From positions 94,345,435 through 94,409,434 of the forward strand of contig NC_084665.1 of the NCBI RefSeq assembly GCF_028389875.1: a stretch of DNA of 64,000 nucleotides. Reading direction: 5' to 3'. The notes under the pieces were generated by a model that did not search any database, was not told where the DNA came from, and saw only the letters and a list, made by a program, of their open reading frames with translations. Every line of letters begins with the position of its first letter. Within the stretch, counting starts at the first letter, position 1. Made by a program: the position numbers and the translations under genes. This DNA comes from Rhea pennata. Its lineage: Eukaryota; Chordata; Aves; Rheiformes; Rheidae. Shown in pieces: positions 1 through 64,000 of this stretch.

Positions 1-3000
1 TCTGAAAGAAGAAAAACAGTTCATGCACTCACACACACACAAACTTTCTCAAAGGAAGAACAAAGAATTTATGTTTGGGAGGGAGACAATTAACTGAATA
101 GAATAAAAACACTTTTCTTCCTGCTAAGCTTGTCATTTACTGTTTTACCCCACTTACCACAGAGCCTTGCAGTCATGAGGCTTTGGGTACCTTAGTTTCC
201 ACTGCTCCCTGGCATTTGGGCTATCGGTTATGTAGCCACCCATCTGAAGACAGAAGAACATCACAAGCTGTGAAATCTGCACAAACTTTCCAGTGAAGGG
301 AAATAAGAAGCACTGGTCATTCTCTGGTCATCATCACTTTTGTTTCCAGTTTCCCTTAATAAAACAGCAAAAAAGCAAGCAAAAGGTCTTGCATGCTTCG
401 ATTGATATTAATGCAGGACTTGCACACTGAGGTCCCAAACAGTGAATCTGCAGTGCTCCATACTCACCCCTGGGGCTCCTGAAGGCCAATGGCTGTCCGT
501 GTTTTCACAATAATACAGTAATACAGAACCCCTTCAATCTTTATTACTTACTCAGAATTCAAATTATTTAAATTTATTTTGCTTTGCCACTTTAAAAGGC
601 AGAATGATATCTACTAGAAATATATGCAGATATGGTAAATGTCAGGTGACTCCCACTTATCAGGTGGCATTACAGGAAAATTCAGGTTAAGTGGAAGAAT
701 TAAGTAAGATGGGGAGGGAAAGAGTGCTAGAAAAAGCAGAAAACTCAAGCAAAACCATCCTTATTGACTAATAATCAAGAGCCAAGAGGAGACAGGAAAG
801 GAGTGAACACCAGAGAGGGTGGAATGGGTCCCCAGCAAGACTTGAAATAAACACAAATGTTAATTGCACAAGAAAGATTTCAAACAGTCATAAATAAATG
901 AAAAGGAAAACATTTTGTCCTAAAGACAAAGGTATGGTAGAGCAGTTTTATCCTAGAGTACCAAAAATATATGGAAAAGTAGAAAAATTCAACCTTTTAC
1001 TTACTACTAATTTTTGTATATCCCTGATCTTCACTGGAAGTATGATTCAGACTATTTTTGACCTATTCAAAGTATGTGTTGGAAGCTGTCAGGACTGCAC
1101 GTTGCCACTATCATCTCTGCTTATCTGCATAAAGATGATCTGCAAAGGAGTCGGTATGAGATATAGCAGTTCTGGTTCTTAGCTAATGTAAATTAGTATA
1201 GCTTCATTATCTTTATAGAGCTGTGACAAATGTATATCAGCTGAAGATCTGGCTTATTCTGCCTTGTTCTGCTTCCAGCAAACACACTGTTTATCTCTAT
1301 TTTAATGCAAAACACCCTATTAAAGCCTTCATTTTGACACAAGTGGGCTGCATGTGTGCGAGAGAAAGCTGATAAGGTTTCCAACAGTTGGCAACAGGAC
1401 CTCGAACTAATGAGTAAAAAATCTGAATTGTGGTCTTGCTCCTCTGATGACGAATATTTCTAGCTGTCGATGTCAATAACGCCGGTCTCAGAGAGAGGCT
1501 GGTTTGGGTGGGATGTGTTATTCTGCGGGACGGAGTTGCAACCTGTGGGCCCACTTCTGAATGTCTGTACAGAGAGGTCCAACCATTTCTGTTGAAGCCT
1601 TGTCCTGGACTGACACAAGGGCACCCCAGTGATGAAGCTGCACAGCTATTTTAGTTTAATGCAGTACTTGCCACAGCTTCACAGCCACAAACATTAACCT
1701 GTCCACCACAAGCCCCTTTCTGAGAAGCAGGGGATATTGCTGTGACCTGGGCTGAGATGGTGGGGCCCGAGCGGCGTGGTCCCAAGCTGATGCGGCCTCC
1801 TGACAACCACCAGGAAGCTTAAATTTAACAATACAACTTATAGAGCTTCTGAGAGCTTTAGGAGCCCACTGAATATTCAGTGTGCATAGCTGTGTGGTAA
1901 GGGCTTTTCTCTGAGGCAGTCAAATTTTCCCATGAACCTGCAGACATCCCTTCCAGCATTCAGTACTTCATTCTAGGGGTCAGGCATTCGAGAGGCAGAT
2001 GCTGGAGTGTTAGGCACTGAACAAACACCCTTAGGTGGCCTGCAGAATGTTTCGTTACATCTTTAGGTTTCTAAATACCTTTCAAGATCTGGGCCTCAAA
2101 TCCTAATCACTATATAATCCCTAAACTGTTTTCTCAAAACAGTCCTTAGCACTTTCTCTTTGACAGATGAACCTTGAGGTAACCCTTGGGCATGAGTGAA
2201 TGTTCACTGAGCCTGAGGCACTGCTACAATGAACAAACATGGAAAGAACAAAACGAATGTATTTAGCATGCTTTCCTACTGACCAATTTCAACAAACATC
2301 TGTTGTCCAGTATGTTGTTTAATGTAAAAATGTTGAAAATATAGTAAGAGTTACTTAAGTTTTACATTTTCTTCTGGAATAGTGTCATAAGCATTATTCC
2401 CAGAAATGCACGATTTAATATTCAGTGAGCTGAGATGGTCCCAAATGACCAGTGCAATTCTCCATCCAGGCCTGCCCCAAAGAGTAGCATGATCTCAGGC
2501 AAAGCATGTGGAAGGAAAACAGCTCTTTCCCCATCACATAGAGTCAGGCTGTGATTGCTAATGTAGAGCTGAAGCTGACTGAAGACTGAGTAAGATTTCA
2601 GATGAGTAAACTGCTTGCTCAGATTTCAAGTATCTCACACTGCAGAAGGTTCCAGGAACCCTACTAAAATGACACTATTTTGTTTCTTGCTGATTTTTTC
2701 AGCTATTTTTGAATACCCTTCCATTCCCTATTCCTACTTTAAAGGCCAATGTCTTTGTTAACAAGTGGAAGAATATTTGCAAGGGTCTCATTTCTATGCT
2801 TTCTATGAGAAAACCACTAGAGGTTTGCAATGACTGATTCAGACATTGCTGCCATCTGCAATATTCCAAATGCTATGTCTCATTTTAGAAGAGACGTAAG
2901 AAAATAGTCATAAATATGTGACTAAATGACATGAAAAATCTGACACCTAAGGACTAGCACTTTTTGTACAATCTCAAACTCTATATGAAAAAATGTATAT

Positions 3001-3884
3001 ATTTTTAGAGCTGAAAGAGATTAATTTCATCATCCTACAGAAATGGGGACCATTTAAATTTACCTGAGAGAAAATTATGAACAAATTATATATAACGACA
3101 AGATAAATACATATTCACTCTTCATCTCAGGCATTACTGATGATAGAAAATTAGGCTGGAACTTAATGTAGATTTAATTAATTGGAACCAGAAAATATCC
3201 CAAGTAAAACCAAAATGTTTTTGAGCTAGTCAATGTGTGTAATAAAACTACTCATTCCAATAAAGTAGATTAGAAGAAAAATTGTCATAGAAATTTTCAC
3301 AAACAAATCTTCCCAAACCAAAACAAAAATGCTGTAAAAAGCTCTCCAATAACAAAAGGGAGTTCTATCATATAAAGAATTATCTTCATATCCGTTGGAA
3401 TTTGAAAACTGTTGTTTTGATCCTTCAAATGGATGCTACAGTGTCCTTAAGAAAATACCTGCATTTAGTGAAGAAGAGAGAGAAGATAACAAATCAGAAA
3501 TAACAGTGAGCATAGTCAATACACATATTTGATTTCCTTGTTCACAAACACCATCTGGAAAAGCCTCAGTCACAAAAATAAAAGAATGGAAAAAGAGGTT
3601 TGCTTGCCTTTATTGCATTAACATCCAAACTTTATGAAATGATGGGTGAAACTCAACAACAAGTTAAATTGTACAGCAGTAACATCAATAATAAACACAC
3701 AGAAAACAAATTGTGTGTCCATATATTATATCATCTCATCTGCCTTGGCTTTGTTCAGATAAGCATAGAGAAGTAGGGCCAGATGGGAACTGAGAAGCAA
3801 GTCTGCCTGCCCCAAGGCAGGGTTCCTATGGTTACTCCAGAAAGATGCTTCTCCCGACTGTTCAGAAACGTCGTTTGGTGAGAC
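1..3884. other. Intergenic, no gene recognised
   Basis: AT-rich sequence with only short chance frames. The longest plus-strand frame (898-1182) has no recognisable domain, no convincing splice sites and no codon structure that I can defend. A short (CA)n run lies near 29-41. I recognise no interspersed element in this stretch, although very old decayed copies could be missed by eye. Confidence 0.6.
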
Positions 3885-5005
3885 CTTACCACCCTTCAGG
3901 AAATCTATTCCAGCAGTTCACTACATCCATAACCTGTCATTTCTCATTCATGCTTTTGGACAGATAAAACATACTATTCTCTTTTTTTAAGTGGGCTTTT
4001 ATGTACCTGAAGACTATCACTGTGTGTCCTGCAGTCCTTCCTTCCTTAGACTGAACAATCTTCACTTCTTCCAGTCTTTTCTTAACAGACACATTTCCTA
4101 AACTTCTTGCTGTTCTTATTGCTCTTCTTTGAACTTTGGTTGGTCCCAATATTTCTTGCAAATTGCTGCCAAAAGCCACACAGAGTACTGCAGCTGAGGC
4201 CTTAGCATTACTGAGCAGAACCAGAGGCTTGCTTAACATGATGGTTATATTCACATTTATACATCCCGGACGATGATATTGGCTATTTTCATAGTCTCAT
4301 GCTCAGCTCAAAATCCATTATAATCCCTAGATATTCTCTAGAGAATGTTCTTTAATCAGTTTTCCCCCACTCCCTATTAATGCAGTTGTGGACTGCTGTT
4401 CTGCCTCGTGTAGCACTTTGCAGTTGTTCCTATTGAATGTGCAGATTTCTTAAGATTATTTTTTCGATTTCAATTCTGTTTTTGCCTCGCAGCATACTTG
4501 CAGTACTTCTCTCCTTTTTAATAAAAGCACCCTATCTATTCCATCACCTAGACCATTAATGAAAATATAGACTAGAAAAGAATGAAGACGAACCCCTGCA
4601 ACACTGAATAAATACATCTTGCCGTTCTGTCAAGAAACTGCAGGTAAGTATTTCTTGAGTGTGATTTTGCTTACAAGTTAGGGTTGTTTCATCTGAACTA
4701 CATCTCTGTAGCTCGCTTGTGAATATCATGTTAAACAGCATGAAAAGCCTTACTAAGAATCAAGGTATAAAATATTCACAGCTACCATTTTATACACAAA
4801 GGTTATTATCCTGCTATAAAGAGAATTATTTGGATTTGCCAAGAACAAGTTAAATGATAAGAAAGGTGGCATCTAATCTCATTATCATTTTCCAGATCTG
4901 TATGAATAGGTTGCTGAATTATTAGTCCCAGAATTTTTATACGTATGAAAATTAAGCTGAGTGGCATGTAGCTCCCTTGCTTCTCTTCTCATCCTTGTTC
5001 CCCTA

Positions 5006-5049
<44 letters not shown>

Positions 5050-5225
5050 AAAGAACAGCAATACGGCTGTCAATTTATGGTACTTTATCCATCTTTTGTG
5101 AATTCCCAGCAGTGATTGCTGCTGGCTCTGAGACTGCTTTAGCCAGTGCTTTTTGTATCCTAGAATGAGGTTCCTCATGCCTGGAAGAGCTAAAAATATC
5201 TCATTTATCTAAGTATCTTATTTAT
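3885..5225 (-). mobile_element. Old CR1/L3-like LINE remnant, reverse-transcriptase region
   Basis: Read on the minus strand, this is a long decayed CR1-clade ORF2 fragment. Familiar antisense landmarks occur in the expected order. They are the block around 4005-4110 (multi-pyrimidine 'cctgaagactatcac' followed by a 'cttagactgaaca' segment), the block at 4555-4610 ('accattaatgaaaata' to 'gaacccctgcaacac'), the block at 4680-4780 ('gccttactaagaatcaagg', the antisense of the RT region) and a block at 5100-5225. There are many stops and frameshifts in every frame, so it is not coding. A (AAAG)n microsatellite at 5005-5054 interrupts it, and CR1-like sequence resumes afterwards. The decay suggests that it is much older than the CR1 copies near 22.5 kb. 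The exact ends are approximate. Confidence 0.7.
5005..5054. repeat. (AAAG)n microsatellite
   Basis: About twelve nearly perfect AAAG/GAAA tetranucleotide units in a row. The tract lies inside the CR1/L3-like remnant, at the place where the antisense consensus is normally a short pyrimidine/adenine-rich run, so it probably expanded from that seed. The minus-strand frame across it encodes a meaningless Phe/Leu/Ser repeat. Confidence 0.97.
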
Positions 5226-6225
5226 CTCTAACTGAGGCAGTGGGTTTCTTGCTGGTATTAACTGTGCTAATCTCTGCTCCTAGCTGATTTTTATACTGAA
5301 GACTGAAAGGTAACACTGGCTACGTTGCTTAACAGTTAATAAAAAAAACCCGAACCTTCTACAACACTGTTTATCTTTAATAAAATGTAGTGATGGTAAA
5401 TATGTCCTGAAGTTCAATTTGCAAAAATTCAATACCACTCATAACTGTAAATGGTTCAGATATGCAATAGAATATATTATTGTCTATTGCATTTCCTTTA
5501 AATCCTGGTTAACCTCGCTCTGCTTCTAAATTAGAATAAAAGCAGAGACATGTAAAATGAAAGTAACAGCAGAATATTTATATAAATTGACTGCAATATG
5601 TTGCTGAGAAAGCAACTTGCATGTTAAAATTTACATTTCAGTTCTGACACAGAATTTGAAAATGGGAGGTTAATTCAATAATGGTCATGAACATCCATCT
5701 TCTTAAACAAGTATACTCTTATTAAATATTCTGGAAATCAGTATTAATTATATCCAGGATGAAAATGCTGCTATGTGAGTACTGTGTCAATGGCAACAGA
5801 TACAGTAAAGAAAAAACGGTGCCTTTTGTTGCCACATTATTTGCTTTCGAAACGGTGAACTTTGACTCCTTTTGGTGACTAAAAAGTTATTAAACCTGAG
5901 AGGAAAAAGTCATCCCTGGATTAAACAAGCTTTTTTGATCCAGCACTTCTAAAAGCCAATTTGCATTTAATCTGACTTCCATATTAAACAAATACAGTAG
6001 ATGATTAATTCAAAGAGCAATTGCTTTTTAGAGTCACAGTTTTGGAAGAACTAAAGCACCCAGAAGTAAATTAAATGCACTGTAAGAACTGTGCAAGTTT
6101 AAAATGCTGTCACCTTTAATGCTTCAGGTCATGGCACCTCCTCTCCCTTCCTTTGCTTGTCGGTCCAGAGGAAAATATTACTAAATTGCTGGGAGCTCAT
6201 TTTAGTCTTAACTCACAAAGGCATT
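5226..6225. other. Intergenic, no gene recognised
   Basis: AT-rich DNA with no long frame, no recognised repeat and no RNA gene. It leads into the CpG-dense patch that follows. Confidence 0.6.
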
Positions 6226-6780
6226 TAAGCACGTGTTCAATTCTCGCTGCAATCGCTGAGAGCTGAGTGCCACAGTTTGGGATCGGTCTGTGCTTACTTC
6301 CTGTCCTGAGTCAGTCTCAGCCTTCAGTAAGTGCTAAAATAACACTAGAAATAACTATTCCATATTTAACAGAAATAGAGAAAAACACGATGCGTTTCTA
6401 CAAACGCTTCGTCTTTGGGGTGGTTCGAGTTAGCGGTAGGCAAAAGCAGCGCAGCGCAGCCGCGGGAGGGAGGGCGAGAGACACAGCACGGCGACGAGCA
6501 AGTCCCTGCGGTCAGCCACCTTCTGCGCCGCTACGTGCGGGGCCGGCGGGGTGGCGTGTCACCCCGCTGCAGCAGCTGGAGGCCTCTGGATCCATCTGGA
6601 CAGGAATCAGCTAGGAAAAGCCATCCCTGGAAAAGAACCAGCTGCTACGCTGTGCCGTTAGGTTGGCCTTGCACTCCACGTCATGGGCAGGACAACACAG
6701 CGTGACAAAGTGCCGCGCTTTGAGGAGAGTTGCAGTAGGAAGAGCTATTGACAGCCAAGGCTGACAAGGTAAACCACCAA
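6226..6780. promoter_or_regulatory. CpG-dense island, candidate promoter
   Basis: The core at about 6388-6560 holds roughly twenty CpG dinucleotides in about 170 bases, while the surrounding tens of kilobases are CpG-poor. Just upstream are a perfect E-box (CACGTG, 6230-6235), an ETS-type ACTTCCTG (6296-6303) and an AP-1 core TGAGTCA (6307-6313). A CRE-like CCACGTCA lies at 6676-6683. A plus-strand splice-donor-like AAG|GTAAAC lies at 6766-6773. Overlapping short frames (6267-6614, 6415-6705) exist because GC-rich DNA has few stops, and I do not believe they are proteins. The patch could be the promoter of a long non-coding RNA or a distal enhancer. It could also be a decayed GC-rich repeat. 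Motif matches alone are weak evidence. Confidence 0.45.
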
Positions 6781-9700
6781 GTTTAAAGGACACTTCTCTA
6801 TTCACCGAGGCTGGGGAGCTGAGGATGCTCTACTTGCGACTGTTGACAAAGCTTCCACCAACTGCAGCACCCTCAAGACTGGAGTCGAAGGCCCCAGTTC
6901 AGGAGGGCACTCAGCCGAATCCTTAAGTGTTTCATTGACTAGGGCGAGACTGAAGGATGTGCTTAATGTGCAGGTGCCAGCGCTCATAGAAACCAAATCG
7001 AAAATTCATATCCCACCAGGACTGCGGTGCAAGTTTCACATTCGCTTTCTGACAACCTTTCTGTGGGTAGGACCCTCCTGCACAGCCTGCAGTAATGCGA
7101 CTACGACAAGGACAAAGGTGCAGTATTTAAGTTACCTATCATTTGCTATTCATGCAACCCCCAATAGAGAGATATTCAAGGGAGTATCAGCATTATGTAG
7201 CATGATGAAAATGCTGTATGTTGACTTGTTACAAGCATCCATTTTTACATGTCCTTGGGTTAATATGGAACAGTTTGCAGGGCAAGAAAATAATCCTTGT
7301 CCTTAGTTTATAAATGGGCTTTGATCATGAGGAACTCATATTTAAGAAAGATCCTGTTCCACATAGGAGAGCTAGAACGAAAACTGATATAACTATGACC
7401 TAGAAGCACAAAAACATGTAGGCTACTTTCAGTGCACATCAGCCACTTTCACATTCCTTCCCTTGTGTTTGAAACAAATTAAATAAAAAGGCACAAGTAG
7501 ATGTGTCCTTAAGATGCTTAACATGCACAGACACCACCTTTGGCTCCTTTAGCTGTGGGAAAAGAAAAAGAGAAAGCAGTGCCCACATTTTTAATAACCT
7601 AACATTTAAAGTAGTGCTTCTAAACAGTCACTGCTAAATAGTCACTGGATAAAATGCAGAAAGTGCCCAGGAAGCAGCATCCACAGGAGTGTCCTCCCTC
7701 CCGGCTGAACACCTGCATCACCTTGTGCTGCAGATGGGCACCCTACTGCCCCACCCCAAAGAGCAAATCCTGCTTTCATCTCTGCATATTGGTCCAACAA
7801 GAGAAGAGCTCTCACCCAGGAGCTGATGCTACCCCGAGGCTTGGCCACGCCTAACCTAGGAAGGAGGGAATTCTCCAGGACTGAGGAATTCAAACCCAAC
7901 ACTGTCATGGCTTTTCCAAGGTAAGGTAATAGCCATTAGCCTGTTATATAAAGTACTGGCATCACACTACACTTATTCCTTCGCAATGTAGAAAGACAGA
8001 GAAGGACTTTTGTAATGGAAATGCAAGATTAAGAAGCCATTTTTAGCTCCCCCATTTGCAATGATGTGAAGCTTTTCTCACAAAGTACCAGGATTATAAA
8101 GTTCCTTAGAGGAATTACTTGCAAGAAAGTAGCTGACAGCAGAAGGAATCTAATAGGATAGTGCATTAACTTGGAAGTTACATGATGCCTTTCTACACCT
8201 TAAGGGCAGTACAAGTGTTTTGAATTCATATATTTTGTACCCATTAATTTATCTTGGATCAAAGAAGTCAGCTAGTAATATGCCCTTTGGTGCTATGTAA
8301 ATGTTTCTGTATCTATCTACTATTAGATATGATATACTCAGAAAAAATACGCTGCATACCCTGCTGATGCCATAAACCTGGTGAGCCCTGATAAGAAGTA
8401 TTACTCTTTCCTTTTTTGTCTTGGAAAGAATGAAAAGCTATTTTGCGTACCTTGAAAGAACACATCAACTTCAAACCTAAAAGATATCTGCCAGTTCAGA
8501 AAGACGATGCATACCCTTCTGGCTAGCTTCTTTGGATCTGTGATGAGATGAGAGAGCAGAGACATGCAAGTTAATATATTATTTGATTGCAATTAAGTCA
8601 GCATTATTTTTTCAGCTCTCTTGTTTAGCTAGAGTACTGATCGGAAGCTGCAGCTTCAGCCTGTCACAGCGTGAGGACAGTAAGGTAATAGGTAATGACA
8701 TGTAGGTAGCAACCTACCGTTCAAGGATTACCTATGAGAAAGTAAGCTGAGTCAAAGAAAACAAAAACAAAAACGTATATAGGTATAAAGTTCCAAATTT
8801 CATCTCTCAGCTTTCGTATTTGGATTGGGCCAGGATCATTATTTCTACAGCTTAGTGGATCTTCTCAGTAATCTACAAGGAATAAGCATGCCAAATTACA
8901 GAATATTTGCCCTGGAATGCCGCTGAACGAAGGATCCACAAATAATAAGGGTGCAAAAGAAAACCATCAGATATGTGTGGACTTCGTCATCGTCACCACA
9001 TTCTCTGTGTCCTATATCAAAAATATACACAGACCTCAAAAAAGTAGGTGCCTCCACAGTACACTGGAGTATTTTTCATACTTTCCCTGCAATCTTTATT
9101 TGATTAACTAAGTTCAAGCCATCTGCGTCAGAATTAAAGCAGACAATATTATATTACCAGCATATAGCCACTTCCTTATATTTCTACGCTTTAATCACCA
9201 TATGATCAAATCATATCACTTTCAAATAAAAGGTTTTAGGAGTTAATGTAGAGACATTTTGACAGTTCTAGATTTGTGGAGAGGTTTTAAAAGCTATAAG
9301 TGTGATACAAACTATGTGCAAAACTTCCTTAATGGTACATATCTGAATTGCTCTGAGTTGGACTTTGACTGCAGTTACTGTACTGAATCAAACTAATATC
9401 ACTCAAGAAAATGAGGATAAATACTGCCATGAAAAAAAGATGTAGACTGTACTTTAGCTATTCAGTTCATATTTAAAAATGATCAATACATTATTGCGAG
9501 GATGAAAGGAGTTAGGTATAGCAGAAAAAGGGTAAGAGTGGCCATAAAACAGTTATTTCTTCAATAGAAGATATGAAAGACAGAAAAAAATAATCTATTT
9601 TTAGTTATAATCTAGGTTTATATTGGCCTCCAGAAAGAGCCTGTCTTGGGCACTTCAGTATGTGGTTTGGTTTTGCCTAGTTTGTACTATTTGCTATGGG

Positions 9701-11876
9701 TATTGCCAGCACTAGTATGGGGATCCTTGATTTGCTGCTACGCACCAAAATCGCAACAAAGTGCAATCTAGGATATGTCCCTGCAGCTGCAGTCACTACC
9801 ACTCCCATTTTGCTACAAGGAAATTAACTGCATGCTTCAGCTAATGTAAACTCTAAGATGCCTATACAATGATAATAGGTTTTGATTAGACAGTCATGGA
9901 TGATTAGCAACAGAAAAGTCCGAAATACTGGCAGAGAAAGACTTTTCCACTTTCCTTGGGAAGTGTATCTATGTCAGTTTGTGTCAACAGTTGTAGCCTC
10001 AGTATTTACACATCTCGTTTATCTCTACAACGTTTAGCAATCCTTTCATCTCAGTATTATTCATGTTCCAGTGTAAAATCTTACTTTTCCTTCTGTAGAA
10101 GATCCAGTCAGGATGAGAACACTGCAGGGCAGCTACTTGTTTTGCTCAAGTTAGTGTCCTCAAGGCCATCATCTGAAACATAGCCTGGTTCTTTCCGTGG
10201 CAAAAGTCTTTTGCCCCTTTTCTCTTGGAGGATCTGAGGGAGGCCAAAGATTTGTAGAGACATAGCTCTACAGGCTGCTATCATAAAAGCAGCTTGCTGT
10301 AGCTGCTAACTCATCAATCTATAATAAAAAGTATCCCCACTTTTTAGCTATACTACACATTATCGTGCTCTGGAACTAATGAGAAGCCTGAGGGACTTGT
10401 GTGGGGGAAGAAGAAAAAGAAGGAAATAAGAGATATATATATAGAGAGAGTCTGGTTAAACTTGTTTTTCTTCCAAGCGCAAGAAAATAAGACAAACTTG
10501 TCTTTTTGTTAGTTAGGTCAAGAGACAACTCAGATATTTCCCACCACTTAGCATCCACCAGCACACTGAGCTCTTTGGTCTCAGTTAACCAGTGCTTCAG
10601 CCTGAGCCAGGTGGCCTGTGGGAGGCATGGATGGAGCTTGAATGCTGCTCATGCAGCAGGGAGGCAGCTGCTTGTGGTGCTAATCCAACAGTATAAATGA
10701 TTATTGCGCATTGAGATGCACTCACTTGAGCTACCTCCTTGCATGTGCAAACCTCAACTCATTTTCACCCACTCTGACCTAACCAAAGTGATATTGGGGT
10801 CAGGTATTTCTACAGATGAGAAATTAATTGATGACCAGGAAACACAGCAGGGTCAAGCAGACAATATTCTAAGTGTTAATAATTTGGGGTAAGCTGAAGA
10901 GATGTGTGCTACTGTTGAATAGGCACATTTCTCAACATTACAAAATTAACAGAGTAGACAAGACTTGAGGAACTTCATGGAAAATATGTCATGTCCTTGA
11001 TATGCCATGTCATCTCCCTGCCAACAATGACCAAGATAGGCAGATATGTGTTTTTCGGACAGGTCTATTAAAATCTCCTGTGAATATGTGATGGTAACTT
11101 TTCCCTTGTCCTGCAAGACTGAAATTTTAGAGAATATATCTAGAATGCAAGCTTACATGCAGTACAGCTATAGAGAATTTTTTATTAGTTCCAGCTCTAA
11201 CAAAAACATTTCAAAACACACACACAAGGAAATGCTGAGAGCAGTAAGATTTGAGCTGTCATTCAAAAAATCTCTCACTACCAACTCTGCCAAATGTCTT
11301 TGGAGACAGGAAAAAAACAGCATAGGAGCTGCTAAGGAGAGGGTGTTAGGAAGAACAAAAACCTTTATGAGAAGGTATGGCAGATGGATAGATTTTAAAA
11401 CATTCTTTCTTACTCATTGCTGAGATATATTATAAAATTAAAATTTTTAATTTCTCCCTCTCCCCTTTCACCAAGGCTTTACCTTCCTTCTACAGGATAC
11501 GAAAAAAAATCTTACTGACTTATCCAGTTACTTATTTTCTGCTGTAGAATAAACTGATCTCCAGCTTAACTTCCCTCTGTCATACCAGTCTGACATGATT
11601 CCAGAAAAGGAGTCCATAATGTCTAGTACCTCCAATATCTACAACAGACATGCAGAGTAATCTCTATGCCAGAATAACTTTAGTTATTATGTTAGTATAC
11701 ACGGCCTCTGACCTTAATCTGGACATTTACCATTTTGTAAAAAAAAAGAAACATTGTCACAGGCAATTTAGCTAAAGACAAAAACAGGTGTAATAGGTGA
11801 AAAAAATGGTCAGGAGGAATCGCTCTAGGTTAGACGGACACATGCTAGACCTTTTTGGTCAAAGCATAAAGATAAT
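6781..11876. other. Intergenic, no gene recognised
   Basis: No gene or clear interspersed repeat is visible. The frames at 6935-7306, 7642-7908 and 11046-11423 show no known domain and no exon boundaries. A small (AT)n/(AG)n run lies near 10432-10450. If the CpG-dense patch to the left is a promoter transcribing rightwards, non-coding exons could lie here, but none can be placed from sequence alone. Confidence 0.55.
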
Positions 11877-13195
11877 AGAATCATAAAATAACTCAGGTTG
11901 GAAAGGACCCTTGCAGGTCTTCAAATTCAACTCCCAGCTGAAAGCAAAGTTAGCTTCAGAATTAGTTCAGTTTCTTCAGTTTTGAAAATTTCTGGGTAAA
12001 GAGGCTCCACAGTGTGTCTAAAAATCATACTCCAGTGCTTAATAAACCTCCCTGAGATTTTTTTTTCCTTATATCTGGTTGGAACTTGGCTGTCTTCCTC
12101 CTTTCTTTGTGCACCTCTGAAATGAATCTGGCCTATCATCTTCTCTATGAGAGAGCTTCTCCTTGATGTGCTCCAGCCTCTGACTATCTTGTCAGTGTCT
12201 TGACTATCAGTGTGCCCCTCCATGCTGCAGTATTCTCTCCAGTTCACCAATCTTCTTGTATCTGAGGTCCAAAACTGGACTCCAGATGTGGCCTTGTAAG
12301 TGCCATACAAAGAGTGTAAGTGCCACACGTAATCACTTATTTTTCTGCTGGATATGTTCTGCTTTGCCACCAGAATGTCCAGGCCCTTTTCTGCAGAGCT
12401 GCTCCCCAGCCAGCCTGTCCTCTAGCCTGTTTTGTTGCACAGAGTCATTCAGTCCCAAGAGCAGGACCTTACATTTGGTGAGCATCATGACATTCCTATC
12501 GGTCAGTTCCTTCCTCTTGTTCAGATCTGTACGAATGACAACTCTGCTCTCCAGCATATTGAATTCCTTTCCTGGTTTGATGTCATCCAACCAGCTGATG
12601 AGGATGCACTCTGTTCTGTCATCCAGGTCACTGGTAAAGCTGTTTCATAGTAGCACCTCCAGTATTGAGGACTCTAACAGCCATCAGTTACGCATTAATC
12701 TGTTGACCATTATCCTTTGAACCCACTGGTCCAACTAGTTCTTTAGGCAACCTGTAATCCACCTACTAGTTCATATCTCCCAGTCTGGCTGCAAGGAAGC
12801 TATGGGAGATTGTGTCAAACCTTTGCTCAGGTCAGGGAAAATGTCATTCACTGCTCCCACTCCATCCACTGTGCTGATCATTTCATTACTGAATGCAATG
12901 AGGTGGGTCAGACATAATTTTTCCCCAATAGATCTGAGCTGGCCATTCCCAGTGAGTCTGGAAAATGGCTTTCATTTGCTCCATAATCTCCCCATAAGGA
13001 CTAACATAAGGCTGACTGTTCTGTAGTTCCCTGGATTCTCCTACTTTCTTTTTCTGAAGATGGACATAACATTATCCTTTTTCCAGTCATCAGGGACCTC
13101 TCCTGTTTTCCGTGATAGAGAACGGCCTCATGATGGCACTGGCTGCTCCATCAGCACCTGATGATGCATCCTGACAGGTCCTCTTCTTTTCTTGA
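11877..13195 (-). mobile_element. CR1 LINE, long degraded copy (ORF2 3' half and 3' end)
   Basis: The left end carries the CR1 3' terminus in antisense: an 'atagaatcataaaataac' tail repeat followed by 'ggttggaaaggaccc' at about 11898-11912. Moving right, the antisense landmarks of the CR1 RT region follow in order. 'aaaactggactccagatgtg' lies near 12270-12290, 'gatgaggatgcactctgttc' near 12597-12616 and 'ctatgggagattgtgtcaaa' near 12800-12820. 'taaggctgactgttctgtag' lies near 13006-13025, and 'cagtcatcagggacctctcc' near 13083-13102. The copy spans about 1.3 kb on the minus strand and is broken by stops and indels in all frames. The open frames at 11927-12370 and 12256-12720 are by-products of this repeat. 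The right boundary is approximate. Confidence 0.85.
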
Positions 13196-16100
13196 CTAAG
13201 AGAATTAATCTGGATAAGAATGTTATTGTCACACTGATTTCAGTTTTATTGTCTCTGCAGAACTTTCATAACAATTTTCAGGATCTGGAACAAAAGCTTA
13301 AAAATCAGGCTATAAGAAAAAAAAATCTTGCTGGAATGTCAGATGCTGAACTAACAATTACTTTTTATGCATCCAGAGCAATCTCAAGTACCGATTTGCA
13401 TCTACTACTTCTGTGGAAATCTGAATCACAGTCTCTGGCCTGTTGTTTTCCTTTTGTGTGTCACCAATTTTAAATTTAGGAAACCTTTTTCACAGAAGCA
13501 GAACACAAATGTCCTAAGACTTGTTCTACAGGCACACAGCAGAGGACAAGTTGGAGATACAGATCAAAAAGCAGAGGTTTCAGGAAAGTGATGTAATAAT
13601 CTACTGAGATTTTATGCTGAGGGAGGAAAATTTAGAAGTTAACAATAAACAAAAAGCAGGATTGTACAAGGCCGAGTTTCAGTAACAAGTTCCCAAGTCA
13701 GAAACAGATGATGTGCTTCTATCTACCCTGAAGTGAGTTCATAGATGAAGTGAAAGTATTGTTCTGACCACACTGTATGCCCTTCTTTTTTTAAGAACAT
13801 ATTTAATCCCATTAACATTATATTTACAAAATTATTCCAGCAAGTACAAACTAATTCTGAAGGAATCAGAAAGCAAAGTGAAAAAAAAAAATCTAATTTT
13901 GTCAAGAAACACTTAAATTTAGATAGGTGGTGATTCTGGCATGAATTATAGTAGGAAATTTGATCTATATGGTCTCTATAACTAATTTTCACTTTTGGAA
14001 GTGTTTCTTTTCCACTTAAAGAAGTAGGGAGTCATCTAGGCATTAACTTAACATTACCCTAGAGCTGATAACTAAAGATCTAATAAGTAAAACATCTGCT
14101 TTTCTCAGTGCACACAGAAAGAGTTCAGTCTCTTGAGGGGAATTAGAAAGGGACTGCAGGGTAGGATTGTACCTCTAATTTGCTAAGGGTAATTTCTCTC
14201 CATTGTGATAGAGTTTTTCAAATATAATACAGTCTTGCAGGAAAAAAAAGGAGCCTGCATGTTCCTGTACACAGCCTGGCAAGGCTCAGCATCAGTTCTG
14301 CACAGACCAGCACACACAAGCTTTTTGGGGATAAGCTCAGGAAAAGCCTGGCTCAGCAGATCAGCCTCATGCACAGCATCAGTTCTCACTGAAATCTTGG
14401 AAGCACAAAGGGATGCAACCTCTGCTCTGACACAAGGCCTGTGATAGTCAAAGTCCCTCACCAGTAACACAAGATAATTTATTTGCCTGACCTGTATATT
14501 CATTCAGATTCCTTTTTCCACTGAAGCAGTATGATGTCAGCATAACATAAATAATTCAGTACTTAAGCATTTTCCTAAAACAGAGGAGGAAATTAGCTAT
14601 TTTGGAAAGAATAACTCACAAGTTAAGGACAATGAGCTTGATGGGAGAGAAACTGAAATGAAATCAACGCTCAGTTCAGTTTTGTAAGAGGACAAATGTA
14701 TGACTGAGCTAAGCTAATCCAAGGTTAACAGATACCATCCTCTGACCTCTAATGGGAATTGCATACCTACAGAAATAACTCTGGTCCAGGGTTTCTGTCA
14801 AACAGGGGTGCAAGAAATACATCACACATTAAACAAGTCACAGAGCAGACAGTTCAAAGCACCTTGGTCACCCCAGCACTTTGATGGCACACACCAAAGA
14901 ACATTCAATATGTTTTTCTTTCTTCCTCTTATGGCTTGCTATAGAATAGCAAAAATTGCTTCATAACAGAGCACTCTAGATAGCTTTTGAGGTTGATTAA
15001 ATGCTTCATCGTTGCATTAGCTATTAATTCATCTCAGGATTACTTATGATTTTATATGTTTCCAACCAACAGAGATTATCTCTTAAATAATATATAAGGA
15101 GATGAGCAAGTAATGCAGTATTTCATTGTACAGTATACATAAAAATCACAGAAAACAGCTTTATCCCTTATTAACCTTGTGAAAACAGAAAAGGCTTTCA
15201 GAGTACACAGAGGTAGCCTTTTTAAACCATAGGAGAGCGCTGATTATCTGAGGACATTTTATTATGAGCAACACAATAATACTTGGCACCACTCTTCAGT
15301 GAGTTCAAGAAAGGACAAAGAAACAGAACTTCACATAAGCAAAGGCATCTGGAAAAGCATCCTTCTCCCTCTGCTTCCAGTGCCAGTAATTTGCACTTTA
15401 TACAGGGCCTTTCATACAAAAGTAGGTGCAGAGACCAGTTACAGAGGTCTAGGAAAAGAAAAGGGACAGAGAAGCAAGTGCTTTGGGAACTGAGAACTAT
15501 GGTTCTGCTTGGAATAAAGATAATTTTGCACAGAAATGGAAAGGAAGGAGATGTTGCAAGCATCGCTATCTATCCTGCACCCTTTTTAGTACTTGTACAG
15601 AATATTTGAAACTGTTGCTCAGATAATGAAAGGACCTTGTAAGACCAGTCAACTAATGCCCAACCATCACACTTCCTTCCCCACAATAGTAGCACAGCTG
15701 TGGCTGTGTACAAATTTAACTCTAAGTAGAAATTAAGCCATCTTAATCATGCTTATTATGCTACTATTTAGTATATAATATGTATGATAGACTCTTCCAC
15801 AATTTTCTGGACTTCTGTCCAGGGCATGGGAGCCCTGTTGCGCTCCCATGCTATGAGTGCCACACAGTTTCACAAAAGAGTTGCAGACAGGCAGTCCTTT
15901 TGATATAAGAAAATGTAAGAGAATCTTTTTCCTCATCCTCTTCCTCCTTTTCTACCTAGATCCATTCTTGGCTTCTCATTCTCCAGCCTAAATTTGCATG
16001 TCTATATAAAACATGGGATAATAGTCACAAATTCTGATTTTTGGAAGAAGGTAACAATAAAAAGTTGTCTCCACCACTCTTCTTCTGGGTAGAAGAATAG

Positions 16101-18689
16101 ACTATATAACCCCACTAGATGTGTTCCAGCTTACTTGTTTGTGATTCCAAAGATGCCATAACTACTTGAAATGACAATTTTATTCTTAGGAATAGTGTGC
16201 AGAAAGAGAAGCTATCCCAAACAGAACATGCACAATGCCCCCCAAAAGGCTGAATATTCTGAGAGTATTAATGAAATGACTGAATTAGAGAAAGAGTAGT
16301 TAAATTAAAAGTGCAGCTATTAAAAAAATAAAAAACAAAAAACCAAAAGCAACAACAATAAAATACGAAGAACTTTGCATCTTTACCAAAACAAGGTTTG
16401 GAGAGGTGCTATTTCAAGGGGCAGTAGTCCAGGAAGCAATGAAGTACATCTGTCATAACTGTGATACAGTTCACTGCTTCTGTGGGTGGTAAATGAAGAA
16501 TTTAAATCCATTTCTGTTATCATTTTTTAATGAAGTCTCAGACACACTCAGCTTTCAAAATTTCAAAAACTGCTAATACTCAATGCGCACACAAATTCAC
16601 ACTATTAGAATGAACATAAGGAGGAAGAATGGTCCAAGTGAGGGCATGAACAAGAATGGCAGATGTGACAATTCTGGACTGCTCAGTGAAAGGTAAGTCT
16701 AACTACAAGACTTCATATGCCCTGTCCTGTTTGTATATGTGTGTGCAGACATGAACCTGAGGTGTGCAAGGAAGGGCATTCCTCTAACAATTTCTTTTTT
16801 ATTTTATATTAATATAATCTCTATGACATCTATATAGCAGCCTGTGAATGACTCATCTTATTTCTAACTGTTGATGCTTCAATAAATATTTTGTTTTTTA
16901 AAATAATATTGGTTAATAGTTAGTGCCCAATTATTTTATTTTCTGAGCATGAGCTGCACCATGAACTTCAGCTCTCCAGGGTGAGAGAGCAGTCAGTCTG
17001 ATGATTTTCACCCCCCAACTCTTTATGAGTTAATAAGCACACCCAGAAATTTCAATACCTCATTGCAAATGTTCACTCTTAATTAGAAGGGTAAAGAACG
17101 TCAAGCTCAAAAGCACTAAATAGAGACAGGATGATTTAGTCCCACTCTCTTAATTAGCAACCACTTCAAGAAAAGAGGACTCTTTATATGCCCATAGCTA
17201 ACTACATCTGTGTAAGCAGGCCTTAAAACAGAACAGAAGTCAGGGGAACACTGTGCTCTGATTTGTTCAAGGCTGTATGTTTCCTCAAAGCAATTCCTTC
17301 TGTAACAGCATATTGCAAGGGGAAAGTGAAAAACACTCTGCCAGTATGAAATTCTGCATTTTCAAATATTAAACTAAAGCAAGACGAAATCTCTAATGTT
17401 GAGTTAAATTTGGCATTAGTTAGAACATCATTTATTAGAGTAATCTAGCTTTACTATGCTAATCTTTTGTTCCAATACACTGAAATTTCCAAAGCGCTGA
17501 ACGCTGGCATTTTCCAGATGTGCAGCCTCCTTGCTACTTCATTAGCATTGGATACTCAAAATCTTTTAAAAAGAATGAGTCTAGTACTGTACTGATTTCC
17601 TCTGAATATGAGCTGACATTCCAGCTCTCAGAGTCTGCAGAGACAGCCTGAAGAACATTGCATTTCATCTGCTCAGGTATTTCTTTTGAGTACACCACTT
17701 ACTTTTTGTCAGTCTAATAAGTCTTACCTGTAGTCAAAACATCCTTTTACAAAGAAACTTTAAATAATGGAAGCAGCAGACAACCTTGAGCTGAACACCT
17801 TTCCTTCCCACCTAAATTAGTCATTCTCTTCTGGCATGAGATATTAACAGATGAGCTCAATTGTGCTGCAGCATGTGATGCTAGTGCTTCAAGGCAAGAA
17901 CCAAAGACAGCGTGCCTGGAAAAGAGATGGCAGCTGTGACTGTTAAGGACTTATGAAAAAGAAATTTGCTGCATAGTTAATGCATTTTCTTCATTACCTG
18001 TCATTCTCTTCCACAGACTGAAGACAGACTTTCCCTGGTATAAAGCAAAATACCTTGTATTGACTGTGGATTGTTTATTGGTTGTGAAGGAAGCAATTGC
18101 ATATATTCTGACATATCAGGACAGATATTGCTGACCTTATCAGTTAAACATATATTAATGACCATTATTTACTGAATTTTATGTAGGTATAGACAAATAA
18201 CAAAATTCAGATTCATCTGAATCACTTTATATAGTCACATTATATAGTTGCTGTATCCCATGAAAGGGTATAGTTCTGTCTCACACAGCTATATATATAT
18301 TAAGGCCAAGAAACTGATCTATTAACTCAGGTTAGAGGCTTGATCAAACTACTCAGGTGTCTTTGCTCTTACATAAGCAATCACTAGAGGTGAACACAAG
18401 AACCAGTGAGATGGACCTACTGAATGTCTTACTGTGGTGTGTCAAAGCAGCAAAACAAACAGCACAGTTGTAGGACTTTATCACAGACCACAATAGCAAT
18501 GGAGACAGCATGGCATGGACTCCAACACTGACACAGATACACAGGGAGAACTAAACCAGATGCCAGTAAGGCCTCAGGATAGGTTGGTACTCACACAAGA
18601 GCTCTAGAGGAACTCAAATGTGAAATGCCAGTGTGTAGCCTGCCATTCAAACAACCATGATGCCAAAAGACTGACAATTTAACTCCCAT
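13196..18689. other. Intergenic, no gene recognised
   Basis: AT-rich sequence with short unrelated frames, including the mutually antisense pairs at 14183-14503 and 15222-15609. I could match none of them to a protein family, and none has credible flanking splice signals. I recognise no repeat. Confidence 0.55.
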
Positions 18690-18965
18690 CTGCAGAAAGG
18701 ACTCTGCAAGGCAACCTGGACACCACAGACTAGTTAGGCTCATTACATCCCTGGTGAGACATTGGAGTCCACAGTTACAAACAAGAATATGGAGTATGCA
18801 GATAGAGACAGGCTGCAAGGAACAAGTCAACATGGCATCTGTACCTACCTCACTAACCTTTTGGCATTTGAGCAGAGTGTCAGTAAGCATGTAGATGACG
18901 GTGATGCAGCAGATCCAATACACTGTGTTCTCCAAAAGCCCCTGAGAAGACTCTTAAATAAATGT
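18690..18965 (+). mobile_element. CR1-like LINE reverse-transcriptase fragment
   Basis: Translation of the plus strand gives a degraded non-LTR RT segment across more than one frame. A 'RLVRLITSLV'-type stretch near 18730-18760 corresponds to the conserved NYRPVSLTSV block. About 85 bases on, 'YLTNLLAFEQSV' and 'KHVDDGDAAD' (about 18844-18910) correspond to the block with CLTNLLAF and VDEGKAVD. A frame-shifted FSKA follows near 18928, where CR1-family RTs have DFSKAFD. Order and spacing fit the fingers/palm part of a CR1-clade RT. At least one frameshift and the altered catalytic surroundings make it non-functional. Extent and subfamily are uncertain. Confidence 0.5.
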
Positions 18966-21900
18966 TATTACAGGAACTAAATTGCCACAGGATTGGAGGA
19001 AAAATCTTTTTATGGATGCTACATTCCTTTGTTATACAGTCAAGCTACCTACAAGCCCCCTAAATGCCAACTCCTCAAAACTGCTTCTCACTGCAAAGGA
19101 CGGAGCTGCAAGTACCACTGCTCACCTCTGGACCAGCTAGAAACAGACTTTTTAAGAAATATATGCCTTTTGCCAGCAAAGCCAAGGACCTGCCAAGGAA
19201 AGAACCACCAGCTGAAATTTCCTCTGGCCAAGCTAAATGCCTTCCTTGGGTGACCTTAATATGCCATGCTTCCACATTTCCCTTTTTGTAAAAAGTGAGC
19301 TAGCATGAGAACATAGCATCAACTTGGGAAAAATAAGACATCACTAAATGGTAAATCAAGTTTTCTTCTTGTTAACATTGACAGTAAGTAGTCTACCTAG
19401 CCTACCTCTACTGGCCCTTATACATCTGTTGATATGTTTGATAGGCAAATATTCCTTTACTGCACATTGATTCTTCTCCACTCCAACCCACGCCCCACTC
19501 CTTCACAAGTTTGGTGTTTTCCATTTCTCCTGAGACACTTCACCTGATCTTGTGACTCCATCATTTAAGTCTGTTATAGCAACTTCAGTTTACATAGTTT
19601 CTTAGTGGATGGAAGTTCACTAGGACTCAGCTCCACTGCTGTCACCTACAGCTTTAATAAAGAGCCCTATTCACCCTACTGAGAATCTTTTGTGAGTATT
19701 AGCTGTGTATATAACCCTTTAACTGTTTTTCCAAACTTCTGGGAGCCCAGTGGGAAGCAGGACTGTGCAGAAATCTTGAGCTTCTGTCTCAGCCCCTGTA
19801 CCTGTATACAGCAGCTTCCAAATCATGGATAGGAAGGCAAATAAATAAAATCCTTGTAATTTCCAGTGTTCAGCAATAGATGGTGCCAAAGAGTTCTTCC
19901 TACACTGATTAAACTCTGTGGCCTTTCCCTTTGCTCTCTGACAGATGGGAGAAGAGAGCTGGCTAATGCCTACAGCAACGGTCACCAGCACATGGCTTCC
20001 AAATACTCTGTGGCTCCCACGACCTCTGAGGTTGTTTTCAGCCACATGAAGTAAAGAGGCTCAAAAGCAAAGCTGATAAAATGTTTTCCATGGCAAAGCA
20101 CTTAATACTGTAGCCCAACCCCAGCAAAGGTCAGCAACTGCTTCCCCAGGCTGTAAGTCACCATATGGTGTCTCTGTGCCTTGCCCTAGTGCAGGGAGCC
20201 AGGTGCTGCCCTGAGAAGGCTTTCTCAGCAGAGAAAGGACAGCAAAAGTAACAGGAACATGTTACACAGTGTTCTGGGTATGTTACCACCACCATCACAA
20301 CCATTCATATCCCAAGGTTTGTGACATTTGCAAATTTCTTGTGGATAACATTTTCTGCTGAAGTTGGAGGTAGTTTGGTGATGACGCACACCCTTCCAGT
20401 GGGAGCTTAGCTTGACCTGGAGGCATCTACTCCCTAGGTGACTTCCATAAGCTGAGAACCAAGCAAGATGCCTACAGGAAAGAGTCTGTGTAATTTCCCT
20501 TCTCTTCCCAGAAACCTGACATCATTCATGGCGGAGGAGAGAACTGGAGGTGCAGGAACAAACCAAGCTTAATTTCCTTCAGAAAACCTAGGAACAAGCC
20601 TAGCTTAATTTCCTCCACATGTCCTAGAGACATATGAGGGGCTGGCAGTACTAGTGTAGCAGTTGCAGGGACAGATCCATGGTGGAGCAGGCGGAGGAAT
20701 GATCTCCTGCAGTAGGTGACATAGTTACCTAGCAATGGTGCCCACTGTTAACGGGGAGATCTAGTAATCCTGTCATCAAATAAATGTATGTCTGCATGCT
20801 GTACACATACTTGGGATGGTAGAGGAGCTTGAACACTAAATGCCAAATCAAAACAAACAAAATATGTTTTTTTAAAATGCTATGATTTTGGGGCTAATAT
20901 AATGGCTTAATTAACCTCTTCTGTTAGCCACAGATTTTTTCTTTCTTGAATGACTGGCTGACCTTTCATGCTTCTTCATTCACCACTCCAGCAACTATGC
21001 TTTCTGTAAAGCCTTTTCTATCCTTTTCCCCTAATCTTTTCTCTCCATTTTTTGTTTTTCTCTCACTTACTTGCCTGATCTATTTATTTTTGCCTATAAT
21101 TTTCTTATTTTCCCCTTTCTCCTCTATCAGTCCTTTTGTTTTCATCTTCCTTAGAACAGAGGGCAGAACTGCAGCAACAGTATCAACAAACGAGCAAGCT
21201 GAGGAGTAAAAGCTGGCAGCATGAGTGGAAAGAGCACATTTCAAGATGAAGGATTAGAATGAAAGTTTTCAGTGACATAAAACTGAAAAAATGCTGCAGA
21301 AGGAAGTATATTTTTATCTTTCTTGCTTATCTGAGAAATAAATTTGAATAGTCTACTACTGTTCCCACTGGCAGCCTTCAATACTTTTAAGAAGAGGTTT
21401 GGCAACATGACTAAAATTTTGACTTTCCTCTGCCTTTCATAAGCAATTACATGCTATTTCCACTTATTCCTCACCCTTCATTGCTCTTCTAAAATCCACT
21501 GTCAGATAAAAATGTGCCTTTTTTCCTCAGTGAATTAAGAAAGTAAAGATATATGTTATTTCAGCAAAAAAGAAACCTACCATGAAATCTTATTTGCAAG
21601 AGTTAAAATTCTGACATATTAACAGTATCTTGCTGCATTAAATTTTTACTGGAAGTGAATGTTCATTTTTCACAAGATCATTGCTTTGTGTCAGTAATTT
21701 ACTGAAAAACAAAGGAAAACTTGGGTTCCCATGCATACATGCATAAATCCCTTACAACTATCAGAGTAGACAAGTATTTCAGGTGGGACATATCTTACCT
21801 AATTTAGGTATCTAAATTAGTAGTTATGTAAGACTATACCAGTTGTTCTATCCTTTATAATGAATGGAAAAAAACAGCTAGTGGGAATAACGTAAAACAC

Positions 21901-22319
21901 ACTAGACAAATTGCCTTTGAGATGCCTGTTCCCTAGTAAGTTTAGGAAAGCCAGTGTGACTAGAAAACTAATTTTGTTATCTCAAATTAGTTCAGATGAA
22001 TCTCAGTCACAAAGGAGAAGACAATCATTGAAAAGTAACTAGAATTATAGAGATCTTCTGTCTATTTGTTGCATATTTTAGACTGTTCTTTTTCTTAATA
22101 TTTATGAGAGTAGAGCTGCAAAGTGAAGGTGATTTCAACATCATTGGTGGTTAGAGTCTTGGGGACATGTGGGGCTACAACGGGAACAAAGATTATTTCA
22201 GACATTTAATCAGAGAGGAATTGTATTGGAGCCAGCAGCACTCAGTGATATAAATCATTCTTTTGGGGGTGAATGGCAAGATCTTCACTGTTGCACAGAG
22301 GCAGGCATAGTGCTCTGAA
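18966..22319. other. Intergenic, no gene recognised
   Basis: No gene is recognised. The stretch contains a short imperfect direct repeat (listed separately) and a pyrimidine-rich tract at about 21000-21150. Frames at 19719-20045 and 20946-21209 carry no identifiable domain. Confidence 0.55.
20554..20616. repeat. Imperfect 27-bp direct repeat
   Basis: Two copies of a unit beginning AGGAACAA and ending GCTTAATTTCCT(T/C)C lie at 20554-20580 and 20590-20616, a 36-bp period. They differ at only a few positions, which points to a local tandem duplication. Confidence 0.8.
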
Positions 22320-22510
22320 TTATAGAATGGTTGAGGTTGGAAGGGACCTCTGGAGATCATCTAGCCCCAAAACACTGCTTAAGCAGGGTCATTTAGAGCA
22401 TGTTAGACAGGATCACAGGTTTTGAATATCTCCAGAGAGGGAGACTCCACAACTTCTCTGGACAACCTGTGCCAGTGATCACAGTACTCTCACAGTAACG
22501 AAGTTTTCAC
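22320..22510 (-). mobile_element. CR1 LINE 3' end, 5'-truncated (copy A)
   Basis: The antisense CR1 3' end starts with a tail remnant and 'ggttggaagggacctctgga' at about 22335-22355, then 'catctagccc' and the 'aagcagggtca' stem. It continues through the codons for the C-terminus of ORF2. The copy stops abruptly near 22510, exactly where the tail of a second CR1 begins. It is about 190 bp, 5'-truncated and non-coding. Confidence 0.9.
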
Positions 22511-23030
22511 AGAATCATAGAATCAGTAAGATTGGAAGGGACCTCTGGAGATCATCTAGTCCAACCCCCATGCTCAGCAGGGTCACCTTGAGCATGTTAA
22601 GACAGGGTTGCATCCAGGCGAGCCTTGAAGATCTCCAGAGAAGGAGACTCCACAACCTCTCTGGGCAACCTGTGCCAGTGCTCTGTCACTCTCACAGGGA
22701 AGAAATTCCCCCTCACATCCAGGCGGAACTTCCTGTGCTTCAATTTCTGCCCACTGCCTCTTGTCCTGTCACATGGGACAACTGAAAAGAGTTTGTCTCT
22801 GTTCCCCTGACACCCTTCCTTCAGATACCTATGCACATTGATAAGATCCCCCCTCAGTCTTCTCTTCCCCAGGCTGAAGAGGCCCAGCTCTCGCAGCTGT
22901 TCCTCATAGGGCAGATGCTCCAGTCCCCTAATCATCTTCGTAGCCCTGTGCTGGACTCTCCCCTGAAGCTCCATGTCTCTTTTATACTCGGGAGCTCAGA
23001 ACCGGACATAGTACCCTAACTCCGACTACA
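22511..23030 (-). mobile_element. CR1 LINE 3' end with open ORF2 C-terminus (copy B)
   Basis: The 3' tail repeat 'cagaatcatagaatcag' at about 22510-22526 is followed by the canonical antisense 'ggaagggacctctggagatc'. On the minus strand an uninterrupted 125-codon frame (22974 to 22597) encodes the conserved C-terminal end of CR1 ORF2. Recognisable blocks in order are [36 protein letters not shown], a [14 protein letters not shown] block and [20 protein letters not shown], which matches the family pattern downstream of the RT domain. The ATG is only the first in the frame, because the natural start of ORF2 was lost by 5' truncation. This intact frame marks the copy as one of the younger CR1s in the window. 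It cannot move on its own. Confidence 0.95.
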
Positions 23031-26000
23031 GGTTGGTTGCTTTACATGTTTGTCAAGCAAGCAGACATAAAAAGCATCCCCAAAAGGTAGTGAATTTGTG
23101 GTGGAAGACAAGAAATCTCATTCATAGAGCTGCTGTTGACAGGGAAAATGCTTTTAAGAGATGGAGTTGTGACGGTAACTGAAAGGTCCAAGAGGTCTGC
23201 CATGCTCAAACCAGAGAGAAGGCAGTCACCTCAACAAGGCAGCACCACAGTCGGATTGATCTGCATTAAAAACATCAAGGGGGTATTTTTTATGGGTACA
23301 ATTTCTGATGCAAGAGGTGCAGACTAAGGAGAAGACCCATTTTAAACTAGCTCATTCCTCCTCTGTGTCTTTAAAAACACCTGGGCAAGATTGTAAGAGA
23401 TCATCCTCTGAAGTCTCCGTACAGTCCTCAGACTGAAGCTTGAATAAGAACTATTTACTGTTGCACAGTAAGACACAGACTGGTCTTTTCCACTATAATT
23501 TAAACTCTAGCAAGCACAGACAATTTTACGTATCTAATTTCATGTCTGTCAGGAATCCACCAGCAGCTAAGCTGCATGTTGTCCCAACACAAACGACAAA
23601 CTATGGTCAATCCTTTTGAGAAAAGGGACACCTCTGGAAATGTGACACCAAGTAATTCTATCATCTTACAGCAACTACAGCAGTCATCCTTTACAGTACA
23701 CATTTCCCTGAGCTCTGCAGTTTCCTTCTGACACCCTTCTGCCTCTTCTCACTCCCAGCGTGTCCTGGCCATTATTTCCCTCTGCAGAAGGCTAACAGAG
23801 CAGCAACAAGATTAGTGCTGTTTGATTAGAGTGTAACAACAGAGATAAAGGATCATTTCACTTGCCAGCGGACTGTAATTTAAAAACAAGGCTAGCGATG
23901 TAGTCCGTACAAAAAAATAACAATGCTCAATGGACGATGCTAACAGATTCTTTTCATACACTCTTGTGCTATTATGTATATTAACTCATCATAAAAATAC
24001 CATTTAAAAGCTGGCCTTTCTGACTGACCAAATCACACACAACTGAAATAAATTAGCCTAGGAAAAAGATACAGCTCAAAGACAAACTATTAGTGCAGTT
24101 TATATGACATCTAGAATAAAAATATTCTTAAGAGAAGAAAAGAATTTCTACAAAAAAAATCCTCAAAATAAATTTGTAAGTTTTAAACACACATTATTTC
24201 ACCCAAAAAGATCCTCCTTATATATTCTGAATTTGAACATGTGCACTCTTATGTGTATAGATGAGACCACTATAGTGATGCTGTTTTAAAATGAGCATTT
24301 TAACTGGTACTCAGAACAGACAAAGAAAATTCTAAAATTTCAGACAATAGCAAAACTCGTACTAACATCACCAGAATACTATTGAGCCTATTTTATAGAT
24401 TAAACTCTTCTAGAAATAGCCTTTATCATTAGTAGAAGAAGATAGACCAGTTTGAAAATATCTAATTTTTAACATTGTGATGGAGGTCATTTCCGAGCAA
24501 TATTTGCATCAGGAAGATGCAGTGGAGTTTTGCCGTTGTTCAGATTAAAACTGGGCTGTTAAGTCTTTCTGTCATGACAATGCAATGAAATGACCTACAG
24601 TATGACATTCATCTAGGGAAGTCATTTATCACCAGAGAGATCAAATACTTTTTGGAAACTGTTAACAATTCCATTTGTTTTACTCAGAGATTTCATCTAG
24701 TTGATTTATTATTTCATTATAAATAAGTAAGCAGCTGCTTATGATGAACAAAGAGGATAGAATACAATTCTTATCTAATAATGCTAAAATTAAAAGATGC
24801 AAATGTATATTTTTGAAATTGAAAAGGCTTCTAAAAATTTATAGTAAAAAAAATGTTTTCAATTTAGCTTTTCCAGTACAGTGTAATTTTTATTAAGAAA
24901 AAATAAGTCCATATGCTAAAGCTCAGAAGATTTTTAGGAACAGGTTAGAGAAATGTTCCTAAAGTGTCTAGGTACTGCTGAACTTGCCCCAGTGGGACCA
25001 AATGAGTTCTGGGGAATCCTTTCAACTCTACAGTTTTTTGTGAATGTGAATTTGTCACGTGGTGAGAAATTCTTCTGGACCTAGCAGAGGATATAGTAAG
25101 ATGAGTAGAATTGGACTAACAGCATAGGGAGACATCTGAATTAATGAAGTGGCTTTGCTTTTTCCTAAAAGAAGAGTGGAAAGGCTGAGCTATTGTAAAA
25201 TCTTTAAATATGCCAGAAAGCCAGAGAAAAAGAGTAAACAAATCCAAGACATTCTGAAAAGCGACAATATCCTTCATAATCTAAGTACTGACCACATTCT
25301 TGAAGTTCTTTTTGCATATAGTTTGTCAGGTTGTCATGTTGTCATATTTTCAGAAGTGCTTTACCTCACTACTGCTTTTTGGATGCATCTGCCCAGGAAG
25401 AACTCAAATTATTATGCATTTCTCTGGATCCCTGCCAGATTTTCCATACCTCATCTCAGTTCTTTAAGTCAAAAAGCCCATATATCAGTGCTATTTCAGG
25501 TCCATATCTTATGCATGTCTATAAGTGTCAACTAGATGACTTATGAATTAACCTTAAGGTAACTTCTCTGGGAGCTTGTTCAGGAATTAAAAGTTTGACC
25601 TGGGACAGTAGATGGCTAAAACAAAAAAAATCTAGTCCCAGCTTGTTTATAATTGTTCATATTCTTTAATGCTTTCTGGTAAAGTATCTAAACTGTAAGT
25701 TCTTAGATAAGAAATCTAAGCCCAAATGTGTTACTGACAGTCATTAATAAAACAATAAATAGGCTAACCAAGATTACAAAAATAAAGATTATGAAGGAAG
25801 GAAAGGGATGTGTCAGTGACAACCCCTTGCATAAACTTGCAAAGCAGCACTGGTTTGAACTAGACTCTCCTGAGATGGATGTTCTCAACCGGTTATTCTT
25901 ACATCTCCCCAGTCACCAGTGCCTCTTCACAACAGAGCACTAAATATTTGTGTAAGCTTCAGATTTTTCAAGTCTTGTTGGATGAATTCTGGTCTTTACA

Positions 26001-29000
26001 GTCTCTTGCAGGTAAGATTTATGTTCTAAAAATCTGAAGCACTTGAATTTTTAATCAGCACTATGTAAGACTTGTACCCGTATTCACAATATGATCATTC
26101 TAATTTTATTAAACTAATTAATCAATCTTTTCTCCTAGTGTCCATTCCTTCTGAAGAAATATTGACTTTCTTGTTGGCTCATCCTATTTTTAGGAAAACT
26201 GTTTTGTGCAAGAATATAACTATTTTCTCTATTAATCCAGCTTTATTAATTTAAATAACCATAACTGATTATATAAAATACAGGAAACACTATTTCATTT
26301 GTCTGTATGCCTTTTACCAGCATAGTGTAAAGGAAACACCTGTTCCTTTATAGCTACCCAGCTGTAGCTGTCACATGTTGCTTGTATGGTGTTATCAATA
26401 TTAACATACACAGCTGGCATTCCTTCTATTCTGTAATGCATGATTTTGAAATATACCATATGCCAATTAACATCTCATAAATTACCTTGTCACCATCAAC
26501 CTGTATTCATCATTTTGACTTAACCTTTTAATACTATATATCATCTTTTATAAAAAAAGCACCCACTTTCTCCATATTTCACTTTCAAAAGATTTTAAAT
26601 GTACAGTACAAAATCTATTCATACTTTGCCTAAGCACAAAACCCAATGTGGACTAGTATGCAAAAATAATTAAATAAAAAAGGTGGAGTATATATACAAT
26701 GCTCACAGTCTTGAAAACCCAACTCTGCTGCTGTCTAACTGTCAAAGTACTAAAACACCATGTGGGCTTCTTTATTTAGTTTGAAATTTCTTATGTATTG
26801 CAATTTGTCCTCTGCATGTGCCCGAGGAACTGCTCACTTGTGCCGGAGCAGTTCTGAGCTTTACTTGGTCAAAGTCCAGCTTTGGTGCAACAGCCAGCAA
26901 CTTTCCTACCTGAAGTCTCCCAAGAAAGAATCAGGTTGACAGAGCTGCTCGGCTGGTGTCACACCTAAAAGACAGCAGGACAGAGCTGCTCACAGAAAAA
27001 GGTGAATTCCTTGACTACTGTGGTAATTGCTAGTGGTGTCAAGCATTCACTTATCTTCTCTCTCTCCTCACCCTGATAAATCTCATATGCCTTTCTGCAA
27101 GGTGTCACAGAATTAACACAAAAAGTTAAAAAGGTGACTCTGCATCCCTCTGCCTACCCTAACCTCTAAATTGGTGGATAGGATAATCTTCTGATGGACT
27201 ACAGCCAATATGAGGGGCTGAGAAGAATATTGATCATTGATTTTTTCTTAGGACATTCAACTTTGAGTGTATAAAAGAAGTAGGCAACACCACCAAATAG
27301 CTAACCTTTAAAAGAAAAGGGTGAGCCTTGCTCCATTATTAATGGATAATTATAGACACATAGCACAAGGAGATGACTACACACACACACACACATGCAT
27401 AGCAGCCAGATCCAAGAGGAGGCCCTTCCTATAGGTACCTGGAAGGAACCTGTTCTGGAATTTCAAGGCAGTAATTCAAAATACAGCCCTTTAGCCCTCA
27501 ACTCCTGTAGACAGCTAGTCTTAATCAACTCCTTGCTCAGTGCTTTAGCTGTTTTGGATTACATTCTGACATAGCAGACGTTCCTCACACAAAGACTGTT
27601 ATGATTATGTACCTAGCTGTGCTTTGGATTCCCTTGTCAAGAACAAAATTCAAATTACAACATTACAGTATCTCAATATAATACATCAGTATTTAACTCC
27701 TTTATTGGATCTGTTCCTAATTTAGTGACATCTGGCTTAAAGGGAGCTGATTTTACTTCTGGTATAATGCTATTGGCTTCCACAGAAACCAGATGTCCCA
27801 CTTCATTCCAGCCATCCTCAAATTTTGCTAAGTAGCTGGCTAATTCCTAGATCCTTTTGTCATCTCACCTCAGATGCTGGTGAAGGAAAAAGAAACAGCT
27901 GTGATATCTGTGTGATAGCTGTGTGCTTTTGCATTTAGCACCTATTCCAGACATATGGAGAAAATAATTCTCTTTAACAAGCATGGCAGAAGATAATATA
28001 AGGCACTAGCGATACTGATGCTGCAAAAACTCTTGGGGAGCTTTGGTAAAAGGGACTAAACACATTAAAAAATTTGGGGGAATGTTGAGATCCTGTTCTG
28101 TACCAGTTATTCTGCATGAAACAGGCAAAAGGTACTCTTCAAAATCTGCATTCGGCCCGGGATACCTTGTATCTTGTAAACTCTGGTGTAGAGTAGCTGT
28201 TTTACAGATGAGGAATCCCTTTTCAGCTCTTTAAAAAGGCAAATATAGGTTCAAGACTATTAAGGCTGTGGATTCCAAAGCAATGAGAATCAGGAGGTCT
28301 AGACTTTCAGATTTTATCTGCAATATTACTCTGTTTCATTAGTTTTGTGTAACTGCATTCTCCCCTAAATCTTGGTGATTCTACAACCCACCTACTTGAA
28401 TTTTAGGGATCTAGCTATCTTTATCTATGTTCAGGACTCCATTTGGGGTGCCTAGGGCTTCAGTAACAGTTTTGTCTTTTACACACTGATATACCATGTT
28501 GCATCTCCTTCCCCTCTAAGCTTTGCACTACTTTACACATCTCAGGAGGATAAGCCAGAGAGTTCTGATGTAGGCTACTTAGTTTCAGCATGCTATTATT
28601 ATTTTCTGCTCAGCACCTTGATTAGGTTCTGAGTCTCAGACCCTGGCTTTGTTCTAAAGCCTAGTTATTATAATAAACCTTAAGAGTCTTTCATAACTAG
28701 CAGGTGTTTTTCCTTCATATCATTTTTACTATAATGAAGCCTATCCCCATCCTTAAAACCTCAGTATAATTTATCCTTACATTACCATTGTATCTGCTTT
28801 AACAGTCTTGAACACTTTCAGACTTAAGTCCTTCTCATCTTGAATGTTGCTCATCTTCTCTTAAAGCTTTACTCAGTCCTTACAGATCACATATCAAGGG
28901 AGGTGTATTCTCTAATCAAGCAGCTGCATATCATCAACCTCTTCCCTCAGATTTCCTTAGCCTCTGTGGTATTTTTAAATCAAATTAAAACTTTTCTTCC

Positions 29001-32000
29001 TACTTTTAAGGATCCCCAGTGGACTCTCTGATTCATGCATGATTTCATGCACTCTCCTCCATGCTTACTCTATACCTCTGATCTCGCCTTCCCCTCTGTC
29101 TCCTATATTCACACCATTCTACACATCCTTAAGATTTTCTCCATATCTGAGACTCTGGTTTATATTAAAAACTTTACAGTTTAGCCTTTGACACTGAAAC
29201 ACATTTTCCTTTCCCTTTCTCTCTCATCATGCAAGTCCCCTCTCACTAGCTCACTTCTGAAAGTTTTCAAATCTAACTTCGAAGTTGCTAAATTCAACCT
29301 CCTATTCTGCTCTTTGTCATAGCTATATGAAAGAACTTTTCTACTGGCATATGACTGTTAGGCCACCCAGTAATGTATGTGGCTCTATGCATACGACACA
29401 AGGGTCTGATGTAAAATATGTTCATAACAAAATAAGATATGCATTTTTTTTCCTCATTGCTTAGGTAACTTTGTCTTATTTCCTTTTCTTATTAGTCAGA
29501 GTGAAAATCATAACATGGTATAATAAATCCTCTTACTGTTGCTATCTGAATGATGTGTATAAATCATCCTGCTAGAATAGGTGACATTCACACAGCAAAC
29601 CCGTATGGATTCTATTTACTTATACAGAATTAAAAGCTACAGTGTTTTCAGAACAGCTGAAATGTATTTCTCTGTAGCAACCCTTCAGTTCTACAGAAAT
29701 GCAAGCCATATTTACTTTATTAGACTCCTGTGATAAACTACATGATATACCCAGTAGTATTTTAAAATTCACCAGACAGCCAATATGGAAGTCCTTTGGG
29801 TCCTGTCTTTTTTTTTTTTTTTTTTTAATCCACTCCTCCTAACTTCACTGAGAGTTTGGGATATGCAATAAATGTAAAGTGGGTCTTAAACAGCATGGTG
29901 GTTTTACACATTACAGTGTAAAAACCTGACAGTGATTTCTTATCACTGGTAATTAGGTGAGCTCTTGTGCATGTATTTCACTGTAACTTGCATGCATACT
30001 TCATTATCAAATCTTGAGTTTTCATTATCATATGCGGCAACAGTTTTGTTATGAAATTATAGTTTGTTAGGATTTAGAATACAAAATAAGCATAATTTAT
30101 ATGTTTACTGACTGCTGTGCAGATGAAATTAGAATAAAAAGCAGAGAAAATATTTTCACAGGAAATGAAGTTGTAAAATAATTCTAATGGGGAAAGTATT
30201 CCAGTTTTAAAATGTTTGAGAAGAACACACAGGTTTTAGTAGTGTTTTTGAAAAAAGAGTTGTTTATTCTACGGGACAGGAAAATTCATGGTTTTTATTT
30301 CTTCTTTGATTTTGTTTTAAGGAAAAAATAGTAATTATGAGAGAGAACTACTTAGCAATAGGCCTGCCTCTTTTAAATTGCCAGATTGCATTTTTGCCTC
30401 TGGTGTTGATTCACTGTTGTGTCACACGGGGACAAAATGCCCCAGCTCGGAGAAATATTGGCCTGATTTAAGCCCCTTACAGTTCAGCTACCTTCTGTGC
30501 TGCTACCTTCTTCAACTACCTACCTGTAGGAGCAGCAGACGGTAACATGCACAGTCCAGTGTATTCGTGTACAACAGCCTGTAACCTCTTCTTCTCCTAT
30601 CATCAACAAATAGCTGTTTTTTTTAACATCTTCCACTTGACATACAGGATGGGAACTAGCTGTGATGATTTGCTGCAGCTTTGGTACTTGTCAAGGAGTG
30701 CAAGAGGAGTTTGCAATCAGAGGTGATAGATCTGCTTCCTCCTCAGGGTCAGTATGAGCCACAACCACCTCCGTTTTAGTTTGTTCTGCAGATTTGCTGC
30801 AGCACTATCTTCTCCACTACCTCCAAAGTCTTTCCATCTCCTTACTTTCTCAAACCCAACTTCCACAGAGACATTAATGGTGAGAAGTTTATGACAGAAA
30901 CAAAAAAAAAGGAAATAGGTGCAGAGAAAATGGAACTAAACCACAGATCAAATGCAGACTGAGTTATCAACATGGTAAAGCATTTAAAAACTTGAGAATA
31001 CAGATATCTGATGTGTAAGACATTAGTAAACTAAGATTATTGAAGTAGGATTCCAGTAACCATGGAATTTAAAGAATCCTAGTAAAAGTTTTGAAACAAA
31101 GACATTATGCTTATTTGATAAAGATTTCCTTTGTGAGACTGACTGTATTTTATCGTATGTATTTTAAGATATAATCCTGTTATGAGGTAAAAAAGTTAAA
31201 TGAAACTAAATGAATAAATGAGTTTCCTTGCTGAAAATCCCAACACTAACTTAATGTAAATAAAATTAAATGATTTTTTTTCAATGGCCATACATGGTTG
31301 GAATGTAACAAATGCATAGATATGTAGGAGTACTGCTGAGATTCTGCCTTGCATGGAAAGGTAATTTTTTGTGGAACGCCCCCTTGTTCCTATGGTATTC
31401 AACACATTCACTCAATGGAAAAATGGTTTACTAGCTGACAAGTGTATTATGTACACACTTACTACAATAATGGAGATGGTAAAGCCATTAATCCTAAATT
31501 CATTTTTGATGTAATAAAACTCCTTAAACTACTCATCAGTTACGAGTCTGTCAAATCCTAAATTCCTGATGTTACTGCAATATAAACAAAACATTCAAAA
31601 AAGCCATGTGTTTCTTGTGGAAGACAATAAAAACTTTATCAATGTTTTTAGTTTGCAATGCTTCCTAATGTTCATACTTATATGGAGATCTTGGTCCTTT
31701 CGTTACTTGTTTCACTGCATTAATCAATAGAATGTTTTCCCTGTAAAACACTAACATCAGTTTTGCAATCACTCTAAAGTACTTCATTTGTAACACTGCA
31801 AAGTACAACAAAAAAAGATTATTTGTTCTACTACAAAACCTTTTCACTGTAGTAAAAAGGCCAATTGATTAAGCTTTTCTGATTTCTATCACTAAATTTG
31901 TTCCTATCGCAGTCTGCTGAAGTAAAAATGTCACTCTTTCAAAGTGGATGAGTTTTGCTCTAATAATCATAATACAACCCAGGTGGCATATGTTGGAAAT

Positions 32001-33829
32001 GTTTGGAACCAAAAATTAAATAAGCCTTTTGAAGATTATTATTTTCCCCAGGTTGAATGCATACAGGATTAAGAAATAAGATGTTGATGATAAGTGCATT
32101 TTCTAAGACTAGGAAGAAAAAAATTTGAGAGAAAAAGACTTTTCTTACTTTTGTCTGAGTTTTCCAAATACATTTCAATATTATCAAGAAAATATGCCCA
32201 CTGCTTACCCTGCATCATCTGATCCCCAGCACTGTCAAAAGAGGAGCCTTAGAATTTAGAAATAAACATAAGGTTTGATTACCACTGATGCACAAATAAT
32301 CTTTAGATCTTATTTTTAGATCCTATTTTTAAATTCAGATGTTAGTTTGTGAACCTAAACTGAAACATTATTTTCGTTTTGTGAATTTACACCATGTGAA
32401 ATTATTCCAAACCCAGTCTAGAATGAGAAAATTTATGCAATTTAAATACAGTTTAGACCATATAATCTACTGCAAACTTTTGAAAGAATATTTTATGTTT
32501 ATCTACAAATTATTCCAAGTCCTTCAACTACCACACTGTTAGAGAAACGTAATGTCATACAATGCTTCTGGGGAACAGTTTAAGTATTACCTTCAAGTAA
32601 ATAACTGTTCTTAGTTGTACAGAAAACCAAGTACCAGAACACTCCTTCCTTTCCCAGGATATGATTTTTTGTCTCAGCCTACCGAAGGTCTTTCTCTGTC
32701 TTCATGTCAGGCAGGCATCTGCTGTCTCTGCTATTAATGTTCTTCTGATTTTCTATGTTTTTAAGACAGAGTCAAAGGCATTTGTATTTTTTTGAAGGCA
32801 AACGTGGCGCTACACTGCCACAGTGCTTGCTGCTTGTCCGGCAGGGGTAGTGATGCCTTATTCCCTTGGTAAACACACCTCAGGAACTGGTGGTGAGAGT
32901 CAGGACTGCCCCTTCTCAGCCCGAATGACTTGAGCTCACAGAGGTCAGCTTACAACAAGTCATCATCAAACAATGTTAAGAGGAGACAGTATCATATACT
33001 TCTGATGTATTTCTGATTTCTTATTTCACAAAGAATATGAACTATGTTGCAAATATATTTTTAATTGCATGCCCTTCTACAACAAGTTTACAACCCACGG
33101 AATGAAGCACCTATAGAAAGTTTCTGCACTTAGTTCCCACGTATTTTCATAAATACCTTAGAGCATGACTCAAATGTTAACAAGAAAACACCACAGCTTA
33201 CAAGGACTATACAATTAACACAACAGTAAAGGATCAAAGCACATATTAAAATAAAATTAAAGTAGTGATATCTCATTCATACCAAAATGCTATTGCATGC
33301 ATAATTTCATGAAAATCCTATTTAATTTCACTGTATTTTTACAAATTCAGAAATATCTACTATGGAAGGATAATAAATCAGAACATTTTACGAGTGTTTC
33401 CCATAAACTTGTCACATGGTGTCAGGAGTAATATATCAGGAGAACATCACAGAATTGTTTCAGTGCTCAAGATTGTGTTAGGCCAGGTCTCCAGATTCTT
33501 ATGTTTTCATTCTTAAAGGAAAAAAAGAATACTATAGCTCTGAGTTTCTCAAAAAGCATAAACAAGCCAAAGTGCATGCATAATACAGGGAAAAATACAG
33601 TTAGAAGATGTATCAATTTGCGCTCTCATGGAGTTTCTTGAAAGTAAAAACACATCTATTGATAGTTGCCCCTGGCAAGTTAGCACTGTTTCAAAATGCT
33701 AATTAGGAATACTGTTACCTTGTTTGAATTGCATATAGTGAAAGAAGCACAGTTTTGTGCAGTCTGAATAAACCATCGAGAGCTGGGTAAAGGAAAACTG
33801 TAGCAAGTTTTACTAAATGGTCAGAGAGG
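23031..33829. other. Intergenic gene-poor stretch, no gene recognised
   Basis: Nearly 11 kb of AT-rich sequence with no recognised gene or LINE. It holds an (AC)n microsatellite near 27379-27395 and a 17-base poly-T at about 29811-29827. The longest frames (25149-25535 and 23500-23703) have no domain, no suitable splice context and no familiar motifs. Confidence 0.55.
27379..27395. repeat. (AC)n microsatellite
   Basis: About eight uninterrupted AC dinucleotides. This is a short simple repeat with no gene association visible. Confidence 0.9.
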
Positions 33830-34109
33830 GTTTTCCATCAAGGATCACTTGTTGGACCAAACTTATTTATTAATATAAATACTTTCATAAATAAAGGAAA
33901 ATGATAATGAATCTAATGGATTACAGACATGAAGTTGGGAAGTACTGTCAAAAGAGAAAAGGTTCAGAATAATGTATCACAATTAGTAGAAGAGAGCAGG
34001 CTATGCACTTGGAACTTAATGTGTCACAAATGGAGCTAATCAGCTAAAAGCCACAGAAGAAGAGGAAGTGACAAGAGTATGGATTCATTGATAGGATAAA
34101 TGAACTGTC
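33830..34109 (+). mobile_element. Old CR1/L3-like LINE remnant, left half of a split copy
   Basis: Plus-strand sequence resembling the RT part of a CR1-clade LINE. The segment 'aaggatcacttgttggacc' (about 33840-33858) is followed by 'tatttattaatataaatac', the position of the LFNIFIND-type block. A stretch near 34000-34095 corresponds to the region with CHLGLN and ATEEG. Many substitutions and indels show an old copy. Homology stops at about 34109, where the SINE-like insertion begins, and picks up again after about 34305. Confidence 0.6.
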
Positions 34110-34304
34110 AATCATAAAACTGGTAAGGTTGGAAGGGACCTCTGGAGATCATCTAGTCCAACCCCCCTGCTCAAGCAGGGTGACCTACAGCATGTTAGAC
34201 AGGGCTGCAGCAACAAGGACCCCCCCTTGCTGAAGCCCAGGCTTGAACCAGAGACCTTTAGATCTTCAGTCTAATGCTCTTCTAGCTGAGCTATTTCAGC
34301 CCCC
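34110..34304 (-). mobile_element. Composite tRNA-Phe/CR1-tail SINE-like element
   Basis: Read on the minus strand this is a compact unit of about 190 bp. It consists of a 73-nt tRNA-Phe(GAA)-like head (34300 to 34228), a short G-rich linker (34227 to about 34211), and a CR1 3' tail (about 34210 to 34110). The tail contains GCAGCCCTGTCTAACATGCT, the AGCAGGGGGGTTGGAC segment, GATGATCTCCAGAGGTCCCT and a terminal TTTTATGATT repeat remnant. Head and tail share orientation. An older CR1 of opposite orientation resumes on both sides, so head and tail appear to have arrived as one insertion. I see no clear target-site duplication, which is common for CR1-mediated insertions. Passerine birds are known to have CR1-tailed, tRNA-derived SINEs, but I cannot say whether this copy belongs to a named family. 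Confidence 0.75.
34228..34300 (-). pseudogene. tRNA-Phe(GAA)-like sequence forming the SINE head
   Basis: Exactly 73 nt on the minus strand, beginning GCTGAAATAG and ending GCTTCAGCA. The D stem GCTC/GAGC is perfect, and so is the anticodon stem TTAGA/TCTAA. The anticodon loop CTGAAGA reads GAA (Phe). The acceptor stem pairs at six of seven positions, with an A-C mismatch at the seventh. The T stem (TCTGG/CTGGG) relies on several G-T pairs. The internal Pol III promoter is present as an A box (TAGCTCAGCTAG) and a B box (GGTTCAAGCC). The weak T stem, the acceptor mismatch and the directly attached CR1 tail argue against a working tRNA gene and for a tRNA-derived retroposon head. Confidence 0.8.
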
Positions 34305-34460
34305 TATTACTTTTCATCAACAACATGGTGAAACCACATTTGGAATGCTGTGCACACACTGGATTGCAGATGTTTGAGAAAGATGAGCTCCAGCTATAAC
34401 AATGCAAGTAAAGGGCTGTTTGGGTAGTAGGAGGAGGAAGAGCTTTTCCGCAAGAGGTCA
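34305..34460 (+). mobile_element. Old CR1/L3-like LINE remnant, right half of a split copy
   Basis: After the insertion the plus strand resumes with 'ggtgaaaccacatttggaat' followed by 'gctgtgc' at about 34328-34354. This is the CR1-family region encoding the VRPHLEYC motif. Degenerate sequence continues to about 34460. Together with 33830-34109 it represents one old copy, broken at the position of the SINE-like element. Confidence 0.6.
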
Positions 34461-37400
34461 ATGTCTATGCTATTGTAGGTTTATTTTAAGGTTTCAGAAA
34501 AAGCACATTTTGCATTTGGAGCAAAGGGTGGTGAAGATTTCTGATAGTCATTAACTCTACTGAAGGAATTCATCTTGAACAAGCATTTCAGAATACCCTG
34601 TTCCTGGCATAGAGAGAAAGCTCCTTAGTGCCTAAGCTGTAGAGATAGTCACTGTGTCACTCAGAGGCTCAGGAAGGTATTTAGAGTTTGAGTGCAGGCC
34701 ATTTAGAGGTAAAGGCTTTGACTCTAAGTTCTGAGGGAAGTCCATATATTGTGTATCTTTTAACTTTCATATCTTCCTCAAGAAATGCCACACCTTATCA
34801 CATACTAGTCACAACGCACTGGAAGTTCCTGACTGATGCAATGAACCATGTATCTATAAAGATCTCTCAGCCTTTATTTAACCATGGTACAGCTTCCCCT
34901 CAAAACTCGCCACTTTTTCTCACTAGCTTTTCATTACTGACTGTCTTTTTAGTTGATTTGGGGGAGATAAAAGCAGTAATTTAGAAGAATGACTTCATTA
35001 ACTAAGTTATTGGTTGAGTTATTGACAAACTTGGAGCTAATGATGTAATTTGAAATAACTCTCTTTATGGATATTCTCTGTATGGATTTTGATTTAAAGG
35101 AGGAAGTGAGTAGAGAAAAACGTAACTATTACTAGGGCTAAATTACTGTAAATTGTTCAGCTAATTGAAAATAAATAACGAATAAATCAACTGAAAGATT
35201 GAATCAATAGACCAATGAGTTGACAAAAACGTTCTCCTCAATCATGAAATTATCAAGTCACTGAGATAATACAGAGGATAAACAAATAATGAGACTAATA
35301 TAGGAAAAAATGTCTTTTTTAAATTATGCAATGAGGGACTGCTGGAAGATGTAGTATTCATTACTTAAGAAAACAACCAAAATACTGACCCTCCAATCCT
35401 TTCTTATCTATTAACTAATGCTCTGTCTGCCACCATAGCCTTAACAGTTAAAAGACTTGAATGTCCATTCCTAATTTAGCTCAGAGAGTTCACCTAAAAG
35501 GGCAGTGAGATAAACTTAGCTAATTGTGGAGAAATAGATTAAAGTAATTTCACTTAATTCAAATGCTAAAATCTCATTACTGCTCAAATGACTTTTTACT
35601 CATGCTTCACTCACAGAAATTAACAGATGACTTAAAAATAGATGACTTAAAAATAGCTTTATTGAAAACTTTACAGAGCAGCCCTAGTAACATTTCTTTC
35701 ATCTCAGTTAAACATATTTAAAAGGCTAACTTTGGAAAAGGGAATGTTCAGGTCAAGTAGACTTTTTAGGTCTGCAACTCTACTTCAGTACCCTTAATCT
35801 CAATGGGAGTTGTCAGGCATACAGTTTGGGAACAAATGAGAGGAAGACTTTGAGGCCAAAAGAGAAGTGTAGCAAGAAAAAGCAGCTGACACAGGAACTG
35901 CATAGTCGTGGCCAGAACAAGCCAAGGCCAAGAAAATGAGAAAAGAATGCCTAAAGAGCAAAACAAGAAAGTGTTCAGAGGCTGAGCTGAAGACTGGGAA
36001 CCAGAAAGTCAACTTTCTACTAGTCTATGTTGTACCAGGAAAGGGGCTCATCCAAAAAGTATGTATGACTGCTGGAGCGGGACCCAAGGATACTAGGAGA
36101 TACCAGAAGACACAATTTAAACCCTAATATCAGAGTCTTACAGACATGGGAAGTAAACTTCCTGAGAAATTTACTATGATCGTTGCTCAGAGACTGACAC
36201 TCCAATATGTAACCTCATTTCAAAATTAATGCTCACTTCAATCAGACTCAAAAAATACGTCCCTAGTAACTGCAGTTCCTTACGATGTGGTCACTCTGTG
36301 AGTGTGCTTATATTCCATTCAAATTATTCAAGAATGATTCAGGTTTTAATTTTTAATTTCAGTTTTATGGTGTCTTCAAGGACAGGAATGCCCTATTCAT
36401 AAATGGAAAGGGTGGAGCTCATCTCACACTATCTCATCCTGAGAATCCTAGAGTTAAGAATGTCTGAAGGATTCTAGGAAAAGAAGGGAGTATGAATGTG
36501 CTGAATAACTATTTTATTTTTATATACCTTTGAGGGGTTGCCTGTATGCACATTTAGACTATGGATGACTCATAACTAATCCCTGCAGATCAGTTACCTG
36601 GGGATAGGTCTCAGAGTCCTACCAAAAATCAAAGAATACAGGCCCAAACTACCCAGTGCTTACCAGTCACCCATGCCACTGAGATACTACAATACTTGAT
36701 AACCTGCATGTTGGTAGAGGTAGTAATTTGGTATCTAACAGTAATTGCAACACTACTACTGACACTTTCCTTATCAGTACTACTTATATCCAACTGTTTG
36801 TATTGATTGAACTTTTATTGAATTCCAAAGACAGCTGAAGAGTCTCCATCATGGTAGTCTCATACTGGATATTGATACATCTCATTTATCTAGCTTATGA
36901 GTCTCAACAGGGAGATAATCATATATTTAGCTTTCCCAATTATTAGCAAAAACAACCTTGGGGATTGTCTCTTGTGGGGTCATGCAAAACCCTTTTTACA
37001 AAGAAAATGTTGAAGAATTGTTCCACTTCTGGGATATGAAGTTCTGGGTAGATCACAATTAGACTAGCTCTCTGAAATAGATAAATCTCAGAAACTGCAG
37101 GGATCCCACATATACTGGATCTTTACAGATAGGGGACTGTAGAACTCAAACTTGTTTTTACCTTTCTGGTGATGCTATCAAAAGCAGAAAGACATCTAAT
37201 AAACAGATTACTAAGGGCTTGTAAAATGGGCTCCTGAAGACTATATTCTTCCTTATTTCTTGAGAAAGATCCCCAGAAAAGAGAAGCTGTGAAACAGCAA
37301 AGGCAAAACACGCATAATGCAGCCTCAGGTGATATGATTCATGAATTCATGGAAGCATACGGAAAAGCCCTTGGAACTAGGCTAACCAGAGAAATTGAGG

Positions 37401-39049
37401 GAACTGGAATCTACTTGTATCAGGTCATTCATTAAGGGAATGACCTCTAAGGGGCTTTCAAGATTTAGCATCAGAGAACTTTATTGCTACCAAAAGATAT
37501 AACACATTCCAGACAAGGAACTGAAGGCTTCCAGTCTCCAGCACTAGCATACTTGGAGGACAGATCCAGGACCTGATAGTGCAGTCATTTCTCGAGGTTA
37601 GTCTCATTTTCCTGAGATGTTCTTTAGCAATAGAAACAACTAACGTAGTCAGTGTATTCAGCCATTGCGTAGCTGGAAATTGGTGGTTGATGATGAAATG
37701 ACAAAAACAAATGAAAACATTAAGACCAATACATAAATAAAACCTTCCATGGCCAAAGCAAACCAGTAAGTGATGAAAGAGAAGCTATATTAACAGGAAC
37801 AGAACTGCTGGCTATAAAATATTCCATCTATTCTGAACAGCTGAACAGAAAGGGAAATGAAAATCATCATGCATTTTGCATCCCTTATTAATGATGTTCT
37901 TCCACAGATCATCAAAGGCAGGAATGTTTGGGCAATAAGCTATGAATATCTCAAAGGTGAACAAGCCTTCAGTGTGAAAAATTTGGTATATGCACACCCA
38001 GAATTTCAATGTGTCTGTGGACTACCTATTAGAATTTGAAATGCCACTTTACATAACTTTAATATCAGGATTTATCAAGAGTATTGGAGTTAAGCCTGAA
38101 CATGGATTAATATATCGTATTTGCCTTCTGGACATCACCCTCTAAATTCAAAGCATTTTTAAGGTTAAAAATTTGCAACAAGAAACTACTTTATAATTAC
38201 AACAGCTGCTGTTATGCCTATTTTCCTAACTCTGGCACATTGCTGAGTTAAATTTAAATTTAGATTCAAAGTTATTCAGTGTATAAACTTATCTTTTTAC
38301 TATGCTGTAAATTCCATGTTCATCTATGGTGCTGTCTAGTAAGAGATGACAATTGAGAAGAATAAATAAGCATATGAGTGAAGTTGTGTAGAAGTCTATT
38401 TTACTACTGAAGTTATTATGTACTCACTGACCTCTTCCACTTCTATTCTGTCTAGAGTTTAAAGTAGGAACTGGTCTGCTTCATCCCCCAAAGAAGACAA
38501 GACTAGCCAAAATAGTAGACTTTTCAGTTCAAACCTGAAATGAGAAAGTAAGCATATCTTCAATAGGGACATCTAGGATCCAGCACACTGTTGCAGGGAT
38601 GAGCTACTTCTATTTATTTCCAGGAACACTGGCAAGAAAAAAAAGAAACAAATTCTACCACTTTTGAACAGCGTATTGAACAAACACAGAAGCTTCCTTT
38701 TCCATCCTCCATTTTCTCCACAAAACATGAGGATGCCTAGAAAATAATAAGTGATTTGGCCATTTCCTCTTTGCTAACCTGACTTTATTCTCACTCAATT
38801 TTTACCTGTTCTCATTTCGATGAGTTAAATAGAATTAACACCTCTAATTAATTTGTGCTTCTTTTTGTCTTCAGCTGAAAGCCCAAGTTTCTGACACAGA
38901 GTAAAGCATGACTTAGTTTTGTGTTTTAAAGCACATTTTTTTCAGCAGTTTTTCAGCTAGAGGATGCTCCATCCAACAATTCAGTTCTGCCATGCTGATT
39001 CATGGAAGCAGTCCTGTAAACTCCAGAGTATTACATATGAATCAGAATT
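34461..39049. other. Intergenic, no gene recognised
   Basis: AT-rich sequence without a recognisable gene. A local 15-16-bp tandem duplication is present at 35625-35655 (listed separately). Frames at 34688-34984, 35766-36012 and 37123-37311 have no identifiable domains. Confidence 0.55.
35625..35655. repeat. Tandem duplication of a 16-bp unit
   Basis: The unit AGATGACTTAAAAAT occurs twice in direct succession, a recent-looking local duplication with no visible function. Confidence 0.85.
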
Positions 39050-39370
39050 GAAGAATCAGATAAAAAAATTAACTTCTTCTTTTATATATTTAAAAATTAT
39101 TATCATGGCTCCCTTAAGTCTTTTCTTAATCAGCCTAAACAATCCAAATTTTCCAGCATTCTCCCGGAAGTCATAGTTATATCTCCAGTCATTAGTAAGT
39201 TAAAACAAAAAGCCTCTCTGCTGCTGGTCCTCATTCTTCTTGTGGCCTTACAGTATCAGGATGTAGAGGAATGACTTCATGTTTTGAAAGTTACATTCCT
39301 CTTACACACTTCAATATCATGTTCAGCATTTCTGCAACAGTATAGTATTGTGTACAGCTTGTTTTTCTGG
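39050..39370 (-). mobile_element. Old CR1/L3-like LINE remnant
   Basis: Antisense CR1/L3 landmarks: 'attatcatggctcccttaag' at about 39098-39117, then 'cagcctaaacaatccaaatt' at about 39131-39150. Further right, 'caatatcatgttcagcattt' followed by 'ctgcaacagtatag' at about 39310-39345 matches another conserved segment of the same family. No frame is open over a useful length. Confidence 0.65.
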
Positions 39371-39669
39371 AAAAAATGCTTAAGCACATATTGAATTCAG
39401 ACCTTTTCAGCACATCATGTTACTTTGAGAGTACTTTCAGAGTACCACAGTTACAAGGCTTAACTGTAATTTTTTAAAAACAAGGATTACTATTGAATTG
39501 GGGTAGAATTACTCATGTATATGTGCTTAAAGTTAGGCATTTATTTGAATGCCCTATTCAGGCAGTTCCCTGAAGTACATGCCAAAAAATAACTTCACAT
39601 AAGAATTAACGTACAATCTATTGTAAAGCAGAGACATTTATAGCAAAAATGTCATTCTTTTATGAGAGC
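39371..39669. other. Intergenic, nothing recognised
   Basis: Short AT-rich gap between two CR1 remnants with no feature I can support. Confidence 0.5.
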
Positions 39670-40495
39670 TGATCATATGCATGGTCCACCATTCAGAAGG
39701 ACCTACACAGGCTGGAAGAACAGACAGTGACCTTATAAAATTCAGCAAGGACAAGGACAGAAGGAAAATTAGGAAAAAGGGACATTAGAGACGGAAGAAT
39801 CCTTTGCAACAATACAGGCTGGGACTGACTTGCTGGGGAGTAGATCTGGGGAAGGAGGTCCTTGTGTGCAGCAAGTTGAGCATGACCCAGTGGTGTGTCC
39901 TGGCAGCAAAGCAGGCCATCAACACCATGGGCTGTATTAACAGGAGCATAGCTTGTTGACTGAGGGAAAAGATAATCTCCCTCTGCTCAGAACTTGTTAG
40001 ACCACAATCTATTTTGTGTTCCCAACACAGAACAGACAACAAAGTCGAGTGAGTTCAGCAGAGGCCACTAGGCTGGCTGGTGACTTGCTCAGCAAGAAGA
40101 GGCTGAGGGAGCTGGGCTTGTTGAGCCTGGAGAAGAGATGCCTTCAAGGTGGACCTGACAGCAGCCTGCCAGTGCCTATGGGGAGAATTTCAAGGAGACA
40201 GACGTAGGCTTTTTAGAGTGGTGTATGGAGGGGGAACAAGAGCCAACAGGCATAAGTTGGAACAAGAGAGGTTCAGACTGGGTAATAAGCTTTTTTCCTG
40301 ATGAGACCAACCAAACAGTAAGCATTTTGCCCAGAAAGGTTGTGCAGTCTTCATCCTAGGATTCTTTCAAGACCCAACTGCATGAACCACTGAGCAACCT
40401 CATCTCATCCCATAGCTGCTCCTGCCTTGAGCAGGAGGCTGGACTAGAGACCTCCTGAGATTCCTTCCAACCTGAGTTTTCCTACGATCCTAAGT
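39670..40495 (+). mobile_element. CR1 LINE, degraded plus-strand copy reaching the 3' end
   Basis: Sense-orientation CR1. It opens with 'attcagaaggacctacacag' followed by 'gctggaag' and 'ttcagcaaggacaagg' (about 39691-39755). Next comes a region encoding a degraded RLRELGLLSLEKR block (40102-40140). The 3' untranslated part follows with 'ccttgagcaggaggctggac' at about 40425-40445 and 'ccttccaacctgag' at about 40464-40477, and the copy ends near the 'cctacgatcctaag' tail. Internal deletions shorten it to about 0.8 kb, and stops and frameshifts make it non-coding. It is more diverged than the copies near 22.5 kb. Confidence 0.85.
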
Positions 40496-42243
40496 ACATT
40501 TAGGCAGCTTTTGAAGATTCACTAAAACTCTGAGCAAAACAGGTGAATGTCACAACACAGTACTGACTAGATTGGTTAAGCACATACTACATTTTTACTT
40601 AAGTATACCACCTACTATATTACTTATGCAAAAATTTGCATTTGCAATTGTCAACAGCTACGTATGCTTCAATATGTTTGCTTAGCTCTGTATCTTTACC
40701 GCAGTGAAGGCTAGAAAAATGAAGCTGAGCACACAAAAACCCCACTTAAACAGAACTTCTTAGGCATCTAATTTGTCCCTTCATCTGCCCTTTGTTGCTT
40801 GCAAGTTGCATTTTTCTTTGTATTTAACAAGCTCTTCTTGCAAGGGTAAACAAGTTTTCTACTAATGATGTTTTGATGGAAGAAACTAATTGCACACCAT
40901 AAAATCTTAGTAGATATTTTAATTGCTCCACAAATTATCTTTAAGTGCTGAGCATGATTTACAGTAGCAAACTGCTTCACCTCTGTAAGGACTAAGTACA
41001 GCTGATTGGAAACTTTAACAAAATTACAGTTGCAGGTGTGGGGGGAAGGAATATCCAGCTGTTGAAGATGAACCTTATTAAAGAAAAGATTTTATCAATT
41101 TTTCTCTTTTTCTTCTGAAAAAGTTTTCTTGAGTAGAACTTTTAATTGGATTTAAAATACCAGATTAATCAGATCTTAATCAGATTAAAAATATATGAAT
41201 TGCAAAAGACACAGAATGACAGTCTAGTAAGCAAAGGCAGGCATAATGTGACAGAAATGGGTTCAAGACCTTGCTTTATCCAATTGCAGCAGAGTGAAAG
41301 CTTGAACTTTGGTCTTGATTATTCCAGGTGAGAGACCTATTCCTGGTCAAGCTTTATTTTCTTACTGTAATGAAGTTAATGTAAAAGACTTAAAATATTC
41401 AGTCAGTAAAATTTTGCTTACTGATCAGTCTTATCTTTAAATAATACTTAGGCAGCTGTGAGACTGCTGTATCAGAAAACACATGTATTTGCATAATTAT
41501 GGCAATTTCCCCACCCTCATCACCTCAGCATTTTTTAGCAGTAAATGGAATGGCAACTTTCATACAGAACAGCATCTTTTATAGAAAGACCACTGCTGAA
41601 AGAAGAAATATGAAAGGAAGATTAACAGTTTAAAACTGTTCCTTTACATCAAAGTTTAACACTAATCAGGTCAAAACTTATTGATAGGAAACAGAAATCA
41701 GTGAGGCATTAGGAAAAGCTTTCAGAAAGAGACAAACTTTGTAGTTATTTCATCAGAGTATTATATTCCAATACAGTTGCAGCTTATTTATTCAAAGACC
41801 TGTATGTTAACAGGTTCCAACTGATTAATGAACAACACTTGTTTCTACAGAACTCATTGTTGACATTTGTCTAAACAACTTTGTTCTGTACTTAATGGAA
41901 TTTAATCTGCTGAATGAAATCCTTAAATATTAGTACTTTATTGAGTCACTTGTAGTCCTAGGCTTTTTTGAATACAAAATACTGAAATAATCTTGTTCTT
42001 AGGTGTAATTATTTTTTGAATGAGACAAGTTAACTGGAATGTAAATAATGCCTATAAGGTTTAAGTTGAAAATATATGCAACATTCTAAACAGAACTAAC
42101 CTGAGAGAGAAAAGGAAATGCAGATATTGGAAGTCTAGTACTTAACAAAGTTATACAAACTTTATATATGTAAAAAGAATGCTTTATGGCCACCAGCCAC
42201 CAGTAAGTAGATAGACAGAAGTAATTCAAAAGAGATAAAACTG

Positions 42244-42278
<35 letters not shown>

Positions 42279-45116
42279 TTTATAGCAATTTTTTCTACGA
42301 TACAGTAGTGAATTTTCTACTTCAAAATGATATTGTAGCAAAAAATTCAATTACTGCTGTAAACAGCATGCTCTACAGGTCTCTTGGTTTAGGGCCATTC
42401 CACAATTACATTTTCTGTCTTCTTTTTAAACAACCAAATTGTTTTTTTTTTTCTTTTCTTACTGCTTGCTTTCTGAAAGTTAAGGCACCGGATACTTTAG
42501 GAAAGAGGATAGCGCTAATTTTTCAAGGTATATGAATGTCTATACAGTTTTCAGTATATGTCTAAGTACACACATAATTCTAAAGAAAGGACCTCTGCAG
42601 CTGGGTCTGTAACAGGGACAAAAGAGGAGATCACTTGGCTGGATCTATTCAGCTGGATCATATTATCAGTTCAGAGGGAAAATAAAGACTTCTCAAAGGT
42701 GTGAATAGATACCTGGTAGAGCAACTCGAGTAAAAATTATGGATTTAGTCTCCTAACAGGTATTTATGCCTTTAAAGGGCTAACATATACAGTTGTTTCA
42801 AAGCATTTTTGAGAAATGGTTCAGATATAACAATTTCTTTCAGTTTATAGTTAAAACAAACAACTGAAAAATTGAGGAAAATTTAATAGAAAATTAACAG
42901 GCTACTTCTAATCTTTAATTGACATTCTTCTCACTCTTTGTTTTTGGCATTGGCCAGAAATAAAGATAACATTAAATCCAGAGGCGGCTTTCCTATTCTT
43001 TCTCAAATTGGAAAGCAGTAAATGACACCTGAACAGAAATATTTTTCTTTGTTTATCTATTTAAAACAAAAAAAAAATTAAGGACAGATATTCTTTGTTG
43101 TTCTGTGTCACAGCCCTCACTTAAGAGACTGTGAGTTTAGGAACCCCTTAAGTTTCAAACTGGACGCACCAAATAGGAAATGACAAGATGTTTCAAGCAG
43201 AATTGAACAACAGCTGCTTTAAGATTTAAAACCAAGATAATATAACAATTCAAATAATAGAAGTTTCAGTTATTATAGTACATGAATAGTAGAAGTATAT
43301 CTCTGCACAATTCTGTGTACCATTACAAAATCATACTATGTTAAAGAAAGACTAAGTGAAATTCTGAGATAGGATTCTAATAGGATAAAATTGTGAAACT
43401 TCAAAAATGTAGAAACTATATTTCATGTAAAAGTAAGTATTCTCAAAATTTCATTAGAGTTTTGAATTAAAGCAAATTGTTAGGTCAGTACTTTCAACTC
43501 TATACTCAACTTATGCTTTACATATTTTCTTTGAAATGATTCATAAGCTCAGCCAGTGAATTCATATTTTTGTTTTTGTGAGTAAAAGACTGTCTTTGCT
43601 AGAAGAGGATTCTCTCTAAATCCTAAATCTGGGCAAACTGAAGTCTGATAGATGTAAAAGTTGACATTGGATACAGCTGGCCTGTATTTTTAGAACTTAA
43701 ACTGCAAATTTCAAAATATGTATGTTTCTAATATTAAAAATCTTTTGAAGTTTTGAAGGTTTTTGATAAAAAAAATCTTATGAAAAAGAGCCTATAAAAA
43801 CAGAACTTTTATGACTAAGAGCGAAGTTCTAACAAAGGCACAAAATACTAAATGACAAAATTACTTAATTACAAAAAATATAGACTACTAAACTTAATGT
43901 ACCAACTGTCCTTTCAACCACTGTAAATAAAAATGTACCTCTCTCTTCCCAATTTCATATTAAATCATCAATATCTAATCTTTAAAGTGCTGTGAACAGA
44001 AATCAACACAAACTTATAAAATTCACAACAATTACCACTTTAACATAGTCACTAAACATACACAACCACATCTCTTACTAGCAACCCCTTGCCAGCCCAA
44101 ACCCTTGTATAGATTACTTAGGTTAATTACCTGTAATGAATTCAAATTAACAAGATCAATTATTTATAGTATCAATTAAATTTTGCTTCAGACAATTTTG
44201 CTGATATAAAAATGGATCTGAAAAAAAGTGCAAGTGGAAGAATAAGGACAAATGTTAAAATTGTTTTATATTTATGGTAAACAAGGAAGTTAAAATATCT
44301 GACTATTAGAAAAACTGCTACTCATTATAATTACCCTCCAAATTTATCAAAGACTGTGGATGAGTTAAGCTATTGTTGAACTCTTATTTTAAAGGCCTTT
44401 TATGTTTATGCTGATTTCTATTAAACATGTAACTTTATTTATTCCTATGAATATAATTTCATTCCGATAGGGAAAAAAAAAGAGTAAAATCACTATAATA
44501 CACAAATTACAATGGAGATTTTATCAATATTCTTTTGTCTTAGAAAGGAAGGTTTAAGGGAATCATAAAAAGGGATCGATTTATTCAAGTGAATCATTAG
44601 TCAACTCAGAGTAAATTAGGCTGACTGCATATGCATATACAAGTACAGCCAAGCAGTACACAATGAAAGTAATAAAGTTGTAAAATTAAATATCAGACTT
44701 TATTTAGCTCAGATAACTTATTTTGATTAAACCAGAAACTAAGAGCGTTCTAAAACAATTGGTAGCAATAAGTTACCAAGTTTAAAAATATATTTATTTT
44801 ATTTCTGATTCCATTATCAGACAGCAATCTTTGCTACATCGCTTTTAATATATCACCCCATCTTTTCCAAGTGTTAAGGCTATTTGGTATTATCAATACC
44901 ACCAACCATCCAATGTTTGTAAAGCACATAGATGCTACACAACTCTTAAAAAAGACATACATTTATTTAGCTGCCTAGGTTGGAAGCCTTGTTATGTCTA
45001 GACTTAGAAGTTGATACTGCTTATTTTAAATATCACTTGAAATAGCTCTCCTTGCTGCCCTTTTTGCCTGCATAGGCAAAAACCACTCTGTTGTTTTCCA
45101 TTATGACGAAACAGTG
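40496..45116. other. Intergenic region downstream of MEI4, no gene recognised
   Basis: Very AT-rich. It contains a 33-base poly-A tract at 42244-42276 and several shorter A/T runs. No coding frame, RNA gene or recognisable LINE is visible. It lies just past the likely MEI4 cleavage site, so it should be intergenic or, if the gene uses distal poly(A) sites, extended 3' UTR. Confidence 0.5.
42244..42276. repeat. 33-base poly-A tract
   Basis: An uninterrupted run of 33 A. I found no coding homology or matching short duplication immediately around it, so there is no good support for a retrocopy tail. It is probably a simple homopolymer expansion. Confidence 0.95.
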
Positions 45117-45122
45117 TTTATT
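45117..45122 (-). terminator. Candidate MEI4 poly(A) signal AATAAA
   Basis: A canonical AATAAA on the minus strand about 190 bases after the MEI4 stop codon. It is followed by a T/G-containing stretch (CACTGTTTCG, then GTGGTTTTTG) that could be the downstream element. Other AATAAA hexamers occur further away, so the cleavage site actually used is not certain. Confidence 0.5.
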
Positions 45123-45313
45123 CAAAATGGCACCCAAACTATTACATTTTTTTCTATATTTAAAATCAGAAATAAACTGCATTATCTCAGAAACTGCTCT
45201 ATAGCATAATAGTTTAAAGTAAATATTTTACAATATCGACTATTTTCATGTCTGGTTTAAACATTTTCCAATACATTCCCATAACAAATTCACTGTTAGA
45301 AAGTAGATCTCTT
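45123..45313 (-). other. MEI4: Probable MEI4 3' UTR
   Basis: About 190 bases between the MEI4 stop codon and the first canonical poly(A) hexamer. AT-rich, with no further open frame. The extent rests on the poly(A) call alone. Confidence 0.45.
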
Positions 45314-45565
45314 TTAATCAGTTTGTATTTGAGCTGAGTTCAAAAGAACACTGACTCTCCATAAATATAAAGAAAACAAAGGGAATTCATCTGAAAGGTG
45401 AAGAATAATTTGATCAAGGTTCTTCAGAAATTTCTTTCTTTCTTCCCTATCATACTCTGAGCTTGAAATGTTACTTTCTTCTGTCTCACTTTGAAGAAGT
45501 TGTTCCAGAATCATGAACAGAGAAAAAATATTCTCATACTGGGTAATGTCATACATGGCCTGGAT
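45314..45565 (-). CDS. MEI4: MEI4 terminal coding exon (partial gene)
   Basis: MEI4 is a meiosis-specific nuclear protein. With REC114 and IHO1 it forms axis-associated assemblies needed for SPO11-dependent DNA double-strand breaks. This 83-codon exon encodes the extreme C-terminus. It begins IQAMYDITQYENIF, continues MILEQLLQSETEE and KKFLKNLDQ, and ends with HLSDEFPLFSLYLWRV, VLLNSAQIQTD and a TAA stop at 45316-45314. The YENIF..F..LEQLLQ.ETEE pattern, the LSD.FPLF.(F/L)YLWRV.(I/V)LL.SAQI block and their spacing match vertebrate MEI4 C-termini as I know them. The exon start is set by the AG at 45566-45567, preceded by a pyrimidine tract. The intron is phase 0. The ATG upstream in the same frame (45586) is intronic and is not a start. 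No other MEI4 exon was found up to 64 kb. The identification rests on remembered family patterns, not an alignment. Confidence 0.88.
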   Translation of the reverse strand: MQAMYDITQYENIFSLFMILEQLLQSETEESNISSSEYDREERKKFLKNLDQIILHLSDEFPLFSLYLWRVSVLLNSAQIQTD

Positions 45566-45592
45566 CTGGGAACAGAGAAAAAGCAATGCATA
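45566..45592 (-). promoter_or_regulatory. MEI4: Splice acceptor of the MEI4 last exon
   Basis: On the minus strand the exon is preceded by TTGCTTTTTCTCTGTTCCCAG, a strong polypyrimidine tract ending in CAG. The junction falls between codons (phase 0). A second CAG six bases into the exon could serve as an alternative acceptor, removing two residues. Confidence 0.88.
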
Positions 45593-48540
45593 AGCATAAT
45601 GTGAAAATGCTTTTGTAGCCCACCATCTCAGATGACAGTTTAGGGAACAATGTTAAAATCTGCAGTAATATCTATATAATCAGAATGACTACATATTCAA
45701 ATACAATTTCTGCTAAAAAAAAGCTGAATTGCTAACTCTCCATCATTATTATTAAATAAAGAGTCAACATAACCTCCTGTTCCGCAGTCAGCTACGGCTT
45801 TGTCTACTTAATTATCCATGAGCTGTGGCACATAATAATGATCTATGATCACAAAAAAGTTTTGTTTGTTTTAATTTTGTAATTGAAATTGCTGGATTTC
45901 CATTTTCGGAGATTTTGGGGCTAGAAAAGGAAATTTCTGAAAGGACAGAAATAGGTAATAAAAAACAGTCTCCCTGGATTTAACCCACACCAAACTTACT
46001 CTTTTCTATGAATGTACTCTAAAAGCCTTGTTTCTTTAGCTTACCACTAAAAGTACACCAAGAAAACAAAATTCACTTTTGTTTCTCTGGCTCTTTCAGA
46101 CAAGTCTTTTTGACAGTTCTATAACTTTAAACCACAACTTGCACGACATAAGGATTCTTTGCTTCTGACATTTGCTAGAAGACACTATCATGTCATCATT
46201 GCATGGCTATCCTACAAAAATGCATTTTTTTTTTTCCAACGGTAGATTAATGGCTTATTCATTCATGTTAGTACCCTCTTCAAAATAGTGAAGGAAGAAA
46301 TATAGAACCTACAATGATAAACTATGATCCTGTCCAGAAAAGTTACCACGTAGAAGCAAAACTGAAGTTCCATGCTTTGAGTTCCTATAATTTGAATATC
46401 AGAAGTACAACATTACAAGAAAAAAACTGTGTTGACTTTAAGTGTTGATCCTGTAAATTTGCTCATATCTTCCTTTCTCATTACATGAGTAATCAACATA
46501 AAATGTTTTAGAAAGGCAAATTATATCACTTCTCTTATCCCTGCAACCTCAGGTTTTTTCAAGCAGTTAAGCAACTGTGTTACTTTTAGTGTGTCTTGAA
46601 TTCCACAACAGATAGCAAATTAATAAATTACTGAATTGATTATGAATAACAGCAACCACCAGCTAATGAATTGTTTCCTCTGCAAATTCTACTACACTAA
46701 AGAAAAATTATTTTAGCCATACAAAAGTGACTTTGAATAGAAAGGGTAAGTCTGATGTCATGGAGAAACATTTTCTGAGATAATTCTTTTCAGGGGACAA
46801 ATGCACTTTGAAATATTGCTTTATAATATCAGTAAAAGTTTGACACTGTTTTGGGCAATATTTATTTAGCCTCTGGCTATTGAGTAGCTGGACCTTTATA
46901 GATTCTTCTTCAGAAAAACTCATATCTGGCTTTTGGCTTCTGCCTTGTTGGTAGGCTAGATACTATTTTGCATCATTTTGTAATAGCCTCAGTTTTGAAT
47001 TTAAACTTAAAAATTATTTTCTTTTACTTGTTCTGATTTCTCAATCTGATTAAATTTTTCAAAGTTAAATCTTGTATTTAAAAGTGATTAAGTGTACAGG
47101 TCTGAGTTACAGTTAAGATGGAAACATAATTTAAAAAGGTACAGGGGATCTCCTGGGTAGTTTTGATGATCTGCTTATAATTCACATATTTACATCATCA
47201 GGTTCAGCATGTAGGGAATGTCAAAATTTTTGGCTGCAATGAATTCTTCTGTTTTCCCCATATTACAGGATTACCACCTAGGACAGTACAAATTTACTAC
47301 ATCTGATAGCAAGGAAGAAGTTATCTCACCTGTCTTCTTTACAATACTATCTTAAGAAACACCACTAGCATGTTAAAGGAAATCGTTTAAAAAATCAAGC
47401 AACACTGACAGGATGCTTAAAGGCAATCTGTGTTCTGGACCCTTCAGTCTTTATTATTCTTCCTCTGTTTGCAAAGTAACTACCAAACTCTTTTCATATG
47501 TCCCTGTGCAAGTTTCCAAGTCATTCTTGTTTTATTGGACAGATTTTGAGTTTAGATTTTCAGCAAAATTTGGGGTGAATAAAAGAGTGTGGAAGCAGAG
47601 AAATAATTCAAGTAACTATCACAGAATGGTAGATGTAATTTCTGAAGGTTAGGTTATTCAATCAGAGACACAAAAAATCCTAAGTGTTTGCACAAATTTT
47701 GCACACAGAATATTTTTGGTTTTGAGGCTTGATGGTTCATATCAATTTATATAATTTACTCAAATGCACTCAGTAACAGCAATATAAAACAAAAACAATA
47801 AATGCTAGCTTTAAAGAACTTCTCTACAATTCTTATATCATTTACTGGTCAAAACACACATTCTAGTGATACATCCCATCTGTTTAGGCTGGAAAGGAGT
47901 TAAGTGCCCAATGCCTTTAAACGTTACAAGTTTTAGATAGCTACTTTTGCTACTGTAAAAATATGTCCATTATATTTGTTTAATGCTTTCCTCCTTCTTC
48001 ATTTACCAGTAGTTGCTATCTCCTTTCTGATCACAAGCATTTTTTCCTCCTTACTATAATCTATTTAATATTGTTGTACTCAAGATGATTTTTCTAGGGA
48101 ATTACTTATTAAAATGAGTAATTTCAAATGTTTTAAGTTATGTTCTTCTGTTACATCTATTTCTAGGAAAACTCAGGCTATTAATAAAAACAATCTATGC
48201 CACTGTTCTAGGAGCAATTTGATTTTGTAGGGATCCAGCCAGGCTCTGAAACAGCAAGTTCCACCTTCCCGCTATATTGTTGGCCACTTGCTCCCATTCC
48301 CTACTTGGTGCCAGAGTTTGTTCATGGGGTTGCGTTCTGAATCTGAGAAAATAAAAGGTCTGGTTGAAACCTAACATTTATTTTAAGTCAGCTTAGCTTT
48401 CAGCTGGATCAGTCCCTAAATAAAGTTCAGTTTGTGCCAACGTGGCAGTTAATGCTTTCATGGGAGGGAGGACTGGAAGCAGAAGTTAGAGGCAGCACCA
48501 TCTTCTCCCTGGTTAAAAAGATTTTTACATTCAGGAATTT

Positions 48541-48580
48541 AGCAGATGAAACAACAACAACTACTACTACTACTACTGCA
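48541..48580. repeat. (CAA)n/(CTA)n trinucleotide microsatellite
   Basis: Three to four ACA/CAA units run into six CTA units and a few degenerate ones. It is a short compound trinucleotide repeat inside the putative MEI4 intron. Confidence 0.9.
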
Positions 48581-51500
48581 ACTACAGTTAGTTAAGGAGA
48601 AGCCATGTGGTATACAGCCAGACTTCACAGGATAGCTGAAGAGCAGTACTGCGAACTTTTTGGAGAGAACAGTCTTGCACCTAAGTAAGACCTAAGTAAG
48701 CACATAATGCAATACAAAATAACATAATATATAAGGGTGAGCTCTAGATAACATTATGAGAAACAGCTCTGGGTACAGATGCATAAAACTCGGAGCAATG
48801 AGGAAAAAGTAGTTTGGGTCAGGTAGTTTATGAGGGAAGATGGAGACGGAGAAAAGAAGTACAAGAGGTACAAAAAGGAAGGCTAAGCAATGGGAGGACC
48901 ACGCGATCAGCGCTGTTTGGGGTACCCGCTGGGCTGCCCTGCACTTGATCACCGCAGCCTAAATCAGGACAATCAACCAAACCTGTTGTTCTGACCATAC
49001 CATGCCAGTCCAAAGTGCTTCTGCAGGAGGTCAGCACGACAGAGCAGTCAGAGGAGGAGGGGGGCTTTCCGTGGCTAACGGGAGAAAAACTGGACAGACA
49101 GACCCAGCATGCCGGTACCGCCACTGACACCTAACAATCACTTCCTAAGTTACTAATTTATCAGTTAACATAATGATTTTAGACACATTTCTGTCCTATA
49201 AAGAATGAGAGTACTCTTATAAAGCTATGATTTAAATGGGAGTTAATAGTTAATCAAAGTGTGTAATCCACTTCTGGTGATATCTTCACTTCAGTATTTG
49301 GCATTTTTTATTCTAAGAAATTACTATCAGAATCAAAGTATGTTACTTTAAAACACTCTCCACTGCCATAGGTACATCATGTTTCTTTACTTACTCACTG
49401 CCTTTCAATGTGTTCCATAATTTGCCGTCTTAATTTTTTTGCAAGTAAAACAGCTTGCCTAAACCAATAGGAATGTGTACCTGGGATTGAAATAAAAAGG
49501 TACTGATAATCTAATGCAGCCATCAGTGTTCACAGAAATGAAAAACAATTTCTGTAGTCATTTTTCCTACATATAGCAGTTCTTCTGAAACTCAGAACTC
49601 TCCTAACAACTACAGCATCATAAAAACAAGCCAGTAAATAAAAAGGTATTTTTGAGGTATATTTGAGCATATCACATTTTTAGGAAAAATGTTTCTAAAT
49701 CATCACAGTGACAAATGAGAAAGAAATATCTGTCTGGAGCTCTACCACTCAGCATTTGGTAAATTACGTATTCTTTTTAAGGTAATCCTGACAAACTGAA
49801 GTTTCAAGGAATGAGAAGTTCATTGAAAATATTCTTTTCTTCTCATACATCACCATGTGTATAGCCTATTTTTAATACTACTTATTCAACCCAAGTCAGA
49901 GGTTAATGGAAATGTGTTTCAAGAATGACTAAACTGTGTCCTCGGGTAGTGATACATTCTCTCTCTCAATTTTATGAACAAAGAAGATTAATTCTCACAG
50001 GGAATTCTGATCTTGCCACTTTGTTCTTCCTTTGAGAAATCCTTATTCAGTCTATTCATTGCTATGTTCATATTATAAAGACAAGACAAATATATTTTTC
50101 AGAGTGCTGCATGTATGTTTGGACAACTGGCATTTTATATCAAAGTGATGTAGAAAGTCTTTTAACTGGATGTTCCACAAGCATGTAAATAACCATTATT
50201 TGAATAATTAAAATTTACAAACCCAACAATCTATCAGAGATCACACACTAGGACACAAGAGGTTATCTCTGATTGCTGATTAAAGTTTAGAAAACCTGTT
50301 GATAAGTATTTCTAAAATATTTAATGTAGGCATCTATGAAAGACTTTTCTGGAAATACTTTGGTTCTGACTTTAACACCATTGTCTTCAGGTAAAAGGTC
50401 ATTACCTTACAAACTGCTGTGCCTCAGGATCCAGTCTTTTGCTAATTAGTATTTCTCTTTAATGTCTTTTTGTATTGTTCTTTTTACATTCATTTTTCCC
50501 TAACATCCTTCCCAGTGACCATAATTTCATTAAGCACATTAATATTTGCTTGCCATGAAAGCTCAAATTGATCTATATCCTCTTTCAGTACTTAAAGCAA
50601 AATTTTTACCACCTGCAATTCCTTATTTACATTTTTACATTTACATGTAAACATATGCATTTCTATTAAAAAACATTTTCAGAACATTTTGATCTTTGAT
50701 TCAATGCGATGCAAAGGTCCAGTTTCGTCATCTTTATTCATTCTATTGCTTTATCCTCAAGTAACTCCAAAAGGTTCAACAGTTTTACTTACAGATCAAG
50801 ATAAAACTTGTCTGGAGAAAGGGTCAAGGAATTATTAATATTTGAAAAAGTTAAATTCCAGAGGGGGGAAATGTCAGCTAAACTCTCGGAATAAATGCAT
50901 CTGTAGCTACAGTGTGTGCTATGATTACAATTTTAAGCAATATTTTGTCAACAACATTTTACAAGTCCCAGCTAGCCTCACTCTAGAGAGGTTTCAGAAA
51001 CAACAGTAAGACCTCTCCAGAAATGATGTCTGCCCAGAAACTATAATTTGGCATACCCTAGAAAACATTTTTGATGGCAATGGGAACAAGCACTTTACAT
51101 TCTATCACCCAAGGGAAAGATGCTTATCCCAAAGACATCTATGTATTGTGTCTCTTCCACATATCATTTAGCAGGGTCATCTGTTACTAGTAACTAATAC
51201 GATATATTGAATTACAAGAAATTCCCATGCCTCCTTAAGCAATATTATTCTTATCCAGTAATATGATTTCCATTACATACTGCAAAAAATTAAATACACC
51301 AGCAGTAAGGCACACAGACATTGGAAGCAACATAACCAAGACATAGCTTTAAAATACAAATTCTAATCCCCATTATTCTGTTAAAGAAAGCTAAAATATG
51401 AGCCATGAAGAAATATTATTTACAGAGAACAACAACAACAAAGAAAGAATGTATGAACCTTGTTCTTGAGGTAATAGGAATTTATAAACCAATTTCACTC

Positions 51501-53339
51501 CAATCTGCAAGGCATAAACCTGAACTGTCATATGTTATTTCTGTAATACATTACAAAAAAAATGGTGCAATCCTTTACAAGCTAAAGCATGAAATACTTT
51601 TTTTTTTCTAGAAAAGAATATGAAATAGAGTTTGTGAGGGTATCTATCACAACATGGGTCCTTCCAACCCAAATGGACCACTTAAGCATAATTACAATCA
51701 AAACAAAAACACAGTGGGCTAGACAGTCCCATCCAAATATGCTATCAGGGGAAAAAGGACAAAGAAAACTACAAAAATCATTTAATGAAACTGCTCAGGG
51801 ATAAGGAGGTATTTGCCTTTTCTTTTTTTCTTTTTTTTTAAGATATCACATAAATACAATTGGATAAAAAGTCCTGAGAGCTTCAGCCTTTTGAAACTAA
51901 CAGTTTTCTCCAATTTTATATGACAATTGCAGCAACATGACAGAATCTGAAAAAAACAATACAAACTTGAAAGGGGTTAAACTACAAATTGATTGCCAAA
52001 ACCCAAATAGTTTTTCTTTCAATTTTGAACTAGAAAGAAATGTAAAGATTATCCAGACAGGATTGTGTAGAAAAAATTGAACATTGTTACTACCAGTGAA
52101 ATATATTAGGTCAGGCCATGCAAAGCCCAAGAACTTTCTATAACTAAATTCGGAATAGTTAGACTCTCATTCAACTTAGTTTGGGAAAAGTTATCTGCTA
52201 TGCAAGTGAGTTTGCACATGGCCAAATTTGCAAACTGGATTATTCTGAAAAATTTAGGTGTGTCAGTTGGCAACAGCACAACTGGCCTTAATTAAAGGAA
52301 ATTATTTCAAAGAGTGTAAAGTTAAGCCAAAATTTGGATGCATCATTTTCAGCAACCACACTGTCATTTACAGCATGACTCATTCCTTGTGCTAGCAGGA
52401 TGACATTGAGAAATGATGCAGCTGGGAATGGCAGGATTTGAAACGATTTAGAAGAAAGTTAAAGAAATGTTAGACCGACTTACCTACAACAGGAGAAATA
52501 TGTGAAATTTTCCATCTTTGGCACCATTTTTGTAGGGAGTGTCCTCAGTGAGAATCTGCAGCTCAGTAACATTAACTAGAACTGACAAGTAGTGGAGAAG
52601 TAAGGCCCATCCGTCCTGGATAGAAGAAGCCATTTGAAGGATAATACACTATTGTTGAGTTGGGCACCTAAGAGCTGAATACCCTCCAAAAAAGGTGGCC
52701 AGTTCTATCAAATAGCTTTGGTAAACCAGAGTCCTCAGAACAATAAAGTCAAAAAATACTAGAAGAATACCGTATTTCATTCATTTCCCAAAAAGGAGAC
52801 TACTGCATCCAAATTGCAGGTATCAGAGAAACTTAAAACATATAAATCTGATTTTGAAATGAAAGCACCAATTACAGAAATCATTAGAAAAAGTTGCCCA
52901 GTCAGAAGTTAAAGTATATTCAAAGTCAGAAAAGACTGAACAAAGCACAGTGAAATAATATCTGCACTGAGAAACCTAAAAGATAGTGTTTTAGGCAGAA
53001 GACTGACGTGTCTCTTGGAGCTACTGAAGAATGCTAACATAAATGTATCTGTAGGTGTTTATGGGACCCTGATGAAAATTATTAAACTGAAGTTTCCAGA
53101 AACAGATTGTCATTCATGTGAACATTGTATGATAGCTGCATAAAAGAAGCTCCAGGGTATCAATCAATCAACCAAAGAATAATATAAACAACTTCAGTAA
53201 TAAAACAGCATGTCATTCTGTGACACAGATGGAAATCAGGAATATACTTATCGTTGATGGAACTGAATTTTACAGAAAATGTGTTCAAATCCACGTTTCA
53301 GCTAAGCTAATGATGTTCTGTAATGACCCCGAACCAGCC

Positions 53340-53366
53340 ATGGTTCACCAGTATTAGGTGAACCAT
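53340..53366. repeat. Perfect 10-bp inverted repeat with 7-nt spacer
   Basis: ATGGTTCACC, a 7-base spacer AGTATTA, then GGTGAACCAT: a perfect hairpin-capable palindrome. Its origin is unknown, and no transposon body around it is recognised. Confidence 0.85.
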
Positions 53367-56300
53367 ATCAGAAAACCTCTCCTCACGATCTTCCTCAGCA
53401 GTCAGAACCTGCCCCATCATGCCTTTCCCTCTGGATCTCAATTTCTATCTTTTTAGTTCTTCTCTATCTTCTCCCCCTTGCCTCTGAAAAAACAGCAGGA
53501 CAGATAATGCATCCCATAGGCATGATCATATCTCTGGGCTAACAGCTGAACCATACTAATCTGAAACACACAGTAGGTTACATTTCAATGATAACCACAA
53601 ACTCTTTTGCTCTTTAACATATCTGAATCCTGAATCTGAATAAAATACACTTTTTTTTATTTGATCTTCCTACTAGAACACTGTCTTGAGGTGGCAGTGG
53701 GGGATAAAAATAACAAAACGTGGGAAATGATCAAATCTGCAGATTGAAGAAAAAGATATAAAGCTCCTTACATTCACTCTATAACTATAGAAGGAACTGC
53801 AGTAGCAGAATAATTAGTGATTTTTAAGAATTACAAATAGTACATGCTGCCTCTGTGAAAAGCAGAGTTTAAAAATGCAGTTAGAATTAACCTAAACAAT
53901 TTCAGAGCTTAATACAGTTGCAAGGTTACAAAAAATAGTCCCTAATCCTCATTGCCACTAAGACAGCACATAACCTTTTGTGTAAAATAAAAATTAACAT
54001 CATACTAGAAGAATTAAGCCAATCGATACTCTGAACAGACTCTCAAAGATTGTTCTATTCTTTCTGCAGGTACCACAGTAGTAGCTACTTATTAAATCTA
54101 CTAAAAGGAATGCTAATGTCATTACTGTGCAATCAGAATGCAGTGTTAGGTACAGCACCTGTCATTATGATGAATTTGTCTTGAAAAATTACAAAAATTC
54201 CAACATTTCAGAGGATGACTAACCTTCCAGAATGACAGCTGAGCTTCAGTTTGAGACAGATGTTTTATTTTTTGTTCAGGACCACTTAAATTGAAAAACA
54301 TGCATTTTTCTAACCGTGGACCAGATTTAATTCTGAAACACCTGCTACTTTATTTTTACACACACAGCTATTTGCAATCAACTAATTCAATTTAATAATT
54401 ATCAGTAGGTAATACACACAAGAATGTAGCAATGCTTCTTTAAGTCCTTTAGTAACACAGTGGCATTCTCTTTTCTCAGATTTTGTGTTCTTCTAATTAA
54501 ATAAATATAATACTGTACATTTAATGTAATTTAACATAATTGCTTGATTTATTAGGTAGGATTAAAATCACTTCAAATAATACAAAATTTATTAAAAGAT
54601 CATATTAACAATTCATATTAAAGACACAGGGCACCTAGGTCTTCAAAATGATCTCAGATGACAGCAGGAAACACATTACCAAAAATATGACAGGAAATTA
54701 TTACATATTGAATCATTAACATCAGAAAAAAATCAAATTCCATCAAAATTCAGGTGTACATATCATCTTAGTTATACTGTAATTGACATCTAGCAAATTC
54801 CTAGTTATTAGAAGTTATAACCTACATGGAATAGTAACCATAACATCAGCCACAGGACTAAAAAAGCCCCTTTTTTAATGCTCCAACTTATTTCATTAGA
54901 AGAAAGTCACTATTCTGAATCTGAGTGATTTTTTGGGAGGAGGACAGGGGGCTGGTTCTACTCGTATCAGCTTTATTACAGAGAATATGCATGATATAGC
55001 ACAGAGAAAACTTCCAAAACAATGCAGTAATTTGCAGGCTGAAAACAAACAAGCAAGCAACTCTACTGCTACTACAATTTAATGGTTTTAAGGTAGCATT
55101 CAACACAACCATTCCAGTTTCCCTGCTGATAGCAAATTAGCTGATAAGAAACTCATGCTGTGACTATTTCTGTTACTGGACTTATTTAAAGCTAACTCAG
55201 GTTCTTCTACATTCTACTGGCATACAGCCATTGCTTTAGGAAAGTTTTTAATCTTCCCATTTTGTAAATGCTTAAAAATTTGGCATTTGATTTTGTCACA
55301 GGTCCACTTCTCATTTTTAGTATAATGTATTTCAGATTCTCTACTGGAGATGGAAGAGATGAGATTATCATCATGCAGAACTATGGTTTATTTAATGCTC
55401 ATTTCAGTCCTCAGTCTTCTGGCTGATAAGAATTGAAACATTTTGAAATGCTTAATCCTAAAGGATTAACTAGAATTTTCCCACCTACTATTCCTCAGTG
55501 CAGTACAAGGTCAGTCTTTGGACATCAGCAATGTCATTGTCAATCTGTATGTTGCTTTACCTTCCCATGAAGATAGCTTTCTTGATAGCTCTAATCTCTT
55601 TTCAGAATAAAACACACCTCAAGCACGATTCCAAACCACTGCCACTCATTGCTCCCAAGTGACATAGCAATTACCCAGCAAGCAGGAAGTAATCTTACCT
55701 ATGTGTTTCCCTGCTCTCTCTCCACAACGTCAACCGAGTGATATTACCTCAAGGTTATTAAACTGAATGTTCACTTATAGATGAAGGCACTTAGTCTCTA
55801 GGTTCTCGAGTGATCTTAATACTCCTTTTCTTAAGGAAGAACCTACGATCTGCAGAGCCTTCTCCTCTTCTTTGGTAGGAAACTGGTCTTTTTTTTCTCC
55901 AACCACAAAAAAAAATTAACCTACTGTGAAAGACTATCATGAGCAGCATCCTTGAGAAGGGGGAAGAATAAGAGGGGTTCAGGATGACAGTAAGGAAAAC
56001 TAAATTGAACAGCTGCTGACCATGGTAATAAAATTCTGTGCATTCAGACACAGAACATATGCACTTCCAAAAGAAGGGATTATAGCCAAAACTCAAAAAA
56101 AGTAAATTAGAAGAGAAATGAAACAGGCCTCTTGGGCGTATCTGCAATGTGAGAGAGCTATCTCATGGAACTTTTCTCGAACTAGATCTTCATGTGGGTG
56201 ACACTGTTACCACTATTCCTGTGGATCAAACTGTGGCTGTACATATGGAACAGCCAAGAAGTGTGTCCTTTTAAAGATGATCTATGTACCTGGATTCTTG

Positions 56301-58526
56301 TGTTTGTCGTTAAGCCAAGGGATCTTAATATGGTTCTAAAATCCTTAATAAAATGAAAGATTTCATCCTCTCTGTTATTAGAAAGAATTAAGTTATGAAA
56401 AGGTAGATCACCATGGAGGAATGCATTTCTCTAGGTAAACAAAACTAAAATAGGGGATGTTCCACATAAGAAACATAAAACTTTTTGTTTGAGAGGGAGT
56501 ATCCGTGCATCCATTGCTGCCTGTAACATCCTTACAATGAACGAACAGGCCTTGGAAATAGTATTTTTCTGAATGTCACTATGAAACAGGAATTGGTTCA
56601 GGGGTCCATTAATGAAGAACTTTGAATTTGTACTGGATTAGGGAGCCTGGTAATTAGACTAAAGAAGCTTATGGCATCCACAGCTTCTCAATTTTGTTGT
56701 CATGTCTCTGGTCTTATCTCTAGAACTTGACCATTTTACTTTCTAATCCATCATCTTCTTCCTGTGTGGTCACAGAAGTACCAATAAAGTCCCCCCACCC
56801 CCAAATCCAAATGAAAAGTCAGTCTATCTTGGTATCTTTTCATTTGTGTATTTATTATAGCTTGAAACTGGAGACTTTCATAATGACACTGCCAGCTCTA
56901 AGATGGTCTTATTAATAGAAGTATCTTGTTGACATTTGATGACAAAGGATGTATTCTCCAAAAGGCATCTTATCATCAAACAACTAGAATTAGTCTTTTA
57001 GCTAGTCATTCAGTGATCATTCTCAGGGTAGGAAAAAAAAACTCCTCCCAGATGCATACAGAATACATCAGTTCAGCTGTGAAATACTCCCTCTTATGAC
57101 TTTCATGAAGAAGAAAAGTAACTTTCTAGAAGAACCTGTAGTAATACAAAGATCTCGCAGCATTTCCATTGAATAACTCATTGCTATCCTGAATATACTA
57201 ATACGAATGTATTAGACCACATAAAGCCATGGTAAGGAGGTGATGTGAGTGGACAATCTGGAATTCCAAATCCTCATCTTTTTTTGTACTGAGACTATTG
57301 AGTCTCTACAGAGTGTTTGAAGTACATAGTTTATCCTACGCACATACTCATTCAACAACTGAAAAGAGGAACTGAGAGTGGTTCAGAGAGTGAGAGCGGT
57401 AGAGTCACTGTGCTCCTGTGAAATCAGAAGCAAGGTAGGTGTGGTACTAAGGAGCATCATGGTCTGAGGAAAAAAAAAGTGTCTCGGTACACAAATCCCC
57501 AAGTCATCTAGTCAATAACAAGGTGAGCTAAAAGAATCCAAGAAGTTCCAAGGATAATTCTCCCAATATATCATGACGTTTCAATAGCAAGAAGAGAAGT
57601 GATGCCAGACATGGCATATGCAACTTCTGCTAGAGCTGAAGCATGAGACACAACACTCTTGATTAAAATCAATGGGGTTTTTATTTGTCTTTGAGTTAAC
57701 TGACAACTACAGTAACAGCAGCAGCTGTTAATTCCATAGCTTTGTGAATTTCTTAATGAAAGAAATAAGTAGTAGTAACTGTAAAGGTAGCTTTCTGCTC
57801 TTTTCTCTCAGTAGTTGCAAATCATTCTTTGGGATGAACATCTCTCCTTTCATAACTCTCTCTGAACTCCAAGTTCATATTGCCTGCCTTAAGTTACAGC
57901 TTTACTATCAAACAAAATTGAACAGTAGCAACAACAGAAAGAATATTGTACTATTAGCAGGAAAAATAGTGTCCTATAATTCATTCATTCTAACAGTATG
58001 GAGAGTCAGAAGGTCAACAGAACATTCTTCCTGAACCAGTGCTGTTTGTCACCACATAGTCATCTGTACTGGTTAGAAAAAAAATTAAGAGATCAGGTGG
58101 GTAGCACTCAAAATATTTTTATGGAAATAATCCATATCCTTTGTACCTGGAAGTAACCACTATTTGAAGATGGGAGACTACTGCAGCAAGGAAACTTGTT
58201 CCACTCATATCTGGTCTTCTGGACCATTTGTCCAAGTGCCCCATTTTCCTTCTGAGAAACTTAAAACAGCTTTGGAAACATTCAGAAACATTAAGTGAGT
58301 TTTTTTTTTTCCCAAAGCTACTGCAACTTTTGAATTCTTTAGCACATTTAGGAATTCTTGTATAAATTACAGCGGGCTTTGATGACATTTTGGGAGAACA
58401 AGATAAAGGTTAGAATCACTCTACCTCCTGAACCTACTTTTTTATTCACTCTTTAGGATCCATTAGATGTTGATTTTCAGAGAATCATGAAGTATTGGCT
58501 GAAAATGACTGTCTTAGAGTGAAACA

Positions 58527-58565
58527 CACTTGAAGTGGTACCAGTAGACACCACTTGAAGTGGTA
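58527..58565. repeat. Duplicated palindromic CACTTGAAGTGGTA motif
   Basis: CACTTGAAGTGGTA occurs at 58527-58540 and again at 58552-58565, a 25-bp period. Each copy is centred on a palindrome, ACTTGAAGT in the first and CCACTTGAAGTGG in the second. The second contains TCAAGTGG on the minus strand, which resembles an NK2-family homeodomain site. The duplication is certain, but any regulatory role is only inferred. Confidence 0.85.
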
Positions 58566-58725
58566 TCAAAGATAAAGAGTTAAGCAGAGAGGAAACAAAG
58601 ACTACAGAGAACTGGCTCATATGACAAGTATTTTCATGGAATATGCACATACAGTGATTAGCTATAAAGTTGCAGGCACAGGTTAATGTGATGACAACAA
58701 TGACAATTAGAGAACATTTGCTTCA

Positions 58726-58761
58726 CTCTGCAAGTGTGCAAAACTCTGCAAGTGTGTAAAA
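58726..58761. repeat. Tandem duplication of an 18-bp unit
   Basis: The unit CTCTGCAAGTGTG(C/T)AAAA is present twice head to tail with a single mismatch, a recent local duplication. Confidence 0.92.
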
Positions 58762-58869
58762 CTAGGTATTACCTTGAATAAAAGTATCCTTTTATCAGAT
58801 GCAAGTTTCTTACCTGCAGTTTTTAATGCCATCTAGTTCTTCATAATGATAAAGCATAAAGAAGACTCA

Positions 58870-59050
58870 GTTTATCTTCTTTACATTGTACATTATTTTG
58901 TGTACTTCTATCATACCCCCTCATTTGTTTCCTCTTTAAATCACAAATCTTTCTCAGAATAGATAACTTTAAATGTCTCTAAATTTGCTACTCCTACCTG
59001 AACCCTTTCTATTTTGCTACATATTTTCTGAGAAGACATTATCATCTGAC
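58870..59050 (-). mobile_element. Possible old CR1/L3-like LINE scrap
   Basis: 'tgtacttctatcatacccc' followed by 'ctcatttgtttcctctttaa' at about 58900-58938 resembles the antisense CR1/L3 segment just 3' of the RT domain. A poorer match continues to about 59050. The copy is heavily decayed, and the call rests on one good block. Confidence 0.45.
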
Positions 59051-59746
59051 AAAATTTACTGCAACTGATCATTCTTACCTTTATCAGTTTATCTGATAAT
59101 GCTAAAATATTCTAGAATAGTTGCTCTGCATGGAAATAAAGTAGCCACAAGCATATTTTCTGTGCTTGGTAAACAGCACAGAATTAAATCTAAAGAACTA
59201 ATTCTTAAGTGCAAAACAAAATAATATATATCACAGTTATGAATAGAATTACAATAACTAAAACCCTCAGAATTTGAATCTGTATAGCTAACATCAACTT
59301 CCTACAATAACTGATCAAAGAATAATGACAAAATACTTGCAGTGGTTTTTAATTTACTACTCTCGCACTGCATTATGATCTGTTTTGGGTTTAAAACTGT
59401 CCTTAATTGCATATTAAGAGAAGGCAATATGTGCAACAAGATTTGATTAATACAACTGTATTTCACATTTTCTACCGAAAAAAATCTACACTGGCTCACC
59501 TAGAAAATGAGCTCATAACAAAGGCCCACTTCATGCAAATTAGCACATTAATATTCTACACAGACTGTAATTGCAGTTATACTGTTTTTTATAATATTCA
59601 TGTTTGTAAGCAGTTTTGAATATAAGTCAATTGCCTTTTTTTTTGTTGTTGTTGTTTTTTGAAAAGTTCTCCTTGCATTTATATTAAATGCCTTTGAGAA
59701 GACAGCCACTGCCTGGCGGAAATAATTTTGCAGGAACATTAAGTAC

Positions 59747-59771
59747 TTTTTTTTTTTTTTTTTTTTTTTTT
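59747..59771. repeat. 25-base poly-T tract
   Basis: An uninterrupted run of 25 T. It is the longest of several A/T homopolymers clustered between 59630 and 59860, including a TTG repeat just before it and (T)n(A)n palindromes just after it. Confidence 0.95.
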
Positions 59772-60483
59772 AAGTCACATTTGACTTAGCGCTAGTCTGA
59801 CAGCATTTCTATTGTCTTTATTTTTTAAAAAATCATTTTTTTAAAAAAAACTTAAATAATTCAAGTTTAGTGGTTATTCTAGTAGCTGCAGTATTCATTA
59901 AAGAGACAGACAACTGAGTTCTGAATTGCTTTACAAAGGTACAGCACTATAATTAAACCATTAAAACTTATTGACACAAATGCTTAAACATTAATGCAAA
60001 TGTGATAATCTATTTTAAGATCTCTGCAAACTGTTTCTTTTCTATTTCCAACTTGAAAAGAAAGAAATAAGGTGCTTCAACTGAAGAAACTACTTTGGGT
60101 CTGGAAATTGCAATCCCTAAAGCTTGAGTTACATAGAAAAGTAAAATTTAAGAAACATTAATCTCTTCAACTTTTCCTAATTCTTAGAATAGGTCTTTCT
60201 TGCTCACTGTAGTTATTGCTGTCAAGCCTATGCTGAAATATTCATCTCTCTCCCAGCGCTATCAGAAGCTTGGGAGTTTCAAACTAAACACACAACTAAA
60301 ACACTGTGATATTTCTTCAGTTATGTTTCTCTGTGATACAACATTTCATCTTACAGTGAAAAACAATTTATATTGTTTTGTATTTTTTAATATCAAGAAA
60401 CACAGAAGGTACAAAATACAAATACTTAATAAAAATGAGTAACAGTTTTGCTTTTAAACATAGTCAGCCATAACTGAAAAGTT

Positions 60484-60499
60484 AAAAAAAAAAAAAAAA
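60484..60499. repeat. 16-base poly-A tract
   Basis: A run of 16 A with no recognisable element attached. Confidence 0.9.
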
Positions 60500-62134
60500 G
60501 CCAAATGGACAGTGATTGACTAGCCCACTTTGTATATCCTAAATACAAAATCACATTTATTGCTCAGTCACCATCCCCAGTGACTCCCAGAGAATTCAGA
60601 ACTGTACAGTGACTGGAGGAAAAAAAAATCTTTTTCTTTCTTTCTCTCTAAATACTATATTGCCTTCTAGGAGAAGAAAGTCCTATGAGGCATGCATCTT
60701 TAAATACAATACAACTAGTAAAAAGCTGAGATTTTCTATTCTAGGATTTTCCTGCTTTCTTACAGGAATTACAAGAGAAGTGGCTGATAAGAAGTTTGAA
60801 AGTATGAATGAAGTACTGCAAATTTGTTAAATTTGGTCACTCTCTGCAAAGAATGAGATTGACACAGAGAATCCTATTTCAGAGCATCAGGTAGGAGAGA
60901 CAGTCAAGGCAAATATCACTGGTAAGAGAAGGCAGTACTTTTTGAGAGTTTATTTTCCTAAACATCAAAAACTGAGGGATTTATGCCTTAAAAAGGCCCA
61001 TAATAAAAAATTACTGATACAAAGTAAGGCTTACTGAAGTAGAAGAAAAATGATGACCCCTCAAATAAAAGGAAAACCAATTATGCTTAAGTAAACAAAT
61101 TTTCAATTCTTGTTTTACATACTTATCCTATTATTTTAAAGGAAAGTCTTCTGTACTCAGCAACTGTGTTTATTCTATGAAATTATAAATCCAAATGTTT
61201 AATGCAATTTGACTGAAATCTGAATCTTCTGCAGATTGCAAAAGGCTCAAAAGGCTCTTGATCTGGTCTTTAACTTTTGAGTTAAAATGGGGCTAGCAGC
61301 ACACAGAACGTGACTAGAACACAAAATGGCCAAGATTTGATCATTTTCAACTATCTTAAGTGATACTGCAGACATTTGTAACACTTCTTTCAAATGAGTT
61401 CTAATAAAAAGTTTGTGCTTATCAGCTCTTCTTTTTTCTGAAATAGAAATTATAACAAATATATAATAAATACCAAAACAAATTAACATTTAGTTAATAC
61501 TATTGATTCAGGTTGATTCAACACAAAACTAAGTGCTTGGACAATTGCTTACACTTTCTTCATCACTTATCTAGCTTACTATAGAATATTTTGTTTTTAA
61601 AAAAAATAAAATATTTTTCTAGTATTTGTATTGAATGGCATCTGTTAGAACTTTATATTCAGAAATCCATTTTAATCTCTGAAACATATTGGCTGGTACC
61701 ATATTTTACTCTTGCCACAAAGGACATTGCTTAATTTTTTGCAGGTTTTTCAAACACATATATTCCTCTATGTAATCTGAGTGAAGAAAGAAAAAAAGAG
61801 GGGGGAGAGAAAAGGTTTTCTAACTTGCTAGGTGTCAGACTTGAGTTCATTTGTAGACTCTCTATCTGTTCATTGAGTTCATTGTGTAGACTATGTTTAA
61901 AAAAAAACAATATTGCTGGTCACTTTATGCAGCTATAATACTATCACAGCATATTCTACCAGTCCTGATTTTTTTTTAACTGTTACTTCTAAGCAACAGT
62001 ATTCAGATAAAGAAAATAACCACAACCTATTACCAATTTAGAGAAGAAAAATAATTGTAAACAATGAATAGAATTAATAATAGTTTTCAGATTAGATGTA
62101 TTAACAAAGGAATATTTAAATACTGCTTCTGGAA

Positions 62135-62190
62135 AATTCAATTGCAATGATTCTTTCTGACCTTAGAATCTATGAATCTATGAATCAATA
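62135..62190 (+). mobile_element. Small CR1/L3-like 3' tail fragment
   Basis: 'gattctttctgaccttagaa' followed by two AATCTATG-type units is the sense-strand 3' terminus of an old CR1-clade LINE with its characteristic 8-bp tail repeats. Little of the upstream body is recognisable. Confidence 0.55.
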
Positions 62191-62511
62191 ATATAATTTA
62201 ACTTTCAAATGCATTTAAAATTGTTTGCAAGGAATTTTAGATGTACATTCTGAAACTGGAATGTATGTTAAAACACATTTAAAGAACAGCATTTATGACA
62301 GAAATATTTAAAAATAAGCAATAAATAGCAAAAACCACTTGAATATTATTTTTCATTAACATAATACAACCCAGAACAGTACATATTCTCTGAAATGCTA
62401 TTCAAGTAAACACAGCTGTAAGCTACCCATTATTCAGATTCTCACATATACACATAAGCGCCACTGTATCTGAGCACAACTCTATGATTAATCAAAAGTC
62501 TCTACTAATTA

Positions 62512-62533
62512 AAACTAAACTAAACTAAACTAA
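62512..62533. repeat. (AAACT)n short tandem repeat
   Basis: About four units of AAACT in direct succession. Confidence 0.85.
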
Positions 62534-63169
62534 TTGTTTAGTCCAGTCTTCAGCTACATTTTCTCCCTATTCTTGAGATCTTTCTTAAAATTACTTTCTT
62601 CAGTTCTGTGGATAAGGAATATATACACAGACATTACAGTGAATACTTAATATATGCTGGGCTATCAAAAGCAATCTGTTTGATAAATACAGTATTCACA
62701 GGACTCCAAATATGGAAATCCCAAGAGGCTTCCTCTGACGCAAACAAGTCATTTCTGTGCAAAAATTACCCCTTCAAAATCCTTGCCAGGACATATCTTA
62801 TCTATACCCTGAGTTGCATTACTGCTTGAAGAAGAGAGTTTTAACTTCCTATACTTTGAAATCCTGATTTGGGGGCATGTTTGTAAGTTCTCTAGAATAA
62901 GAGTCAAAGTTTTGCAAATTTTAGCCAAAACCTCTTTCCTGATGTACTAGCATGCTTTCAAACATTATTAAAGTCATTAATAACAAGATCATCATTACAC
63001 CAACCCCCTCCCCCCCAAATTAGCACTCGCAAATTTAATTGGAACAGTACCTCAATTTCTCCCAAAACTCAGAACCAGCTGTGAACAAGCAATGGAGTTC
63101 TCTTCTTCCTTTCCTTTTAACTGATTCAAATTTTGACCATAATTATCTATGTTAATATAATACATAACT

Positions 63170-63645
63170 AAGAGCAGAGAGTTCAGATTTAGGGCTGAAA
63201 GGGTCCTCAAGAGATCGATTTCTAGACTCTGTTCCTACCTTGAGGCAGGTTCAAATATACACAAGTCATCCACAAAAGATATTCATTGCATCTGTACTTG
63301 GAAACGTACAGTAAAGGAGAAGGGAATCTTCAGCCTTGCCTGTTCCTGAGCGCTCTAGCTACCCATCCTAGAAGCATCCAACATCTTCTTCGAAAAAGTT
63401 AGATAGTCTGTTTCAAGGGTTTAATCATTTTAACACGTAAAAAGTTTCTCATAACACCTAACTTTAAACACCAAATGCATTTCCTTTTTTTCACTCTAGG
63501 AACCCTACAGGACTATTCCTTGTACAGTAACTTTTTACACTCTAAAAGACTATTACTACTGCTCTTCCTCCTCAGTCATCTCTTTTTTAGAGCATGTGAT
63601 TCCAGCACCTTCAACACTTTATGGAAGTTTATATTTTGTTAATAC
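63170..63645 (-). mobile_element. Old CR1/L3-like LINE 3' region
   Basis: The left end, 'agggctgaaagggtcctcaa' followed by 'gagatc' (about 63193-63217), matches the antisense CR1 3' terminus. The segment 'gggtttaatcattttaacac' followed by 'gtaaaaagtttctc' (about 63417-63452), then 'cacctaactttaaa' (about 63456-63470), matches the antisense of the post-RT region. A further degraded match runs to 'ctcctcagtcatctcttttt' (about 63569-63588). Family order is kept, but decay is strong and all frames are closed. Confidence 0.6.
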
Positions 63646-64000
63646 CTCAATATACATTAGAGACACACATAAAAATCTAGTGCAAATTTCCTATTAGGCA
63701 AAAAAATGCTCTGTGTTTCAGTGTACTTTTAAATATATCATTCAGTTAAAAAATATTACATGAAAACAAGTTACCAAAAATCATTATTTTTAGAAAACAG
63801 AATGCATTCTTGATATTTAGATCAATGGGTTCTTTACACTGCAACTTGTCTACTGACATAATAACATGAACTTTAATGAATGTTGGGCAACATTCCATGC
63901 TTCTCATTATAAAACACCTTTTACAGTTTAGTCTATTCATTAATACTAAGGAAAACAGATAAAAGTTGAGCAAAATATTAATCTTACACAATTTAAAGAG

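Follow-up and report, generated by a model that had tools for sequence, protein, structure and literature searches.

It was asked whether a tRNA-Phe-like sequence and a CR1 3′ end, which lie side by side in a 64,000-nt stretch of the lesser rhea genome (Rhea pennata; the whole stretch is called the window), form one retroposed unit, and where the parts of such a unit came from. Few SINEs are reported from birds, and in the literature surveyed those mobilised by CR1 are passerine (PMC5729268). With good confidence, the unit was retroposed and belongs to a non-autonomous SINE family of the lesser rhea that CR1 mobilises; the founding locus of the family would be a tRNA-Phe locus that today makes up a tandem array.

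Anatomy of the unit

The features of the unit and of related loci are collected in Table 1. ARAGORN called a single tRNA in the window, tRNA-Phe(GAA) on the minus strand, and the match of Rfam RF00005 to the same 73 nt was the sole one above the gathering score in 64 kb. Both bear out the head as read in the first-pass annotation. Its A and B boxes were assigned against what we take to be the box consensus. The CR1 3′ tail on the same strand and the G-rich linker between the two, also proposed at first pass, were recovered as well, the tail matching CR1 copies, two of them in the window. At the first of these, an open frame that includes the end of ORF2 spans 22597-22974. The outer limits of the unit stand as drawn, including the GGGG at the 5′ end, which is counted as part of the unit because most 5′-intact copies show a G-run ahead of the head.

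Table 1. Coordinates of the SINE copy, its parts and related loci (window positions unless a contig is named)
Feature	Position	Strand	Basis or remark
CR1-tailed, tRNA-Phe-headed SINE copy, whole unit	34110..34304	-	Rhea pennata
GGGG leader, SINE 5′ end	34301..34304	-	G-runs before the head in most copies with intact 5′ end
tRNA-Phe(GAA)-derived head, young short-form type (A7, A18, A20)	34228..34300	-	ARAGORN; Rfam, 51.5 bits; 40-copy consensus, window copy among the 40
A box (TAGCTCAGCTAG), putative internal Pol III promoter	34282..34293	-	read from sequence
B box (GGTTCAAGCCT), putative internal Pol III promoter	34239..34249	-	read from sequence
Linker, 19 nt, G-rich, very probably from the 3′ trailer of an array-borne tRNA-Phe gene	34209..34227	-	15-nt identity
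CR1-derived tail, 99 nt: ORF2 end, 3′ UTR hairpin, octamer microsatellite start	34110..34208	-	alignment to CR1 copies; hairpin folded from consensus; sequence
Last seven codons and stop of CR1 ORF2 frame, within tail	34185..34208	-	frame taken from CR1 copies upstream of the junction, continued by eye
CR1 3′ end, 92% identical to SINE tail	22508..22612	-	alignment
Second CR1 3′ end, more diverged, 86%	22317..22411	-	alignment
Tandem array, one tRNA-Phe(GAA) gene per 907- or ~1062-bp unit	C24:8321794-8638597; C30:946359 to at least 1134522		small contigs
Probable Phe-Ile chimera: complete Ile SINE, directly preceded by a Phe head and trailer-like sequence	C1:20881950-20882700	-

The whole tail aligns to CR1. 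Five rhea CR1 copies that carry the end of ORF2 upstream match it at 92-96%; the parent CR1 is thus represented by the five copies above 90% among ten tails without the Phe linker in 256 kb examined. The consensus of the family ends in an octamer microsatellite (ATTCTATGATTCTATG) and contains no TTTT. In the window copy the octamer is mutated, and the mutation creates a TTTT at 34116-34119, as read from the sequence. Given this TTTT near its own 3′ end, the window copy is probably dead.

A dispersed family in two forms

Copies were sought in the assembly from which the window comes (180 contigs, 1.269 Gb in total). At least 39 other near-complete copies (at least 168 nt) share 88-95% identity with the 195-nt unit, counted among the best 40 of 1997 candidates with the window copy included. 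A 37-nt pattern across the junction of head, linker and tail had 87 matches with up to 3 mismatches allowed; a shorter one of 25 nt had 111, and the reversed control had none in either case. One duplicated region accounts for 23 of the 87 matches, and for 22 of the 100 matches listed for the 25-nt junction. Merging the 25-nt matches with those of the long form described below yields about 130 independent loci, a lower bound; the merging was done by hand, allowing for 10 matches in common (100 of the 111 were listed) and entering the duplicated copy a single time. The family is dispersed and multi-copy, and its whole unit is conserved. The first-pass annotation took the unit for a retroposed SINE copy, Phe-headed and CR1-tailed, and remarked that a multi-copy family would be notable. 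Its reading is supported: head, linker and tail occur together at many dispersed loci. The outcome named there as refuting, that they are never found together elsewhere, does not hold.

The consensus of the short form (195 nt; 40 copies, window copy included) consists of a G-run leader, the 73-nt head, the linker, the CR1 tail and the octamer (ATTCTATG). Mean divergence of these copies is 4.8% (1.8-9.4%), which is a low estimate, the copies being the best matches to the window copy. Folding of the consensus 3′ UTR gave a nested hairpin of CR1 type (z -1.98), a kind described for CR1 tails (PMC5729268), while folding of the whole unit was uninformative (z -1.71). The signal of target-site duplications is weak: candidate duplications of at least 7 nt flank 12 of 73 near-full-length copies, versus 6.3% after shuffling of the flanks.

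A long form was recognised in three of eight further head matches, which join CR1 farther upstream. Its junction pattern occurs 50 times (control 0). The long-form consensus (228 nt) was built from 23 aligned copies, namely 20 of the 50 matches and the three earlier ones, several of them without the 5′ part of the head. The short form is exactly 33 nt shorter, and the difference lies inside the CR1 part. Beyond this, five sites separate one consensus from the other: head positions 7, 18, 20 and 25 and one site in the tail. Mean tail divergence is 5.9% in the long form (22 of 23 copies), 4.9% in short copies with G7 (15 of 15) and 4.5% in short copies with A7 (41 of 45), a count that omits four of five copies from the duplicated region and four that have neither G nor A at position 7. 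Copies were chosen by similarity or by a near-intact junction, so that these divergences and the age order are biased. By that order the window copy, a short form with A7, belongs to the youngest type.

The tRNA-Phe array as probable source of the head

A 54-nt tRNA-Phe core, which we took to be the canonical sequence, has one exact match, on contig C27 beside a tRNA-Asn gene. A variant with 3 mismatches is present in 18 copies on contig C24, all on one strand. The C27 gene (C27:1055662-1056315) stands head to head with the tRNA-Asn and is the sole canonical core match within 3 mismatches besides the array variant. A pattern of tRNA end and trailer from the array gave 686 matches at up to 3 mismatches (control 0); among the 100 listed, 96 are on C24 and 4 on C30, and the listed C24 matches are spaced by about 0.9-2 kb, mostly by 907 or 1062 bp. 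All of 16 sampled units were called tRNA-Phe(GAA), with Rfam scores of 60.9-67.8 bits in the five units scanned. The array units may supply tRNA-Phe, a putative role.

The head of the canonical C27 gene differs from the array type at five positions (7, 16, 57, 59 and 66). The short consensus carries the array base at four of the five and the long consensus (23 copies) at all five. Among 68 aligned SINE copies, the array base is found at position 16 in 65, at position 57 in 64, at position 59 in 65 and at position 66 in 67; at position 7 it is found in 19, five of which come from the duplicated region. The head of the long form departs from the array head only at positions 3, 25, 62 and 70, all by CpG transitions. 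The linker of the SINE consensus has 15 identical bases (GGGGTCCTTGTTGCT) in common with the array trailer upstream of its TTTT. The longest identity in 20,000 dinucleotide shuffles was 13, and the trailer of the canonical C27 gene has only 5 nt in common with the linker. The first TTTT of the array trailer lies at +42, and the SINE departs from the trailer at about +30. By this comparison of sequences, the array locus is very probably the source of the Phe SINE head.

Three observations stand against a simple origin from the array. Twelve trailer nucleotides (about GTGGCAGGGCGG) are missing in the SINE linker and are present in all 16 sampled units. A proto-SINE, in which the undeleted array trailer is fused to CR1, had 0 copies at up to 3 mismatches. 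A change at C56 is found in 15 of the 16 sampled units and not in the SINE, and therefore the donor belonged to an older or less common type of unit; the exact donor unit was not found.

Two other assignments were rejected. The canonical C27 tRNA-Phe gene as direct parent is ruled out by the diagnostic positions and the trailer. A functional tRNA-Phe gene at the window locus is ruled out by its score (51.5 bits versus 69.8 for the C27 gene) and by a consensus without a TTTT terminator.

A second family with a tRNA-Ile-like head

The rhea genome harbors a second, larger family of CR1-tailed SINEs, genome-wide, with a tRNA-Ile-like head and the linker CTCATTTGA. The head was assigned only by alignment (62 of 68 positions) to a sequence that we presume to be tRNA-Ile, and ARAGORN called no tRNA in 19 copies of this family. 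Forty matches were scored of 4120 candidates, with at least 90% identity over at least 130 of 140 nt and the query locus included. The junction of this family has 768 matches (control 0); the number of independent insertions is lower, because some matches lie in clusters that look amplified. In the consensus of 19 copies, the last 60 nt of the tail are those of the Phe SINE (60 of 60).

The two families meet at one locus on contig C1. The Phe head there is not followed by the Phe-SINE tail, and the Phe-Ile junction has one match at up to 3 mismatches, which makes it single-copy. The locus may also represent two adjacent insertions rather than one chimera.

Proposed birth and mobilisation

For a family with a common head, trailer and tail, present in a long and a short form, the following course is proposed. 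An active copy would be transcribed by Pol III from the A and B boxes of the tRNA-Phe head. The transcript would continue into the CR1-derived tail, because the family consensus has no internal TTTT. The CR1 reverse transcriptase would then recognise the hairpin and the octamer of the tail and copy the RNA by target-primed reverse transcription.

The family would have been founded from the tRNA-Phe locus whose tandemly amplified units lie on C24 and C30 today. A precursor from an array gene would carry a long 3′ trailer, because the first TTTT is 42 nt past the tRNA. Most likely, a CR1 reverse transcriptase was at work on the 3′ end of CR1 when it switched template to such a precursor at about +30. 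Copying to the 5′ end of the precursor would have produced the long form. The short form, which then became more widespread, would have arisen from it by loss of 33 nt within the CR1 part. The fusion would have dropped the terminator and retained the promoter, and its product would therefore be transcribable and mobilisable again. The fusion of CR1 with a precursor, trailer included, would also explain the otherwise unrelated SINE linker. Somewhat favoured, in addition, is the reading that a stepwise SINE birth can be followed in one genome, from an array or single-copy ancestor via the union of a long-trailer precursor with CR1 to the short form, and that head capture is perhaps repeatable. 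Capture of heads from precursors with unusually long trailers may be a recurrent means for CR1 to generate new SINEs, because one CR1 tail has served at least two heads in the rhea and because a single-copy Phe-Ile chimera exists.

That a degenerate tRNA-Phe pseudogene came to lie beside a truncated CR1 by chance has a negligible probability. CR1 3′ ends are common, as illustrated by ten tail-like stretches of at least 60 nt without the Phe linker in 256 kb, but the 87 junction matches with an empty reversed control and the 39 or more other dispersed copies show the same head, linker and tail recurring, and the explanation is rejected. Descent from the passerine TguSINE1/PittSINE lineage through a swap of heads is highly improbable. 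The architecture is the same, PittSINE itself was proposed to derive from TguSINE1 by a head swap (PMC5729268), and the rhea has a family with the head type of TguSINE1. The passerine tails, however, derive from CR1-X1_Pass (PMC5729268), whereas the rhea tail matches rhea CR1 copies at 92-96%, and CR1-X is reported absent from Palaeognathae, where nearly all CR1 is nearest to CR1-Y (PMC8665684, the main text of which nowhere names the rhea). Because of this distribution of CR1 types, the rhea SINE probably arose independently.

The direction of transfer could also be reversed, with a SINE copy as the source and the array as its product, since head and linker are common to both. This is highly improbable: none of the 16 sampled units has a CR1 tail or any remnant of it after GTTGCT, the units keep the 12 extra trailer bases and the TTTT, and they retain intact CpGs that are lost from the SINE consensus. 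A CR1 insertion could instead have been joined to a tRNA-Phe locus at the DNA level, by recombination or gene conversion and with no template switching, which is unlikely. The array is tandemly amplified DNA, and the overlap of about 2 nt between trailer and CR1 at the junction, judged by eye, fits both mechanisms equally. For PittSINE, gene conversion or rearrangement was regarded as a slightly less parsimonious option (PMC5729268). An RNA template is the better match for the trailer break, which at about +30 falls inside the inferred precursor and before the TTTT at +42. At the separate locus on C1, moreover, the Phe head with trailer-like sequence is joined to a complete Ile SINE at its 5′ end, the position at which a reverse transcriptase would jump. 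Template switching is accordingly preferred as the mechanism of the fusion. The order from array ancestor to long form to short form is likewise a proposed one.

Relation to described avian SINEs

TguSINE1 and PittSINE have CR1-X1_Pass-like tails, marked by four diagnostic nucleotides, and tRNA-Ile and tRNA-Asp heads, respectively (PMC5729268). PittSINE, from Old World suboscines, resembles the Phe SINE in its tRNA head, CR1 3′ tail, hairpin and 8-bp microsatellite and differs in the tRNA-Asp head, the CR1-X1_Pass tail and the passerine host. Acquisition of its head by template switching was proposed, and a pitta genome was said to be needed before the alternatives could be tested (PMC5729268). 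The rhea SINE has a tRNA-Phe head instead, and the rhea genome retains both a long form and a probable donor locus. TguSINE1 (zebra finch, Eupasseres) is likewise a CR1-tailed tRNA SINE; as described in PMC5729268, it has the CR1-X1_Pass tail and no Phe head, and it was set apart here by that description. The head of the second rhea family is of the tRNA-Ile type found in TguSINE1, a similarity that is possibly convergent. The head of the window family is neither tRNA-Ile nor tRNA-Asp. The Phe SINE would work like TguSINE1 and PittSINE, yet is very probably neither, and the comparison with passerine SINEs made at first pass is an analogy only, the host being a rhea.

Other avian SINEs are mobilised by AviRTE (ManaSINE1, GymnSINE, MeloSINE and others). 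Their heads vary on a common LINE-derived tail, which stems from the AviRTE UTRs (PMC4844689). No bipartite AviRTE UTR tail was recognised in the Phe SINE, the whole tail of which aligns to CR1, in a comparison made with CR1 only. No Phe-headed or palaeognath CR1 SINE appeared in the titles and abstracts listed for the literature surveyed (most subscription papers, Repbase and Dfam lay outside the survey), and no palaeognath SINE family in the SINE-related passages of PMC6857515, PMC6735826 and PMC4511969. As far as this literature goes, the Phe SINE has not been described before, while its general kind, the CR1-mobilised tRNA SINE, is known.

The presence of two CR1-tailed tRNA SINE families in a ratite suggests that CR1-mobilised SINEs arose at least once more. 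To our knowledge, linkers between a tRNA head and a LINE tail are usually of no known origin. The rhea linker would be the trailer of an identifiable tRNA gene. Ottenburghs et al. 2021 reportedly treated tRNA-like sequences embedded in bird transposable elements, and the Phe-SINE family may already be on record there. With the probable donor locus, the origin of the linker, the long form and the short form all surviving in one genome, template switching and its rivals become directly testable in the rhea. The insertions should serve as markers for the relationships of rheas and of palaeognaths more widely.

Amplified DNA with SINE copies

The duplicated Phe-SINE variant occurs 23 times in amplified DNA on two contigs (C61:12109-3705623 and C146:1563906-1728540). 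By the 37-nt junction matches, neighbouring copies are separated by about 50-170 kb and in one case by 2.1 Mb. The amplified DNA on C61 is located at one end of an 82-Mb contig, which is perhaps the Z chromosome, judged from its size only; C146 is a small contig. Three stretches of the C61/C146 region have about 3-4 kb in common at 91-96% identity. Clusters of identical Ile-SINE junctions were found at C144:724947-1118269, C149:611544-1046652, C16:2130958-2163489 and C18:580201-809363. Their spacing is roughly regular, mostly about 4 kb on C16 and about 40-85 kb on C144 and C149, which suggests further amplified regions.
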